Source: Pseudoalteromonas sp. '520P1 No. 423'
Lineage (GTDB): Bacteria > Pseudomonadota > Gammaproteobacteria > Enterobacterales > Alteromonadaceae
Assembly (NCBI RefSeq): GCF_001269985.1
Contig: NZ_BBZB01000001.1
Span: 3,782,001 to 3,846,000 of the forward strand
Length of the DNA stretch: 64,000 bases
Reading direction: 5' to 3'
Positions 1-64,000 of the stretch are shown here, piece after piece (the first letter of the stretch is position 1; the number at the start of each line of letters is the position of its first letter). The position numbers and the translations under genes were made by a program. Under the pieces are notes generated by a model. That model searched no databases, had not been told where the DNA came from, and saw only the letters and a list, made by a program, of their open reading frames with translations.

Positions 1-207
1 GATATGACAAACTGCCCAACAGTACCGCAAGGTGCAGCAATTTGTGCAGCCTTATATCTACAATACTTTGTTGATGAAAATACAGATTGGTTACACTTTG
101 ATGTGATGGCGTGGAATAACCGTAAACTATCTGGTCGCCCATTAGGTGGCGAAGCATTTGGTATTCGTGCTGTTTACTCATATTTAGCGTCAAGATTTAA
201 TACTTAA
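1..207 (+). CDS. M17 leucyl aminopeptidase family protein, C-terminal end only
   Basis: The frame is open from the first base, so only about the last 68 codons of a longer gene are in the window. The segment GRPLGGEAFGIRAVYSYL matches the C-terminal signature of cytosolic M17 metallo-aminopeptidases (GRPxGGEAxGxRA), which remove N-terminal residues from peptides. The metal-binding core lies outside the window, so subtype and catalytic competence cannot be judged. A strong intrinsic terminator follows within 50 bases, so this is the end of its transcription unit. Confidence 0.7.
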   Translation, partial: DMTNCPTVPQGAAICAALYLQYFVDENTDWLHFDVMAWNNRKLSGRPLGGEAFGIRAVYSYLASRFNT

Positions 208-230
208 TACATTTCCTTATATTAAATAAA

Positions 231-257
231 TAAAAAAACCGCGAAAGCGGTTTTTTT
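231..257 (+). terminator. Intrinsic terminator after the aminopeptidase gene
   Basis: A-tract, then ACCGC-GAAA-GCGGT stem-loop, then seven T. The symmetrical A and T tracts would let it act on either strand, but the upstream plus-strand gene is the obvious client. Confidence 0.88.
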
Positions 258-299
258 ATTTCATTTTAAGCACATCTTTTTTATAACGATTCTATATCT

Positions 300-714
300 A
301 TACAAGCTAACGGTGGTGAAGCAGTTAAACAAGTATCATTAAAAAAAGCATCTATTAGCCAATTCGATTTAAATCACAATGGTAAAAAGTAGCTGTTTTA
401 GCAAAAAAACCTAAAGAAAAAGAAAATAAAGAGCTTGTAAAACTAGGTTTTAAAACTGAAATTTACGAAGAAGATTTACAATTTAAGAAATTATTTATTG
501 CTACTTAAGATTCTAATAAGAAACCTAAAAAACAAACTATCAAAGACAATATCTTTTCAATTTCATTTAGCCCGATTGATAATAAACTACTTGTTAAATT
601 ACAGCCAAGCCCATTAATTGACGAGATTTACATGAAGTCGCTTTGGCAAATAAAACTAATTTATTTTTTATGTTTAATTTTAAAAACCAGAACAACTCAA
701 AATACTGATAAATA
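300..714 (+). pseudogene. Relic resembling an S9 (prolyl oligopeptidase-like) peptidase propeller
   Basis: No long open frame exists here, but the plus strand gives consecutive protein-like fragments joined by one frameshift near 388 and stops near 390 and 506. The pieces read like a beta-propeller: a DLNHNGKK fragment, then VAVLAKKPKE, then SFSP and LLVKLQPSPLIDE, a style seen in N-terminal propellers of S9 peptidases. No catalytic hydrolase domain follows. That it is decayed coding sequence is fairly clear; the family name is a recollection-based inference. Confidence 0.42.
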
Positions 715-849
715 ACAATTAAAAGCTAACACTTTCGACAGGAATTTACAGTATCAATAAAACTTAACAGGTCAATACAAAAATCAATTAATTATTCAGT
801 CCAAACTTTAGCCAACCAAATTTAGTATTTGTGCCGCTTATTCATAAAA

Positions 850-1713
850 AATGAGAGGTAATTGTTATGCCAAAAATGAGCCTAGTACAGGTAAAATTAA
901 CTATCACTTTATCTTTAAGTTTCTCGACAGCATCAAATATACAGGTTGGATCGGTTGCGAATACAAACCAAAAACCACCACAAGAAGTTGCACAAAAAGC
1001 AGATATCATTATCACTATGGTATCAGATACCCCACAAGTTGAAGATGTACTGTTTGGTTAAAGCGGTGTTATTAACGGTTTAGACGCAGGTAAAATTGTA
1101 ATAGATATGAGTTCTATTTCACCTATGGCAACTAAAGAATTTGCTAAACGCATAAACGCTGTAGATTGTGAATATGTCGATGCGCCTGTTTCTGGCGGTA
1201 AAGTAGGCGCTAAAGCTGCAAGCCGACAATTATGGTAGGTGCTAAACAAGAAGCTTTTGATCGTGTTAAACCAATTCTTGATTTAATGGGTAAAATATCA
1301 CTTTAGTTGGTGGTAATGGTGATGGCCAAACATGTAAAGTAGCGAACCAAATTATAGTGGCACTTAACATTGAAGCGGTCAGTGAAGCCTTAGTATTTGC
1401 ATCTAAAGCAGGCGCAGATCCAGCTAAAGTACGTGAAGCACTTATGGGCGGACTTGCTTCATCTAAAATTTTAGAAGTACATGGCGAACGCATGATCAAA
1501 CGTACTTTTGATCCTGGTTTTAGAATTAGTTTACATCAAAAAGATCTAAACTTAGCATTAAGTGCAGCAAAAGAGCTTGAAATGAGCCTGCCAAATACCG
1601 CAAGCACACAACAGTTATTTAATACTTGTTGTGCAAATGGTGGTGTTAATGAAGATCATTCAGCACTGGTGAAGTCTATAGAACTAATGGCTAACCACAC
1701 ATTAACACAATAA
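850..1713 (+). pseudogene. glxR: Tartronate semialdehyde reductase (2-hydroxy-3-oxopropionate reductase), degraded
   Basis: Family role: NAD(P)H reduction of tartronate semialdehyde to glycerate. Recognisable segments in order are an ADIIITMVSDTPQVEDVLFG block, the PVSGG substrate-binding signature, GDGQTCKVANQI with the catalytic Lys, and an intact C-terminal half from 1357. Lesions: the N-terminal Rossmann GxGxxG strand is missing or scrambled, there is an in-frame TAA at 1059-1061, a 1-bp deletion near 1223 and another in an A run near 1292. Restoring one base at each deletion rejoins the protein. It lies directly upstream of the glycerate kinase that would use its product, so an old glyoxylate-to-glycerate operon has been partly lost. 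Confidence 0.85.
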
Positions 1714-1718
1714 GTTTT

Positions 1719-1755
1719 AATATCGACATAGGGTTTTACAGCTTATGTCGATATT
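1719..1755. repeat. Perfect 12-bp inverted repeat after the glxR relic
   Basis: AATATCGACATA and TATGTCGATATT are separated by 13 bases, starting a few bases after the relic's stop codon. The following bases are only weakly T-rich, so it may be a poor terminator of the relic or a hairpin in the leader of the next gene. Confidence 0.45.
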
Positions 1756-1758
1756 CTT

Positions 1759-1810
1759 TATAGCTAAATGACTTTTATATTACAGGTATTCAAAAGGTTA
1801 TTTAGCTATA
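1759..1810. promoter_or_regulatory. Inverted repeat in the glycerate kinase promoter region
   Basis: Perfect 11-bp arms TATAGCTAAAT and ATTTAGCTATA with 30 bases between them, ending about 38 bases before the glycerate kinase start. Could be a split operator or a leader structure; function is not known. Confidence 0.35.
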
Positions 1811-1847
1811 GAGTGTCAGTATAAAAACTAACATATGGAGAGCAACT

Positions 1848-3146
1848 ATGGACAACTCACAATCTGAGCTCAGTTCTCAAACAGAAATTAAAGATCCTGA
1901 AGCGTTTCTAATTGATCTTTTTCATACTGCTGTTAACGCAGCACATCCAAAAGAAGTTTTGGCTAAGTATTTACCTAAAGATACCAATAAACGTGCTGTT
2001 GTCATTGGCGCAGGCAAAGCAGCAGCTTCTATGGCGCAAGCCTTAGAGCAGCATTGGCAAGGTCCATTATCTGGTTTGGTAGTAACACGATATGGTCATA
2101 ATGAAAGCTGTAAACATATTGAAGTTGTTGAAGCTGCGCATCCTGTGCCTGATGATGCAGGGCAAGCTGTGGCAAAACGCATAATGCAATTAGTTGAAGG
2201 CTTAACTGAAGATGATGTGGTGATTTGTTTAATATCTGGAGGCGGTTCTTCTTTATTATCTTTACCCGCTGAGGGCATTAAATTATCTGATAAACAAGCG
2301 ATCAATAAAGCACTATTAAAATCAGGCGCAGCCATTGATGAAATGAATTGTGTACGCAAACATTTATCAGCTATTAAAGGTGGCCGATTAGCAAAAGCTT
2401 GCTTCCCTGCTACGATTCATACTTATGCGATTTCAGATGTACCTGGTGATGAAGCAACAGTGATTGCATCTGGACCAACAGTGGCAGATCCAACTACATC
2501 AGCGCAAGCACTATCTATTTTAGAAAATTATAATATTAATATTCCTGATAATGTAAAAGCTTGGTTGCAAAGCCCAGCATCAGAAACCTTAAAAGCAGAT
2601 GATCCTGCGCTTAAAAATACACACTTTACTTTAATTGCCACACCAAAAGACGCACTTGATGCAGTACAAAAACAGATAGAAAAAATAGGCATAAAAGCAC
2701 TCGTATTAGGTGATAAAATTGAAGGTGAATCAAAAGAAGTTGCTAAGGTTCACGGTGCAATAGCACTAAATATTGCTGAAAATGCGCAACCAGTAACACC
2801 TCCTAGTGTAATTTTATCCGGTGGTGAAACCACGGTAACCCTAAAAGGCACTGGACGTGGCGGTCGAAATGCTGAGTTTTTATTAAGCCTTGCCATTTCA
2901 TTGCAAAAAAAGCAACAATATTATGCCGTTGCAGCTGATACCGATGGCATAGATGGTTCAGAGGATAACGCAGGTTGTTTGCTAACGCCACAAACCTATA
3001 TCAGCGCAGAACATCAGCAATTAAACCTTGAGAATTACCTTGATAACAATGATAGTTATGGTTTTTTTGAAGCTACAGAACAACTTTTAAAAACAGGCCC
3101 AACAAGAACCAATGTAAATGATTTTAGAGCTATTTTAATTTTATAA
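1848..3146 (+). CDS. Glycerate kinase, MOFRL/DUF4147 type (TtuD/GckA-like)
   Basis: ATP-dependent glycerate 2-kinase family, which feeds glycerate from glyoxylate or hydroxypyruvate metabolism into glycolysis. The 432-residue length is normal. The N-terminal DUF4147 domain carries VIGAGKAAASMA (about 52-63), AAHPVPD and SGGGSSLL; the C-terminal MOFRL domain carries LSGGETTVT and GRGGRNAEF, then DTDGIDGSEDNAG near residue 365. A GGAG-type ribosome site about 10 bases upstream supports the ATG. The gene directly follows the broken glxR, so its present substrate supply is unclear: glyoxylate from the purine cluster can instead leave by glcB. Confidence 0.9.
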   Translation: MDNSQSELSSQTEIKDPEAFLIDLFHTAVNAAHPKEVLAKYLPKDTNKRAVVIGAGKAAASMAQALEQHWQGPLSGLVVTRYGHNESCKHIEVVEAAHPVPDDAGQAVAKRIMQLVEGLTEDDVVICLISGGGSSLLSLPAEGIKLSDKQAINKALLKSGAAIDEMNCVRKHLSAIKGGRLAKACFPATIHTYAISDVPGDEATVIASGPTVADPTTSAQALSILENYNINIPDNVKAWLQSPASETLKADDPALKNTHFTLIATPKDALDAVQKQIEKIGIKALVLGDKIEGESKEVAKVHGAIALNIAENAQPVTPPSVILSGGETTVTLKGTGRGGRNAEFLLSLAISLQKKQQYYAVAADTDGIDGSEDNAGCLLTPQTYISAEHQQLNLENYLDNNDSYGFFEATEQLLKTGPTRTNVNDFRAILIL

Positions 3147-3648
3147 ACAATTGAAAATTCATATTTTTAAACATACTCACGTAGCCTAACAATCGTGATT
3201 TAGGCTAATTTACACGCCTTTCACCTTGGAGAAAAAACAAACATCTTTTGTGTGAAAATCAAGCTATAAATTCGTTTCATTTCAACTTAACACAAGTGAC
3301 AAGAATAGATAGCATTGATGTTACAGATATGTTAAAACGATTTGATTTACATAGAAGTAAATAACCTAGACTATTAATGAACTTGATAAATTTTAAGCAA
3401 TAAACAACTTAAAATAAAAACGCAATAATAGTTATAGATGAATTAATAATCATATGTTTTATAAAAAACAAACATATGACAAAGCACTATTAAATATCGG
3501 CTTTTCAACTCTTTTAGGCTAGAACTCGCCGATTATCTCAACCAGGGAATAACTTTAAATAGTATTATTACATTTATTAAAATTTTAACTTCAATAATAT
3601 AAGCCATACTCTTTTATTGGCTATTAAAAACGAAATAAGGGAACATCT
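3147..3648 (+). other. Intergenic leader before the Tsx-like channel gene
   Basis: About 500 bases without a credible gene. It contains a possible regulator box at 3287-3302 and a 9-bp inverted repeat (CATATGTTT at 3451-3459, AAACATATG at 3470-3478). Nothing else was recognised. Confidence 0.6.
3287..3302. promoter_or_regulatory. Weak match to the purine-cluster palindrome
   Basis: TTAACACAAGTGACAA matches TTGACACAAGTGTCAA, an idealised form of the boxes at 6592 and 35803, at 14 of 16 positions, including the whole ACACAAGTG centre. It lies about 347 bases before the Tsx-like gene, which is far for a repressor site, so it may be chance. Confidence 0.3.
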
Positions 3649-4365
3649 ATGTCTGCAAAAGTATATTCAGCGTTAATAGCAACTGCGCTTTTATCAACTT
3701 CAGTAAGTGCCAAGCAATTTTGGAGCGATACTAGCTTCACTTTACTTAAAGGTAGTGATTATGAAGTAGGTGAAAGTGAAAGAAATGTTTTCACACTTGA
3801 GCATGCCAGCGGTCATACCTGGGGAAACATATTTGCTTTTGTAGATAGATTAAGCCCTAAAAATAGTGACGATAAAGAAGTGTATGGCGAAGTTGGCATG
3901 ACTTTTAACCTTATGCGGCAAAAAGAAAGCTTTATTAAAGATGTATACGTAGCAACTCAGTGGGAATACGGTTCTTCATCTGGTGCTTTTGGTATGTCAC
4001 AAGATAACTACTTATTAGGTGCAGGTGTTAACCTTGATATTCCTGGTTCAACTTTCTTCAACGTAAACCTATACCGTAGAAACAATGAACATGGTGATGC
4101 AAACAATCAGCTGACTCTTGCTTGGGCATTCCCTTTTGCTGATGGTTTTGTTTACGATGGTTTTATGGATGCTGTTGATAGCACAGATAGTTCAGTCTCT
4201 AGCTATAACATCACATCACAACTTAAATATGACTTTGGCCAACATATGGGTGTTGAAAAGAACAAATTATATGCCGGTATTGAGTATGTATATTGGCACA
4301 ACAAGTTTGGCATAGATGGCATCACAGAGAAAAACGCTAACCTATTGCTTCAGTGGCACTTTTAA
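3649..4365 (+). CDS. Tsx-like nucleoside-specific outer-membrane channel
   Basis: Outer-membrane beta-barrel of the Channel_Tsx/OmpK family, allowing nucleoside diffusion into the periplasm. A signal peptide ends near residue 21 (TSVSA, then KQFWSD); the mature chain alternates aromatic and polar strands (HTWGNIFAFVDR, YAGIEYVYWHNKFG) and ends in Phe, the usual BAM signal. The 238-residue length is in the normal Tsx range. A GGGAACATC sequence precedes the ATG. Neighbouring purine permease and purine degradation genes support nucleoside or purine uptake. Exact substrate is not provable here. Confidence 0.85.
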   Translation: MSAKVYSALIATALLSTSVSAKQFWSDTSFTLLKGSDYEVGESERNVFTLEHASGHTWGNIFAFVDRLSPKNSDDKEVYGEVGMTFNLMRQKESFIKDVYVATQWEYGSSSGAFGMSQDNYLLGAGVNLDIPGSTFFNVNLYRRNNEHGDANNQLTLAWAFPFADGFVYDGFMDAVDSTDSSVSSYNITSQLKYDFGQHMGVEKNKLYAGIEYVYWHNKFGIDGITEKNANLLLQWHF

Positions 4366-4410
4366 TACAAATCCCCCAACCAATTCATCATTCCAAATTG
4401 CAATCAAAGG

Positions 4411-4434
4411 GCAGCTGAAAAGCTGCTTTTTTTT
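4411..4434 (+). terminator. Intrinsic terminator after the Tsx-like gene
   Basis: GCAGCT-GAAA-AGCTGC stem-loop followed by eight T, 45 bases after the stop codon. Confidence 0.9.
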
Positions 4435-4545
4435 GACCTTATATTACCATTCTAAATTAATCACAAAACCACATAATAAGATTACAAATTTAATATCATT
4501 AATTCGTTATAAATAACAATCCAACCTCATTTTAAGTTTTACATC

Positions 4546-4964
4546 ATGAGCAAAAATACAGGCTTTACCCTTACTGAACTGATCATTACCATTATAGTTT
4601 TATCAATCTTATCATTATCTGCTTTACCTAAGTTTTTAAACCTAAATGATGATGCAACTCAAGCATCCCTAAAAGGCCATAAAGCAGCCTTAGTAGATTC
4701 TCTAGCACTATTAAAAGGAAAACATATCATAGCAGGAGAGCCTAATCAGCTTGTATTAAATGGGTATACGCTAAATTTTTTGTTGCCAATAATCACCCAT
4801 CAGCAATACATACCCACCAAGATTGCAAGAATATATGGCTTTCATTGATGCAAAGTGGTGATATTGATATTCAGCGAGACCATGCGACTTGTGAATACAA
4901 GCCATTTAAAGACAGTGGTTTGATTACATACAATAGTGAAACAGGCATTGTTTCTATAAAATAA
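4546..4964 (+). pseudogene. Type IV pilin-like (pseudopilin) gene with a poly-T frameshift
   Basis: The N terminus MSKNTGFTLTELIITIIV is a class III prepilin signal: short basic leader, cleavage before Phe, conserved Glu5 of the mature chain, then a hydrophobic helix. The frame breaks at a six-T run (4776-4781); with one more T the protein continues in frame to about 139 residues, with a VANNHPSAIHTHQDC segment and a second Cys (HATCEYKPF) that could form the pilin C-terminal disulfide, stopping at 4962-4964. As read, frame 0 gives a 100-residue truncated product. It may be a true pseudogene, a phase-variable tract or a sequencing error. No pilus genes are adjacent. Confidence 0.8.
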
Positions 4965-4996
4965 AAAACTCCATGCCCGCAGGCTATGGAGTTTTT
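4964..4996. terminator. Bidirectional terminator between convergent genes
   Basis: ACTCCATGCC and GGCTATGGAGT pair around a short loop, flanked by A and T runs. It serves the pilin-like gene on the plus strand and the purine permease on the minus strand. Confidence 0.85.
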
Positions 4997-5066
4997 AATT
5001 GCTTAACAATTTAATTTTAGTCTATAAATTTAACTTCTGCTAAATCGCATAAGTATGGTAAAAATT

Positions 5067-6497
5067 TTATGGTAAAAATATAAACTTAGCAACAAACAGT
5101 GCCGTTAACGCCCAAACACCTGATGATATTTCTTTATGTTTACCAGTACCCGCCTTCATCACTGTATAAGTAATAAAACCAATTGCAATACCGTTAGCAA
5201 TAGAGAAAGTAAATGCCATCATAACTGTGGTTAATGCCGCTGGCGCAAACTCTGTCATATCATTCCAGTCAATGTTTTTAAGTGACGACATCATCACCAT
5301 AGCAACATAAATTAATGCGCCATTTACAGCAAATCCAGGCAACATTTGAGCTAATGGTAAAAAGAATACACCCAGTGCAAACAAACCACCGATAGCGACA
5401 GCAGTTAAGCCTGTACGACCACCAGCTGAAACACCCGCAGCCGATTCAACATAAGAGGTCACAGGTGGACAACCAAATGCAGTACCAATTACAGAAGAGA
5501 TAGAGTCAGCTTTTAAAGACTTATTCAAACCTTTAATATTACCTTTATCATCTTGAAGACCAGCACGCTCTGCCACACCCATTAAGGTACCCGCAGTATC
5601 AAAGATATTTACAAATAAGAAAGTCACAATTACAGGGATCATAGCAACTTCAAGTGCGCCCATAATATCTAACTTCATAAAAATAGGCGCAATTGCAGCA
5701 AAATCAGGAATAGCTAATAAGCCACCACCGGGGTAAGACACAAATCCCGAAGCTGGTGCCCAAGCTTTTGCTTTTTCTGCAACCGTAAAGAAGTCACCAG
5801 GCATCATAAATGCCACTATTGTGGTTACTGCAATACCAATAATCACAGCGCCAAATACTTTGCGGTAACTTAAAACCGCAATTAATAGAAAGCTTAATAA
5901 ACCAAGCGCAGGTGCTTCAGGTCCAAATTCACCAAAACCAAAGTGTGTCAAATCACCTAATGCAACAACATTATCTGGGTTAGACACAACTATGCCTGTA
6001 AAGCGCAAACCTATAAATCCTAAGAACAATCCGACACCTGCGGTCATCGCAAGCCGTAAACTCATAGGTATGCTCTCTAACATCCACGCCCTAAGCCGAG
6101 TTACACTCATAATTACAAACAAACAACCCGAAAGAAACACTGCCCCAAGTGCGATTTCCCAGCTGTAATTCATTTGTAAAACAACGGTAAAGGTGAAAAA
6201 GGCATTAAGCCCCATACCCGGCGCCAAACCAACTGGCCAGTTTGCATATAAGCCCATAAAAATTGTGGCAATAGCTGCACCTAAACAGGTCGCAAGGAAT
6301 AATCCGTCAAATGGCATGCCGGTTTTAGACATGATTATTGGATTTAAAAACATGATGTAAGACATAGTGACAAAGGTCGTTAACCCAGCCATAAGCTCTG
6401 TTTTAACATTAGTTCGATGTGCTGATAGTTTAAATAATCGCTCTAACAACCCGACCCGGGCAGAATGATTATTAACTGACTGATTTACTTGTTCCAT
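5067..6497 (-). CDS. NCS2 purine permease, AzgA/GhxP-type (guanine/hypoxanthine or adenine)
   Basis: Inner-membrane proton-coupled nucleobase importer of about 12-14 membrane segments. The 476-residue chain has family motifs TTFVTMSYIMFLNP near residue 41, LAPGMGLNAFF near 93, FVNIFDTAGTLMGVAERAG near 300 and TAFGCPPVTSYVESAAGVSAG near 340, which place it in the AzgA-like branch rather than the xanthine/urate (UacT-like) branch. A RutR-like palindrome lies about 100 bases upstream. Linkage to guaD and xdhABC fits purine import for catabolism. The specific base carried cannot be fixed from sequence alone. Confidence 0.92.
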   Translation of the reverse strand: MEQVNQSVNNHSARVGLLERLFKLSAHRTNVKTELMAGLTTFVTMSYIMFLNPIIMSKTGMPFDGLFLATCLGAAIATIFMGLYANWPVGLAPGMGLNAFFTFTVVLQMNYSWEIALGAVFLSGCLFVIMSVTRLRAWMLESIPMSLRLAMTAGVGLFLGFIGLRFTGIVVSNPDNVVALGDLTHFGFGEFGPEAPALGLLSFLLIAVLSYRKVFGAVIIGIAVTTIVAFMMPGDFFTVAEKAKAWAPASGFVSYPGGGLLAIPDFAAIAPIFMKLDIMGALEVAMIPVIVTFLFVNIFDTAGTLMGVAERAGLQDDKGNIKGLNKSLKADSISSVIGTAFGCPPVTSYVESAAGVSAGGRTGLTAVAIGGLFALGVFFLPLAQMLPGFAVNGALIYVAMVMMSSLKNIDWNDMTEFAPAALTTVMMAFTFSIANGIAIGFITYTVMKAGTGKHKEISSGVWALTALFVAKFIFLP

Positions 6498-7011
6498 GGT
6501 TTCAGTTCTCTCGTTTATGTTATCAATATAAGGTTTATTATTTGACAGTTTTATTTTATTAACACGCTAGCAACATCAACACTAATCACTATTGACACAA
6601 GTGTCGACTTTTAATTGTTTAATTTTAACGCTAAATTTGATTTTTAATTATGCAGCTAAACACAAGAATATATGTCCCTTTTTTGTATTGTGATTAAACA
6701 AAGTAAATCGACTTCTATACAATAAAAAAACAGCATATTTACTGCTAAAATCCATTAAAAGAGTCTAAATAGAGCGAATAGATATAAAATAGATTAGGAA
6801 AAAACTTATTTTTAACGATATAAAAACAGGGGAAGAATAAATGGATTTTTACTATGACCCAAAATACAAACTACTACAAAAACTTAATACATATATGTGA
6901 TAGCGCCCTATTACACTTATATATACAAATTGATATTAATGGGAAATTTGCAACAAAGGATTTTAGAAATCAAACCTTAGTTAAATTTTTAAAACCTAAA
7001 ATAAAACTTAC
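6498..7011 (-). other. Purine permease promoter region
   Basis: About 510 AT-rich bases between the permease start and the left end of the IS element. It holds the palindrome at 6592-6607; no convincing gene was found in the rest. Confidence 0.6.
6592..6607. promoter_or_regulatory. RutR-like operator upstream of the purine permease
   Basis: TTGACAC-AA-GTGTCGA is a near-perfect 7-2-7 palindrome (one mismatch), 95-110 bases before the permease start on the minus strand. The E. coli RutR box TTGACCA-NN-TGGTCAA has the same geometry and outer bases. A closely similar site precedes xdhA (35803-35818), and a RutR-like TetR protein is encoded at 20862-21509. The pairing of that protein with these sites is inference. 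Confidence 0.6.
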
Positions 7012-7041
7012 TGTAATGGTCAACTCAACTTGGAGACTTCT

Positions 7042-7890
7042 TTAGGCACTTTTTAGTAATTTCATTTCATATTCTGCTGGTGAAATATTTCCTAACTTAT
7101 AATGGCGGCGCTTTTGATTATAAAATGGTTCTATATAATCAATAATATCGGCTATCGCTTCACTCCTCGTTTGATAACGACGATAATTAACTCGCTCAGA
7201 TTTTAAACTGCGAAAAAACCTTTCTGTAACAGCATTATCTAAACAATTTCCTCGGCGACTCATACTCGCTTTAATATCATATTCATTTAGCGTTTCTTGA
7301 AATGTTTCACTCGTATATTGGACTCCCTGGTCACTATGGAATATAACGTCATCATTTGGTTGTCGTTTATTTACTGCTAAGCGTATTGCTCTTGTTGTTA
7401 ACTCACTATTTGGTTTATCTGAGAATGCCCAACTAATTACTTTACGCGAGCATAAATCCATAATCACAGCTAAATAAAGCCAGCCTTGTTGTGTTCGGAT
7501 ATAGGTAATATCGCCAGACCAAAGTGTATTTAGCTGCTCAGGGTTAAATTGCCTATTCAAGTGATTTGGTGCGATAACTGATGTTTTACCACCTGATGGA
7601 TAACTATGTTGCTTAGGTCGTTTAGCTACAAGCTTTAACCGCTTCATTACTGTTCTAACTTTATGAATACCTAGGTTAAAACCCATCGACTGAAGCTCTA
7701 TTAGCATTCTGCGTTTGCCATAAGTTGCATCCATATCAACATGAACTTGCTTCATGGCCGCTTCGAGTGTTACTTGTTCAGCATTTATAACTTTAGGCTT
7801 TGAACGATAATAAAATGTACTTGCCGCAATCGATAAGCACCGACAAATTTTCTGAACTTTATTTCCTGCCTTCTTCAACATAACAGCCAC
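7042..7890 (-). CDS. IS3-family transposase OrfB (DDE integrase domain)
   Basis: Catalytic half of the transposase. An HTH_21-like region (TYGKRRMLIELQSMG) precedes the rve integrase core. The DDE residues are seen in SGDITYIRT, in FHSDQGVQYTS and in NAVTERFFRSLKSE, so the triad is complete. The C terminus YNQKRRHYKLGNISPAEYE is typical. It is normally made as an OrfAB fusion by -1 frameshifting; the -1 frame is open from the A7 run near 7930 into this frame. The listed start is a GTG and may not be used alone. Confidence 0.9.
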   Translation of the reverse strand: MAVMLKKAGNKVQKICRCLSIAASTFYYRSKPKVINAEQVTLEAAMKQVHVDMDATYGKRRMLIELQSMGFNLGIHKVRTVMKRLKLVAKRPKQHSYPSGGKTSVIAPNHLNRQFNPEQLNTLWSGDITYIRTQQGWLYLAVIMDLCSRKVISWAFSDKPNSELTTRAIRLAVNKRQPNDDVIFHSDQGVQYTSETFQETLNEYDIKASMSRRGNCLDNAVTERFFRSLKSERVNYRRYQTRSEAIADIIDYIEPFYNQKRRHYKLGNISPAEYEMKLLKSA

Positions 7891-8189
7891 TTGCTGCCGT
7901 TGTTCATTTCCATAGCGAAAAAGGCCGACGCTTTTTTTAATAGTTGATTATCACTTTTTAACTGTTTTATTTGTTTTTCTAACTCTAAAATACGTATTTG
8001 TTCAGGAGATAAAGCACTCGCTTTTGGTGTGATACCTTGTTGCTCTTTTTTATACTGACTGATCCAACGCTGAATTGAAGATAACCCTACGCCCATAGCT
8101 ACCGCTGTATCTTTATGTTTGTAGCCATGTACAATCACTAGCTCTGCACATTCACGTTTAGATTCTGCTGATAATATTTTCTTTGGCAT
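7875..8189 (-). CDS. IS3-family transposase OrfA (HTH and leucine zipper)
   Basis: DNA-binding half, 104 residues. An HTH_Tnp_1 domain covers about 5-50 (ECAELVIVHGYKHKDTAVAM, then SSIQRWISQYKKE), followed by a heptad coiled coil (ILELEKQIKQLKSDNQLLKKA). It overlaps orfB by 16 bases. The codons TTA AAA AAA before GCG give an A7 slippery run suited to -1 frameshifting, the usual way IS3 elements make the OrfAB transposase. Confidence 0.9.
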   Translation of the reverse strand: MPKKILSAESKRECAELVIVHGYKHKDTAVAMGVGLSSIQRWISQYKKEQQGITPKASALSPEQIRILELEKQIKQLKSDNQLLKKASAFFAMEMNNGSKWLLC

Positions 8190-8262
8190 TTTTGACCTCG
8201 TTATTTTTGATAATAATACCTCTAACGAAGTCTCTAGTTAAATTCTACCTTTACACTACAAG

Positions 8263-8370
8263 CTTTATACATTCACGTTTGAATTCAGCTCATAATATTT
8301 TTTGCATTTTACCATTGTTATTTTAGATAATACCTAAAACGTAGCCTCTAGTTAAATTTTACCGTTACAC
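8263..8370 (-). mobile_element. Relic of a second, related IS3 right end
   Basis: This stretch is a diverged copy of the adjacent IS right end: the orfA 5' region, the spacer and the outer repeat recur (CATTCACGTTT, GATAAT, CTCTAGTTAAATT, ending ACCGTTACA). It implies an earlier related insertion next to the present one, of which only the end survives. Confidence 0.7.
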
Positions 8371-8437
8371 AAAGTTACAACTGAATTAAAACTCTTTAAT
8401 TTTAGAAACTTAAGAAGAGTAAAACACATTTCAAGCT

Positions 8438-8460
8438 GTAGCTTGTAGCTTGTAGCTTGT
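8438..8460. repeat. Heptamer microsatellite GTAGCTT x3
   Basis: Three perfect tandem GTAGCTT units followed by a partial unit, 50 bases before the SDR gene start. Copy number could vary by slippage and might alter promoter or leader spacing; no direct evidence for that. Confidence 0.7.
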
Positions 8461-8509
8461 ATTATTGATAGAATTATACATATATGATAATGCTAACTGG
8501 AAAAATATA

Positions 8510-9307
8510 ATGACTAAAAAAGATGCCTTAATAGGTTACAGTGGATTTGTCGGTAGCACACTTTTAAAACAAAAAAAATTCAATGGCTTATACCGCTCAA
8601 CTAATATAACTGAGATTAGAAACAAGTCATTTGATACTGTCGTTTGTGCTGGAGCTCCCGCTGTGAAATGGTTAGCGAACAAGGATCCAGAGCAAGATAA
8701 ACAGAGTATACAAGACTTAATCTCACATTTGTCGACCATAAAATGTGAACAATTCATATTAATTAGTACGGTAGATGTCTTTCAAAACCCTAATCAAGCA
8801 ACTGAATCAACTTCAATTGACACATCGGGTCTTCATCCCTACGGCCTCCACAGGTATGAGCTTGAAGAGTTTGTAAAGGCTAATTTTTTAAATCATCTTA
8901 TCATTCGCCTACCAGGCCTAGTTGGCCCTGGGCTTAAAAAGAATATCATTTATGACTTTTTAAACAACAATAATTTAGAGGCTATAGATAGCGGTGGTGT
9001 TTTCCAGTTTTACCCTATGGTAAACTTATGGCCAGATATCCAAGTTGCTATTAAGAACAACTGTAATCTTTTACATTTAACGGCTGAACCATTATCTGTT
9101 AGTGATATTGCAAAAGAGTGTTTTAACTTAGATTTTGACAATAAATTAAGTGATACGCCTGCTAGTTATGACTTTCAAACAGAGGTCTCTCATTTATTTC
9201 ATACTGAGCAACCTTATCAATACTCTAAAAAAGAAACATTATTAGCGATTCGTTCTTATGCTCAATCAGAAACTAAGAAAGAGGTGAATAATGATATCAA
9301 TCTCTAA
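8510..9307 (+). CDS. NAD(P)-dependent sugar epimerase/dehydratase-like (extended SDR)
   Basis: First gene of a seven-gene operon. A Rossmann fold starts at residue 9 with GYSGFVG (GxxGxxG); LISTVDVF near 84-91 is the active-site Ser/Thr region, and HPYGLHR at 109-115 is the YxxxK position with Lys replaced by Arg. LIIRLPGLVGPG follows the usual RPxxVYGP pattern. The ATG at 8510 is chosen because the Rossmann strand begins immediately after it; the upstream TTG at 8465 adds residues that fit no fold. About 265 residues, shorter than most nucleotide-sugar epimerases. Substrate unknown; probably tailors a sugar for the glycosyltransferases downstream. It overlaps the next gene by 17 bases. Confidence 0.8.
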   Translation: MTKKDALIGYSGFVGSTLLKQKKFNGLYRSTNITEIRNKSFDTVVCAGAPAVKWLANKDPEQDKQSIQDLISHLSTIKCEQFILISTVDVFQNPNQATESTSIDTSGLHPYGLHRYELEEFVKANFLNHLIIRLPGLVGPGLKKNIIYDFLNNNNLEAIDSGGVFQFYPMVNLWPDIQVAIKNNCNLLHLTAEPLSVSDIAKECFNLDFDNKLSDTPASYDFQTEVSHLFHTEQPYQYSKKETLLAIRSYAQSETKKEVNNDINL

Positions 9308-10106
9308 TATTGCTTGGGATGTAGCCAAGGATGAGGATGTTGCTAAAGTTTTAAACGACTATGCCGTTCCTTACATCGACATAGCACCTCCAAAATACTT
9401 TGACATACCTAGCCAAGCAGAAGAAAGAAAAATCTTAGAGGTAAAGCATTACTGGAATAGTAAGGGAGTCGAACCTATTGGGATGCAAGCCCTCTTGTTT
9501 GGTACTACTGGCCTTAATGTTTTTGGAACAAGTGAAACACAAAACTTGCTTTTACAGCATTTAACTCATATTTGTAGAATAGGAAGCTCTCTTGGTGCGA
9601 AAAAACTTGTTTTTGGCTCACCTAAAAACAGAGACCGCTCTCATTTAGACGATAATCAAACACTAAAAATGTCGGTCGATTTCTTTAGACGCTTAGGTGC
9701 TATAGCTGAGAGTTATGGTGTTGTTATATGTCTAGAGCCTAACCCTGAATGTTATCAAGCGAACTTTATGACGAACAGCATTGATACAGCGGTTATTGTA
9801 CAAGAAGTTAATCACGCTCATATTCGAATGCAGCTTGATATTGGTGCAATGGATATCAACAATGAAGACCCTGCTAAAATTATAAAATCAGTAGCGCCCA
9901 TTATTCATCACATTCATATTAGTGAACCACAACTTGCTCCATTGAACCAAAATAACCCCTATCACAAAAAAGCAGCTGAAGCGATACAAACCTATTTGCC
10001 AGAAATGCCTATGACAATTGAAATGCTAACAACCAACTCTTACTCATCAATTAAGCAAATACGAAATGCAATAGAGCTAATGCAACAAGTTTATAGAGGC
10101 TTATAG
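9291..10106 (+). CDS. Xylose isomerase-like TIM-barrel protein (sugar isomerase/epimerase)
   Basis: AP-endonuclease-2/xylose isomerase-like barrel of 271 residues. Putative metal ligands lie at Glu149 (CLEPNP), Asp183 (QLDIGAMD), His207 or His209 (HHIHISE) and Glu244 (TIEML), the E-D-H-E arrangement of the D-tagatose 3-epimerase group. Its start overlaps the SDR gene's end, with an AGAGGTG ribosome site, so it is translationally coupled. A keto-sugar or cyclitol isomerisation is likely; the actual substrate cannot be named. Confidence 0.8.
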   Translation: MISISNIAWDVAKDEDVAKVLNDYAVPYIDIAPPKYFDIPSQAEERKILEVKHYWNSKGVEPIGMQALLFGTTGLNVFGTSETQNLLLQHLTHICRIGSSLGAKKLVFGSPKNRDRSHLDDNQTLKMSVDFFRRLGAIAESYGVVICLEPNPECYQANFMTNSIDTAVIVQEVNHAHIRMQLDIGAMDINNEDPAKIIKSVAPIIHHIHISEPQLAPLNQNNPYHKKAAEAIQTYLPEMPMTIEMLTTNSYSSIKQIRNAIELMQQVYRGL

Positions 10107-10457
10107 ATGAAATGGTTAATTTTGGTTTTGGGTATTTTTTCAAATGCATCAGCAAGTGTTTTGATTAAGGTTGCGATGACTAATACATCCGCACCAATAC
10201 AGCTTAGTAAGCCGTTGTCTATCATTGGAAACATTCCGTTAGTCTCGGGGCTTAGCCTGTATGGATTAGCTTTCATACTCTATGCCGTTGCTCTAACATA
10301 CCTACCTTTAAATGTAGCCCACCCTACATTAACTAGCGGCTCCATTGCGTTAGTCGCAATCGCTTCAGTTGCTTTTTTTGGTGAAACACTCTCTCCTATC
10401 AATATAGCAGGCATCTTATTAATAACTCTTGGGGTTGTTGCGTTAACAATTAATTAA
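10107..10457 (+). CDS. ArnE-like small EamA/DMT transporter subunit (putative lipid-linked sugar flippase)
   Basis: 116 residues with four predicted membrane helices (about 2-20, 38-58, 65-87, 94-114). The sequence NVAHPTLTSGSIALVAIASV resembles ArnE and other short DMT proteins that flip polyprenyl-phosphate sugars (IAYPMLSL in ArnE). The acidic residue of EmrE-type drug pumps in helix 1 is absent (IFSNASASVLIK), arguing against a multidrug transporter. The ATG follows the preceding stop codon with no gap. A single gene, so it may act as a homodimer, unlike the ArnE/ArnF pair. Confidence 0.75.
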   Translation: MKWLILVLGIFSNASASVLIKVAMTNTSAPIQLSKPLSIIGNIPLVSGLSLYGLAFILYAVALTYLPLNVAHPTLTSGSIALVAIASVAFFGETLSPINIAGILLITLGVVALTIN

Positions 10458-10460
10458 CTT

Positions 10461-11579
10461 ATGTATAAAAATGTAGATATCACAATTATTGGCGGTGGTT
10501 TTTTTGGCTTATATCTTGCCGAATATTACTCTCTGTTGAACAAAAAAGTATTGATCATCGAAAAAGAAAACGATGCGATGCAAAGAGCTTCATATAACAA
10601 TCAGGCTCGTGTTCATAATGGGTATCATTACCCTAGAAGCGTCCTTACAGCTTTACGTTCACGCATCTCTTTTCCTCGGTTTGTTGACGAGTTCGCATCA
10701 TGTATTGATAATGATTTTGATAAGTATTACATGATATCTAATCGGTTAGGTAAAGTTACCCCTAACCAATTTGAAAAGTTCTGTGATCGAATAGGTGCAT
10801 CGCACGAGCCTGCATCATCGGCAATACATCAGTTAGTTAAACCTAATATGATTGATAGCATCTTCAAGGTAAAGGAGTTTGCATTTAATTCAACCCTTTT
10901 GAAAGAAACTATGTTAAACAGATTGCAAAATAATAATGTTGAAATTTTGTTTAATCACGAAGTGTCTAAAATTAAAAAAAACAATTCTAACTTAGAGCTT
11001 ACCGTTACCTCAGGTACAGAAATACAAAAGGTTACGAGCAAACAAGTGTTTAACTGCACTTATTCATTGTTGAACTCTGTCTTATCAGAGTCGAGTCTTG
11101 AACTTATTCCTTTAAGACATGAAATGACAGAAATGTGCATTGTTGATGTCCCTGATGAATTGAAAAAAGTTGGTATTACTGTAATGTGCGGTCCATTTTT
11201 TTCCATTATGCCTTTTCCATCTAAACAAGCACATTCTTTTAGTCATGTACGTTATACACCACATTACGAGTGGGATGATAATAACGAAAATTCTTATTTA
11301 AATGCTCATAAATTGGCAAAAGAAAACCTGCGAAAAAGTGCATTTAAAAAAATGCAATTAGATGCTCAACGTTATATCCCGATGCTAGAAGATATAAATT
11401 ATAAAGAATCGTTATGGGAAGTAAAAACAATTTTGCCTCGCAGTGGTACAGATGATTCACGCCCGATTTTATTTAAAGCAAATTATGGATTAGAAGGCTT
11501 ACACTGCGTAATGGGTGGGAAAATTGATAATGTGTATGACGTGATACAAACAATTAATGAATTAGGATTAGATAAATGA
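10461..11579 (+). CDS. FAD-dependent oxidoreductase, DAO family
   Basis: 372 residues. The dinucleotide fold is at the start: ITIIGGGFFGLYLAEYY (GxGxxG) with an acidic end VLIIEKEND. NNQARVHNGYHYPRS near 47-61 is a distinctive conserved-looking loop of unknown role. A C-terminal KANYGLEGLHCVMGGKIDN segment fits the second FAD contact. No signal peptide, so cytoplasmic. In this operon it probably oxidises a sugar or amino-sugar intermediate. It starts three bases after the small transporter gene and overlaps the next gene by ATGA. Confidence 0.78.
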   Translation: MYKNVDITIIGGGFFGLYLAEYYSLLNKKVLIIEKENDAMQRASYNNQARVHNGYHYPRSVLTALRSRISFPRFVDEFASCIDNDFDKYYMISNRLGKVTPNQFEKFCDRIGASHEPASSAIHQLVKPNMIDSIFKVKEFAFNSTLLKETMLNRLQNNNVEILFNHEVSKIKKNNSNLELTVTSGTEIQKVTSKQVFNCTYSLLNSVLSESSLELIPLRHEMTEMCIVDVPDELKKVGITVMCGPFFSIMPFPSKQAHSFSHVRYTPHYEWDDNNENSYLNAHKLAKENLRKSAFKKMQLDAQRYIPMLEDINYKESLWEVKTILPRSGTDDSRPILFKANYGLEGLHCVMGGKIDNVYDVIQTINELGLDK

Positions 11580-12595
11580 TAAAAAGCGATACTTTTATCT
11601 CTGTTGTATTAATCGTTAAAAATCAAACAGAGAAGTTAATAGGGTATATAGATAAACTATCCCCATACTTAGACCATCACCTTAATGACTATGAAATTGT
11701 CATTATCGATCAAAACTCCAAAGATGGTTTAGAGAACGAGCTCCCAAAATCACTTGCAACTCATCAATCGATAAGGCATATCCGTTTATCTCAAGAGGAA
11801 AGTAATGATGTTGCTCTTGCTGCTGGGCTAGAGAATGCAATCGGAGATTTTGTTATCAATTTAAATATTGAAAGTGATGATGTAGAAATAGTATTGCCAT
11901 TAATGGAATATGCTTTATTAGGTAATGATATTATTATATGCACATCAAATAAAGTAACTTCTTATTTTTATAAGAAAATTAAAATAGTATCAACTGGGTT
12001 GCTAAAATCTATAGGGTATACATTGCCAAATGACAGTACAGGAACGTTTTGCTTTAGCAGAAGATCTGTCAATGCCATTACAGAGTCAGGCCGTTACTAC
12101 TGCAAATTGCATATGAGAATGGCCAATATTGGTTATAATCTCCACCCATTCGATGCCAATCAATACACACATACCAATAAGAAAAAGAACATAACACGTG
12201 GTATAACTGAAACTCTTCATCATATGGTGTTTAACTCAACAAAACCACTTCGTTGGATGAGTTTTTTAGGCGTTATAGGCAGTATTCTAGCTATGTTTTT
12301 TTCAATTTATAGCCTATTAGTACATTTAATTAATGACACTGTAGCTTCAGGTTGGACAACAACAATCCTCTTTATGTCAATGTTATTTGCCATTTTATTC
12401 ACGATGCTATCATTTTTTGGTGAGTATCTAGCTAGGTTATTAAATGACCGTAGTGAACACAAAGATTATAACGTTGTATATGAGAAAAATAGCTCTGTTA
12501 TGTTAAATGAGAATCGTAGCAATGTTTTATTCACCTCAGTTAATAATGAAATGAATAACAAACAGGAAAGAATAAATGATAATACATTCAGCTAA
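11576..12595 (+). CDS. GtrB/ArnC-like GT2 glycosyltransferase with two C-terminal membrane helices
   Basis: 339 residues. The N-terminal GT2 fold has SVVLIVKNQTEKL, EIVIIDQNSKDG and FVINLNIESDD (the DxD-like site is weak). Two membrane helices at about 227-250 and 257-282 are followed by GEYLARLLNDRS, the arrangement of polyprenyl-phosphate sugar synthases such as GtrB and ArnC. Likely role: transfer of a sugar from a nucleotide donor to undecaprenyl phosphate on the cytoplasmic face. It overlaps the FAD gene by 4 bases and the next gene by 20. Confidence 0.8.
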   Translation: MIKSDTFISVVLIVKNQTEKLIGYIDKLSPYLDHHLNDYEIVIIDQNSKDGLENELPKSLATHQSIRHIRLSQEESNDVALAAGLENAIGDFVINLNIESDDVEIVLPLMEYALLGNDIIICTSNKVTSYFYKKIKIVSTGLLKSIGYTLPNDSTGTFCFSRRSVNAITESGRYYCKLHMRMANIGYNLHPFDANQYTHTNKKKNITRGITETLHHMVFNSTKPLRWMSFLGVIGSILAMFFSIYSLLVHLINDTVASGWTTTILFMSMLFAILFTMLSFFGEYLARLLNDRSEHKDYNVVYEKNSSVMLNENRSNVLFTSVNNEMNNKQERINDNTFS

Positions 12596-13364
12596 TCATC
12601 AAGTTCCAAGTTATGATGAAGTGTTTACTTCAAAAAAAAGGCACGATTATTGTGTTGCAATATTTGTTATCAATGAAGGCAAAAAGCTACATAAACAATT
12701 ACAACGAATGAAAGATTCTCATCTAAATGTGGATGTCATCATATCTGATGGAGGAAGTACGGATGGGTCAACAGATACACAAACACTGCAAGCATTGAAT
12801 GTTAATACATTACTCGTGAAGAAAGAAGCAGGCAAGCTTGGTAGCCAAATGAGAATTGCCTTTTCTTGGGCGCTGAAAAAGGGCTACAAAGGAGTCGTAG
12901 TAATTGATGGCAATAATAAGGATAGTGTTAAAAATATAAATGATTTTGTCATAAAACTAGAAGAAGGTTATGACCATATTCAAGGCTCTAGATTTATCCC
13001 TGGAGGTAAGGCTATTAACACACCAATATCCCGATTACTAGGACTAAAACTTTTACATGTGCCAATGATGAGAATGGCCTCAGGTTTTAAGTATACAGAT
13101 ACTACGAATGGCTTCAGAGCCTACAGCAAAAACTTATTACTTGATGATAATATGGCTGTATTTAGAGATGTATTCACAAGTTATGAGTTTCATTATTACT
13201 TAGCTATTACAGCAGCAAAAAAAGGTTTTAAATGTATAGAAATCCCGGTAACAAGAACTTATCCGAAGGGAAAAGTGCCAACTAAAATATCACCAATAAA
13301 AGGTAATTTAGGCGTTATCAAAACTTTATTTAAAACTTCTTTAGGGTTTTACAATGAAAAGTAA
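12576..13364 (+). CDS. GT2 family glycosyltransferase, dolichol-phosphate mannosyltransferase-like, soluble
   Basis: 262 residues without clear membrane helices. VIISDGGSTDGSTD and VVVIDGNNKD carry the nucleotide and metal-binding acidic residues; GSRFIPGGKAINTP matches the G(S/T)R acceptor-loop region of DPM1-like enzymes, and TTNGFRAYS follows. A second GT2 in the same operon suggests either a two-sugar unit or separate lipid-linking and chain-extending steps. Overlaps both neighbours (20 and 11 bases). Confidence 0.8.
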   Translation: MIIHSANHQVPSYDEVFTSKKRHDYCVAIFVINEGKKLHKQLQRMKDSHLNVDVIISDGGSTDGSTDTQTLQALNVNTLLVKKEAGKLGSQMRIAFSWALKKGYKGVVVIDGNNKDSVKNINDFVIKLEEGYDHIQGSRFIPGGKAINTPISRLLGLKLLHVPMMRMASGFKYTDTTNGFRAYSKNLLLDDNMAVFRDVFTSYEFHYYLAITAAKKGFKCIEIPVTRTYPKGKVPTKISPIKGNLGVIKTLFKTSLGFYNEK

Positions 13365-15978
13365 TAACTTCCTATCCCAATCTATACACCTTATTGTGGC
13401 ATTTATATTCTCTTTGATGATAGCTATATTATATTACAAAATTAATATAATTAACATTGACCCCTATGATCAATTTATATATGGGGATACCATTAATGCT
13501 TCATATAGCAAACTTACCGACTATAGATTTTTACTTATATTATTCAGTCTGTTTCTTTTCTCTTTCTTTATTTTTGATAAATTTAAAGTCATAACGAAAT
13601 GTATAAATGGATACAGTAGCCTCTTAACATTCCTACCCCTAATAAAAAGCAATAAGTTTACGTCCATTATTTTTGACTTCCTTTTGGTTGTACTTTTCTC
13701 TTACTTATCTAGTAAGGTTTTATTTAGCATAATAGGGTGGGAGCATTACTCAACATTTAATCGAAATGTGTTTATTATCTCAATTATGGTGATTTCGCTC
13801 TCTTTTAAGCAAAGAGCACCGTTAGTCTCTCAATTATTTTTTTCTGTTTCGCCTTTAGTCTATTTGAATGAAAGTTATATTTTTAACGGTGACGTCATTC
13901 ATTTCCCCCCTTCTGATAATTTAAGCTACCTTATCTATTTTATATCTTTGATTACGCTAATCATTTCAATTAATGATGTAATGAAAAATAATAGCAAAAT
14001 TAATTTCTCATTTTTGGTTTTTGTTTGCGTAGCATTAATAGGTGAAGGTAGTCGGATTTATGCTTTAGATGAGTATCACCTTGGTGAGGTGTTTACTAAT
14101 TTTCATCAGGGCATTACTTTAAATCAAGCATATTACTCAGAATATATTCCTACTAAAGGTTTTATGCATACTTTTACAGGTTTATTGAATAACACTTTCT
14201 ACGACGGTGGTTATACTACCATCGGATTGTCTTTAAAACTATCAGCACTGATTACAGTAATATTAGCGTTGGGAGTTCTTGGCTTTTTCTATAGTAAATT
14301 TATCCTCTTAATTCTTTTATGTATCGGCCTGCCCTTCACAGGACATTACGCACCGATATTAATTGGTATTTGTATACTAAGTAGTAAAAGAGTAGTAAAT
14401 GATAGTTACAACTTCATGATAGCCTCATTATTATTCTCCTTTTTTTACTTTGTTTATTATAATGCGTTTGCCATTGCTTTCGGACTTGTAATTCTTCCTA
14501 TTCTTATTTATCACTTAAAAGAGATAGTCATTCATAAATATCACCCTAATAAATTGCAATCTATTTCGTTTATTATTGGGATGCTTATTTTAATTTTCCT
14601 TTTTAATTATATTACTTCATCAGTAGCTTATGTTCTATCAAATAGCTCAAGTAACTTATTCTACTGGGGAAATTCAGGCACTTTCGAATCATTGTTAAAA
14701 AGTAATTTATGGGTATTAATACCCATAGTCCTTTCTTTTCTTATCTATACTAAAAATCTGGTTATTAATAAAGACAATATATTGTGGCTTTGCTTTTTTA
14801 TTATATTCCCCTTCGTCATTTTATCCTATCTTGAAGGAAGAGCTGATGGTCGATTTTCTCGAGCCTTTCTTTTCACAGCCTTCTGCGCACCAATGATTTT
14901 TGCATTCATCAACAACAAGAGTGTTGAACTTAATAAAGTCACTAAGTTGATATTATCATCACTTTTTATAATTATTTACTTCATTACTAGCAACCCTGCA
15001 TGGATTAAAATTAAAGGTATTAACAATTTCCATCGCGTATTTTCAGACAAAGGCATTGATAATAAGCACATATTAATAGATGAAAATGAAATACCTAATT
15101 TAGGTGATGGCTTTATAAAGAAAAGAAGGTATCAAGACCTAAAAAACGAGTATGAGCTTATTAGTAATTTATCAAGCAATGAGACATTTTTATTAATAGA
15201 TAAATATGTTACGCAAAGTGCTCGTTATTCAATCTATGATAAATTAACGCCAACTTTAAATCATTCTATTCTTAATGTAAGTAGCTTAGAGTTACAAAAC
15301 AAAGAGTTAGTCAAAGTTAAAAACTCTAATGTGGAAATAATAAGAGTTTCTAATGGAGTTCGTCGGTATCATCTTTTCTTTAATTACTTATCATCCTTAA
15401 ACTTTAAGTTTATATCATTTAAGGGTAGAGACTATCTTGTTTCACCTGAAGTATTCTCATCTATAGAAAATAAACTTGACTTCATTGTTAATAATTCTTT
15501 TGAACAAAAATACTCTACTAACCAATTTGGTTTACTTCCAATTAAATGGGGTAGTGCTCTAAGCAATCAGTTGTCTAACCTAGTAAATGCTAGAGTAGAT
15601 GAATCATTTTCTAAGAGTAATAGTATTAATAATTTTAGCAATATTGTTAGTGGCAAGGATCCTTGGCTCTTATATGATATAAAGAATCAACTTAGGCCAT
15701 TAGAGATTGATTTAATAAATTTAAACTTTAGTCTAAGTAAAGATGTCATATGTAACTCTCAATTATTTTGGGATGATGGGGGTGGTTTTAGTGAAGCTAA
15801 GTCAATAAGATTTAATATAGGCAATGGCGACAACGTAATCCCCATACATATGAACTACGACTGGAGAACCTCTTCTGAAATTTTGGGAATCCGAGTTGAT
15901 ATTGATAGCTGTAATAATAAGAAAGTGACCTTAAATAAAATTGAGGCCTATAAATATAACTTCCACATAAAAGATTAA
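13354..15978 (+). CDS. Large polytopic membrane protein, probable GT-C-type glycosyltransferase with C-terminal soluble domain
   Basis: 874 residues. Residues 1-540 hold roughly 12 hydrophobic segments; about 560-874 is a hydrophilic domain probably in the periplasm, as in GT-C enzymes. A loop near residues 234-245 (RIYALDEYHLGE) has an acidic DE pair but is not the first loop, so assignment to GT-C rests on topology and context, not on a signature. Expected job: transfer of the lipid-linked sugar to a periplasmic or outer-membrane acceptor, analogous to ArnT or GtrC. Very AT-rich. It could instead be a polymerase-like protein. Confidence 0.6.
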   Translation: MKSNNFLSQSIHLIVAFIFSLMIAILYYKINIINIDPYDQFIYGDTINASYSKLTDYRFLLILFSLFLFSFFIFDKFKVITKCINGYSSLLTFLPLIKSNKFTSIIFDFLLVVLFSYLSSKVLFSIIGWEHYSTFNRNVFIISIMVISLSFKQRAPLVSQLFFSVSPLVYLNESYIFNGDVIHFPPSDNLSYLIYFISLITLIISINDVMKNNSKINFSFLVFVCVALIGEGSRIYALDEYHLGEVFTNFHQGITLNQAYYSEYIPTKGFMHTFTGLLNNTFYDGGYTTIGLSLKLSALITVILALGVLGFFYSKFILLILLCIGLPFTGHYAPILIGICILSSKRVVNDSYNFMIASLLFSFFYFVYYNAFAIAFGLVILPILIYHLKEIVIHKYHPNKLQSISFIIGMLILIFLFNYITSSVAYVLSNSSSNLFYWGNSGTFESLLKSNLWVLIPIVLSFLIYTKNLVINKDNILWLCFFIIFPFVILSYLEGRADGRFSRAFLFTAFCAPMIFAFINNKSVELNKVTKLILSSLFIIIYFITSNPAWIKIKGINNFHRVFSDKGIDNKHILIDENEIPNLGDGFIKKRRYQDLKNEYELISNLSSNETFLLIDKYVTQSARYSIYDKLTPTLNHSILNVSSLELQNKELVKVKNSNVEIIRVSNGVRRYHLFFNYLSSLNFKFISFKGRDYLVSPEVFSSIENKLDFIVNNSFEQKYSTNQFGLLPIKWGSALSNQLSNLVNARVDESFSKSNSINNFSNIVSGKDPWLLYDIKNQLRPLEIDLINLNFSLSKDVICNSQLFWDDGGGFSEAKSIRFNIGNGDNVIPIHMNYDWRTSSEILGIRVDIDSCNNKKVTLNKIEAYKYNFHIKD

Positions 15979-15993
15979 TTTATAAGTGATAAA

Positions 15994-16023
15994 GTTGGTG
16001 GAGGACTAGAGTTCTCCACTAAC
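15994..16023 (+). terminator. Possible terminator hairpin after the glycan operon
   Basis: GTTGGTGGAG and CTCCACTAAC pair along ten positions (one G-T pair) around a ten-base loop, 16 bases after the stop. No T tract follows, so termination would be weak. Confidence 0.4.
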
Positions 16024-16149
16024 ATTAAGCTCTACTGTGACAGTATTTTTGTGTTTGTTAATTGTGTAGTGGTACAGTAATTTTGACCAACTAGTTAGAG
16101 GAGATATAATTCATCTCAGTATTTTTATAGGTGACTCAATGAAAAACAG

Positions 16150-17374
16150 GTGGACTTCCCTGATTTCACTAGACAGATTTCAATTCAGAAAATAATCTTC
16201 TTCAAACTTAGCTGGTGAAATACCGCAGTGTATGAGTGAAGCTTTTTAGGATTGAAGAACATTTCTATAAATTAAATACCTCAGCTTTCGCATCATTACG
16301 AGTTGTGTATATCTTATTTCAGACAATGCGTTTTTTGATCGTTGCAAAAAAGCTTTCAGCAACAGCATTATCATGACAATTTCCTCTTCGACTCATCGAT
16401 GGAACTAGGTTATGTTATTTCATGAATGCTAGCTAATCAGCACTGCCGTATTGGCTATCTTGATCGCTATACACCTAACTTCTGATTTTGGTTGGCGTTG
16501 ATAAACAGCCATTAATAAAGCTTTTATCACTAATTGCTTATCCATATTTCTATCCATTGACCACCCAGCAATCCGTCTTGAAAATAGAACCATCACGGTT
16601 GCAAAATATAAAAAACCTTCATTCGTTCAATGTAGGTAATATCACTTACCCACGATTGATTAGGAGCAGACGGATTAAATTGGTGTGCTAACAAATTATC
16701 GGCGACTCAATATGGTTTACCACCTTTTATGTAGTGTCGTTTAAACCTATTTTTGCTTTGAAATAATGCTGTCGCATTACCTTTGCAACACGATTAACAC
16801 TGCATTGTTCACCAATCTCACGTAAACCTTGGTAGATCCAAGGACAGCCATAAGTACCACCACTAGCAACATAAAACTCCTTGATAAGCTTAAATAAACG
16901 ATTGTCTTCAATCGTTCTATCGCTTTGTGGTTTATTTAAGCATACACAAAAACCACTGCGGTTTAACTTCATAACACGACACATAAATATAACTGAAAAC
17001 TCGTTACGATGGTTTCTAATAAAACAGTATTTTACTCTGGATTGTTGGCAAAGTACCTTTCGGCCTTTTTTAGGATGTCTCTCTCCGCTGTTACGCGTTT
17101 TAGCTCAGATTCAAGTTTTGCGATTTTTAATTGATCATCAGAAGATTGTTTTAGTTTAGGTTTTTTTAGATAACTGGCTCCGTCAGTGATATAAGGTTTT
17201 AGTACAAATTCCTAACTATTCTGACACTTCTGAAACTAAATAACCACATTCAGTGATTTGCTTTACAGCTTCAACTTTAAATTCTTGGGTATAACGTTTT
17301 CTTTACTCATAAACACCTCTTTTTTAGTTACATTGTAACTCTTTTAAGTGTCTAGCAAAGTCTAGGAAGTCCAC
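16150..17374 (-). mobile_element. Decayed IS3-family element
   Basis: Ends 16150-16175 and 17349-17374 are inverted repeats sharing GTGGACTTCC outside and CTAGACA inside. The minus strand holds fragments of both transposase frames: orfA coiled coil near 17030-17160 (LESELKRVTAERDILKKAE), an orfB N-terminal piece at 16727-16984 (GGTYGCPWIYQGLREIGEQC) and an orfB C-terminal piece near 16320-16400 (NAVAESFFATIKK). Many stops and frameshifts make it non-autonomous. The total of 1,225 bp equals a full IS3 length, so it decayed in place. Confidence 0.82.
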
Positions 17375-18705
17375 TCGACCAACTCCAATAGAGCCTCCTA
17401 ATTGAGCAAATATTGACTCAGTAAGAACAGCAAGCCCTAAACTTGAAGAGATAATAACGTCTAGTCCTTAGTTGATTATCATCATATTAATAAATAACCA
17501 ATCTTTCATACCAGATAAAGATAGTGACGAATAATAAAAAATAGTGTCACTGATCAAATCATCTTCCATTAAAACAGTTATGCTCCTAGCCATAGCAAAT
17601 AATAAGTGCAATACTTAATAAGCTCTGAGCACCATTAACAAAGTTATTTACTATGCTTTTTTCGGTCATCCCGGCGCGGCTAAAGCAATCAAAATAGCAC
17701 CTGTAAAAAAGGCAGTTGTCATTTCCAAAATCATCATTGCAAGCTTATTGCCCCATAAACCATAGTGACAAAGGTACCGAAGAACAGTGTTAAAATAATC
17801 ACTACTTTTCTATCTAACTTTCCTATTGAATCCATATCTGATTTAAAAAAATGATTAATATTCTCTTGTTTAGCAAAAAATATCAAAGATTGGCTAGGGT
17901 CATTTTTTACTTTTTTTACTTTTTTTACATAGTGAAGAATATAAAATAAACGATGATACTTGCCGTAATTAATATAACGACTCTTAAACCAGTACCAACA
18001 GTCCAATTAATACCTGCAGAGTTAGAAGCTATTATGACACTAAACGGGTTTATAGTTGCCCCTAAAGCCCGGTAGCCGCCCCTAAATACAAAGTTGCTAG
18101 TGGTACTAATACATCGTAGCCTGCAACTAAAAAAACAAGAATTTAAATAGGGTAAAAAGCAATTAGATCTTCTGCCATCCCAAACGTCATACCGTCTATA
18201 CCAGTAAGTAAAAAAGAAAATACAATAAGGAGTTGTTCCTTTCCTTTTAATATATTAAAAGCGCATACATACCTTTATCAAAAGCCCCTGTGGCTCCAAC
18301 TAAACCTATCAAGCCTCCAACCACTTATACAAGTAAAATAATATCTATCGTATTATAAGAACCTTTTAAGAATGATTGTAAAAAATCAATCACATCTTAG
18401 GTAGCTGCTCGTAAGTATTAGGAATTACAATTGGTTTTAAAATTTTTCCTTGCGTAAAGCTTGCTAACTTTACTTTTATTCCTAACTCAGAAATTGTTTT
18501 TTCTGTTACTAGTAATTCGATTTGTGAATTATTTGTACTCAATATAAACATGTATTTATCTGAATTATATTCAATAGGGTCATACTGCCCAGCAGGAATA
18601 AACCAAGAAGTAATATAAACCAGAATGGCGATAAGAAAAAGTACTGTATGCGCGATATAAAATGAGTGAGGATTTTTTAGCTGGTCAGATTATCCCTGCT
18701 GTTTA
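17375..18705 (-). pseudogene. YfcC-family (C4-dicarboxylate/amino-acid-type) transporter, degraded and interrupted by the IS3 remnant
   Basis: The minus strand reads as a broken multi-helix carrier. From the N terminus: SFYIAHTVLFLIAILVYI then SWFIPAGQYD, GATGAFDKGMYALL, GIDGMTFGMAEDLIAFYP, ATGALGATINPFS, VVIILTLFFGTFVTMVYG and SGLAVLTESIFAQLGG. These match the order of blocks in YfcC-like permeases. Several frameshifts and stops are present. At 17374/17375 the frame runs straight into the IS3 end within the last conserved block, so the insertion removed the C terminus, and no remainder was found on the far side. Confidence 0.75.
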
Positions 18706-18864
18706 GATTTAACTATAAACTAGTTTTAGAGATTTTCACATTTTATGGCTTGGGATTTGAGAATTTAGTTTTATATCAAAAATCAGATATTACAGTGAAT
18801 TTAAAAATATCAAAGTAATAAATAGTCTACTTATTCGCATACAATTTATCCGAGCAAACTACTT

Positions 18865-19755
18865 TTATTGTTGCGCTATTAAATAATTCAGTTGCTCGAT
18901 GACAGTTTCAGGTTCATAAAAATGGATATTATGCTCTGTGGTTCTAGAGAACTCTACTCTCATATTAGTTGAAAGTTTATTCATGTCTTCAATCGCTTTT
19001 AAATACATGTTTTTCATCCTAGTCCACACCTTATTTTTCCCAAGATCTTTTCCAGGGGTCCAAATACCGTTCTTTGCCCATAAAAGAACAAAAGGCGTGT
19101 CTCCAAAATCATCAGCTTCTTTGATTATTTTTTCATTAGCTTTAAGGTCATGAAAGCCTATGTTTTTCATTGGTTCATTCCAATATGATAATTCCTCTAA
19201 GCGATCAGCTTCTTGATCTTTGCTATATTGCTCTGATTCAGGTTTCCATTTAGCTATTCGATTAGACCACTGCCCATATTGGCTAGGATCAATAAGTAAA
19301 ATACCTACAACATCACTAGAGTAAAGGTGATTATATGCTTTCACAGGGTACGAACCGTACGAATGACCAACCATTATATAAGGCGGCTTTACATCCACGT
19401 TTTTTAATAACGTATGAAGCTGCTCGCTAATATCATTGATATTGTATGCTTTTGATAATTTATCGCTTTTTCCCATATGTGCACGATCATAAATACAAAT
19501 CCTGTTTTTTTGACTCATTTTTTCTATTACAGCCCCCCACTCATCTTCAGAGCCATAACCATTAAAACCGGATTGAACAATAATGCTAGGTGATTTATCC
19601 CCATAACATTCAATGTGAAGTTTTATGCCACCAGCATCATACATACCATTAATATGATTTTTAAACTCTGCTGCATTACTATTCGTACTTATGCCTATTA
19701 GAACAATTAACAGCCAAAACATAAAATTAGCGGATAATATTTTTATCTTATTCAT
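18865..19755 (-). CDS. Secreted alpha/beta hydrolase
   Basis: 296 residues with a signal peptide (hydrophobic about 10-24, cleavage near NSNAA), so periplasmic or exported. Alpha/beta-hydrolase marks: oxyanion strand IIVQSGFNG near 60, the nucleophile elbow GHSYGS near 130, an acidic LLIDPSQYG region and a C-terminal His in TTEHNIHFYEP. Substrate unknown; small-ester or lactone hydrolases have this shape. Two identical-pattern palindromes 50-85 bases upstream suggest tight regulation. It is monocistronic, with decayed DNA downstream. Confidence 0.82.
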   Translation of the reverse strand: MNKIKILSANFMFWLLIVLIGISTNSNAAEFKNHINGMYDAGGIKLHIECYGDKSPSIIVQSGFNGYGSEDEWGAVIEKMSQKNRICIYDRAHMGKSDKLSKAYNINDISEQLHTLLKNVDVKPPYIMVGHSYGSYPVKAYNHLYSSDVVGILLIDPSQYGQWSNRIAKWKPESEQYSKDQEADRLEELSYWNEPMKNIGFHDLKANEKIIKEADDFGDTPFVLLWAKNGIWTPGKDLGKNKVWTRMKNMYLKAIEDMNKLSTNMRVEFSRTTEHNIHFYEPETVIEQLNYLIAQQ

Positions 19756-19803
19756 AACTTTCGCTCTGTATTTTAATATTTAGTAAATTCACAACACCAA
19801 TAT

Positions 19804-19838
19804 ATTACACATGTAATCAATAGAATTACAAGTGTAAT
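19804..19838. promoter_or_regulatory. Twin ATTACA-NN-TGTAAT operator upstream of the hydrolase
   Basis: ATTACACATGTAAT (19804-19817) and ATTACAAGTGTAAT (19825-19838) are two perfect palindromes repeating at exactly 21 bp, i.e. two DNA turns, which suits cooperative binding of two dimers on one face. They lie 49-83 bases before the hydrolase start. The regulator is not identifiable from the window. Confidence 0.7.
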
Positions 19839-19980
19839 GTTAAAATTAAAAAAGCACTTTAGGTTTGAGCTTATTTTTTGATATTAAATTCTTAAAACAG
19901 TTAAAAGTTTTGATTTATATGGGGACTTACAAAGAGGATATTTCAGCACCAAACGAACCGTCTGGTGCCAAAGAGAAGAA

Positions 19981-20820
19981 CTACTTTGTAACTGAAGTAG
20001 TTTTTAGGCTTAATGAGATTTTAGGTTTTTCTACTGCGAAACCGGCTGCGTGGAAATGTCCTCCACCGCCAAACAATTTTGCGATATTGGCTACGTCTAC
20101 GCCGTCGACATCTGATCTTAATGAGAATATGCGTTTATCAGCATTATCACAGTACATAGCGGCAAAAGGCTGGCCTTTTGCTAATTCGTTACCAATTTCA
20201 CTGGCTAGGCTATTAGTATTGACACATGGTACTTGGTAGCCGGCGATATCAACCATTTCTATATTTTTAGGTTTAGTTGCTCTGCTGATTTGTTTATTTT
20301 GATATTCAACGATGGCTTCGCCTTTGCTGATCAAATCTAATAACTTAGTTTCATCTAAGTATTGTTCCCATACATCAAAGGTCATAGCGCATGTTTGTAG
20401 TGCAGCCGATACTTCTTTACTGTTTGGTAATTGCCAATGCCATAAATCGCGATCTTGGATATAAGCTAATAAAGTTGGTAATGGGCGCTCTGGTAATAAA
20501 TGCTCCCATGTTAATACGGCACCTGAGCGTTCCATATCAAATACAGTGCAATCTAAACCAGCTAGTGCTTCTTCTGCTGTTTTATGGTGATCTATTACTA
20601 ATAAACTATCGGCTTCTTGTTCTAGCTTTAATATCACTTCACGTGAATAAGAAAAGTCGACAATAAAAACATGTTTATTGCTAACATCTGGCGCTTCATC
20701 ACCATGTTGTGCGGCAATAAACTCACAATCGAAGTTATTGAGATCACAATATTGTTTTACGGCTAAAGCAGCACCAAAGCCATCAGAACAGTTTTTGTGA
20801 TAAATACATAAATATTTCAT
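19981..20820 (-). CDS. DHH-family phosphoesterase
   Basis: 279 residues with both domains: N-terminal DHH domain with CSDGFGAA near residue 11, IVDFSYS near 53 and the DHHKT metal motif near 77, and a C-terminal DHHA1 domain ending in GGGGHFHAAGF. Family members hydrolyse phosphodiesters such as oligoribonucleotides or cyclic dinucleotides with Mn2+; the exact substrate is unknown. GGAAA precedes the ATG by about 8 bases. It follows tetR on the same strand with only about 40 bases between, so may be co-transcribed. Confidence 0.85.
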   Translation of the reverse strand: MKYLCIYHKNCSDGFGAALAVKQYCDLNNFDCEFIAAQHGDEAPDVSNKHVFIVDFSYSREVILKLEQEADSLLVIDHHKTAEEALAGLDCTVFDMERSGAVLTWEHLLPERPLPTLLAYIQDRDLWHWQLPNSKEVSAALQTCAMTFDVWEQYLDETKLLDLISKGEAIVEYQNKQISRATKPKNIEMVDIAGYQVPCVNTNSLASEIGNELAKGQPFAAMYCDNADKRIFSLRSDVDGVDVANIAKLFGGGGHFHAAGFAVEKPKISLSLKTTSVTK

Positions 20821-20861
20821 TGAGTTTCCGTTTGTGAGTTTCTATTGTTTGGCGAATTCGC

Positions 20862-21509
20862 CTACCTTAAACCACAGCCTTTTAATATTAGCTGAGTTAA
20901 AGTTTCTGTGATGTCTTCAAAATCTTCATCAGATAGTGACTCTTTATCCATAGCGGCCAATACTTGTACACCAAAATCGGCGTAATGCTGTGTTGAGCCC
21001 CAAATAAAGAATAATAAGTGCATCGGGTCGATAGGGTCCATTTTACCTTGATCTATCCATGCTTGGATAGCATCGGCCTTATGTTTTATTGAAGTTCTGA
21101 AGTCATGGCTCAAAAAATGACTTAAATGCGGTGCACCATGGACCATTTCGCTGGCAAATATGCGTGACGCATTAGGATTGTTCTTTGATGACATCACTTT
21201 TGCACGAATATAAGTGGTTAAAGTCTCTCTAGGATCATCATCTGCATTAATATCAGATACGGTTGCATCCCATACTTCAACGATATCACCTAACACAGCG
21301 CCATATAGGTCGAGTTTATTCTTAAAGTAATAATGAATATTGGCACGTGGTAATTCAGCACGCTCAGCAATACGCTTCATAGAAGCGCCTTTAAAGCCAA
21401 AAGTAAGAAACTCTTCTTCTGCTGCTGCAATGATCACGACTTGGTTTTGTTGGCGAATACGTCCAGCAGGCTCTTTACGGCGGTTTTGTAATACGTCAAT
21501 TTCACTCAT
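20862..21509 (-). CDS. TetR-family regulator, RutR-like
   Basis: 215 residues. The N-terminal HTH (about 22-68) includes EFLTFGFKGASMKRIAERA and RANIHYYFKNK, the TetR recognition helix with the YYxFxxK ending. The C-terminal domain (FFIWGSTQHYADFGVQV) resembles RutR/YcdC-type ligand domains; E. coli RutR binds uracil and thymine and controls pyrimidine and purine genes. Located directly downstream of glcB and the purine cluster, it is the best local candidate to bind the palindromes at 6592 and 35803. That link is inference. Confidence 0.8.
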   Translation of the reverse strand: MSEIDVLQNRRKEPAGRIRQQNQVVIIAAAEEEFLTFGFKGASMKRIAERAELPRANIHYYFKNKLDLYGAVLGDIVEVWDATVSDINADDDPRETLTTYIRAKVMSSKNNPNASRIFASEMVHGAPHLSHFLSHDFRTSIKHKADAIQAWIDQGKMDPIDPMHLLFFIWGSTQHYADFGVQVLAAMDKESLSDEDFEDITETLTQLILKGCGLR

Positions 21510-21593
21510 AAACTTTTAAATATGCTTAATCAAAAAAATCAGTATAAGGAATTTCGCTTATTTGAGCTATACCTAACAATATAATAGCCATAT

Positions 21594-21628
21594 AAAAAAG
21601 GGACGTTATTTAAAATAACATCCCTTTT
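21594..21628 (-). terminator. Intrinsic terminator after glcB
   Basis: Read on the minus strand: AAAAGGGATGTTATTT pairs with AAATAACGTCCCTTTT (one G-U pair), running into a T-rich tail. It lies about 55 bases after the glcB stop and before tetR, so tetR is probably a separate unit. Confidence 0.75.
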
Positions 21629-21683
21629 ACTGTTTTTAAAAAAATCTAGATTCAAATAATAAGCGCTGAACTTCACTTCACCG

Positions 21684-23858
21684 TTATTTAGCTTTCACAA
21701 TTAAACGCTGACGATGAAGTACAGGTTCAGTATAACCGCTAGGTTGTATACTGCCTTTAAATACTAATTCATATGCGGCAGCGAACGCATCACTGGTATT
21801 TAAGTTATCAGACATTGCAATATAATTTTTATCTTGGCTATTTTGCTGATCCACCACTTTTGCCATACGAACTAAAGTATTTTCTACTTGTTCAGTACTA
21901 CAAATACCATGATGCAACCAGTTGGCTACATGTTGGCTTGAAATACGTAAAGTTGCACGGTCTTCCATTAAGCCAACATCTTCAATATTTGGTACTTTAG
22001 AACAGCCTATGCCCATATTCACCCAACGCACTACATAACCTAAAATTCCTTGGATATTGTTATCTAGCTCTAACTGAATAGACTCAGCCGTTAACTGACT
22101 TTGATCTTTCAATAATGGCAATCTAAGCAGCATATCTAAGCTTTTAAGGCCTTTATCTACGATTTCGTCTTGTAGGGCTTCAACATTTACTTTGTGATAA
22201 TGCAATGCATGTAGCGTTGCCGCTGTTGGCGATGGTACCCAAGCACAATTGGCACCTGATTTTGGATGAACATCTTTTTCCACCAGCATTTGCGCCATAT
22301 TATCTGGGATTGGCCACATGCCCTTGCCTATTTGACCTTTGCCTTTAAAACCACAATCAAGTCCAATTACCACATTACGATTTTCGTAAGCTTGGATCCA
22401 ATCTTGCGACTTCATAGCCTCTTTTGGCACAACAGGACCGGCCTCCATAGAGGTATGAATTTCATCGCCTGTTCTATCCATAAAGCCCGTATTAATAAAT
22501 ACAACGCGCTCTTTAGCAGCATGAATACATTGTTTTAAATTCACACTGGTACGGCGTTCTTCATCCATTAAGCCCATTTTTATGGTATTAGCTTCAAGAC
22601 CAAACGCTTGTTCAATTAAACCAAATAGTTTTACCGCAAAAGCCACCTCTTCAGGGCCGTGCATTTTTGGTTTTACAATATAAATACTGCCAGCAGCGGA
22701 GTTAACTAATGCCCCTGTATGTTTTAAGTCATGAATTGCAATAAGAGATGTGACTACACCATCTAAAATACCTTCAGGTATTTCACAACCATCTTTGTCA
22801 ATAATGGTTTCATTTGTCATTAAATGACCTACGTTTCTAACAAACATTAAGCTGCGTGCACTTAATGCCAGCTCTTCACCATTTTTAGCTGTGTAATATC
22901 TATCTGTATTTAAGCTACGATGAATCACTTTACCGCCTTTTGTGACTTTTTCACTTAAGTCACCTTTCATTAGGCCTAACCAATTTTTATAAACTTGGAT
23001 TTTATCTTCAATATCTACTGCTGCAATGGAGTCTTCACAGTCGTGAATAACTGTTAATGCTGATTCAATGATCACATCACTCATATTTGCGATATCAGCT
23101 TCACCTACAGGATGATTTGCATTAAAAACTAACTCTACATGCAAGCCGTTATTAGCTAATAAAATAGCACTTGGTGAGTCTTTACTACCTTTAAAGCCAA
23201 CAAAATTTGATGCATTTGATAATTGTGTTGTTTCGCCATTTGTTAAGGTAATTTGCAGCTGTTGGTCAATAACTTGATAGTTTGTAACCTCAGAAAAAAT
23301 ACCTTGATTTAACGTAAAGGTTTCATCTAAATATTGCTTAGCGTATGCAACTACAGCTTTACCACGTTTTGGATTATAACTTTTAGTGATGGCTGTTTCG
23401 TCGTGAATTGCAATGACATCAGTTGAATATAAGGCATCAAATAAACTGCCCCAGCGTGCATTAGTCGCATTAAGTGCATAGCGCGCATTCATTACTGGCA
23501 CTACAAGTTGTGGGCCTGCTAAGTTAGCCACTTCTGGGTCGACATTTTTAGGTGAGATTTTAAAATCAGCAATATCTTCAGCTAAGTAACCTATTTCCTG
23601 TAAAAAGGCTTTATAAGCCACTTCATCGTACTGGCTTGTTTGGTGTTGTTTATGCCACTCATCAATTTGAGACTGCAATTTTACACGTGTATCGAGTAAT
23701 TGCTTATTGATAGGTGAGAGTTCATTTACTATGGCTTCAAATGATTGCCAAAATTTATCCTGCTCTATCCCTGTACCAGGAATAACATCTTGGTTTATGA
23801 AATTAAAAAATGCTTCTGCTACCTGAAATCCGCCAACAGTTATTCTTCGCTTTGTCAT
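21684..23858 (-). CDS. glcB: Malate synthase G
   Basis: Condenses glyoxylate with acetyl-CoA to malate. The 724-residue length is typical of the monomeric G isoform, which has an inserted beta domain absent from isoform A. Visible blocks: FINQDVIPGTG near 17, IHDCEDSIAAVD near 270 (with catalytic acidic residues), TDRYYTAKNGEEL, GLMDEERRTSVNLKQCI near 430 and GKGMWPIPDNMAQML near 515. A Shine-Dalgarno AGGA sits 8 bases before the ATG. As the last gene of the purine catabolic run it provides the exit for glyoxylate made by AllA, which explains its place next to puuD rather than aceA. Confidence 0.96.
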   Translation of the reverse strand: MTKRRITVGGFQVAEAFFNFINQDVIPGTGIEQDKFWQSFEAIVNELSPINKQLLDTRVKLQSQIDEWHKQHQTSQYDEVAYKAFLQEIGYLAEDIADFKISPKNVDPEVANLAGPQLVVPVMNARYALNATNARWGSLFDALYSTDVIAIHDETAITKSYNPKRGKAVVAYAKQYLDETFTLNQGIFSEVTNYQVIDQQLQITLTNGETTQLSNASNFVGFKGSKDSPSAILLANNGLHVELVFNANHPVGEADIANMSDVIIESALTVIHDCEDSIAAVDIEDKIQVYKNWLGLMKGDLSEKVTKGGKVIHRSLNTDRYYTAKNGEELALSARSLMFVRNVGHLMTNETIIDKDGCEIPEGILDGVVTSLIAIHDLKHTGALVNSAAGSIYIVKPKMHGPEEVAFAVKLFGLIEQAFGLEANTIKMGLMDEERRTSVNLKQCIHAAKERVVFINTGFMDRTGDEIHTSMEAGPVVPKEAMKSQDWIQAYENRNVVIGLDCGFKGKGQIGKGMWPIPDNMAQMLVEKDVHPKSGANCAWVPSPTAATLHALHYHKVNVEALQDEIVDKGLKSLDMLLRLPLLKDQSQLTAESIQLELDNNIQGILGYVVRWVNMGIGCSKVPNIEDVGLMEDRATLRISSQHVANWLHHGICSTEQVENTLVRMAKVVDQQNSQDKNYIAMSDNLNTSDAFAAAYELVFKGSIQPSGYTEPVLHRQRLIVKAK

Positions 23859-23941
23859 GTGGTAGATCCTACTTCTGTACTTAAAATAAAAAGTAGCGGG
23901 CCAAATCGGATTAAAAGCCCACTACAAAGGTAAAACGAGAT

Positions 23942-25150
23942 TTACTTAACAGGTGCGCCCTGCGCGATCCATAAAGCAATATAATTACGCTCATCGTCTT
24001 CTATTTTTGTTTTATTCATAAACGGCATATCTTTGGCATCAACTGCACGCGCTTGAATTCTAGGTGCCCAACGACTCATTTGTTCTATGTCATCAAGTAT
24101 TACACCACCTTGTGCCACTTTAAAAATATCATCCGTAGGAGTACTTGAGTGACAACTTGCACAACGGCTAACGATAATATCGTTCACTTTTTGTAAATCT
24201 ACTGTATGCACTTCACTACCAGTTTCATCAATAATTGGAGTAGCTGATTTAGGTGCTATCGCTACAGCTAATACAATTGATAATGCAGCTGCGCCCACTA
24301 AAACCAATGGATTTTGATTGCCTTTATGTTTAGCTACAAAGTATTGACGAATAGCAGCAGTAATTACAAAAATCACCATAAGCACTAACCAGTTATATTC
24401 ATGGTTAAAGATCATAGGGTAGTGATTGCTGATCATGATAAATAGCAGCGGTAAAGTGGCATAAGTATTATGCGTTGAGCGAAGCTTTGCTTTAGCACCC
24501 CACGTTGGGTCAACTGGTTCGCCTTTTTCCACTGAGGCGACTAATGCGCGTTGCGATGGCATTATGGTGAAAAATACATTACCTGCCATGATAGTACCAA
24601 TCACAGCACCTACATGCATAAAGGCACCACGGGCACTAAATGTTTCACTTAATACGTAAGATAAACCAGTGATCAATGCCATTAAAATAATACCAAGCAG
24701 TAAACCATGTTCAGCTAATTTAGTGCGACATAAAACATCATAAACAATCCAACCACCTACAATAGATGTTAAACCGATTGCGATTGCTTGCATTTGACTT
24801 AACTCTGCGATGTTAGGGTCGATTAAATAAATATCAGCACCAACGTAAAACATTAAGCTTAATAATACAAAACCCGTTAACCAAGTACTGTATGCTTCCC
24901 ATTTAAACCAATGTAATAGCTCTGGCATTTTTTCTGGTGCGTGTTTATATTTAGCAACTTCATAAAAGCCACCCCCATGTATCGCCCATAAATCGCCGTC
25001 TATGCCTTTATCTGATTTCCAGCCTGGTGGTTTTTCTAAATGATTATCTAGCCAGACAAAATAGAACGACGCTCCTATCCAGGCAATCCCAGTTATTACG
25101 TGGGCAAAGCGTAAAATTAAATTAACCCATTCTGTGATATATGGATCCAT
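23942..25150 (-). CDS. puuD: Urate hydroxylase PuuD, membrane-bound, with C-terminal cytochrome c domain
   Basis: Oxidises urate to 5-hydroxyisourate, passing electrons to the respiratory chain rather than to oxygen as cofactor-free uricase does. About 402 residues: an N-terminal part with eight or so membrane helices and conserved His residues (HVITGIAWIGASFYFVWLDN, HGGGFYEVAKY), then a C-terminal c-type heme site CASCH and a Met ligand region (DMPFMN). The start at 25150 is set by GGAGATCAACATG on the minus strand; an upstream GTG lacks such a site. It sits between guaD and glcB in the same direction. Confidence 0.94.
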   Translation of the reverse strand: MDPYITEWVNLILRFAHVITGIAWIGASFYFVWLDNHLEKPPGWKSDKGIDGDLWAIHGGGFYEVAKYKHAPEKMPELLHWFKWEAYSTWLTGFVLLSLMFYVGADIYLIDPNIAELSQMQAIAIGLTSIVGGWIVYDVLCRTKLAEHGLLLGIILMALITGLSYVLSETFSARGAFMHVGAVIGTIMAGNVFFTIMPSQRALVASVEKGEPVDPTWGAKAKLRSTHNTYATLPLLFIMISNHYPMIFNHEYNWLVLMVIFVITAAIRQYFVAKHKGNQNPLVLVGAAALSIVLAVAIAPKSATPIIDETGSEVHTVDLQKVNDIIVSRCASCHSSTPTDDIFKVAQGGVILDDIEQMSRWAPRIQARAVDAKDMPFMNKTKIEDDERNYIALWIAQGAPVK

Positions 25151-25235
25151 GTTGATCTCCGATATATTCTGCACATTGAGATAACCGCTATCTCAAAGCA
25201 TGTGAATTCTTATTATTTTTTATATTTTTGTTGAT

Positions 25236-25465
25236 ACAAACACGGCTAAAGCCCCGTCGACATCTTTTTAATTCTTTGGTTGGCGGGGTTTTAATCCCGC
25301 TTTCCTTTTAATTCTGTAAGGCTAAAGCCCTACCTACAATCTTTTAATTCTTTTCGTCGGCGGGACTTCAGTCCCGCTCTATTTTGTTATTTAGTAAGGC
25401 TAAAGCCCTACCTACAAAGGTTTAAATTTATCTATCTCAACGAGGCTGAAGCCCCTCCTACATTT
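25236..25465. repeat. Cluster of six GGCTAAAGCC-type palindromic repeats between puuD and guaD
   Basis: Six units in both orientations: CACGGCTAAAGCCCCGTC, GGCGGGGTTTTAATCCCGC, AAGGCTAAAGCCCTACC (twice), GGCGGGACTTCAGTCCCGC and GAGGCTGAAGCCCCTCC, most followed or preceded by CTACAA or AATTCTTT. The 300-base gap between puuD and guaD holds little else. The same family recurs at 29361, 59052 and 63571. Confidence 0.85.
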
Positions 25466-25473
25466 TTGACTTA

Positions 25474-26799
25474 TTATAACGCTGATGTTTTTTTATTATT
25501 TCTATCATGAGCTAAGTCACCCATCACATAAGTTTCACGTACAGTACGATCATCACCTAATGTAGTTAATACAAATAAACGCTCTAAAATGTCTTTGGTA
25601 TTGTTCATACGTACACGCATTAGATCTGTTGATTTGTAATCTAAAACAATAAAGTCAGCTTCTTTACCTGGAGTAAAGTTACCAATTTTGTCGTCTAAAT
25701 CGAGCGCTGAAGCACCTCCTAAAGTAGCTAAGTAAAATGACTTAAGTGCAGTCAGTTTTTCGCCCCTTAGCTGCTGAATTTTGTAAGCTTCATTTAGTGT
25801 TTGTAATTGTGAAAAGCTAGTACCGCCGCCCACATCAGTACCTAAACCTACATCTACGTTAAACTCTTCTGCTTTTTTCAAGTTAAATAAACCACTGCCT
25901 AAAAATAAGTTAGAAGTTGGACAATAAGATAGAGATGAATCGGTATCGCTTAATCTTTGATATTCGCTATCACATAAATGGATACCGTGTGCAAATACAC
26001 TACGTTTACTTAATAAACCGTGTTTATCGTAAACGTCTAAATAGTTTTCACATTCAGGGAATAAATCACTCACCCAAGCACATTCATTTTTGTTTTCAGA
26101 TAAATGTGTATGCATAAATACACCTGGGTATTCTTCAAGTAATTGCCCAGCTTTATGTAATTGTTCACTGGTACTTGTAGGAGCAAAACGCGGTGTTACC
26201 GCATAATGTAAACGACCTTTGCCATGCCACTTTTCGATAAGTGCTTTTGATTCTTCGTAACTCGACTCTGCAGTATCTGTTAAGTTATCTGGCGCATTGC
26301 GATCCATCATTACTTTACCGCAGATCATACGTACGTTTAGCTCTTCTGCTTGTGTAAAAAATGCATCTACAGATTCTGGATGAACTGTGCCAAATACTAA
26401 TGCCGTTGTTGTACCATTTGTAAGTAGTTGGTCTAAAAAGAATTGGGCTCTAGGTTTTGCAAAATTAGTATCACCAAACTGCGATTCAGTTGGGAAAGTA
26501 TAAGTTTCTAACCACTCTAATAATTGCTCACCATATGAGCCTATTATTTCAGTTTGTGGATAATGGATATGAGTATCAACAAAACCTGGCATTAATAAAC
26601 CATTATCATGCTGTTTTACAACAACATCATCAGCTAGTGTTGGCAAAATATCGTTTGCTAGACCGACAGTTTCAACCAAGCCATCTTTAACAACAAGCAC
26701 ACCATCTTCAAAGTACTGATAGCTTTGCTCATTGTCTTTAGCAGGATCGCTTAAAAAATGTAAAATTTCACCACGAAATGCTTTTGTTGTATTACTCAT
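25474..26799 (-). CDS. guaD: Guanine deaminase
   Basis: Zinc amidohydrolase converting guanine to xanthine, the entry point for guanine into the pathway. 441 residues, as in bacterial GuaD. Metal ligand motif DTHIHYPQTE near residue 71, HTHLSENKNE near 232, HGIHLCD near 268 and GLGTDVGGGTSFS near 318 (catalytic Asp) are all present. It leads an apparent subset guaD after allA, 38 bases downstream of it. A repeat cluster separates it from puuD. Confidence 0.95.
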   Translation of the reverse strand: MSNTTKAFRGEILHFLSDPAKDNEQSYQYFEDGVLVVKDGLVETVGLANDILPTLADDVVVKQHDNGLLMPGFVDTHIHYPQTEIIGSYGEQLLEWLETYTFPTESQFGDTNFAKPRAQFFLDQLLTNGTTTALVFGTVHPESVDAFFTQAEELNVRMICGKVMMDRNAPDNLTDTAESSYEESKALIEKWHGKGRLHYAVTPRFAPTSTSEQLHKAGQLLEEYPGVFMHTHLSENKNECAWVSDLFPECENYLDVYDKHGLLSKRSVFAHGIHLCDSEYQRLSDTDSSLSYCPTSNLFLGSGLFNLKKAEEFNVDVGLGTDVGGGTSFSQLQTLNEAYKIQQLRGEKLTALKSFYLATLGGASALDLDDKIGNFTPGKEADFIVLDYKSTDLMRVRMNNTKDILERLFVLTTLGDDRTVRETYVMGDLAHDRNNKKTSAL

Positions 26800-26837
26800 A
26801 AACTTATTAACCTTGCACTTAAATGTATTATTTAATT

Positions 26838-27371
26838 CTAAAATTTAATTGTGATTTTTTGTTCATCTATTAAGGCGATTTCATCACAGTTATCACCTTT
26901 ACCACCACGGTCTACTACCAAGAAATCACTTTGATCATTAAGAGCTAAACAGAAGTGATGCCAAGTCCCTTTATGATAATTAACGCCTTGATCTGCCGAG
27001 GCTAAAAATACGCGTATTTTAGTTAAGTCTAAGTCACCCTTAGGTGCGACAACCACTAAATACGGATTATTTCCCATAGGTATAAATGCTTGGCTACCTT
27101 TAGGGTGACGCTCCATCATGCCAATCTGAATTGGCAACGCCAAAGGCGTAGAACGAAAAATATTTATAATGGTTTTACCGTCATTATCAGCCACATCTAC
27201 ATCAGCTAAATTATGAAAACGTATTGTGAAACCTTGATTAATTTCAAAGTTTTCAACTGAATCAGCACATTCAATGACATCACCAAATTGGGCAAATTCA
27301 GCAGCTGTTAAAGGCATAGCTTCAATAAACTTTTTACCGTTTTCATCTTCACTGATATAACACTGCTGCAT
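26838..27371 (-). CDS. allA: Ureidoglycolate lyase
   Basis: Splits ureidoglycolate to glyoxylate and urea, releasing the carbon later used by glcB. 177 residues with the AllA cupin fold; blocks PLTAAEFAQFGDVIE near 20, MERHPKGSQAFIPMG near 87 and GVNYHKGTWHHFCLAL near 129. AGAGGTAG lies at a good distance before the ATG, which follows the uraH stop by two bases, so the two are coupled. No urease genes are in the window, so urea is handled elsewhere or excreted. Confidence 0.93.
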   Translation of the reverse strand: MQQCYISEDENGKKFIEAMPLTAAEFAQFGDVIECADSVENFEINQGFTIRFHNLADVDVADNDGKTIINIFRSTPLALPIQIGMMERHPKGSQAFIPMGNNPYLVVVAPKGDLDLTKIRVFLASADQGVNYHKGTWHHFCLALNDQSDFLVVDRGGKGDNCDEIALIDEQKITIKF

Positions 27372-27373
27372 AC

Positions 27374-27715
27374 TTAGCTACCTCTGTAAGTTGAGTAACC
27401 ATAGGCAGTTAATAACAATGGAATATGATAATGCGTACCACTGCCATCTATGCTAAATACGATATCAACATATGGATAAAAGCCTTGCTCTTTGTTCATA
27501 TCAAAATAAGACTTAGTATCAAAGTGCATACGGTAATTACCGGCGTCTAAAACAAGATCATCATCTAATAAACCTGCAATACGACCATCATCATTAGTGA
27601 TCCCTTGTGAGATCACTTGCCAATCGCCTGCAACTTCTTTAAATAATTTAATTGGCACTGAGCGCGCTGGCAGCCCTTTTGTTGTATCTAATATGTGAGT
27701 TGTGATCTGGCTCAT
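27374..27715 (-). CDS. uraH: 5-hydroxyisourate hydrolase (transthyretin-like)
   Basis: Hydrolyses the PuuD product 5-hydroxyisourate to OHCU. 113 residues of transthyretin-like fold, with the N-terminal ITTHILDTTKGLPA signature (active-site His), SVPI, a HYHIPLLLTAYGYSTY block and the diagnostic C-terminal YRGS. No signal peptide, so cytoplasmic. Adjacent to uraD, the next enzyme, 8 bases away. Confidence 0.96.
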   Translation of the reverse strand: MSQITTHILDTTKGLPARSVPIKLFKEVAGDWQVISQGITNDDGRIAGLLDDDLVLDAGNYRMHFDTKSYFDMNKEQGFYPYVDIVFSIDGSGTHYHIPLLLTAYGYSTYRGS

Positions 27716-27723
27716 CTGATATC

Positions 27724-28224
27724 CTAAGAAAATTTATTTAATCTAATATGAAAAATTTTACGCTGCTCTTCTGCGGCATTTTTCAATTCAGTATCGCGGT
27801 CATTACCAATACGCGCTTCTAATAACGCCAACATCTGCGCAGCACTTTTACCGGTTGCACATACAATGAAGATAAAACCAAATTTGGCATGATAATCATC
27901 ATTACCTTTGGCTAATGCTTTTATAGTCAATTCATCAGCGGCATTCATACCTGACTGCTCACCGGCAGCAAGCTCTTTAGTATTAGCGTACTTTTTCATT
28001 AAGCTGCTAACATCGCCGATTTTAGGATGACCATCAAAAGCTTCTAAATAATCGCCTTCTGATAAACCAATCCAATTATCGTTTGCCGCTTCAAATAAGG
28101 CATCTAAATCAGCATGTGGACGAGATTCCACCATTTTTGAGACCCAAGCACTTGATGTACAACATTGCATAAATGCATGTTTTGCTTGAGCTAAATCCAT
28201 TGCGTTAATGTCTTGAAAATTCAT
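27724..28224 (-). CDS. uraD: OHCU decarboxylase
   Basis: Converts OHCU to (S)-allantoin, ensuring stereospecificity. 166 residues, all-helical family. The active-site HP motif is seen in FDGHPKIGD near residue 66, and the FGFIFIVCATGKSA block near 120 with ALLEARIGNDRDTE near 138 is typical. Transcribed with alc upstream and uraH downstream. Confidence 0.95.
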   Translation of the reverse strand: MNFQDINAMDLAQAKHAFMQCCTSSAWVSKMVESRPHADLDALFEAANDNWIGLSEGDYLEAFDGHPKIGDVSSLMKKYANTKELAAGEQSGMNAADELTIKALAKGNDDYHAKFGFIFIVCATGKSAAQMLALLEARIGNDRDTELKNAAEEQRKIFHIRLNKFS

Positions 28225-28291
28225 AATGCACCTTTAAACAATAAAAATGCTTTTCATCCCTGAAAAGCCAATGATAACTGTATTAGCTAAG

Positions 28292-29308
28292 CTATTTAGG
28301 CAAGCCAAATAAACGTAAACGAGAAATACCGCCATCAGGGAATATGTTAAGGCGAATATGACTAAATGAATTGTTACCGCTGTTTATTTCACTTATAAAT
28401 AAATGCTCACGATCCGCATAAAGCTTGGTTTTACATATCACTTCTTGCCACTCAACAGTGCCACCTAATACCTCTTCATCTGTGCTATTTGTTGCCTCTA
28501 ACGAGAAAGTATCTGGGAAGTTACCTTTAAAGTGCGCGGTATCTACAATCAGTTTTTGTAAATCACCTGGGACAGCTAATTTAACTATTGACCAATCAGG
28601 ACCCGGATCACGACGACGTTTCGTCTCCCAACCATCCCCCATATTCACACCACGCCCTGGCATAATTAAATTATTTTTATCGCTAAAAAACATGTCTGAA
28701 CATAACAAGGCCCGAGCACCATTTTTAATAGACGCTAAATCAATGAGTTCACCTTCAACAAAGTTTTTAGGATCTAATTTAGGATCACCATAAACGCGAA
28801 AACGCGCTACACCGCCATCAGGGAACATATTCAACCTCACGTGAGTCCAAACTTGTTCTTTATTTTCTAAATCAACATTTACTGGGAAAAGGTTTTGGCT
28901 ATGTGCATCAGTTGTGCTTTGATCTAAAATCGTTGTCCAAACTGCATCTTTAATATCGCCATCACAATGACATGCTTCAACAGAAACTGATTGCGGTGCA
29001 TTGCCTTTAAAGTGGTTTGTATCTATATCAAAACCACGGATCACACCAGGAACACCAAGACGAATTGTACACCAGTCAAATTCTCGACCATTATCACGAC
29101 CATAGCTTCGGCGTGACTCCCAACCATCCATCCATTTACCACGGTCTGTAAATTTTTCTTCAATGAAAATACCGCGACCTGGTTTGATCAGGTTTTCCAT
29201 TTCAGCAAAAAAATCATCGCTACAAGCTAATGTTTCTCCGCCTAAGCGGGCTTGTGCCATATCAATAAAATGTTGGGTGTAATAAGTGTTCAATTCCTCT
29301 TGATTCAT
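28292..29308 (-). CDS. alc: Allantoicase
   Basis: Hydrolyses allantoate to ureidoglycolate and urea. 338 residues made of two related domains: each repeats a pattern of DMFF or DDFF, LI(K/M)PGRG, GWE(S/T)(K/R)RR, D(T/N)xHFKGN(A/F)P and a final RLN(M/I)FPDGGxxR. Both repeats are complete. AGAGAG precedes the ATG. Use of allantoicase rather than an amidohydrolase means nitrogen leaves as urea, not ammonia, at this step. Confidence 0.95.
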   Translation of the reverse strand: MNQEELNTYYTQHFIDMAQARLGGETLACSDDFFAEMENLIKPGRGIFIEEKFTDRGKWMDGWESRRSYGRDNGREFDWCTIRLGVPGVIRGFDIDTNHFKGNAPQSVSVEACHCDGDIKDAVWTTILDQSTTDAHSQNLFPVNVDLENKEQVWTHVRLNMFPDGGVARFRVYGDPKLDPKNFVEGELIDLASIKNGARALLCSDMFFSDKNNLIMPGRGVNMGDGWETKRRRDPGPDWSIVKLAVPGDLQKLIVDTAHFKGNFPDTFSLEATNSTDEEVLGGTVEWQEVICKTKLYADREHLFISEINSGNNSFSHIRLNIFPDGGISRLRLFGLPK

Positions 29309-29360
29309 TGGTTTCTCTCTGTTGTTTTAGCGCGAGTTAAGTCGTGCTTTTTATGATTAA

Positions 29361-29515
29361 ACAAACGCGACTAAAGTCCCGTCTACCATTTTTCATTATT
29401 CATTTTTGGACGTTGCGCTAAAACCCCGCGTATCATCTTAAAATGCTTTTTGAAAATACAGGACGTAGGTCCGTCTATCTGAAAAAACATGCACGTAAAA
29501 TACCCGCCTACACTC
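29361..29515. repeat. Palindromic repeat cluster between alc and allB
   Basis: Copies of the GGCTAAAGCC family, here more diverged: CGCGACTAAAGTCCCGTC, GCGCTAAAACCCCGCG and GGACGTAGGTCCGTC. They fill most of the 210-base gap and end just before the allB stop. Confidence 0.7.
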
Positions 29516-29520
29516 AGCCT

Positions 29521-30909
29521 TTAAACTCTACCTTTTAGTAAAGGCTGGCCTACAGGCGCATTCATAAATTCATCGTTGTCATAAACTGTTTGACCACGTA
29601 AATAAGTACGCTCTACACGCCCTTTTACTGTTCGGCCTTCATAAGGTGTGATTTTGTGTCTATGTTTAATCATCTCATTAGTGATCTCATATTCAGATTT
29701 ATCATCAAAGACAACAAAATCAGCGTGGTAACCCACTTTTATATAACCTTTAATATGATCCATACCTATAAATTTAGCCGTTTGTGCACTCATCCAATGA
29801 GCGATATCAGTTAAGCCAAAACCGCGCTCTGCCGCTTGTGTCCAAATTAACGGTAATCCAAATTGCAGTGCTGAAATACCACCCCAAGCCTTTTCTATAT
29901 CACCGCTATCAATATGTTTTAGTTGCGGAGTACAAGGTGAGTGATCTGATACGATAAAATCAATTACACCATCTTTTAGGCCTTGCCAAAGTTGATGACG
30001 ATTATCATTTTCACGAATTGGCGGACAACATTTAAATAATGTTTTGCCATCAGGAATTTCTTCAGAAAATAAAGTTAAATAATGTGGGCAAGTTTCAATT
30101 GTTAAACTTTGACCTTCTTCACGAGCTGCTTTGATACTGCTGATCGCTTCTGCACTTGATAAATGCACAATATGAACATGACAATCTTGACCATTCGCTT
30201 TCACTTCACGGTTAAGGTCTATCATCATATCAATAGCATCGTTTTCCCACGATTTAGGGCGTGAGTCTAAAAATGTTTGATAGCTGTCACTAATTTCTGC
30301 AGGTTCACTGTTACCGCAATCAAGTTCAGCATGAATTAAATAAGGTGAGTTGTGCTTTGCTAGAATAGGCATGGCTTTGCGTAAATCATCGGCTTCCATA
30401 TTTGGAAACTCTTCAATGCCTGAATCAATTAAAAATGATTTAACACCTAATACACCAGCATCTAATAACTCATCTAAATCATTTACGCTATCAGGAATAA
30501 CGCCGCCCCAAAAACCGCAATCAACCCAAAGTTTGTCAACTACAGCATCAAGCTTTTCATCAAATGCCTGCTTGTTAATAGTGACTGGAATACAGTTTAA
30601 AGGCATATCTACTAAAGTTGTTATACCACCAGCAGCTGCCGCTTGAGTTGCTGTATTAAAGCCTTCCCATTCTGTACGACCAGGTTCGTTAATATGAACA
30701 TGACTATCAACTAAACCTGGCATTAATACTTTATTACCTAAATCTTCGACAGCACAATTAGGCTGATAATCATGCTCTCTAATAGCATCAATTAAACCAT
30801 TTTTAATAATAACAGTGGCTGCATGAACGCCTTTTTCTGTCACAACACGTTGGCTGCGAATGGCAAAATGATTTGTCGGATTTTGATTTTTAATATTACT
30901 ACTAGACAT
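29521..30909 (-). CDS. allB: Allantoinase
   Basis: Opens the hydantoin ring of allantoin to allantoate; binuclear-metal cyclic amidohydrolase. Motifs: DSHVHINEPGRTEWEGF near 60, the carboxylated Lys in LGVKSFLIDSG near 146, HAELD near 192, HIVHLSSAEA near 245 and the catalytic Asp in IVSDHSPCTP near 315. The ATG at 30909 is preceded by AAGAG at a good distance; a GTG nine bases earlier is possible. About 100 bases separate it from xdhC. Confidence 0.95.
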   Translation of the reverse strand: MSSSNIKNQNPTNHFAIRSQRVVTEKGVHAATVIIKNGLIDAIREHDYQPNCAVEDLGNKVLMPGLVDSHVHINEPGRTEWEGFNTATQAAAAGGITTLVDMPLNCIPVTINKQAFDEKLDAVVDKLWVDCGFWGGVIPDSVNDLDELLDAGVLGVKSFLIDSGIEEFPNMEADDLRKAMPILAKHNSPYLIHAELDCGNSEPAEISDSYQTFLDSRPKSWENDAIDMMIDLNREVKANGQDCHVHIVHLSSAEAISSIKAAREEGQSLTIETCPHYLTLFSEEIPDGKTLFKCCPPIRENDNRHQLWQGLKDGVIDFIVSDHSPCTPQLKHIDSGDIEKAWGGISALQFGLPLIWTQAAERGFGLTDIAHWMSAQTAKFIGMDHIKGYIKVGYHADFVVFDDKSEYEITNEMIKHRHKITPYEGRTVKGRVERTYLRGQTVYDNDEFMNAPVGQPLLKGRV

Positions 30910-31024
30910 TTTTTTCACTCTTAGTTAATTGTGTTTTGCGACATTTTGATTGTTATTGTCATCACTAGTTTCTTGCGCTTTTAAAGCAAACCATCGGCTT
31001 ACTAATTTATGTTGCTTACGCTTT

Positions 31025-31933
31025 TTATTGCGTAAATTGCGCGCTATCTTTTTGCTCTTGGCTTTGAACTGTCTTTTTAGCATTGTGTTCTTGCTCATCA
31101 ATCATTGATTTTAGTTCACTCCAATCAACACCTTGCTTATTTGGTGTTGGCTCCAGATCTGCTTGATATAAACCTATAATTTCGCCAACAATTGATACCG
31201 CAACTTCCATAGGTAACTTACCTGGCACATTACTTAACCCCACAGGACATGCGATTGTGTCTACTAATTCTTTTTTAATGCCGTGGTGGTCGAATCTTTG
31301 TTGGAATCTTTTCCATTTGGTATCAGAACCAATTAAACCTAAATACTTAAAGTCTTCACGTTTTAAAATGGCACTGCAAATATCGAAATCTCTTTGATGG
31401 TTATGCGTTAAAACAACGTAATAGCTATTAGCTGGCATACTGGCTATTTCATCAACAGGGTTATCCGTGATCACATGATTAGTATTATTGGCAGCTACTT
31501 CAGGGAATAGCTCTTCACGTTCATCCACCCAATGTAATTTAACCGGTAAACCTGCAAGCATAGGTGCGATTGCATGGCCCACATGACCAGCACCAAACAA
31601 CATAATATTGATATGTGAACTGGCAAAACTTTCAAATAAAACGCTCGTTGTACCACCACAACATTGGCCCAGTTTAGGGCCTAATGGAAAATGCTCTAAA
31701 TGCTGTGTTTGCTCACCTTTTGATAAAATGTCTAAAGCAATTTTTATTGCTTTATGCTCTAAATGACCGCCACCTATGGTATCGAATGATGAATTAGCAC
31801 ATACTACCATTTTGGTACCACTATCTCTTGGCGCAGAGCCACGAACACCCAGAATTGTCACTAAAACATATGCTTCGCCCCTAGCTGTTAATTCTTTTAC
31901 GGCATCTACCCAAGAGGTATTTGGTGTCATCAT
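31025..31933 (-). CDS. xdhC: Xanthine dehydrogenase accessory protein XdhC
   Basis: Loads the sulfurated molybdenum cofactor into XdhB. 302 residues: the N-terminal XdhC domain with LVTILGVRGSAPRDSGTKMV near 23 and HLEHKAI near 56, the CCGG motif near 93, and a C-terminal Rossmann domain starting MLFGAGHVGHA near 110, then GLIGSDTKWKRF. ATG ATG doublet at the start; either may be used. Gap to xdhB is 12 bases. The C-terminal tail is Gln- and Lys-rich and probably disordered. Confidence 0.95.
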   Translation of the reverse strand: MMTPNTSWVDAVKELTARGEAYVLVTILGVRGSAPRDSGTKMVVCANSSFDTIGGGHLEHKAIKIALDILSKGEQTQHLEHFPLGPKLGQCCGGTTSVLFESFASSHINIMLFGAGHVGHAIAPMLAGLPVKLHWVDEREELFPEVAANNTNHVITDNPVDEIASMPANSYYVVLTHNHQRDFDICSAILKREDFKYLGLIGSDTKWKRFQQRFDHHGIKKELVDTIACPVGLSNVPGKLPMEVAVSIVGEIIGLYQADLEPTPNKQGVDWSELKSMIDEQEHNAKKTVQSQEQKDSAQFTQ

Positions 31934-31945
31934 GGCCCTAGTTCC

Positions 31946-34282
31946 TTATTGTGCTTTCATTTGCTGAACAGCCATCAATACACGCTCTGGTGTTGCAGGT
32001 GTATGTAACACTGGACTCAATTTATAATCACTAACACTAGATACCGCATCTCTTAATGCTGACCAAACTGAAATCGCTAACATAAACGGTGGTTCACCTA
32101 CCGCTTTAGAGTTGTAAATTGTGGCTTCACGATTTGGCTCATTTTGTAGTAGCTCTACATTGAATTTTTCGGGCATATCAGCAATCGCTGGAATTTTGTA
32201 AGTTGCAGGGCCATTGGTCATAAGGCGGCCTTTTTCATCCCACACTAGCTCTTCAGTGGTTAACCAACCCATACCTTGAACAAATGCACCTTCAATCTGA
32301 CCTAAATCAATTGCAGGATTTAATGAATCACCTACATCATGTAATATATCTACACGTACAACTTTATATTCACCGGTTAAGGTATCGATTAATACTTCTG
32401 AGCATGACACGCCATTGGCGTAATAAAAAAATGGTCGGCCATTGGCTTTATCACGGTTGTAATGAATTTTTGGTGTTTTATAAAAACCAGTAGAAGATAA
32501 AGAAACACGATTCATATAAGCCAATTGAATCAACTCAGCAAACGCTATTACTTTTTCTTCGCCAATATGCACTTGATTGTCTAAGAAGATCACTTCCTCT
32601 TGTTTTACAGAGAAATGCTCACTTGCAAAGTCTACTAATCTTGCTCGAATCGTTTTTGCAGCATTTTGTGCCGCTTTACCATTTAAGTCTGTACCTGATG
32701 ATGCCGCAGTAGGTGAAGTATTTGGCACTTTATCTGTACGAGTTGCAGTACATACAATATTGTCTATATCTACTTGAAATTCTTGTGCTACAACTTGCGC
32801 AACCTTAGTATTTAGACCTTGTCCCATTTCAGTACCGCCGTGGTTAAGCTGAATTGAGCCATCGGTATAAAGATGAATCAGGGCACCAGCCTGGTTTAAA
32901 TGTTGCACTGTAAATGAGATGCCAAATTTAACCGGCGTGAGAGAGATGCCCTTCTTCAAGAACGGGTTTTCTTTATTAAACTGCGTTATTTCTGCACGAC
33001 GTTTTTGATACTCACAATCAGCCTCAAGCTTATCAATCATCATAGGTAAAATGTTGTGTTCTACCGTTTGACCATAATGAGTCACATTTCTATCTGTTTG
33101 ACCATATAGGTTTAATTTACGAACTTCTAACGGGTCTTTAGCTACCTTACGTGCAATATCATCCATTACACCTTCAATGGAGATCATGCCTTGTGGGCCA
33201 CCAAACCCACGATAAGCAGTATGTGAAACCGTATTTGTTTTACAACGATTACCTACAACATGGGCATGCTCTAAAAAGTATGCGTTATCGCTATGAAACA
33301 TAGCACGATCTACAATCGCATCTGATAAATCAGGTGAATAACCACAGTTACCATTAATATTAAATTCAATGCCTTTGATTAAACCTTCACTATCAAAGCC
33401 TGTACGATAATCATTTTCAAATGGATGACGCTTACCTGTTAAAGTCATATCATCAACACGATTTAAGCGTAATTTAACGCATCGACCTGTTTTATTAGCT
33501 AGCAATGCAGCAATACATGCCCAAGGTGCGGCTTGCGTTTCTTTGCCACCAAAACCACCGCCCATACGGCGCATATCAACAACCACTTTATTGAATGGAA
33601 TATCTAATACTTCTGCTACTAAAATTTGTACTTCTGAAGGATGCTGGCTAGAAGTGTAAATGATCATGCCGCCATCTTCTGTCGGCTCTGCGCTTGAGAT
33701 CTGACCTTCTAAATAAAAGTGTTCTTGACCACCAATTTTTAGCTCGCCTTCTAACACATGATCACTACTATCAATAGCAGTTGGCGCATCGCCACGGCTT
33801 TGTATATGTGTTGGACGAACAAAATTCTTTTTAGCGAGTGCATCTTTTACAGATAACACAGGTTCTAACTCGTCATATTCTACAACAGCGAGTTTTGCTG
33901 CTTTTACAGCGGCTTCATGGCTTGTTGCTGCAACTGCAAACAAGGCTTGCCCCATAAACTCTACTTTATCTAAAACAAGTACCGGATCACCTTTAAATAC
34001 AGGGCCTATATCTAAATGCCCTGGCACATCGCCAGCCACTAAAACATCTACAACACCAGGCGCGGCTTTAACTTTGCTTAAATCGATTGATTTAACGATT
34101 CCGTGTGCAATTGTTGTTTGACCAATAGCAGCATATAAATGGTTTGCCATTACTGGGCGGTCATCTATATATAAAGCTTTACCACTGACATGTTTTTCAG
34201 CGCTTTCATGTTTCCTAGAAACACCTACTTTACCTGCAACTTTACTAGATTCTTTACTTGGTAAATCGATTAACTTACGCAT
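31946..34282 (-). CDS. xdhB: Xanthine dehydrogenase, molybdopterin-binding large subunit
   Basis: Catalytic subunit oxidising hypoxanthine and xanthine to urate. 778 residues, the usual bacterial XdhB size. Motifs: [11 protein letters not shown] near 243 (Mo-cofactor contact), [13 protein letters not shown] near 352 with a conserved Arg, [12 protein letters not shown] near 494 and the catalytic Glu in AVGEPPFML near 738. Overlaps xdhA by 8 bases, so the two are made together. Confidence 0.97.
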
Positions 34283-35723
34283 GATATAAAACTCCAGTAT
34301 TAGTGTTAGGTTGTGTCATTTCGATAAAGGCTTTTTGTAATAAGTTTTGTGCTACTTGCATTCGATATTGCGCTGATGCGCGTACATCATTCATAGGTGT
34401 AAAATCAGTTGCTAAAACAGCCATTGCGGTTTCAATTGTGTTTTGTGTCCAAGGTTGACCATTAAGCGCTTTTTCACAGTTAGCTGCGCGTTTAGGAATA
34501 CCAGCCATACCACCAAATGCAATTCGTGCACTTTTGATCACATCACCGTCGATTTCTAAGTTAAATGCAGCCAATACAGCTGAAATATCATCATCAAAAC
34601 GTTTTGATATTTTATAAACTTTAAGGTGTGTATTTTCTTTTGCTTTAGGAATAATGATACTTTGAATAAATTCGCTTTTTTGCTGTAATGTTACTTTATA
34701 ATCAACAAAATAATCTTCAATTGGGATAATGCGATTATCATCACCTTTGCGTAAATTAATTTGTGCATCTAATGCGATTAATACTGGCGGCGTATCACCA
34801 ATTGGCGAAGCATTACCTACATTGCCGCCTAATGTACCTTGGTTTCGTATTTGCAATGAACCGATACGTTCAATCATCTCACCAAACTCATGATATTCAG
34901 TGGCAAGGCTAGATGTAAATTCGGTATAAGGTAGTGCAGCACCAACAGCAAACTCTGAATCATTTTGCTCAAACGTTTGTAGCTCAGGTACGTTGCCAAC
35001 ATAAATGATAGTACCTAAGCTCTTCATCATTTGTGTGATTTCAAGTACGATATCTGTGCCACCAGCAACAATGCGTGCATCTGGGTGAGCTAGCATTAAC
35101 TCACTTAATTCTTTTAATGTTGTTGGACTAAAAGCCACCTGATCGCCATATGATAATTGCTGCATAGTATCTTTTTGGATCATAGCTAGTGTTTCAATTG
35201 TTTGGCCTTTATTGCGGTCAAACTGATCAGGTCCGTGATTATTAGCCGCTTTAGCGGCATCAATAATTGCGCGATAGCCAGTACAGCGACATAAGTTACC
35301 AGCCAGTGCTTCTAATGTTTGTTCTTTTTCTGGCTCTGGAAAATTTTTATGTAGAGCAAATAAAGACATAATAAAACCTGGTGTACAAAATCCACATTGT
35401 GAACCATGAAAATCAACCATGGCTTTTTGTACTGGGTGCAAGGTATCGCCATCTTGTAAATCTTCAGCTGTGATCAACTGCTTACCATGCAGGCTAGGTA
35501 ATAAGCTAATACATGCATTTAAACTTTTATAACGTAAGTTTCCACCAGCATATTCGGCAACAACAACAGTACATGCACCACAATCTCCTGAAGCACAACC
35601 TTCTTTCGTGCCATTTTTACCGGCATTGTTTCTTAGATATTGAAGAATACTGGTATTTGGATTTACATCACTTAAGGTCGTTAAACGATCGTTAAGTAAA
35701 AATTGAATTTGATTATCTGCCAT
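34275..35723 (-). CDS. xdhA: Xanthine dehydrogenase, iron-sulfur and FAD small subunit
   Basis: Carries electrons from the molybdenum site to NAD+. 482 residues. The first [2Fe-2S] cluster uses Cys43, Cys48, Cys51 and Cys71; the second uses Cys110, Cys113, Cys145 and Cys147 (QCGFC, NLCRC). The FAD domain follows from about 195 with [10 protein letters not shown] and [18 protein letters not shown]. First gene of the catabolic run, with a RutR-like palindrome 80-95 bases upstream of its start. Confidence 0.97.
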
Positions 35724-35802
35724 AAAATATTGCCTACCCTGCTAGCTTTTTATTTCTTTGTTATTTCCAGCAACAAAAATTAATACGTTTGTTACGATAA
35801 AC

Positions 35803-35818
35803 CTGACACAAATGTCAA
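35803..35818. promoter_or_regulatory. RutR-like operator upstream of xdhA
   Basis: CTGACAC-AA-ATGTCAA is a 7-2-7 imperfect palindrome sharing TGACACAA and the GTC half with the site upstream of the purine permease. It lies 80-95 bases before xdhA on the minus strand, where a TetR-type repressor or activator site could overlap the promoter. Confidence 0.6.
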
Positions 35819-36208
35819 CTTCTGTAAAATATAAGTTAATGGGCGACACGAGTCAAGCGTGAAAATTGAGAAACAATTAATTATTCTTTAAGAATAGACT
35901 TTAAAAGTTAACAAAATATTAATGAAACTAAGGAGTTTTAAGAGTTTATTGGGTGGCAATTACAGAGACTGAATAATTGAATAAATGTGAGTTAAAAGAT
36001 TAAATATGTAAAATGAATAAGGATAAGTCAGGGTTTAGCTAATTACTTATACCTATATAATTATCTAAACCAGTCATTATCGATTGCTTGTATCGGAAAT
36101 CTCATCATCTGAGAACCTGTTTGCAGTGCCGGACTAAGACCTTAAAAACAGATCTCCGATAAAACACTCAACAGATGAAGCCCGGGAGTCTAAACCTTGG
36201 ATGAAGAA

Positions 36209-36238
36209 TAAGCACCATAATAAAATTATAGTGCTTAA
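36209..36238. terminator. Hairpin terminator after the CadC-like regulator
   Basis: TAAGCAC-ATAAT and ATTAT-GTGCTTA pair with single-base bulges. It lies just beyond the minus-strand stop at 36249; a T-rich tail is modest. Confidence 0.6.
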
Positions 36239-36248
36239 TTTAGAAAAG

Positions 36249-38312
36249 TTATTTTGCAGTAATGCGTTTAATATCGACTTGAGGAGATTCGTAACCTGTA
36301 AATAATAGCCAGTTATTCTCTGGTACATAAGTCATGCCACGTGTACGACTAAAACTTCTTTCAGGGACGCGGATAATATCTTTATGCACTTGCGTCTCAA
36401 AATTATAAAAGCTCAAACGGTAGTCATTTCCTTTAACATTAAAATAATAAATACCTTTATCAGTATATTGCCACCCCGTACTACTTGGAAGTTTAATATC
36501 TGCGAGTAATTTTCGCTCTTGAGTTGGTGCTATTAATGGCAATCGCCATAACCCTTTACCACGACCTTTACTATAGATAAGGTCACCAGCAGAGGTTTCA
36601 ACGCCATAATTACCACCATTTTGTGTTAACTGCTTAACTTGCTCACCATTAACAGAGACTTGATGTAAATTTGTATTATCTGATACATAAATTGTTTGGT
36701 TGTCTCCAGACCAGCTGGGTTTATTGTGAAAAACTAACCCTGTATCTAATCGTTTTAGGTTTTGAGTTTGTACATTAATAACATATAACTCATTGCTATC
36801 AACAGTATTCACTATAAAGGCAATATGTTTACCATCGTGTGACCAAACAGGATTTTTAATGGTTTGCTTTAACTGCGTAAGCTTCTGTTTTTTTATGCCA
36901 TCAAGACCACTTATCCAAAGTTCATCAAACCCCGACTCATTTGAGATCATAGCTAATTGTTTTGATGCGATAGAATAATTAGGATATCTAAAATTAAATT
37001 CCGACTGTAATAATGGGAATGGAGACGAGGCAACTTGTGCATCTAACTCTACATGCATAATAGAAGTATCTATTTGCCAGTTATGATAATAAATTGTATT
37101 TTCATCAGAGTAGTGTGGAAAGCTCACGCCAGAAATTGGCAGCTTAACAAACTCAGCACTTTCTACATCCATTTCAAAACCATATCGTTTACCGTGCTCT
37201 ATAGCTGCAAAGATCAGTTTATTTTCTGAAGGGTGCCAATCTAAGCCTCTAATATCAAGATAACCAGAAGTTAAACGCCTTTCTATCCCTGAGCTTATTT
37301 CATGAATAAAAATATCTTCATGACCTGATTCTGTATTTCTTGAAATAACCAAATACTTTTGATCTGGACTAAACGCAATTGATTCATCTGTATAATCGCA
37401 ATTTTGTAAACAAGTTAATCGCTTAGCTGGTATTTCTGAGTTTAGTTTTTTTAGATATATGGCTTTTTTAGCATTTTTATCACTAATACCCGCATACGCT
37501 AATAATAAACCATCGTTTGAAATCGCGACCGAGCTACTTCTATTTGATTCACACTTCCCTAAAAGTTCGACCATAGAGGTTTGCAGATCTTTTTTAACTA
37601 TTTGACAGCCTTCTTGACTGCTTCTGCGATAATAATAAAGCGCACTACCATCAGGCGCCCAAACCGTTCGTCCTTCCCTGAATTTGGAATGTGTTAAGTT
37701 TCTTGCAGCTAAATCAGGTTGCGATAAATCTTTTAAATATAAATCAATATTACGATTCATTTGACGCCACGAAAAAGCTAAATAGCGTCCATCAGGGGAT
37801 ACTGATGGGTATAACTCACGACCTGGGTATTGCGTAACTAAGGCTGGTTTTGAAAACTGTGTTTTTTGAGTTTGATCTGGCCAAGATATAAAACCAATAA
37901 ATATTAAAGCAAATAAAGCTAAAGCATATAAAGACCAAGTACGTGACCAAGTAATATTAAATGACTTATTTAGTTCTTGATTTGATTTTATATACTCAGG
38001 TTCAATTAATAATTTGTAACCTGTTTTACGAATTGTTTCGATAAACTCAATATTAGCATCAAAGCTTTTTAAGCTTTTTCTTAAATGCCAAATTGCATTT
38101 GTTAATGCTTTTTCCCCAACATAAAAATTACCATCCCAAATTTCTTCAATGATCTGTTCACGTGTAACTAAATTAGGATATTGCTGTGCTAAAAAAGCCA
38201 ATACTTCAATAAACTTAGGCTGTAAAGTCAGTTTAGTATCACCATTAGAAATAATATTTTCTGGTGGCTGAACTTTACACTGATTAAGTTTAAAGGACGT
38301 ATTTAGGTTCAT
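36249..38312 (-). CDS. ToxR/CadC-like membrane regulator with periplasmic WD40-like (PD40) propeller
   Basis: 687 residues. N-terminal OmpR-type winged helix (about 20-105: LTLQPKFIEVLAFLAQQ, TREQIIEEIWDG, KALTNAIWHLRKSL, IRKTGYKL), one membrane helix near 127-145, then a TolB-like propeller with repeats such as YPSVSPDGRYLAFSW, IAFSPDQKYLVIS and PVWSHDGKHIAF. So DNA binding is cytoplasmic and sensing periplasmic. It is divergent from the TonB-dependent receptor 374 bases away, which it probably regulates. Ligand unknown. Confidence 0.88.
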   Translation of the reverse strand: MNLNTSFKLNQCKVQPPENIISNGDTKLTLQPKFIEVLAFLAQQYPNLVTREQIIEEIWDGNFYVGEKALTNAIWHLRKSLKSFDANIEFIETIRKTGYKLLIEPEYIKSNQELNKSFNITWSRTWSLYALALFALIFIGFISWPDQTQKTQFSKPALVTQYPGRELYPSVSPDGRYLAFSWRQMNRNIDLYLKDLSQPDLAARNLTHSKFREGRTVWAPDGSALYYYRRSSQEGCQIVKKDLQTSMVELLGKCESNRSSSVAISNDGLLLAYAGISDKNAKKAIYLKKLNSEIPAKRLTCLQNCDYTDESIAFSPDQKYLVISRNTESGHEDIFIHEISSGIERRLTSGYLDIRGLDWHPSENKLIFAAIEHGKRYGFEMDVESAEFVKLPISGVSFPHYSDENTIYYHNWQIDTSIMHVELDAQVASSPFPLLQSEFNFRYPNYSIASKQLAMISNESGFDELWISGLDGIKKQKLTQLKQTIKNPVWSHDGKHIAFIVNTVDSNELYVINVQTQNLKRLDTGLVFHNKPSWSGDNQTIYVSDNTNLHQVSVNGEQVKQLTQNGGNYGVETSAGDLIYSKGRGKGLWRLPLIAPTQERKLLADIKLPSSTGWQYTDKGIYYFNVKGNDYRLSFYNFETQVHKDIIRVPERSFSRTRGMTYVPENNWLLFTGYESPQVDIKRITAK

Positions 38313-38686
38313 TAAGTATCAAAACTATTTATAAATATTTTGTGTCATAGCATACCTAAAACAGCATGAAAAAGGCAAAGAATTTACGATAAATAGCAAC
38401 AATACCGATAAATGTAGCAACTATAAAGATTTTTGTAACTTACTGTTTTAATTTGTGAAGATTAGAATAGATATTAAATAGATGTATAAAAGGTTAATAA
38501 TAGAGAGCCTTAATATTGAGCTAATGTAAAAACTACTTTAAAAAACAAATAAGCCAATAGGCTTAGCTTCATAAAAAACTTTTACACTGATTGAAGCAGG
38601 AGTTCAGATAAGAGCGCGTTTTTATTTGAACTACCACACATAAAATAATAAGTAGCATATAAGCAATATAGTTCAGGGGAACTCAT
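38313..38686. other. Shared promoter region of the regulator and the TonB receptor
   Basis: 374 AT-rich bases between divergent genes. No clear palindrome or hairpin stands out; a GGGGAA ribosome site precedes the receptor ATG. Confidence 0.55.
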
Positions 38687-41600
38687 ATGAAAAAATCATT
38701 TAATCGCGGTGCCATAGCAACAGCTATTGCCTTTGCAATTTCAGGTCAAGCTTTCGCAGCTGACGCTGATAATATAGAAAGAAAACAAGCACAATCTTCA
38801 ATCAGCAATCAAAAAGCACAAGAAAGTAAAGTTGAAAAAATTGTTGTTACGGGTTCACGTTTACGCCGTGATAGTTTTAGTGTTGCGACACCACTTGCAA
38901 CTATGGATAACGAAGCAATTGAAGATACAGGCCTGGGTTCTTTAGCAGAAATATTAATAGATGAATTACCACAAATAGCTGAAAGCAGTAGTAATAGTAA
39001 TTCACAATCAAATATCACAGCGACAGGTCTCTCAACTATCAATTTACGTGATTTAGGCTCAAGTCGCACATTAACACTAATTGATGGTCGTCGTGTTGTT
39101 TCTAATAGCCATGGCAGTAACTCAGTGAGTCTATCTACTATTCCTTCAGGTATGGTAAAAAAAGTTGAAGTAATTACAGGTGGTGCTTCTGCCGCTTATG
39201 GTTCTGATGCGATTGCTGGTGTTGTGAATATCATCACACAACAAGACAAAGAAGGCTTTTCATTTAAAGCCAGAGGTGGTGAAAGCGCAGAAGGCGGAGC
39301 TAAAGAGTTTACTGTAGATATGAATTACGGAACTGAGTTTGCTGACGGCCGTGGTTATGTTTATGTCAGCTCTACTTATGATAAACAGTACGGTTTAACA
39401 TTTAAAGATCGTAAACGTGCGCAGCAACAAGAATCTCATGCTTATGATAATGAAAGAATGTGTAATGCAATGCTTACCGAAGATCAGCCAAAAGATGGCG
39501 AATGTATGCGAGACATTACACAGGCTGATTGGCGCAGTCTCAATGATGCGATACCAGGTGGTGTTTTTCATGAAGGTTCAGGTAGTGTAGGTGGATTTTG
39601 GTATGATGGACAAACATTACGTGATGATTGGGTAGAAGAGAAACACGGTATCGATCGTGACCAATATGTAATGTTAAAGGTTCCTGATGAAGGTCTAAAT
39701 ACAGCTATAAAATTTGATTATGAACTGACTGATGACATTACATTTTATGCTCAAATTCAACATAGTTTAAATAAGTCATTCAACAATAAAGCCCCAGAAA
39801 GCGAAGATGAAAGCGATAAAGTAATCACATACGATGCTGCATCAGGTGAATTTGGTGAAGTGGTTGTTGGTAGAATTTCTCGTGATAATCCTTATGTTCC
39901 TGCTGAAATAGCTGAAGCAGGAGGCAGTACAATTAAGTGGGATCGTGAGTTTACAGAAGTAGGTCAAATTTATACTGATAATACACGTACTACAATTCGT
40001 AGCTGGGCAGGTTTAAAAGGCACAGTGTTTGATGGCGATTGGGATTGGGATGTATCTGTTGGTTATGGTCGATTTACTCAAGAACAGATCCGTGGTAATG
40101 AAATTAATACTATTAATGCAGGTTTCGCTTTAGATGCTGAATATGCTGAAGATGGCATGACTATTCAGTGTGCTGATGCTGATGCTAGAGCGAATGGCTG
40201 TTTACCAATGAATATATTTGGTGAAGGATCAATAACTCCTGAAGTTGCTGACTATATCCGTGCTAATCCAACTATAGATTCAACGGTAGAACAAGCAACA
40301 TTAACTGGCTATATGGCTGGTGACTTATTTGAAATGCCAGCAGGTGCTGTTGCATCCGCTTTTGGTTTTGAATATAGAAAAGATTCACAAAATATTGAAA
40401 CTGGTGGTGGCGCGACTGAAGGCGGAGTTTCATTTAACTATGTTCCTGAATACTCAGGTGAAGTAACTGTAGCAGAAATATTTGGTGAGGCTGCATTCCC
40501 ATTATTAAAAGATATTGTTGGCGCTAAAAGCTTAACAGCTGAAGTATCAATACGACTTGCAGACTATAGCTGGGCCAATACAGGTTTAATGCAAAGTTAT
40601 AAAACGGGTTTAGTTTGGGAAGTAGTTGATGGTTACGCACTTCGTGCTAACTGGGCAAGAGCGCAACGTGCACCATCTATAGATGACTTAATATCACCAC
40701 CTGCTGGTGATTATGATTCATTAACCGATATCTGTTATGGCACAACAGCAACGTCTACTGATGCAGGTCATAATAACTGTCGAAAAGAGCCAACTATTGC
40801 CGCAGCTATTGCAGAGGATGGTGAGTTTGATGAGAGCGACAATAACTACTCACCAAGTGTTGGTAATGAAGATTTAGTTGAAGAAACAGCTGATACATTT
40901 ACTTTTGGTATTACATTAGCACCATCATTTGTAGATGGTTTACGTATCGCAGTTGATTATTATGATATCGCAATTGAAGATGCGTTATCTAGCTATTCAA
41001 ATCAAGATATTATGCGCTATTGTTATGACTCTTCATTAGAATGGGAGCAAAAAGGCGGCAGTAATTCATTTTGTAATGACCTAAAACGTGATGAAACAGG
41101 TGCTTTAATAGAGGTAATACAACGAAATTATAACGTTGACGAAATTAGCACAAGTGGTTTCGATATCGCACTAGAGTATGTGCATGATTTTAATGAATAT
41201 GGTCGTATTAAACTAAAAACTGACTGGACTAAAGTGTTAGATTGGACTAAAACAGTACAATCTCCGGATGGACCTGAAACAACTAACTATGAAGGTCTTT
41301 ACAATACAGGCGTTTACGATCTACAAGGTTCAGCTTCTTTAACTTGGTATCAAGATGATTGGCGCGTTCGCTGGAGTACAAAATACAAAGGCCCTATTAG
41401 AGTGAGCCAAACCGATCATGACTCTTGGGTTGAAGACATGGCTACAAATGATGAAAACTGTGCTAGCGGAAGTGAAAACTGTATCGCAAACCCTGAAGCA
41501 TTAGCGTTTAATGAACTCGGTTCATACATTAAACATAATATCTCAGTTTCATATTCTATGGATTTAGATAATGATGGTGGTCTTCGTTTATCAGGCGGCA

Positions 41601-41719
41601 TCAACAACGTTTTTGATAATCAAGGTGACTATAGCCCAGGTGGAAAAGGTCATTATTACAGTGGTTACGGCAGCAGCGTTGGTCGCTTTGCTTATATCAG
41701 TGCGGAAGTTAAGTTTTAA
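38687..41719 (+). CDS. TonB-dependent outer-membrane receptor
   Basis: 1010 residues. Signal peptide (cleavage near AFA-ADAD, residue 24), a TonB-box-like EKIVVTGSR near 50, a plug domain with LRDLGSSRTLTLIDGRRVV and GGASAAYGSDAIAGVVNII near 160-180, then a long barrel ending in RFAYISAEVKF with terminal Phe. Energised import of a large or scarce ligand. The NIITQ plug pattern with a long extracellular-loop barrel is typical of the Alteromonadales receptors for carbohydrates or peptides rather than siderophores, but no substrate enzyme is adjacent. Likely controlled by the divergent CadC-like protein. Confidence 0.92.
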   Translation: MKKSFNRGAIATAIAFAISGQAFAADADNIERKQAQSSISNQKAQESKVEKIVVTGSRLRRDSFSVATPLATMDNEAIEDTGLGSLAEILIDELPQIAESSSNSNSQSNITATGLSTINLRDLGSSRTLTLIDGRRVVSNSHGSNSVSLSTIPSGMVKKVEVITGGASAAYGSDAIAGVVNIITQQDKEGFSFKARGGESAEGGAKEFTVDMNYGTEFADGRGYVYVSSTYDKQYGLTFKDRKRAQQQESHAYDNERMCNAMLTEDQPKDGECMRDITQADWRSLNDAIPGGVFHEGSGSVGGFWYDGQTLRDDWVEEKHGIDRDQYVMLKVPDEGLNTAIKFDYELTDDITFYAQIQHSLNKSFNNKAPESEDESDKVITYDAASGEFGEVVVGRISRDNPYVPAEIAEAGGSTIKWDREFTEVGQIYTDNTRTTIRSWAGLKGTVFDGDWDWDVSVGYGRFTQEQIRGNEINTINAGFALDAEYAEDGMTIQCADADARANGCLPMNIFGEGSITPEVADYIRANPTIDSTVEQATLTGYMAGDLFEMPAGAVASAFGFEYRKDSQNIETGGGATEGGVSFNYVPEYSGEVTVAEIFGEAAFPLLKDIVGAKSLTAEVSIRLADYSWANTGLMQSYKTGLVWEVVDGYALRANWARAQRAPSIDDLISPPAGDYDSLTDICYGTTATSTDAGHNNCRKEPTIAAAIAEDGEFDESDNNYSPSVGNEDLVEETADTFTFGITLAPSFVDGLRIAVDYYDIAIEDALSSYSNQDIMRYCYDSSLEWEQKGGSNSFCNDLKRDETGALIEVIQRNYNVDEISTSGFDIALEYVHDFNEYGRIKLKTDWTKVLDWTKTVQSPDGPETTNYEGLYNTGVYDLQGSASLTWYQDDWRVRWSTKYKGPIRVSQTDHDSWVEDMATNDENCASGSENCIANPEALAFNELGSYIKHNISVSYSMDLDNDGGLRLSGGINNVFDNQGDYSPGGKGHYYSGYGSSVGRFAYISAEVKF

Positions 41720-41765
41720 TATTTTATAAATATGACATAACTCCCAGGTTTATTCATTACCCTTC

Positions 41766-41793
41766 AAAGCCAGCTTAATCGCTGGCTTTTTTT
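41766..41793 (+). terminator. Intrinsic terminator after the TonB receptor
   Basis: AAAGCCAGC-TTAATC-GCTGGCTTT stem-loop followed by a T run, about 47 bases after the stop. Confidence 0.9.
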
Positions 41794-41876
41794 ATCTCTA
41801 ACTCTTGCTCTTATTTATCTATCTCTCCCTATCCGTTATAATCTCACTATTAAATTCTCCTTTGTGAACACCTTTA

Positions 41877-42578
41877 ATGAAATTTCCTTGTCGTTTAGAT
41901 AAATTTATTAGCCACTTGGCTGAAACTCCTAGAACAAAAGCCAAAGCAGCGATCAAAAGGAAATTTGTTACCGTTAATGATGAAGTGATCCGCAGCTTTG
42001 ATTATCAAGTTAAACCTGAAGATGTTGTTATGTTTAAAGGAGAAAAACTTGTAGATTTAGGCAAACGCTATTACATGTTAAATAAGCCTGAAGATTATGT
42101 ATGTGCCAATAGCGATGAAATGCATGCAACTGTATTTGAGCTATTAAATGAGCCTAAGCTGAGTGAGTTGCATATAGCTGGCAGATTAGATATTGATACA
42201 ACTGGTTTAGTGCTAATCACCAATGATGGTGATTGGTCACATCGTGCAACGTCACCTAGGCATCAAAAATTCAAAACTTATTTAGTTGAAACTGAAACCG
42301 AAATTACCGACCAAGAAATCGCACAACTTAAAGAAGGTGTGATGTTGCACGGAGAAAAAGCGCCTACTCTGCCTGCTAAGGTTGAGAAAATAGCTGGTTT
42401 TAGCTTAAAACTATCAATTCAAGAAGGTAAATACCATCAAGTAAAAAGAATGCTTGCAGCTGTAGGTAACAGTGTTGCTGCGTTACATAGAGAACAAGTT
42501 TCAGAGATAAGTCTAGATGAAGACTTAGCACCTGGCGATTACCGTGTGTTAACGCAAGATGAAATAAACTGCATTTAG
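41877..42578 (+). CDS. rsuA: 16S rRNA pseudouridine(516) synthase
   Basis: Isomerises U516 of 16S rRNA. 233 residues: an N-terminal S4 RNA-binding domain (RLDKFISHLAETPRTKAK to about 60) and the RsuA catalytic domain with GRLDIDTTGLVLITNDG near 101, containing the nucleophilic Asp, and a KYHQVKRMLAAVGN block near 184. RsuA rather than RluB/E/F is chosen for overall size and the S4 arrangement; confusion within the family is possible. Confidence 0.88.
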   Translation: MKFPCRLDKFISHLAETPRTKAKAAIKRKFVTVNDEVIRSFDYQVKPEDVVMFKGEKLVDLGKRYYMLNKPEDYVCANSDEMHATVFELLNEPKLSELHIAGRLDIDTTGLVLITNDGDWSHRATSPRHQKFKTYLVETETEITDQEIAQLKEGVMLHGEKAPTLPAKVEKIAGFSLKLSIQEGKYHQVKRMLAAVGNSVAALHREQVSEISLDEDLAPGDYRVLTQDEINCI

Positions 42579-42608
42579 CCCTCATTTCAAAGTATCCATA
42601 AATTAAAC

Positions 42609-42645
42609 ATTAATAAAAATCATGAAGTTCATGATTTTTATTAAT
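42609..42645. terminator. Long palindromic terminator after rsuA
   Basis: Two perfect 18-bp arms (ATTAATAAAAATCATGAA and its complement) around a single central G. The stem contains the A and T tracts, so it could work on either strand. Confidence 0.75.
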
Positions 42646-42719
42646 CAAACCCTCTAGCACTTAATTTTAAAAGCGCTATTATCATAAAGGAATAATAATA
42701 AACCAGAGGTAGTAACTAT

Positions 42720-44339
42720 ATGAGTTTACGTTCAAAAATCATTGCTTTTGTAGGGCTTTTATTTGTAGCGCTTATAAGTATTGCAGTGTTAGGTTTACAA
42801 GCTTTGCGCAGCGCCAGTGAAAGCGACAACATAGCACGTATAAATCAATTAATGAAAAGCACCACTAATATAGTTCAGCAATTTGAACAACTCTCCTCCT
42901 CAGGCCAACTAACAGAACAACAAGCAAAACAATACGCAAGCCAACTTTTAAGAGAAAATAAATACCATGATTCAGAATATGTTTATGTGGTAGATGACAA
43001 ACTCAATTTTGTTGCTACACCCCATGATCCGCAATTACATGGTACGAGCTTTAATGATTTTAAAGATGCCAAAGGCGCAAGTATCGGGCAACTAGTAGAA
43101 AGGCTGGTAGGTAATAAGGTAAATCAAATCATAACTTATCATTGGGACTCTGAACGCGATGGTGAAATAGTAGACTTAACTTCGGTTGTGCAAAAAACAG
43201 CTGATTGGGGCTGGTATATTGGAACTGGCATTAGCTATAAAGAAGTTGATGATAGATATTGGTCAAATGCAAAGTGGCTGTTAAGTTTATCAATATTAAT
43301 TGCCACAGCACTCGCATTTGCTCTGGGTCATTTTGGTTTAAAATTAAATAGCGCGTTAGGAGCTGAAATCAATCAGGTACTAAAAATCGTACGTAAAGTA
43401 TCTAAAGGTAATTTACAGCAAACCCGTACTTTCGAAAACGCAAAAAATGACAGCGTTGTCGGTGCAATAACCTATATGCAGTCAGGTTTAAAAGATGTGG
43501 TTCAAGGTATTAAAAATGTTTCTGATACTTTAAAAGATCAAACCTTAGATTCTGAAAAACGCTCAGTTGAACTAGATCACCTTACTGAAGCATTAAATAA
43601 TGAGACACAAATGGTGGCATCAGCTATTACCGAGTTAACAGCCTCTGCTGAAGCTGTATCTAGCCATGCAGAACAAACAGCTGCATCCGTCAAAGCAGCA
43701 GAAGTACAAGGTCAAAATGCACATATGCTAACTGAAGAGGCTTCCAAAACGATAAACTTATTAGAAACTCAAATTGAAAGTGCAGGATCTAATATTCAAA
43801 TACTAGATGATGAAGTTAATAACATTGCAAATGTTTTAACTGTCATTCAAGGCATTGCAGAGCAAACAAACTTACTGGCACTCAACGCAGCAATTGAAGC
43901 AGCTAGAGCCGGAGATCAAGGTCGAGGTTTTGCTGTTGTTGCAGATGAAGTAAGACAGTTAGCACAAAGAACACAAAGCAGTACCGAAGAAATTCATACT
44001 ATGATTTCTCGCTTACAGGGTGCGACCAAAGATGCTAAATCATCTGTATCACAAAGTATTTCAACCAGTGAAGAAACCGTTGAAAAATCTCAAAAGGTAT
44101 CACAAGAACTGCAAAAAATTGCAGACTCATTATCTGAAATATCTCAAATGAGTCATCAAATATCTATTGCAGCAAAAGAGCAACTAGAAGCAGGTGAAGA
44201 TACAGCTAAGCGTATTGTGAATATATCTGATACTGCTAGCAACACCTCAGAAGTATCAAATCAAGCACATTCATCGAGCGATGAAATCAAGTTATTAACA
44301 ACAAGCTTAGAGAAGGAAGTGGCTAAATTCGAGCTTTAA
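42720..44339 (+). CDS. Methyl-accepting chemotaxis protein with single Cache sensor
   Basis: 539 residues. Membrane helix about 7-28, periplasmic sCache_2-type domain about 35-180 ([30 protein letters not shown]), second helix about 187-208, a HAMP-like linker and the cytoplasmic coiled coil with the conserved tip [19 protein letters not shown] near residue 380 that binds CheA and CheW. It senses a small periplasmic ligand; Cache_2 proteins often bind short carboxylates, but the ligand is unknown. Single-gene unit. Confidence 0.93.
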
Positions 44340-44356
44340 AAAAGCTCACTCGAACG

Positions 44357-44403
44357 AATACAGCAGTTCTAAAGCAATAGATTGCTCTAGGACTGCTGTA
44401 TTT
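44357..44403. terminator. Bidirectional terminator between the chemoreceptor and the YggN-like gene
   Basis: A long interrupted stem: AATACAGCAGT and ACTGCTGTATT pair outside, AGCAAT and ATTGCT inside, in the gap between convergent genes. Confidence 0.75.
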
Positions 44404-44431
44404 AGTTTTAGAACAGTTTCAAAATGTGTTA

Positions 44432-45253
44432 TTACAGTTCGTATTTAGGTTTTATTTTAACTAAATCAAATTGTAATAACGAAGGGATAATCTTTTGTAA
44501 GCGAGTTTCAGTTTCATCTAGTTTTTGCAAACAACTACAATATTCATCAGCTTTTGCCTCTAATACCATAGCTTTTTTCTGTAAAGATTTATCAATTTCT
44601 GTTGCTATGATATCCATTCGAGTGCCCATGTCTGTAATTCGCTCTTCTAAATTGCCCTCATCAGACTCAAAAGCATCACCTAAAGCAACTAATATCGCAC
44701 CTAAAGAACCATGAACTGCAGCATGAATTTTTTCACTAATTTCATTTTTAAAAAAGTCATCTAAACGAGATAAAGATTGTGGTGCAATATAGAAAAAATC
44801 ATCACCCCTTTTAAACTTACTCATTAAGGTTTTTTCAACATACTCTAATTGATTTTTTAATACTTGGGGCTCTTTATCTGAAAAACCTTTGACCACTTGC
44901 TCTATAGCCGTTAAACCTAAGTTAACGCCATCTGTTGCTAAATTCACTAACTCAGGTACCGTATTACGTAACCCTCGTTCAAATTCATTTAATACTAAAG
45001 TTTCATCTTCACTTAACTCAATCAATAAGCCTTTAATAAAAATTTGAGTATCCTGCTGATTTTCACCTAGGTTTATTTGCACTCGTGTTTGTGTTTTATC
45101 AACAATTCGAATCACATTTTCAGTAATAATAAGGCCATGTTCTAATTCAACATTGCACTCTTCGTCAGCAACGACGCTAAAGCTTAAGAAATAGAAGCCA
45201 AATAAAACTAAAAATAAGCCAATGCGTAACTTGTTAAACATTATTTTGCTCAT
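44432..45253 (-). CDS. DUF2884 (YggN-like) envelope protein
   Basis: About 273 residues from the ATG at 45253. A hydrophobic signal sequence (FLVLFGFYFLSFSVVAD) is followed by Cys and the ECNVELEHGLIIT start of the mature chain. A central GDDFFYIAPQSLSRLDDFF block, a helical C-terminal half rich in Glu and Lys and a CSCLQKLDETETRL region fit YggN family proteins, whose function is unknown. Other ATGs up- and downstream are possible; the upstream one would put a long hydrophilic stretch before the signal. Confidence 0.7.
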   Translation of the reverse strand: MSKIMFNKLRIGLFLVLFGFYFLSFSVVADEECNVELEHGLIITENVIRIVDKTQTRVQINLGENQQDTQIFIKGLLIELSEDETLVLNEFERGLRNTVPELVNLATDGVNLGLTAIEQVVKGFSDKEPQVLKNQLEYVEKTLMSKFKRGDDFFYIAPQSLSRLDDFFKNEISEKIHAAVHGSLGAILVALGDAFESDEGNLEERITDMGTRMDIIATEIDKSLQKKAMVLEAKADEYCSCLQKLDETETRLQKIIPSLLQFDLVKIKPKYEL

Positions 45254-45321
45254 AAAATACCAGTGGACGTACTTTAACAAAAAAAGCCCGGGATACCCAA
45301 TGACTCGATAAATAAGTTGAG

Positions 45322-45840
45322 TTATTTTGCGTAGCGAACTAATCGCACGTAGATATCAGCATTTTTACTTTTAAGATTATTTTTACCACTGTAAAAAGCA
45401 TAAGCCCACGCATGATCACCCACATCAATACTTGTAGTATTAGTCCAATAGTTTTCAGCTGGCGTATTAGGAAATAACACACTATTTACGGCTGGATTAA
45501 CACATTGCCTTTCAACCATACCTGCTAGCTGTTTAAAGTCAGGTACATGCCAATCACTAAAATCGGCAAACTGAGTTGATTGCGCAGTTTGCAAAGCTTG
45601 CTTCCAAGTCATTTGTTTAGCATCATTATCACAACTTGCTGTTTCACTGTTATATGTCTGCCCTAAACTACATCGCATCCACATCAATCCAGTTAAACTA
45701 TCTTCTACAGTACCATTCTCATTTTGCACAAAACGATCTGTTGGTGTGGTTGCTGTTAAATCATAGCAAGTCTGCGCTAATGTATATTGGCTAAATAACA
45801 GCGCTAACATTGAATAGAGTTTTATTTGAGTATTCTTCAT
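45322..45840 (-). CDS. Secreted DUF1566 domain protein
   Basis: About 172 residues. A signal peptide ends near LAQTC; the mature chain is one DUF1566 (Lcl C-terminal-like) domain: VEDSLTGLMWMRC, MTWKQALQTA, WHVPDFKQLAGMV and YVRLVRY are its usual blocks. Four Cys suggest disulfides. The ATG at 45840 has GGA upstream; a TTG 12 bases earlier is less likely. The next gene upstream, on the same strand, ends in the same domain, so the pair may act together. Function not known. Confidence 0.75.
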   Translation of the reverse strand: MKNTQIKLYSMLALLFSQYTLAQTCYDLTATTPTDRFVQNENGTVEDSLTGLMWMRCSLGQTYNSETASCDNDAKQMTWKQALQTAQSTQFADFSDWHVPDFKQLAGMVERQCVNPAVNSVLFPNTPAENYWTNTTSIDVGDHAWAYAFYSGKNNLKSKNADIYVRLVRYAK

Positions 45841-45903
45841 CGTATTTTCCAATTTTTTATCATGTCACACGGTGACTTTTAATAAAGCGGCTTTATAGCT
45901 TTA

Positions 45904-47565
45904 TTATGGTGTTCTAACCAAACGTAAATAACCCGTATTTGATTTTGGATAGGCTATGTCATTACCTGTTTGCATATCTAAAATCCATGCAAAACTTAAG
46001 CTTTGACCATCAGCGCTGGTTTCTACCGTCCAATAACGTATATGGTCAAGTGCAGATTGCTCCGGAATATTTGGAAATATCTCTGTATTAAGTAAATGCG
46101 TTTGGCCTTGTTGGCTTAAATCCATTAAACCCATTAACTCATTGTAAGTGGGTACGCGCCAATTATTACCACCGCAATAGTTAGTTGCGTTTACTTCACT
46201 GACATAAGTATCTAAGCCACAATCAATATCACTTGGGCATGAAGAGTTGGCAGCACCTTTAGTACCTTCAACACCACCATTACCCTCACCTGAATATGAC
46301 CAGGTATAATGATTTTGACCTTCACGTAATTGGGTATTAGGTATAGTGCCTGTATTTTGTTGTTTAACTTCCCAAATAAGTCCTGTGATATTATCTCTCA
46401 CACATGAAAAATCTGTCGCGTCATCAGGTAACTCATCTGCAAATTCATCAAGTTTAGTAAAATCGAAGCCTGAACTACCTATGCCTATTTTATCTAAATG
46501 CTGTGCCACCGAATCTCGGCCTAAATCAGCATCTTGCCCAGGAAAATCAGTGTTATTACAGGCTATTTCTTGAAGCTCATCAAAACATTTAGTCATGCCG
46601 GAGTCATTACCGATACCTAAAGCGAATGTTTTGATATTTACCCTAGCATTACCTACTTGGCTTCTATTTTTATCATCCGTGACAGTCACTGCAAATAATA
46701 GCTGTTCTGCGTCATCTACATCAGGCACTAAAAAATGACTGATACATTGATTAGCTTGAATTAAATTAACCGTTGTTCCTGATACTTGAGACCATAAGCA
46801 GCTAAAGTTAGGCGTTAAAGCCTTTGTATTACTGGCATCTAAAGAGACAGTTTCAAATTCATTGGCTGATTGTGTTATGCCTGTATCTACATCGATTACT
46901 TGATCTGTTTTATGAAGTAATATGTCAAAATAGTTTGTTTGACTACCGTTTTCATCATCTGTAATCGTCAAACTAAACTGCGTTGTATTGTCAGATTCCA
47001 ATAAAGGATGAGAGAAAGTTAAATTCGCTTGATTAAGTGCTGCCACCGCAACAGCATCACCTTTAGTTTGCTGCCACTGATAAGTCATTAAAGACCCGTT
47101 TGAATCTGGATCAAACGATGCCTCGCTACTTAAAGTAACCGTATCAGCATACTTTGATGGTAATTGTGTTGGTGCTGTTTGTGCAATTGACACAATAGGT
47201 AGTTGATTTACTGAGCTGACAATAACAACAACTTCATCACTGGCTGTTGAATTATCAGGTGCGGTGTATTTAACTTGAAAAGTAAGGTGTGAGTTTTGTT
47301 TAACCTCAGGTGCTTCAATGCTTTGCTCTGCGCCTTCAGCCGGAAAACCAGCAATAATAGGACCGCTTGTTTGTGACCAAGAAAAAGCCCCTTCAGTAGG
47401 AGCTGCAATAGCTGATAGCGTTATTGTTGTTTTTTCATCTACAACTTGATCTGAGCCTGCATTAACACTTACAGGTACATCTTTTTTTGTTTCTGAATCT
47501 GAACTTCCACCACCACAGGCGGCAATATTTACAGCCAGTAAAGCTATTAAAGCTTTTTTATTCAT
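45904..47565 (-). CDS. Lipoprotein with Ig-like repeats and C-terminal DUF1566 domain
   Basis: 553 residues from the ATG at 47565, which is preceded by AGGG. Lipobox NIAAC gives a lipidated Cys at about residue 17, followed by a Gly/Ser linker. Two or three REJ/PKD-like beta domains follow (VNAGSDQVVDEKTTITLSA, SFDPDSNGSLMTYQWQQ, FSLTITDDENGS) and a DUF1566 domain occupies about 390-553 (NITGLIWEVKQQ, NNWRVPTYNELMGLMD, GYLRLVRT). Probably surface or periplasm-facing; role unknown. Same strand as the smaller DUF1566 gene, 50 bases on. Confidence 0.78.
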   Translation of the reverse strand: MNKKALIALLAVNIAACGGGSSDSETKKDVPVSVNAGSDQVVDEKTTITLSAIAAPTEGAFSWSQTSGPIIAGFPAEGAEQSIEAPEVKQNSHLTFQVKYTAPDNSTASDEVVVIVSSVNQLPIVSIAQTAPTQLPSKYADTVTLSSEASFDPDSNGSLMTYQWQQTKGDAVAVAALNQANLTFSHPLLESDNTTQFSLTITDDENGSQTNYFDILLHKTDQVIDVDTGITQSANEFETVSLDASNTKALTPNFSCLWSQVSGTTVNLIQANQCISHFLVPDVDDAEQLLFAVTVTDDKNRSQVGNARVNIKTFALGIGNDSGMTKCFDELQEIACNNTDFPGQDADLGRDSVAQHLDKIGIGSSGFDFTKLDEFADELPDDATDFSCVRDNITGLIWEVKQQNTGTIPNTQLREGQNHYTWSYSGEGNGGVEGTKGAANSSCPSDIDCGLDTYVSEVNATNYCGGNNWRVPTYNELMGLMDLSQQGQTHLLNTEIFPNIPEQSALDHIRYWTVETSADGQSLSFAWILDMQTGNDIAYPKSNTGYLRLVRTP

Positions 47566-47646
47566 GGCAAACCCTAATTTGTCATTATTCCTAACACTCA
47601 ATATGCAAGATATCCGCCAGAAAATTTTGACGCTATAAAATAGGAT

Positions 47647-47982
47647 TTACATATAGCTTTCTTGATGGATCCTAACAAATAATTTAGTGCCTATTTTACT
47701 GTAATCGACTTTATACTCTCTACCATCAAGAGACTGAATAAAAATCAATTGCTTAACTTCACTAAAAACATCTTGAGTTGGTACATAAACCATTTCTAAA
47801 TACCGCTCTTTTGCTTCTCTTCTATTTTTAGGCAGCTTTTCTTTAAATGGTTCTAAACCATTTTGAGTCACTTTAATTTTTGGATGATTTTCGCCATTTA
47901 CAACTACCAAATCTAGCTTTTTTTCTTTATGAATAATAGTATTACGTCCGCTTGTAATAAAGGCTCTTTCACTTTCACTCAT
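47647..47982 (-). CDS. Hypothetical small basic protein
   Basis: 111 residues; no signal peptide or membrane helix and no domain that I recognise. Lys-rich, with a PKNRREAKERYLEMVYVP segment and a beta-like C terminus (LIFIQSLDGREYKVDY, GTKLFVRIHQESYM). The ATG at 47982 has AGGA nine bases upstream; the ATG at 47991 has that site too close. Stands alone between the lipoprotein gene and the divergent RND operon. Confidence 0.6.
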   Translation of the reverse strand: MSESERAFITSGRNTIIHKEKKLDLVVVNGENHPKIKVTQNGLEPFKEKLPKNRREAKERYLEMVYVPTQDVFSEVKQLIFIQSLDGREYKVDYSKIGTKLFVRIHQESYM

Positions 47983-47991
47983 TATATTCAT

Positions 47992-48353
47992 TCCTACGGT
48001 ATAAATTTTATCTTATTACTTTTACTACCCTTGTATTTATTATAGCAATACAAGGCTGTATTGATTAGCTCTTAATAGATCATTTTAATTAAATGCAAAA
48101 AAGTTATCACTCTTTATTGAAAATGACCAAAATATAATGCGGCCATTAAACATGCCCAAATTAACATATAGCGTATTCTTTTACAGTACATACAATTTGA
48201 TTTTTTAACCATTATTTCCACATTCAAAAATAAAAATTTAAATTTAAATTAACTTTTCGTTTAAACAACAAAATAATAAGATGCGTAACAGACGCATTAA
48301 TGTCAATTTTTCATACAATATCGTTAATATTATTTTATTAATGAATCATCAAT
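47992..48353. other. Intergenic region before the RND operon
   Basis: 362 very AT-rich bases between divergent genes. Contains the short inverted repeat at 48281-48297; otherwise nothing recognised. Confidence 0.5.
48281..48297. promoter_or_regulatory. Possible operator before the RND efflux genes
   Basis: ATGCGT-AACAG-ACGCAT, a perfect 6-bp inverted repeat with five-base spacer, 57-73 bases before the adaptor gene. Position suits a repressor site; no regulator gene is adjacent. Confidence 0.35.
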
Positions 48354-49415
48354 ATGTTGCGAGCACAATCAGGTAAAGCTCTATTTCCATTTATTATAGC
48401 TATTTTAATCGCTTTATGTATTTATCTTTACCTAGAGAAATCAGAAAATAACCATAAAAATCAAACAAAACAAGCAACATTAGTAAAAGTTGTTACGGTT
48501 TTAAATAAAACTCAAAGTATTGATATTGAGTCTTTAGGTACCAGTCGCGCTAATCAGGCTATATTTATTAATAGCGCTCAAGATGATTATATTAAGTCTG
48601 TTCATTTTAAAGATGGTGATATTGTGAAAGCTGGGCAGTTATTAGTACAACTGAATAACGCACAAGAAAAGGCCCAAGTATTAGAGTTAACAGTTAACTT
48701 AAAAGAAGATAAACGTCAATTAAACCGATTAACTAAATTAGCTAAAACGCAATCAACTGCAAAGTCTTTATTAGATGAACAACAAGCAAAATACGAATCA
48801 TCTTTAGCGCAACTAGAAGCCGCTAAAGTAAAGTTATCTGAAATGTCTATCAAGGCGCCGTTTGATGGTATGTTAGGTCAACGTTTAGTGTCGCAAGGTG
48901 CTTATATTACCAGTAGCAGTGAAATTACCACTTTAGATGATATTAGTATTATTAAAGTAGACTTTAACATTCCTGAAAAATATTTATCGCATTTACATAC
49001 AGGCTTGAATGTAAAAGCAAAAAGCCCAGCATATCACGGTAAGCTTTTTAATGGTGAAGTGACGCATATTGGCTCTCGTGTAAACCCAACAACACGCAGC
49101 GTATTAATTACAGCGCGTTTTACTAATCAAAACCACCAGCTAAGAGCAGGTATGTTATTGCATACTTACTTACAACTATCAGAATTAACAGCATTGCAAG
49201 TACCTGAAAAATCGATCGTTCCAATTCAAGAGAATCACTTTGTTTATATTGTTGAAGACAATATTGCAGTAAAAAAGCAAGTTAAAATTGGCGTTCGTCA
49301 TAGTGGATTAGTAGAAATAAAGTCAGGGCTTAAAGAAGGTGATGTGATTATTACTGAAGGCATTATAAAAATAAAACCGGGTTCTACAGTACGCACCGAA
49401 GGAGAAGCTAAGTGA
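48354..49415 (+). CDS. RND efflux periplasmic adaptor (membrane fusion protein)
   Basis: 353 residues with one N-terminal membrane anchor (about 9-27). Then barrel-sandwich half (YIKSVHFKDGDIVKAGQLLVQL near 79), a short alpha-helical hairpin (about 105-160), the second lipoyl half (MSIKAPFDGMLGQRLVSQGAYI near 165) and beta-barrel and membrane-proximal domains. Links the inner-membrane pump to an outer-membrane channel; no tolC-like gene follows, so a shared channel is likely. Overlaps the pump gene by GTGA. Confidence 0.92.
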   Translation: MLRAQSGKALFPFIIAILIALCIYLYLEKSENNHKNQTKQATLVKVVTVLNKTQSIDIESLGTSRANQAIFINSAQDDYIKSVHFKDGDIVKAGQLLVQLNNAQEKAQVLELTVNLKEDKRQLNRLTKLAKTQSTAKSLLDEQQAKYESSLAQLEAAKVKLSEMSIKAPFDGMLGQRLVSQGAYITSSSEITTLDDISIIKVDFNIPEKYLSHLHTGLNVKAKSPAYHGKLFNGEVTHIGSRVNPTTRSVLITARFTNQNHQLRAGMLLHTYLQLSELTALQVPEKSIVPIQENHFVYIVEDNIAVKKQVKIGVRHSGLVEIKSGLKEGDVIITEGIIKIKPGSTVRTEGEAK

Positions 49416-52400
49416 AGATAACCGACCTTAGCGTTAAACGCCCTGTTTTTGCCATTGTAATTAATGTATTACTTTTCACTTTTGGCATTGTGGCATTTTC
49501 CATGTTGCCTTTAAGAGAATTTCCAGATATTGATACGCCGGTTGTTTCTGTCAGTACTGAATATATGGGTGCCTCAGCAGAAATCATAGAAACAAAAATA
49601 ACCCAAGTACTCGAAAATCGTATTTCAGGTATTGAAGGTATAAAAAGCATTAACTCATCAAGCAGAAATGGTCGCTCAAATATCACCATTGAATTTGATA
49701 TTAACCGTAATATTGATGCCGCAGCCAACGATGTACGAGAACGCGTTTCCCGCGCAGCAGATAATTTACCAGATCAAGTTCGTGCGCCAGAAGTATCAAA
49801 GTCGGATACCGACGGCAGTCCAATTGCTTGGTTTTTATTAAACAGCACCACAATGAATTCACTGCAATTATCTGATTACGCACAAAGATATATTGTAGAT
49901 AGAATTTCAGTTGTAGATGGTGTTTCTAATGTGATTATTGGCGGTGAACGCCAATACGCCATGAAAATTTGGCTTAACCGTAGCGCGATGGCAGCCCGAG
50001 GTATTACCAGCTCAGATATAGAAAAAGTATTAAATAATGAAAACGTAGAATTACCAGCCGGTAAAATTGAATCTATTGATAGAGATTTCACAGTAAGAAC
50101 TGCCCGCAGTTACCGCAGCCCTGAAGATTTTGAACGCCTTGTAATTAAACGTGGTGATGACGGTTATTTAGTACGCCTAAATGAAGTTGCCGATATAAAA
50201 TTAGAAGCTGAAAATGAAGAAAGCATGTTCAGAGGCAATAAAAAAGACATGATCGGTTTAGGCATAGTTAAACAAACTAAAGCCAATACTTTGACTGTAG
50301 TAGAAAATGCCAAAGCTGAATTTGAAAAAATTAAAATGACCTTACCGGAAGGTACAACACTTCATAATTCATATGATTCATCTGTATTTATCAAAGAGTC
50401 AATTAAAGAGGTATATCTCACTTTAGCGATTGCAATGGCTTTGGTTGTACTGGTGATATATTTATTTTTAGGAAATATCAGAGCCACTTTAATACCTGCA
50501 ATTACAGTACCCGTTGCACTCGTTGGCACTTTCATATTCTTATTTTCTATGGGTTACTCAATTAACCTATTGACCTTATTAGCTTTAGTACTCGCTATCG
50601 GTTTAGTGGTAGATGATGCCATAGTAATGCTTGAGAATATTCATAGAAGAATAGAACTAGAAGAACCACCGTTATTAGCGGCTTACAGAGGCGCACGTGA
50701 AGTGGGTTTTGCCATCATAGCAACCACACTAGTATTAATTGCTGTTTTCATTCCTTTAGTATTTATGGATGGCAGAATCGGTAGTTTATTTACTGAATTT
50801 GCCATTGCAGTTAGCGCTGCAGTGATGTTTTCTAGCATTACAGCTTTAACACTCTCGCCTGCTTTATGTTCTAAGTTATTAAAAAATTCTGAACGCCAGT
50901 CAAAGTTTAGTCATGGTGTAGATGTATTATTTTCAAATATTGAAACTAAATACAAAAACATATTAATGGGCAATATGCACAGAACCGGCAGTGTGGCTTT
51001 AGTTTTAGTATTTTCTGGTATCGCCAGCTTTTTGATGTTTGATAAATTACCATCAGAACTTACACCAAAAGAAGACCGTGGAACCGCCTTTATTTTAATG
51101 AATGGCCCTCAAGGCGCTAGTTATGAAAATAATGCACAAAATATGTTTAAAATTGAGAAAAAGCTAGAGCCATTTGTTGAATCTGGCGATATCAACCGTT
51201 TATTAGTGCGCGTTCCTGGTTGGGGCGGCAGTGGCGGTGTTGCCATTGTAGGCATGGATGACTGGGAAAACAAAAAACGTACTAGCTGGGAGATTATGGG
51301 CGATATCAGTGCTGAACTTCGCACTATTACCGATGTACGTGCTTTTGCCATTATGCGTTCAGGCATTGGCGGTCGCGGCATGAGCCGCCCTATTGAGTTT
51401 GTTTTGCAAGGTAATGATTATCAAGAGCTTGCTGTATGGCGTGATCGCATATTGAAACGCGCAGAAGAAAATCCAGGCTTAGTTCGATTAGATCATGACT
51501 TTAAAGAAACTTACCCGCAATTTTTAATCAGTATCGATAAAGACAAAGCTGCTGATTTAGGTGTAACTGTATCAGAAATAGGCAATACGTTAGAATCAAT
51601 GTTAGGTCAGCGCCGTGTTACAACCTTTATAGATAGAGGTGAAGAATACGATGTTATTATCAAAGGCACTAAAAAAGATTTTGTTGAGCCTAAAAATATT
51701 TCTGATATTTATTTAAAGTCTACATCCGGTGATTTAGTACCTTTAGATAGTGTGATCACCTTATCTGAGAAGGCCACAGCTGCCCGTTTAAATCGCTATA
51801 ACAGAATGCGCGCGATTACTTTAACTGCAAACTTAGCACCAGGTTACGCATTAGAGTCTGCTTTAGATTTTTTAAATACAGTGGCAATGGAAGAAAATAC
51901 GTTAGATGGTGCTATTGACTATAAAGGCGAATCTCAAATGTTTTATGAAGGTGCATCTGCAATGACCTATGTATTCATTTTAGCTTTAGCTGTTACCTTT
52001 TTAGTATTAGCGGCACAATTTGAGAGCTTTGTTCATCCGTTAATTATTATGCTTACCGTACCACTAGGTTTAATTGGTGCTTTAGCGGGTTTATATTTCA
52101 GTGCGTCTAGCTTAAATATATACAGCCAAATCGGTATCATTATGCTGATAGGTTTAAGTGCTAAAAATGGTATCTTAATTGTAGAGTTTGCTAATCAATT
52201 AAGAGATAAAGGCATTGAATTTAAAGAAGCACTTATTCAAGCTGCGACTCAAAGATTACGCCCTATTATTATGACATCACTTACTACCGTAATGAGCTCT
52301 GTACCGCTTGTAATGGCTTCAGGCCCTGGTTTTGAAAGCCGCATGGTAATTGGAACAGTGATCTTTTATGGTGTGATTGTAGCAACGCTATTAACTTTAT

Positions 52401-52507
52401 TTGTTGTGCCAAGTGCTTATTATGCGCTTGCGCGTAAGACTCAATCACCAGAGTTTTTACAAAATAAGTTAGAGCAACAAAAAGAGAAATTTCCACAAAA
52501 AGATTAA
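49412..52507 (+). CDS. RND-family (HAE1-type) multidrug efflux transporter
   Basis: 1031 residues, a full AcrB-like pump with 12 membrane helices and two large periplasmic loops. SVKRPVFAIVINVLL starts helix 1; the proton-relay acidic pair is in LVVDDAIVMLENIHRR near 405; the C-terminal half has IGLSAKNGILIVEFANQ and RLRPIIMTSLTTVMSSVPL. Starts at GTG overlapping the adaptor stop codon, so translation is coupled. It resembles the MexF/VexK-like HAE1 group; substrates cannot be read from sequence. Confidence 0.95.
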   Translation: MKITDLSVKRPVFAIVINVLLFTFGIVAFSMLPLREFPDIDTPVVSVSTEYMGASAEIIETKITQVLENRISGIEGIKSINSSSRNGRSNITIEFDINRNIDAAANDVRERVSRAADNLPDQVRAPEVSKSDTDGSPIAWFLLNSTTMNSLQLSDYAQRYIVDRISVVDGVSNVIIGGERQYAMKIWLNRSAMAARGITSSDIEKVLNNENVELPAGKIESIDRDFTVRTARSYRSPEDFERLVIKRGDDGYLVRLNEVADIKLEAENEESMFRGNKKDMIGLGIVKQTKANTLTVVENAKAEFEKIKMTLPEGTTLHNSYDSSVFIKESIKEVYLTLAIAMALVVLVIYLFLGNIRATLIPAITVPVALVGTFIFLFSMGYSINLLTLLALVLAIGLVVDDAIVMLENIHRRIELEEPPLLAAYRGAREVGFAIIATTLVLIAVFIPLVFMDGRIGSLFTEFAIAVSAAVMFSSITALTLSPALCSKLLKNSERQSKFSHGVDVLFSNIETKYKNILMGNMHRTGSVALVLVFSGIASFLMFDKLPSELTPKEDRGTAFILMNGPQGASYENNAQNMFKIEKKLEPFVESGDINRLLVRVPGWGGSGGVAIVGMDDWENKKRTSWEIMGDISAELRTITDVRAFAIMRSGIGGRGMSRPIEFVLQGNDYQELAVWRDRILKRAEENPGLVRLDHDFKETYPQFLISIDKDKAADLGVTVSEIGNTLESMLGQRRVTTFIDRGEEYDVIIKGTKKDFVEPKNISDIYLKSTSGDLVPLDSVITLSEKATAARLNRYNRMRAITLTANLAPGYALESALDFLNTVAMEENTLDGAIDYKGESQMFYEGASAMTYVFILALAVTFLVLAAQFESFVHPLIIMLTVPLGLIGALAGLYFSASSLNIYSQIGIIMLIGLSAKNGILIVEFANQLRDKGIEFKEALIQAATQRLRPIIMTSLTTVMSSVPLVMASGPGFESRMVIGTVIFYGVIVATLLTLFVVPSAYYALARKTQSPEFLQNKLEQQKEKFPQKD

Positions 52508-52608
52508 ACTCTAAATCAGTCTAGGTTCTAGGTATTTATCTAGCACCTAGATCCTTGGCTATTTTTAGTTATACTGTTGTTACATATATCAAATTCGAAC
52601 TTATATTT

Positions 52609-53142
52609 ATGGATAATAATCTGCAAACAGCCACTTTTGGCGCTGGCTGTTTTTGGTGCATTGATGCTGCTTTTAGAAATGTCGCTGGCGTAGCGTCAGT
52701 TCGCTCAGGTTATGCTGGCGGCACCATTGATAATCCAACCTATCAGCAAATTTGTACTGGCTTAACGGGTCACGCAGAAGTAATTGAGATTAAGTTTGAT
52801 GAAAACAAAGTATCCTTTGATACCTTATTAGATATGTTATTTACTTTACACGATCCTACCCAATTAAATCGCCAAGGTAACGATACCGGCACACAATACC
52901 GCAGTGTGGTGTTTTATCATCATATGGAGCAAAAGTACTTAACCGAGCAAGCTATCATTAAACATCAAGAAAGTCATAATGATGAAATCGTCACAGAATT
53001 AAGCCCAGCCCCAATTTTTTATTCAGCAGAAACTTATCACCAAGATTATTATGCTGCAAATCAACAACAACCTTACTGCAGTATGTTAATTGGACCAAAA
53101 ATAGCTAAGTTTAAAAGTGTGTTTGCGGAGTATTTGAAGTAA
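52609..53142 (+). CDS. msrA: Peptide methionine sulfoxide reductase A
   Basis: Reduces methionine-S-sulfoxide in oxidised proteins. About 177 residues from the ATG at 52609; the upstream TTG at 52555 would add residues not found in the family. Catalytic motif GAGCFWC near residue 10, RSGYAGG, LTGHAEVIEI, LFTLHDPTQLNRQGNDTGTQ and a YHQDYY near the end are all present. The C terminus runs directly into the tandem-repeat array, whose first unit includes the last codons of this gene. Confidence 0.95.
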   Translation: MDNNLQTATFGAGCFWCIDAAFRNVAGVASVRSGYAGGTIDNPTYQQICTGLTGHAEVIEIKFDENKVSFDTLLDMLFTLHDPTQLNRQGNDTGTQYRSVVFYHHMEQKYLTEQAIIKHQESHNDEIVTELSPAPIFYSAETYHQDYYAANQQQPYCSMLIGPKIAKFKSVFAEYLK

Positions 53143-54580
53143 GGTTTTGATGACCCTTCATATGTCATCTTTGAAGTGTTTTATCGAGTTTTTAGTTAAA
53201 CTGTTTTAACTACAAATTAACTCGTCATCTTCGAAGTGTTTTATCGAGTTTTTAGTTAAACTATTTTAACTACAAATTAACTCGTCATCTTCGAAGTGTT
53301 TTATCGAGTTTGTAGTTAAACTGTTTTAACTACAAATTAACTCGTCATCTTCGAAGTGTTTTATCGAAGATCTTTTCCACAACATTCCAGTTTATAGATT
53401 CCCGATAAAACACCTCGGGAATGACGAAGGTTTAGTTTTGAATTTGAAGTAAGGTTTTGATGACCCTTCAGATGTCATCTTTGAAGTGTTTTATCGAGTT
53501 TTTAGTTAAACTGTTTTAACTACAAATTAACTCGTCATCTTCGAAGTGTTTTATCGAGTTTGTAGTTAAACTGTTTTAACTACAAATTAACTCGTCATCT
53601 TCGAAGTGTTTTATCGAAGATCTTTTCCACAACATTCCAGTTTATAGATTCCCGATAAAACACCTCGGGAATGACGAAGGTTTAGTTTCGAATTTGAAGT
53701 AAGGTTTTGATGACCCTTCAGATGTCACCTTCGAAGTGTTTTATCGAGTTTGTAGTTAAACTATTTTAACTACAAATTAACTCGTCATCTTCGAAGTGTT
53801 TTATCGAAGATCTTTTCCACAACATTCCAGTTTATAGATTCCCGATAAAACACCTCGGGAATGACGAAGGTTTAGTTTCGAATTTGAAGTAAGGTTTTGA
53901 TGACCCTTCAGATGTCACCTTCGAAGTGTTTTATCGAGTTTGTAGTTAAACTATTTTAACTACAAATTAACTCGTCATCTTCGAAGTGTTTTATCGAAGA
54001 TCTTTTCCACAACATTCCAGTTTATAGATTCCCGATAAAACACCTCGGGAATGACGAAGGTTTAGTTTCGAATTTGAAGTAAGGTTTTGATGACCCTTCA
54101 GATGTCATCTTTGAAGTGTTTTATCGAGTTTTTAGTTAAACTGTTTTAACTACAAATTAACTCGTCATCTTCGAAGTGTTTTATCGAGTTTGTAGTTAAA
54201 CTGTTTTAACTACAAATTAACTCGTCATCTTCGAAGTGTTTTATCGAAGATCTTTTCCACAACATTCCAGTTTATAGATTCCCGATAAAACACCTCGGGA
54301 ATGACGAAGGTTTAGTTTCGAATTTGAAGTAAGGTTTTGATGACCCTTCAGATGTCATCTTTGAAGTGTTTTATCGAGTTTTTAGTTAAACTGTTTTAAC
54401 TACAAATTAACTCGTCATCTTCGAAGTGTTTTATCGAGTTTTTAGTTAAACTATTTTAACTACAAATTAACTCGTCATCTTCGAAGTGTTTTATCGAAGA
54501 TCTTTTCCACAACATTCCAGTTTATAGATTCCCGATAAAACACCTCGGGAATGACGAAGGTTTAGTTTTGAATTTGAAGT
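53136..54580. repeat. Nested tandem-repeat array (long periods 310, 250, 190, 190, 250, 250 bp)
   Basis: Six long units begin with GAAGTAAGGTTTTGATGACC at 53136, 53446, 53696, 53886, 54076 and 54326, with the array ending near 54580. Period differences are exact multiples of 60 because each long unit holds one, two or three copies of a 60-bp subunit (TCGAAGTGTTTTATCGAGTT, then AGTTAAACTGTTTTAACT). Each long unit ends in a hairpin: CGTCATCTTCGAAGTGTTTT and AAAACACCTCGGGAATGACG pair around a spacer. Copies are almost identical. No open frame of coding character is present. Confidence 0.95.
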
Positions 54581-54625
54581 TTGAAATAAGCGTGCAAGCT
54601 AAGTAAAAAAGACTTATATTCAGGT

Positions 54626-54654
54626 AAAAAAAGCGCTAGTTAAGCGCTTTTTTT
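54626..54654. terminator. Terminator overlapping the end of the membrane-protein gene
   Basis: AAAAAAGCGCT-AGTT-AAGCGCTTTTTTT; strong stem with A and T tracts on both sides. It overlaps the last codons of the minus-strand gene at 54636. Confidence 0.85.
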
Positions 54655-55157
54655 CGAATTGGTGAAGTGATGAATTTGGAAAATCGAATCAGTCCTAAAT
54701 AATCTCTATTTAAAATTAAAGCAAATATCATCATAAAGTCTACTAAATTAACTCCTGTTGAATATAGACCCCAAAGCCACCAATATGTTTTATTTTGATA
54801 AATATGAATATCCATATACATAGATAAAAATAGTATAGAATTAATTATTAATCCAAAACAGACATATTTCACACCTGTTTGAAATTTATCTTTAATAAAT
54901 CTAATACAAATTAAAACAATTAATAGTGTAACAACATCATATAAAAACCAAATAAAGTAAATTTTACTAGTCGCTGTAAACGTATTGAAGTGATCGCTTA
55001 TAAAATAAGATAAAAACATCACTAATGAAGTGGCAAGAAGTAAATGATCTTGCTTTTTTGCTAATACCTTCATTAATACATTGTAGAACAAAGCCATTAA
55101 AAACCCCCAAACTACGAAGGCTCCTAATGATTCCGCTAACATTTTAGTTAAATACAT
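54636..55157 (-). CDS. Hypothetical inner-membrane protein
   Basis: 173 residues with five or six hydrophobic helices (about 10-29, 40-55, 67-84, 99-117, 126-146). Short loops, a basic C-terminal tail. No family recognised. An AGAG-like sequence (minus strand GAGACCTCAAATG) precedes the ATG. It follows the small EPxRQGG protein gene by about 28 bases on the same strand. Confidence 0.65.
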   Translation of the reverse strand: MYLTKMLAESLGAFVVWGFLMALFYNVLMKVLAKKQDHLLLATSLVMFLSYFISDHFNTFTATSKIYFIWFLYDVVTLLIVLICIRFIKDKFQTGVKYVCFGLIINSILFLSMYMDIHIYQNKTYWWLWGLYSTGVNLVDFMMIFALILNRDYLGLIRFSKFITSPIRKKALN

Positions 55158-55185
55158 TTGAGGTCTCTATTTTTAAATAATTACA

Positions 55186-55437
55186 CTATTTTGTAATAAT
55201 TACTCCACCTTGACGATATGGTTCTACTGTTTCAAGCCCTTTATCTTGTGAAGTGATAATTACACCGCCCTGCCTATTCGGCTCAGCACCACCTAAATCT
55301 TTAGCGGCTTGCGAAAGCATTACTGTATCATTTTGTAGAGTATTAGTGCTAGTCGTTTGCGGTGGGGTTGTTGTCTTAGCTGGTTGATTTTGTTCATAAG
55401 CTAATACTGAGATAGCTGAATTATTTGAAACTTGCAT
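55186..55437 (-). CDS. Small protein with two EPxRQGGVIIT repeats
   Basis: 83 residues. A Thr/Pro/Gln-rich N-terminal half leads to DTVMLSQAAKDLGG, then two copies of a short repeat: AEPNRQGGVIIT and VEPYRQGGVIIT, about 21 residues apart, the second at the extreme C terminus. No signal peptide or membrane helix. AGGGTAA precedes the ATG. Not a family I recognise; the repeat ends suggest a docking or recognition tail, which is speculation. Confidence 0.6.
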   Translation of the reverse strand: MQVSNNSAISVLAYEQNQPAKTTTPPQTTSTNTLQNDTVMLSQAAKDLGGAEPNRQGGVIITSQDKGLETVEPYRQGGVIITK

Positions 55438-55867
55438 ATTATTTACCCTTATTTGCTATTTAAAAAAAGATGTAACTTGAATATTAATTACCTCAATTGT
55501 TGAAATATTAATCTCAAGTATGACTTCAATGTTTTCTGACTAAACAGTTTCCCTATATTTAGTAGACTAATAGCAAATTACGAACCAACTTTAACAAAAT
55601 AACCATTAATTACAGTGGATTACATTAAATTACGAATAAGGAATTATTTTCATTTACCTAGTGCCATACTTTTTATTTAATCCTTTAGAATGGCATGCTT
55701 AATTTAGCAACAAAAAAGCCTATCGATATTTATAATCGATAGGCTTTTTTGCGTTAATGAACTAGTCCTCATTCTCAACTAAAAGTGTTAAAACCCTTAA
55801 TTAAAACCCAGTTAATAAACTATGCGGCAATCTAATGCCTCGGCATACTTTCCTCTACAAGCTGAGG
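55438..55867. other. Intergenic region with terminator
   Basis: 430 bases between the small repeat protein and argH. Holds the terminator at 55712-55750; nothing else recognised. Confidence 0.55.
55712..55750. terminator. Terminator downstream of the arginine operon
   Basis: AAAAAAGCCTATCGAT and ATCGATAGGCTTTTTT pair around a seven-base loop. It lies about 120 bases beyond the argH stop on the minus strand and could work both ways. Confidence 0.85.
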
Positions 55868-57739
55868 TTAAGCAACGTTTTTGCATGGGATCTGGTTTAC
55901 CATATCGATTTTTTCATTTAACAAATAATCCATAGCAACTTCATCACAATTGTCTTTACGTAAACATAATTCACAGTCTTTCATTACTTTTTCAGGTAAT
56001 TCAGACTTATGACTATCAGCAAAGCCAAGTTTAGCAAAGAACCCTGGTACACGTGTTAATACAATCACACGCTTAAGTGCTAACTTTTTAGCTTTAGCTA
56101 ACAGGTGCTCTACTAATGCACGCCCTTGACCTTTAACTTCTGCTTTTTCACTAATACCTAAAGAACGAATTTCAGCAAGACCTGTATCGTAGATATATAA
56201 AGACGCACAGCCCGTTACTTTACCGTTAACTTCAGTAACAGCAAATTCATTTATTGAGTGCACCATATCGCTTTTAGCACGTGGTAAGTTTTCACCCACT
56301 TTTGCCCAATACTGAATTAAGTCATTAATAGATTCAACATCACTTAATCTGGCATCACGAACAATTACTTTTTGCGAAGTGCGCGCATTTTTAATTGCGA
56401 ATTTCACTTGTGTTTCAGATGTACCACCAAGTGCTTTGCGGGCATCTAAACAGGCTTGAAGCTCAAGTACTGGATAAACATCGTCATCAATTGTTTCACA
56501 TACAGCTTTAAATTGTGCAATGGATAAGTCTTCTAGATTTTTACCTTCTCCAATCGCAACTTGTACCAGCTCACCTACGATATGATGGCCTTCTCTAAAT
56601 GGAATACCCTTAGCAACTAAGTAATCAGCGAGCTCTGTTGCATTAGCGTGTCCGCCTTGTGCAGCGGCTTTGGTTGCCTTTGAATTAACTTTAACACCTT
56701 TAATACAGGCTTCAGCCATATGAATGCTAGCAAGCCAAGTTGGCATCGCATCAAATAAACCTTCTTTGTCTTCTTGCATATCTTTGTTATATGCAAGTGG
56801 TAAGGCTTTTAAAGTCATCATCATGGCTGAAAACGCACCAAATACACGGCCTGTCTTGCCACGAATAAGCTCAAGTGCATCAGGATTTTTCTTTTGCGGC
56901 ATTAAAGAAGAGCCTGAAGTAACGCTGTCTGCTAACTCTAAAAATCCAGCTTCTCCCGTATTATAAAAGATCATATCTTCTGCCATACGAGATAGATGCA
57001 TCATAGATATTGAAGCACAGCTTAATAACTCGACCACAAAATCACGATCAGATACGCCATCTAAACTATTTTTTGTAGCAGAGGCAAACCCTAATGATTC
57101 GGCAAGTTTTTGCCGGTCTATGGCATAAGCTGTCCCCGCAAGTGCACCGGACCCTAGAGGACATACATTAAGTCTGTCTAAAGCATTTTTTAAGCGGCTT
57201 TCATCACGTTCTAGCATTTCATAATAAGCCATGCACCAGTGACTAAATAATACAGGCTGTGCACGTTGTAAATGCGTATAGCCTGGCAATACCGTTCCAA
57301 ACTCTTTTTCGGCTAAAGTCACAATTGCATTTTTAAGCGATGCGATTGCCTTTAAAAGTTGCTCTGCTGTATCACGACTCCATAGTCTAAAGTCAGTTGC
57401 TACTTGGTCGTTTCTACTTCGACCTGTATGTAACTTTTTACCTAAGTCGCCTACTTTTTCAATCAATGCAGTTTCAACGTAAGAGTGAATATCTTCAGCA
57501 CCCGATGCCACAATTGCTTGTGTATTAACAGCTACTTCGTCTAATAACTCACTTAATGCTGATTGAATTTGTTGGAATTCGTCTTGGGTTAATACATTTA
57601 CTTGCGTTAATGCATTTGCCCAAGCTATTGAACCTACAATATCTTGTTCTGCTAATTGATAATCAAAAGGCAAAGAGTCGTTAAACTGCTTAAATGCCTG
57701 ATCTGGTCCTGATGAAAATCTGCCGCCCCACAATGCCAT
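55868..57739 (-). CDS. argH: Bifunctional argininosuccinate lyase / N-acetylglutamate synthase (ArgH-ArgA fusion)
   Basis: 623 residues. The lyase part (1 to about 455) has [10 protein letters not shown] at the start, [12 protein letters not shown] near 105 and the fumarase-superfamily signature [12 protein letters not shown] near 275. A GNAT acetyltransferase domain follows from about 465 ([36 protein letters not shown]), with the acetyl-CoA loop in KGQGRAL. The fused ArgH(A) form, known from Alteromonadales and Vibrionales, gives both the first and last steps of arginine synthesis. Last gene of argCBFGH. Confidence 0.96.
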
Positions 57740-57750
57740 TTTGTTCTCCC

Positions 57751-57768
57751 GGGCGAATAAATTCGCCC
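57751..57768. repeat. Intercistronic palindrome between argG and argH
   Basis: GGGCGAATAAATTCGCCC, a perfect 8-bp-arm hairpin just upstream of argH. A related GGCGAATTCGCC palindrome overlaps the tetR stop at 20851-20862. It may stabilise or attenuate the message. Confidence 0.6.
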
Positions 57769-57805
57769 TTGTTATTACTTGCTACTTACTTTTTATTACT
57801 AAAAA

Positions 57806-59017
57806 CTATTTTGTATTTTCTTTGCTTAGTGCTGTGATTCTGCTTGAAAGTGAGAATAAACGAATAAACCCTTCAGCATGAGACTGGTTATAAACATCAT
57901 CGGCACCAAAAGTTGCAAAATCTTCACTGTATAAGCTGTTAGGTGATTTCTTTTGAACTGCAGTTACGTTGCCTTTGTAAAGCTTAACTACGATTTCACC
58001 TGTAAATACTTCTGCTAGCGCTTCTGCACTTGCTAAAATTGAATCTTTAAGTGGTGTAAACCAACGACCATCATAAACAAGGTGAGCAAACTCATTAGCA
58101 AATGTGTTTTTCCACTTACGACACTCTTTATCTAATACAAGCTCTTCAAGTGCACGTAAAGCAGTAACCATAACTGTACCGCCTGGTGTTTCATAACAAC
58201 CACGAGACTTCATGCCTACTAAACGATTTTCTACGATATCAATACGACCAACACCATGTACTGCAGCAGGTTTATTGAGCGCTTCTAAACATTGGTATGG
58301 AGATAGTTTTTCACCATCAATTGTTGTGATTTCACCTTTTTCGATACCAATATGAATATACAGCGCTTCATTTGGTGCTTCTTCTGGAGAATTTGTTAAA
58401 GGCCAAATTTCAGCTGACGGCTCACACCACGGATCTTCAAGCTCACCACCTTCAGTAGATAAATGCCACGCATTACCGTCACGGCTATAGATTTTTTTAG
58501 CTGACGCAGCACATGGAATATCACGCTCTGCTAAGTAATCAAGTAGTGATTCACGGCTGTCTAAGTCCCACTCCCTCCAAGGTGCAATTACTTTAAGGTT
58601 TGGTGCCAATGCAGCAAAACACGATTCAAAACGTACTTGGTCATTACCTTTACCAGTACAACCATGAGCGACCGCATCTGCGCCTACTTTAAGTGCCACT
58701 TCAACTTGTGCTTTAGCAATGATAGGACGTGCCATTGAAGTACCTAATAAGTATGTGCCTTCGTATACCGCACCGGTTTTAAGCGTAGGGTAAATATAAT
58801 CTGCAACCATTTCTTCTTTAAGATCTACTACATAACACTCAGATGCACCTGATGCGATAGCTTTTTCTTCAATGCCTGCGAGCTCTTCATCGCCTTGACC
58901 AACATCAGCAACAAACGCCACCACTTCACAATCATAGTTTTCTTTTAACCAAGGCATGATCACTGATGTATCTAAACCGCCTGAATATGCTAATACTACT
59001 TTTTTAATTGAGCTCAT
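57806..59017 (-). CDS. argG: Argininosuccinate synthase
   Basis: Joins citrulline and aspartate using ATP. 403 residues. P-loop [11 protein letters not shown] at about 10-20, [10 protein letters not shown] near 35, [11 protein letters not shown] near 90, [13 protein letters not shown] near 119 and [12 protein letters not shown] near 258 are typical of the type I enzyme. Second-last gene of the operon; 66 bases from argH and 149 from argF, where repeats lie. Confidence 0.97.
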
Positions 59018-59051
59018 AACTTTACCTTTGAATAATTCTTTATTTAACGTG

Positions 59052-59067
59052 TTGGGCTAAAGCCCAA
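59052..59067. repeat. Dispersed palindromic repeat between argF and argG
   Basis: TTGGGCTAAAGCCCAA, perfect palindrome followed by TCTACAAAA, a copy of the GGCTAAAGCC family seen at 25236, 29361 and 63571. Confidence 0.8.
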
Positions 59068-59087
59068 TCTACAAAACATATAATTTA

Positions 59088-59160
59088 GTCATCTCCGAAG
59101 TCTTTTATCGGAGATCTTTTTCAATCTTAGATTCCCGATAAACACATCTCGGGAATTTCT
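59088..59160. repeat. Single copy of the TTTTATCG hairpin element
   Basis: GTCATCTCCGAAGTCTTTTA...CGATAAACACATCTCGGGAA forms the same hairpin as the long-unit end of the array at 53136-54580, but stands alone inside the arginine operon. Confidence 0.8.
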
Positions 59161-59166
59161 GTTCCT

Positions 59167-60090
59167 TTACTTAACAAAATTCGGATTTAATAGCGTTATC
59201 AATAACGCATTTTGTGCATGCATACGATTTTCAGCTTGCTGAATAATTTTTGCAGCAGGGCCATCCATTAGCTCAGAGGTGATCTCAAACTCTCTATGTG
59301 CTGGTTGGCAATGCAATACAGTACTTGCGCCAGTTTTTTCTAATAAAGCTTGATTTAACTGGTAAGACATATACTTTTGTTTTACTTGTTGAAGTGGAGT
59401 TGTATCCCCCATAGAAACCCAAGTATCTGCATACAATACATCTGCACCGGCTGCTGCTTCAACACGATCACTTACTTGTACATGTGCAGCGTTAATTGCT
59501 GCGATTTGCTCAGCTTGCTTTACAATTTGCGCATCTGGTGAAGCGCCTTTAGGGCAAACTGCAACAAAGTCAGTGCCTAAAGTTGCAGCTAATAGCATAA
59601 GTGAATGCGTTACATTATTGCCTTCACCTAAATAAGCGACTTTTAGCTCACTTACATCACCATGCACTTCTTGTAATGTTAAGAAATCAGCCAATGCCTG
59701 ACATGGATGATATAAATCACATAAGCTATTTACGACTGGTACACTTGCATGTTCTGCTAAAGTCGTTAAAGTACTGTGCTGATTAACACGCGCTACAATG
59801 CCATCAGCCCAAGTTGAGATATTTAAAGCAAAATCTTTTACCGATTCACGAGAACCCATAGCGCCATTTTGCTGATCTAAATAAACTGCGTGACCACCTA
59901 ATTTATTAATGCCAATATCAAATGAAAGACGTGTTCTTAAACTCGGCTTTTCGAATAAAGTAACAATAGATAACCCAGCTAATGCTTGATTGAAGTCCTG
60001 TGGGTTACCTTTTAATGCTTTTGCTAAATCTAGCAATTTTAAAATTGCTGTTTTATTTAACTCTAATCCATGTAAAAAATGTTGTGCCAT
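59167..60090 (-). CDS. argF: Ornithine carbamoyltransferase
   Basis: Forms citrulline from ornithine and carbamoyl phosphate. 307 residues. Carbamoyl-phosphate motif FEKPSLRTRLSF near 48, HPCQALADFL near 129 and the ornithine site LHCQPAHREFEIT near 262. In most OTCases that last motif is HCLPAHR; Gln for Leu is unusual, but the catalytic Cys and the rest are kept. Nothing suggests the acetylornithine-specific homologue. Confidence 0.94.
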   Translation of the reverse strand: MAQHFLHGLELNKTAILKLLDLAKALKGNPQDFNQALAGLSIVTLFEKPSLRTRLSFDIGINKLGGHAVYLDQQNGAMGSRESVKDFALNISTWADGIVARVNQHSTLTTLAEHASVPVVNSLCDLYHPCQALADFLTLQEVHGDVSELKVAYLGEGNNVTHSLMLLAATLGTDFVAVCPKGASPDAQIVKQAEQIAAINAAHVQVSDRVEAAAGADVLYADTWVSMGDTTPLQQVKQKYMSYQLNQALLEKTGASTVLHCQPAHREFEITSELMDGPAAKIIQQAENRMHAQNALLITLLNPNFVK

Positions 60091-60111
60091 GATGTATTCA
60101 TCCTAAATAAT

Positions 60112-60873
60112 TTATAAAGTGACTTTTGTGCCGACATGTTGACCTTGAAGTAAACCAGCTAAATTTTCTGGTTTTTGCCAACTAGAGATATAAACACCTC
60201 GTCGTAAATGTTCGGCAGCACGTAAACTGGTCTCAACCTTGACCTGCATACCACCTAATATCACTCCATCATTAACTAATTCTTTTATTTCATTTGTATT
60301 AAGCTGATGTAAAGGTTTTTTGTCAGCATCAAGTACAGCCTCTACATCTGTCATAAATATTAATTCTGCATCTAAGTTAGCTGCTATTGCTGCTGCCGCC
60401 TCATCCGCATTTACGTTGTACCAGTTACCTTCTAAATCAAAACCAATTGAACTTACAATCGGCAATCTGTTTGCACAAAGCATTGCCTGGATTACGCTAT
60501 CTTGTGTTGCTTCACAGGTACCAACTTGGCCTAACGCTTTGAGCTTTTTAGTACTTTCAATTCCTGCTTCATACAAACTTAAACCTACTGGTTTTAAGCT
60601 TGCTGATAATGCTAGTCCCATAAGTTGCTTATTGGCACAACCTGCTAATGCTCCAACTATGTAAGGCATTTGCTCTTTAGGGCTAATTCTTAAACCTAAG
60701 TGTTTTGCCGTTGCAAAGCCGGCATCTTTAAGCCAACTATCAACTAAGGCACCGCCACCATGAACAAATACAAATTTAGCATCGGTTTGCTGAGCAATTA
60801 CTTCGAATAATGCTTTTGCCGCGTTTTGACTATTTAAAACGGCACCGCCGAGCTTAATTACCCAAGTTTTCAT
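60112..60873 (-). CDS. argB: Acetylglutamate kinase
   Basis: Phosphorylates N-acetylglutamate. 253 residues. VIKLGGAVLN at the start binds phosphate, FVHGGGALVDSW near 35 is the family glycine loop, and NVNADEAAAAIAANLDAEL near 155 and LIFMTDVEAVLD near 175 bind nucleotide. It lacks the N-terminal helix of arginine-inhibited kinases, as in enteric-type argB. Overlaps argC by 4 bases. Confidence 0.96.
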   Translation of the reverse strand: MKTWVIKLGGAVLNSQNAAKALFEVIAQQTDAKFVFVHGGGALVDSWLKDAGFATAKHLGLRISPKEQMPYIVGALAGCANKQLMGLALSASLKPVGLSLYEAGIESTKKLKALGQVGTCEATQDSVIQAMLCANRLPIVSSIGFDLEGNWYNVNADEAAAAIAANLDAELIFMTDVEAVLDADKKPLHQLNTNEIKELVNDGVILGGMQVKVETSLRAAEHLRRGVYISSWQKPENLAGLLQGQHVGTKVTL

Positions 60874-61916
60874 GATTTAGCTCCTTCAGGTAACGTTTGT
60901 GACTGCCCTTTTGACAGTAAACCTAACTCGCCAGATAATCCCATGCTGATATTCATACACTGCAATGCCTGACCTGATGCACCTTTTAATAAGTTATCAA
61001 TCGCTGACATCACAATGAGTTGTGACCCTTTTTGTTGCCACGCAATATCAACAAATGGCTTATTTGCCACACCATTAATTGATGGAATCGTATTACCTAA
61101 TAAACGAATTAATGGTTTATCTGCTAAACACTGATATGCAGCTTCAACTTGCTCTTGCGTGACACCGTCTTTTAATTGCACATAGATAGTTTCAAGAATA
61201 CCTCTAGGGAAATTTCCTAAGTGCGGCGTAAATAACACATCATGGTTTAAATACTTTTCTATTTCAGGTGTATGTCTATGATTAAATAACCCATAAGCAC
61301 CTATACTTACCTCACAAAAATGCGTGCCTATGTTGGCTTTACGTCCTGCGCCTGTCACACCTGACACTGCATTTATGATAATAGGTTGCTCTGTGACTAA
61401 ATCGCCATCAACCAAAGGCTTTAATGCGTTTAATGCGGCTGTTGGGTAACACCCTGGCACAGCAATCAATTTTGCATTTTTTATATCGTCCTGATTTTGC
61501 CATTCAGCTAAACCATAAACGGCTTGATTTAATAAAGTAGTATTGCCATGACTGAAACCATAATATTCTTGATAATCTTCATCTGAACTCAAACGAAAGC
61601 CACCAGAAAGGTCAAAAACTTTTTTACCCATTTCAATAAAAATCGGCGCAAGTTCTACACTTACTTTATGATCTGTACATAAACACACATAATCAGCATT
61701 ATTTTGTATATCGGTAAATGCTTCTGAAGTGAGAGGTGCTAAAGGTAAATCTAATAAACCTAAGTGTTGTGGATATAAACGACTTAATGGCTTACCTTTA
61801 TCTAAGCTATTTTCAGATACATAAATACCTGCAAGTGTTAATTTTTCATGTGATGCTACAAGAGATGCTAATTCTGCACCGCTGTAACCACTTGCTCCGA
61901 TAATTACTACTTTCAT
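60870..61916 (-). CDS. argC: N-acetyl-gamma-glutamyl-phosphate reductase
   Basis: NADPH-dependent reduction of acetylglutamyl phosphate. 348 residues. Rossmann start VVIIGASGYSGAELASL, DLSGGFRL near 115, active-site Cys in VPGCYPTAALNAL near 155, and AVSGVTGAGRKA near 186. First gene of argCBFGH; AGAGG lies before the ATG. The promoter faces argE across about 150 bases holding ArgR boxes. Confidence 0.96.
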   Translation of the reverse strand: MKVVIIGASGYSGAELASLVASHEKLTLAGIYVSENSLDKGKPLSRLYPQHLGLLDLPLAPLTSEAFTDIQNNADYVCLCTDHKVSVELAPIFIEMGKKVFDLSGGFRLSSDEDYQEYYGFSHGNTTLLNQAVYGLAEWQNQDDIKNAKLIAVPGCYPTAALNALKPLVDGDLVTEQPIIINAVSGVTGAGRKANIGTHFCEVSIGAYGLFNHRHTPEIEKYLNHDVLFTPHLGNFPRGILETIYVQLKDGVTQEQVEAAYQCLADKPLIRLLGNTIPSINGVANKPFVDIAWQQKGSQLIVMSAIDNLLKGASGQALQCMNISMGLSGELGLLSKGQSQTLPEGAKS

Positions 61917-61994
61917 CTTAACCTCTAAAAATTTCCCTCCAATTGGAAGGAATAAAAATCAGCTTACGCTGGGGAGATATTTATGCTAAATATG

Positions 61995-62056
61995 TGTATA
62001 TGTATGCAGAATAAGTTAAACTGGATTTATATTCAAGTTTTATGAATAATTATTTT
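61995..62056. promoter_or_regulatory. ArgR boxes between argC and argE
   Basis: Three matches to TGAAT-N4-ATTCA: TGTATATGTATGCA at 61995 (8 of 10), TGGATTTATATTCA at 62022 (9 of 10) and TGAATAATTATTTT at 62043 (8 of 10). Boxes two and three are exactly 21 bp apart, the standard spacing for a tandem ArgR operator. They would repress both directions when arginine is plentiful. Confidence 0.7.
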
Positions 62057-62900
62057 AGGTTTTATTATGTCTATACCCAATTTTATGCAAATGTACCAAA
62101 CGCTGATATCTCTACCTTCGATCAGCGCAATTGATGAGAAGCTAAATTTAAGCAATAAAGATGTGATTAATAACTTAGCTAATTGGTGTCAAAGTTTGGG
62201 ATTTAAATGTGAAATTTCAGAGCTTGAAAGTGCACCTGGAAAATATAATTTATTGGCTAGGTTAAATCCTAGCGACAGTGAAAATGGAAAAAAGAATTTC
62301 ATGGTGGTTTAATGTTAGCAGGTCATACCGATACTGTACCTTTTGATGATAACCAATGGAGCATGGATCCCTTTACGTTAACGGAAACTGACAATAAATT
62401 ATTTGGTTTAGGTTCGATTGATATGAAAGGTTTTTTTGCATTCATTTTGCATGCTTTACAAGAGTTCGATTTATCGAATTTAAAACAGCCTTTGATCATA
62501 TTAGCCACTGCTGATGAAGAAACAACCATGGCGGGTGCGCAGCAAATTTGCCAACATAAAAACTTAAAACCTGCTCGCTGTATTGTAGGTGAACCTACGG
62601 ATATGGTGCCGGTATTTACCCATAAAGGGCATATGTCGAGTGCAATTAGAATTGTTGGTAAATCAGGTCATAGTTCAGATCCTGAAGCCGGTTTAAATGC
62701 AATTGAAATTATGCATTTGGTGATAGGAAAACTCCTTATTTTAAAGCAAGAGCTAAAGAATAAGTATTCAGTTGAACACTTCGTAATTCCTTACCCCACT
62801 TTGAATTTAGGCCATATTCATGGTGGCGATAACGCAAATCGTATTTGTGGTTGTTGTGAATTACATATCGATATGCGACCTTTGCCGGGCATTAGTGTTA

Positions 62901-63209
62901 TACCAATTGTACTAATTAACTTCCCATTCAGCGGGAGTTAAAAGCGCTTTAGACAAGGTAAATTATTGAAGTCATAGTTATTCTCGGCAATAGCTCCTGC
63001 ATTGCTCTACCTTCTGAATCCATTCAGTCGTATTTCAAAATTATTTAACGCAGTATAAATCGCTTATAAACCCGCCTTACAGGAGCCTATGGGGATTTAC
63101 ACTTCGTTGTTATATTATCTTTTAAGGGAATGACCATTACTGCGATAACATGCCTAGAATTGAAAACCCCCAAAGGCTCTGAGTGGGAACTTACTTAATA
63201 CAATTGGTA
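62901..63209. mobile_element. MITE-like element inserted in argE
   Basis: 309 bp, non-coding. Ends are about 30-bp imperfect inverted repeats sharing TACCAATTGTA outside and CTTCCCA or GTTCCCA further in. A direct TTA flanks both sides. Removing the element plus one TTA restores an exact in-frame argE ([18 protein letters not shown]), which defines the boundaries. No transposase, so it must have been mobilised by another element. Confidence 0.9.
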
Positions 63210-63451
63210 TTATAGCGCTACAAGCAATGCTGTTAGGTGCGGTTAACGAAATAAATAAACAATACCCCAATGCTGTTGAAGTAATAGATTTACACGCACC
63301 TATTCCTGCGTTTAAAAGCACAACCGATTCTGCGCTTGTTAAATTAGCAGAAAAAATATCAGGGGAAAAAGCAATTGCAGTGAATTACTGTACAGAAGCA
63401 CCATTTATTCAGCAGCTTGGATGTGAAACGATTATTATGGGCCCAGGATCG

Positions 63452-63485
63452 ATCAACCCCATCAACCCCATCAACCCCATCAACC
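63452..63485. repeat. 9-bp microsatellite ATCAACCCC within argE
   Basis: Three full ATCAACCCC units and a partial fourth, encoding an odd [10 protein letters not shown] stretch where ArgE proteins have SINQAHQPDE. Slippage expansion of a CATCAACC-like sequence shifts the reading frame at this point. Confidence 0.85.
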
Positions 63486-63570
63486 AGATGAATATTTAGC
63501 AATTGAAAAGATAAAACCAACACAATCAATGATAAAGAAATTAATTGTAGAAAGCTGCTTTTAAAATAAA

Positions 63571-63598
63571 ACGCGGCTGAAGCCCCGTCTACAAAATC
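63571..63598. repeat. Dispersed GGCTGAAGCC repeat after argE
   Basis: ACGCGGCTGAAGCCCCGTCT followed by ACAAAAT, the clearest single copy of the family, between argE and the convergent VOC gene; may act as a weak hairpin. Confidence 0.8.
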
Positions 63599-63603
63599 TA
63601 AAT

Positions 63604-63990
63604 CTATTTTCGTGAAGATAAAGCGACTAAGGTGCCTTCAATAGAACGGACATAAGCTAATGTTTGTCCGTTCGACTTATCTGCGGGAGGACAAAAAGGT
63701 TCAGCCCCTGCTGCAACGGCTTTATCATATGATTCAATAACATTGTCACAATAAAAGCGTATTTCAAAACCCAGTGCTGGTTGTTTTGGCTGAGTGCGAA
63801 TATAGCTTTGTTTAAAGTTTGATTGCGCACAAGGGTGTGCAGAAAAAGCCAATTTTACGTGCCCTGTATCTAGCTCAGCATACTGACCCGACCCATCATC
63901 TTTAATCGTGCTTAAACCAAAAGCTTGATAATAAAAATCTAACGTTTCTTCAACATCATCAACATAGATAATTGTTTTCGCAAATTCCAT
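63604..63990 (-). CDS. VOC-family (glyoxalase/bleomycin-resistance-like) protein
   Basis: 128 residues of a vicinal-oxygen-chelate fold made of two beta-alpha-beta-beta-beta halves: FAKTIIYVDDVEETLDFYYQ in the first, GFEIRFYCDNVIESYDKAV in the second, with PFCPPADKSNGQTLAYVR and EGTLVAL near the end. The family includes metal-dependent isomerases, dioxygenases and antibiotic-binding proteins, so no function can be assigned. ATG at 63990 is chosen over a GTG three bases earlier. Confidence 0.82.
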   Translation of the reverse strand: MEFAKTIIYVDDVEETLDFYYQAFGLSTIKDDGSGQYAELDTGHVKLAFSAHPCAQSNFKQSYIRTQPKQPALGFEIRFYCDNVIESYDKAVAAGAEPFCPPADKSNGQTLAYVRSIEGTLVALSSRK

Positions 63991-64000
63991 CACAACACCC

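What the first reader, a model, noticed from the sequence alone, without database searches (positions are those of the whole stretch)
8510..15978. Seven-gene coupled operon that looks like a new Arn/Gtr-type glycan modification pathway
All seven genes are plus strand and overlap or abut (17-bp overlap, 0 and 3-bp gaps, 4-, 20- and 11-bp overlaps). The last five resemble parts of an undecaprenyl-phosphate-sugar system: GtrB/ArnC-like GT2 with two C-terminal helices, an ArnE-like flippase subunit, a second GT2 and a GT-C-like membrane protein with a long C-terminal domain. In front are an SDR, a TIM-barrel isomerase and a DAO-type oxidoreductase, an unusual set suggesting an unfamiliar sugar or cyclitol. 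IS elements and relics flank it on both sides, so it may be acquired. I know of no described pathway with this exact set.
Basis: partly seen in the sequence, partly recalled or inferred. Interest (0 to 1): 0.72.

Follow-up and report, generated by a model that had tools for sequence, protein, structure and literature searches.

The report
Mobile rare-sugar surface-glycan cassette
Seven linked genes form a horizontally moving cassette that probably builds an unusual sugar on a membrane lipid carrier and then attaches it to a cell-surface glycan; a version of it in E. coli points to 4-deoxy-D-arabino-hexose, a sugar whose route of synthesis is not established.

Summary
The seven-gene operon is real and sits where stated. 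Six genes (SDR, TIM barrel, SMR flippase, DAO flavoprotein, two GT2s) form a core that recurs, order shuffled, in many bacterial groups; the seventh, a large membrane protein, is swapped. Searches of 72,556 plasmids with SDR, TIM and flavoprotein return the same 12 records. A close relative has the empty site. The same core lies between gnd and ugd in E. coli O101/O162-type loci, where the literature hypothesises that it adds the 4-deoxy-D-arabino-hexose branch of O162 and is broken by a transposon in O101; I find intact and IS4-cut alleles. New here: the GT2 beside the flavoprotein is a degenerate GtrB/ArnC (catalytic loop shortened in 79 of 79 copies) and co-varies with the flavoprotein (rho 0.85). 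Best model: GTb loads a hexose on undecaprenyl phosphate; the flavoprotein, held by the pseudo-GT, oxidises it; TIM and SDR remodel it; SMR flips it; protein seven transfers it. The cassette role is likely, the sugar probable, the chemistry inferred. The GT-C fold could not be tested (structure server full). New variant of a known kind.

The parts
8510..9307 (+). SDR (Epimerase family), probable ketone reductase of the trio
   Evidence: Pfam PF01370; Tyr-x-x-x-Arg in 22 of 22 aligned relatives instead of the usual Lys (the usual motif is recalled)
9291..10106 (+). AP_endonuc_2 TIM barrel, probable enolising epimerase or dehydratase
   Evidence: Pfam PF01261; E149, D183, H209, E244 invariant in 37 aligned sequences; profile nearest to 5-keto-L-gluconate epimerase and D-tagatose 3-epimerases
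10107..10457 (+). SMR-family protein, probable flippase of the lipid-linked sugar
   Evidence: Pfam PF00893, NCBIfam Qac/ArnF/ArnE-type matches below cut-off
10461..11579 (+). DAO-family flavoprotein, probable sugar oxidase or dehydrogenase
   Evidence: Pfam PF01266; alignments A1 and A6
11576..12595 (+). GTa: degenerate GtrB/ArnC-like membrane protein, probable partner of the flavoprotein
   Evidence: full-length profile match to GtrB 5eke E 3e-50; shortened DXD loop in 79 of 79; rho 0.85 with the flavoprotein
12576..13364 (+). GTb: GT2 of the AglJ/DPMS type, probable undecaprenyl-phosphate hexose synthase
   Evidence: NCBIfam AglJ 1.8e-15, below cut-off; D111-x-N113 invariant in 18 aligned
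13354..15978 (+). 874-aa membrane protein with soluble C-terminal part, probable GT-C-type transferase
   Evidence: 13 hydropathy segments, LDEYH at 239 after a helix at 214-233; no Pfam, NCBIfam or PDB match
8441..13367 (+). six-gene core shared with Photobacterium sp. SKA34 at 86-92% DNA identity
6679..19930 (.). interval absent from relative G421, where the flanks are 187 bp apart
7042..8189 (-). IS3-type transposase pair
16270..17300 (-). IS3-like remains

Best explanation
A horizontally moving extracytoplasmic glycosylation cassette that makes its own rare-sugar donor on the lipid carrier. Step 1 (inferred): GTb puts a common hexose, probably glucose from UDP-glucose, on undecaprenyl phosphate. 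Step 2 (inferred): the membrane-bound pseudo-GT GTa, which keeps the fold and helices but not the catalytic DXD loop, presents the lipid-linked sugar to the flavoprotein, which oxidises one hydroxyl to a ketone. Step 3 (inferred): the TIM barrel removes the proton next to the ketone; if the product is 4-deoxy-D-arabino-hexose, oxidation is at C2 and TIM works as a dehydratase like IolE (C4-OH leaves, giving a 2,3-diketo-4-deoxy sugar), which the SDR then reduces; this would explain why both C2 and C3 are inverted relative to glucose. Step 4 (inferred): SMR, elsewhere GtrA, flips the lipid-linked sugar. Step 5 (inferred): the variable seventh protein transfers it to a surface glycan made elsewhere in the genome. 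Shown here: the gene set, its linkage, mobility, swapping of gene seven, and the degenerate GTa. My levels: surface-glycan cassette acting through a lipid carrier about 0.85; 4-deoxy-D-arabino-hexose as product in this genome about 0.5; the specific chemistry about 0.3.
For: Linkage: the same 12 of 72,556 plasmids for FAD, TIM and SDR; 42 of 52 well-flanked loci hold SDR, TIM and GTa within 8 kb. Two sub-modules: FAD-GTa rho 0.85, SDR-TIM 0.79, other pairs 0.32-0.52, 43 loci. GTa loop shortened in 79 of 79; GTb D-x-D/N in the 30 of 30 that aligned; loci L032 and L061, where no GTb was seen, carry an extra GtrB with an intact DADLQDPP. Flippase is SMR or GtrA (annotations). Fusions: GTa-GTb in one ORF (L006), GTb with a multi-helix part in L009, L033, L038. 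Gene seven changes while the core stays at 86-92% identity. E. coli core 41-59% identical to the window's; 5 E. coli genomes with near-identical sets between gnd and ugd, 2 intact and 3 with IS4 at the 5' end of the flavoprotein gene. PMC13168486 reports ara4dHex in O162, not O101, and a transposon in the O101 copy of a gene set directly downstream of gnd.
Against: No experiment links the window's cassette to any sugar. The E. coli records do not state serotypes; the O162/O101 contrast comes from a paper citing a review that I could not read. TIM's best profile matches are epimerases and IolE is weak, so by sequence a plain epimerase is at least as likely. 8 of 52 loci lack SDR, 8 of 52 lack TIM and 9 of 52 lack GTb at my thresholds; the SMR type is seen in 21 of 52. 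In the class search, G128 has a close flavoprotein (E 2e-93) but no TIM hit at 1e-30. Of six phylum genomes with TIM, one (G648) has it without partners. Phage contigs hold FAD-SDR-TIM without GTa, so the trio can work with another partner. In a second measure 5 of 84 GTa-labelled ORFs keep D-x-D/N. GT-C fold untested.
Confidence: 0.6

Rival explanations
1. Oxidise-epimerise-reduce cassette: the flavoprotein makes a keto sugar, TIM epimerises next to the ketone, the SDR reduces it; the product is a non-deoxy rare hexose (altrose-, allose- or similar) on the lipid carrier, and the E. coli link to a 4-deoxy sugar does not hold for this genome.
For: All 37 TIM sequences match the 5-keto-L-gluconate epimerase and hydroxypyruvate isomerase models and 35 the D-psicose 3-epimerase model, far below cut-off; a 3-keto-D-glucoside 4-epimerase structure is among the hits (6wn6).
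Against: The only sugar tied to this gene set in print is a 4-deoxyhexose (PMC13168486); the SDR, TIM and flavoprotein are conserved between the E. coli set and the window (49-59%).
Confidence: 0.25
2. The trio makes a nucleotide-linked or free rare sugar in the cytoplasm; GTa is an unusual but active transferase that uses that donor, and the lipid carrier enters only afterwards.
For: Phage contigs carry the trio with a soluble-looking GT and no flippase; a divergent trio without these GTs occurs in G796.
Against: No nucleotidyltransferase in the set; GTa's DXD loop is shortened in 79 of 79; GTa co-varies most with the flavoprotein.
Confidence: 0.12
3. The window copy is a decaying or silent island: acquired, flanked by IS remains, with no working glycan product.
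For: IS3 element and remains on both sides; 1 of 147 family genomes has the flavoprotein.
Against: All seven frames open and coupled; catalytic residues of TIM and GTb kept.
Confidence: 0.07

Closest known systems
E. coli O101/O162-type gene set between gnd and ugd (hypothesised to modify the O162 repeat; PMC13168486 citing Liu et al. 2020)
   Same: Same six core genes: identities to the window FAD 58, SDR 59, TIM 49, SMR 54, GTb 50, GTa 41%; also followed by a large membrane protein
   Different: Order FAD-GTa-SDR-TIM-SMR-GTb; the seventh protein (452 aa) gave no match to the window in the same tblastn; it lies beside an O-antigen locus, while the window copy sits between a permease gene and a DHH-family gene
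GtrA-GtrB-Gtr(type) periplasmic glucosylation
   Same: Lipid-linked donor logic, small flippase (GtrA in several loci), variable membrane protein, found on plasmids and in a prophage-like contig
   Different: Three sugar-modifying enzymes are added; the GtrB-like protein is degenerate and a second GT2 is present
Three-component pentofuranose systems with epimerases (C. youngae O1/O2, GT136; PMC11127046)
   Same: Proposed there: sugar modified on the lipid carrier, flipped, attached after polymerisation
   Different: No PRPP-based synthase or MATE flippase here; GT2 loading and a FAD/TIM/SDR set instead of one epimerase
Mycobacterial DprE1/DprE2
   Same: Flavoprotein plus reductase acting on a polyprenyl-phosphate sugar (as described in PMC11127046 and recalled)
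   Different: DprE1 belongs to another flavoprotein family (recalled); TIM barrel and pseudo-GT partner are extra here
Arn pathway (4-amino-arabinose)
   Same: ArnC-like and ArnE/F-like proteins
   Different: No ArnA, ArnB, ArnD or ArnT among the seven; the ArnC-like protein lacks the catalytic loop

Membership tests
Gtr-type extracytoplasmic glycosylation | active GtrB-type polyprenyl-phosphate transferase with DXD | tested here: not met
   GTa has a shortened loop without DXD; GTb may supply the activity but matches DPMS/ArnC only over its N-terminal part
Gtr-type extracytoplasmic glycosylation | small membrane flippase (GtrA or SMR) | tested here: met
   SMR in the window; GtrA in 5 of 7 non-SMR small membrane proteins scanned
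Gtr-type extracytoplasmic glycosylation | GT-C integral membrane transferase | tested here: inconclusive
   13 hydropathy segments and LDEYH after a helix; no Pfam or PDB match; of 70 large membrane proteins near other cassettes 5 match GT87 and 4 match PMT_2; structure jobs never accepted
Arn (L-Ara4N) pathway | ArnA, ArnB, ArnD and ArnT | tested here: not met
   none among the seven genes
DprE1/DprE2 | DprE1-type flavoprotein | tested here: not met
   the flavoprotein is DAO, PF01266; that DprE1 is of another family is recalled
Pentofuranose three-component system | polyprenyl phosphoribose synthase and MATE flippase | tested here: not met
   absent among the seven genes
E. coli O162-type gene set | homologous FAD, GTa, SDR, TIM, SMR, GTb in one run next to a large membrane protein | tested here: met
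   all six at 41-59% identity
E. coli O162-type gene set | 4-deoxy-D-arabino-hexose in the surface glycan | not testable with these tools
   needs glycan chemistry
IolE-type inosose dehydratase | NCBIfam TIGR04379 above cut-off | tested here: not met
   15.8 bits against a cut-off of 290; 21 of 37 relatives match weakly

The most novel reading that the evidence does not exclude
A new way to make a deoxy sugar: deoxygenation on the lipid carrier. A catalytically dead GtrB homologue has become the membrane docking subunit of a flavoprotein that oxidises undecaprenyl-phosphate-glucose at C2; an IolE-like TIM barrel eliminates C4-OH; an SDR rebuilds C2 and C3, giving undecaprenyl-phosphate-4-deoxy-D-arabino-hexose. 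One mobile six-gene core with exchangeable flippases and exchangeable transferases would have spread this sugar through many bacterial groups, plasmids and a prophage.
Probability: 0.27. Interest if true: 0.82.

Novelty: new variant of a known kind. Interest (0 to 1): 0.66.

Why it matters
4-Deoxy-D-arabino-hexose occurs in E. coli O162 and Franconibacter pulveris O1; [quoted passage not shown] This cassette is a concrete six-gene candidate that can be tested in vitro. It suggests that remodelling a sugar on its lipid carrier reaches beyond the DprE and pentofuranose cases, offers a clear example of a glycosyltransferase fold that seems to have become a partner protein, and would let many unannotated surface-glycan islands be read.

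Tried and rejected
The 874-aa protein gave nothing in plasmids, PDB, Pfam or NCBIfam. Profile comparison of its family with 70 membrane proteins of other loci: apart from its homologue L016 the best was 18.5% probability (a C-terminal stretch of L058), so the seventh proteins are not shown to be one family. Xylulofuranose as product: dropped, nothing tied the gene set to it. Literature searches by gene-set words and for the sugar showed no worked-out pathway; the library holds only CC0, CC BY and CC BY-SA papers. Rfam on the window: 0 matches. Reverse test in 349 phylum genomes: TIM in 6, flavoprotein in 3 (in the latter at most 5 candidates per genome were scored). Reading the five other than the own genome: FAD, GTa, SDR, GTb and TIM within 7 kb in G620; SDR-TIM-GTb and GTa-FAD on two short contigs of G729; SDR-TIM-SMR-GTb on a 3.5-kb contig of G598; a divergent FAD-SDR-TIM trio in G796; TIM alone in G648.
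Full report
What is there. The window lies in a 5.39-Mb genome of two contigs. It holds seven + strand genes at 8510-15978 whose junctions are as described. Pfam and NCBIfam show an Epimerase-family SDR, an AP_endonuc_2 TIM barrel, an SMR protein, a DAO flavoprotein, two GT2 proteins (GTa, closest to PgfS and ArnC; GTb, closest to archaeal AglJ; both below the curated cut-offs) and an 874-residue membrane protein without a match at E 0.1.

Linkage. I built private profiles for the seven genes on the loci then held and read the neighbourhoods. Of the 80 loci, 52 have at least 5 kb on both sides of the flavoprotein gene. In these, SDR is present in 44, TIM in 44, GTa in 50 (within 300 bp of the flavoprotein gene in 47), GTb in 43 and the SMR type in 21; SDR, TIM and GTa within 8 kb in 42, and GTb as well in 40 (thresholds set by me). 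Of the 80, 58 hold both SDR and TIM, and in 51 TIM starts at the end of SDR. By record title the organisms include several classes of Proteobacteria, Cyanobacteria, Planctomycetes, Verrucomicrobia, Lentisphaerae and Ignavibacteria; many records are MAGs. A reciprocal test: tblastn of the flavoprotein (E 1e-5), TIM and SDR (both E 1e-10) against 72,556 plasmids gives 12 records each, the same 12; I read the annotation of 8 of them. In genomes of the class, TIM (E 1e-30) was found in 2 of 274, both at the cassette, while the flavoprotein (E 1e-10) was found in 5 of 274, two of them at only 25-27% identity; one with a close flavoprotein, G128, has no TIM at that threshold. In the phylum TIM was found in 6 of 349; one (G648) has it without partners, one (G796) has the trio with a divergent flavoprotein and none of the other profiles matched, two (G598, G729) are cut by contig ends.

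Sub-structure. In 43 loci with all five enzymes, pairwise identities correlate at 0.85 for flavoprotein and GTa, 0.79 for SDR and TIM, and 0.32-0.52 for the other eight pairs; label shuffling reached the observed value in 0 of 300 trials for each of the three pairs tested, FAD-TIM, FAD-GTa and FAD-SDR. The core is therefore two closely co-inherited pairs plus GTb. Fusions: GTa and GTb form one 592-residue ORF in the Psychrobacter plasmid, and GTb is fused to a part with many helices in L009, L033 and L038. The flippase is SMR in the window and GtrA in 5 of 7 other small membrane proteins scanned (one of the seven matched a holin family, one nothing); GtrA is annotated in five alphaproteobacterial plasmids.

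GTa is degenerate. Its profile matches GtrB (5eke, E 3e-50) and ArnC over nearly the full length, C-terminal helices included. The catalytic loop IDADLQDPP is shortened in all 79 copies of the alignment; the first Asp column is Asp in 27, the second in 13, both in 2, L064 and L092 (the duplicate L001 and the canonical second copies of L032 and L061 were left out; a few of the 79 are not next to the flavoprotein gene). By a second measure, alignment to a profile of canonical proteins, 5 of 84 GTa-labelled ORFs show D-x-D/N, at least two of them away from the cassette; GTb shows it in the 30 of 30 that aligned and other GT2s in 14 of 21, two of which had helped to build the profile. A cruder pattern search finds D-x-D/N in 66 of 81 GTb-labelled ORFs. 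L032 and L061, where no GTb was seen (L061 lies near a contig end), carry a second GtrB with an intact DADLQDPP. My reading: the active undecaprenyl-phosphate-hexose synthase is GTb or a canonical GtrB, and GTa is a non-catalytic partner of the flavoprotein that binds the lipid-linked sugar. This is inference; nothing was measured.

Mobility. Of 60 genomes of the genus, one other than the own, G421, has both flanking genes at 94 and 92% identity, next to each other. Window 6679-19930 is missing there and 187 bp stand in its place. The flavoprotein (E 1e-60) is in 1 of 147 genomes of the family, the own. The core (8441-13367) is 86-92% identical in DNA to Photobacterium sp. SKA34, and the similarity ends 14 bp into gene seven; Moritella dasanensis has a related 874-aa protein (45%) with a more distant core (67%). 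Gene seven thus changes independently of the core, as expected if it sets the acceptor. A 10.8-kb Psychrobacter plasmid carries the set with little more than mobilisation and replication genes. One viral contig (L094) carries the set near a CI-like repressor gene.

Link to a sugar. In E. coli 7 of 5,426 genomes match and I read the stretch in all seven. Five have near-identical sets between gnd and ugd; the O89/O101/O162-type wzm/wzt was seen in the two read with long flanks (L099, L102). In two (NCTC10973 and 2017.17.03CC) the flavoprotein gene is intact; in three (SCPM strains) an IS4 element stands before a shortened gene, which in the one translated lacks the GGGFFG motif. The other two are a different O-antigen locus, again next to gnd (SY3626), and a plasmid. 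PMC13168486 (2026; [quoted passage not shown] 2020, which is not held. The alleles I see fit that contrast, but the records do not state serotypes. PMC11231755 (2024; passages only) says that F. pulveris O1 has a side chain of two such residues whose mode of synthesis is unclear. Both O-antigens are reported as made by the ABC-transporter route, so a side chain added after polymerisation fits. PMC11127046 (abstract and part of the discussion) gives the precedent of epimerases acting on lipid-linked pentofuranoses before export.

Mechanism. For a 2-keto sugar the C4 hydroxyl is beta to the ketone; loss of H3 and C4-OH gives, after tautomerisation, a 2,3-diketo-4-deoxy sugar, the chemistry IolE performs on inosose (recalled). 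Reduction then sets C2 and C3 anew; in the arabino product both are inverted relative to glucose (stereochemistry worked out by me, not from a call). TIM keeps four residues that match the metal site of its superfamily (E149, D183, H209, E244; their role is recalled), but by sequence it is nearer to ketose epimerases than to IolE, so an epimerase role stays open. The SDR has Arg at the usual Lys position in 22 of 22.

The 874-residue protein. It has 13 hydropathy segments, LDEYH directly after a helix at 214-233 and a soluble C-terminal part; the Psychrobacter and SKA34 seventh proteins show TDEA and DDW after their first helix, the E. coli one no acidic pair in its first 330 residues. In Salinivibrio the first ~215 residues are a separate ORF overlapping by 4 bp. 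Of 70 large membrane proteins near other cassettes, 5 match GT87 and 4 PMT_2; several others match transporters or acyltransferases. This is GT-C-like but not shown.

Verdict. It works like a Gtr-type system whose donor is remodelled on the lipid; it is not a member of the Arn or DprE systems by the features tested, and six of its seven genes are homologous to the E. coli O162-type set.

Noticed in passing
L095 4161-7504, L096 9336-12451, L097 9306-12446: Viral contigs with a phage glycosyltransferase-like gene (phrog_14945 in the two scanned, L095 and L096) directly followed by FAD-SDR-TIM: a divergent trio without membrane GT or flippase.
   Followed up: partly
L094 8922-15616: A viral contig holds GTa-FAD-SDR-TIM-SMR-GTb and a large membrane protein on the other strand, near a CI-like repressor gene: perhaps a prophage with a surface-conversion cassette.
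   Followed up: partly
L101 14001-20860: E. coli plasmid pCUPF09A (pig faeces) carries the cassette in the same region as tet(A), aminoglycoside phosphotransferase genes and IS26.
   Followed up: no
L006 2336-8624: The 10.8-kb Psychrobacter plasmid pA22P4 is largely this cassette; GTa and GTb are one ORF there.
   Followed up: yes
L010 5989-10054: A Mesorhizobium plasmid from root nodules keeps a divergent FAD and SDR, and an inverted TIM beyond an IS5 element.
   Followed up: no
L004, L005: Distant flavoprotein homologues lie in ORFs of 760 and 671 residues, possibly fused to another domain.
   Followed up: no
L058 14777-17373: Salinivibrio encodes the N-terminal ~215 residues of the 874-aa protein as a separate ORF overlapping by 4 bp.
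   Followed up: partly
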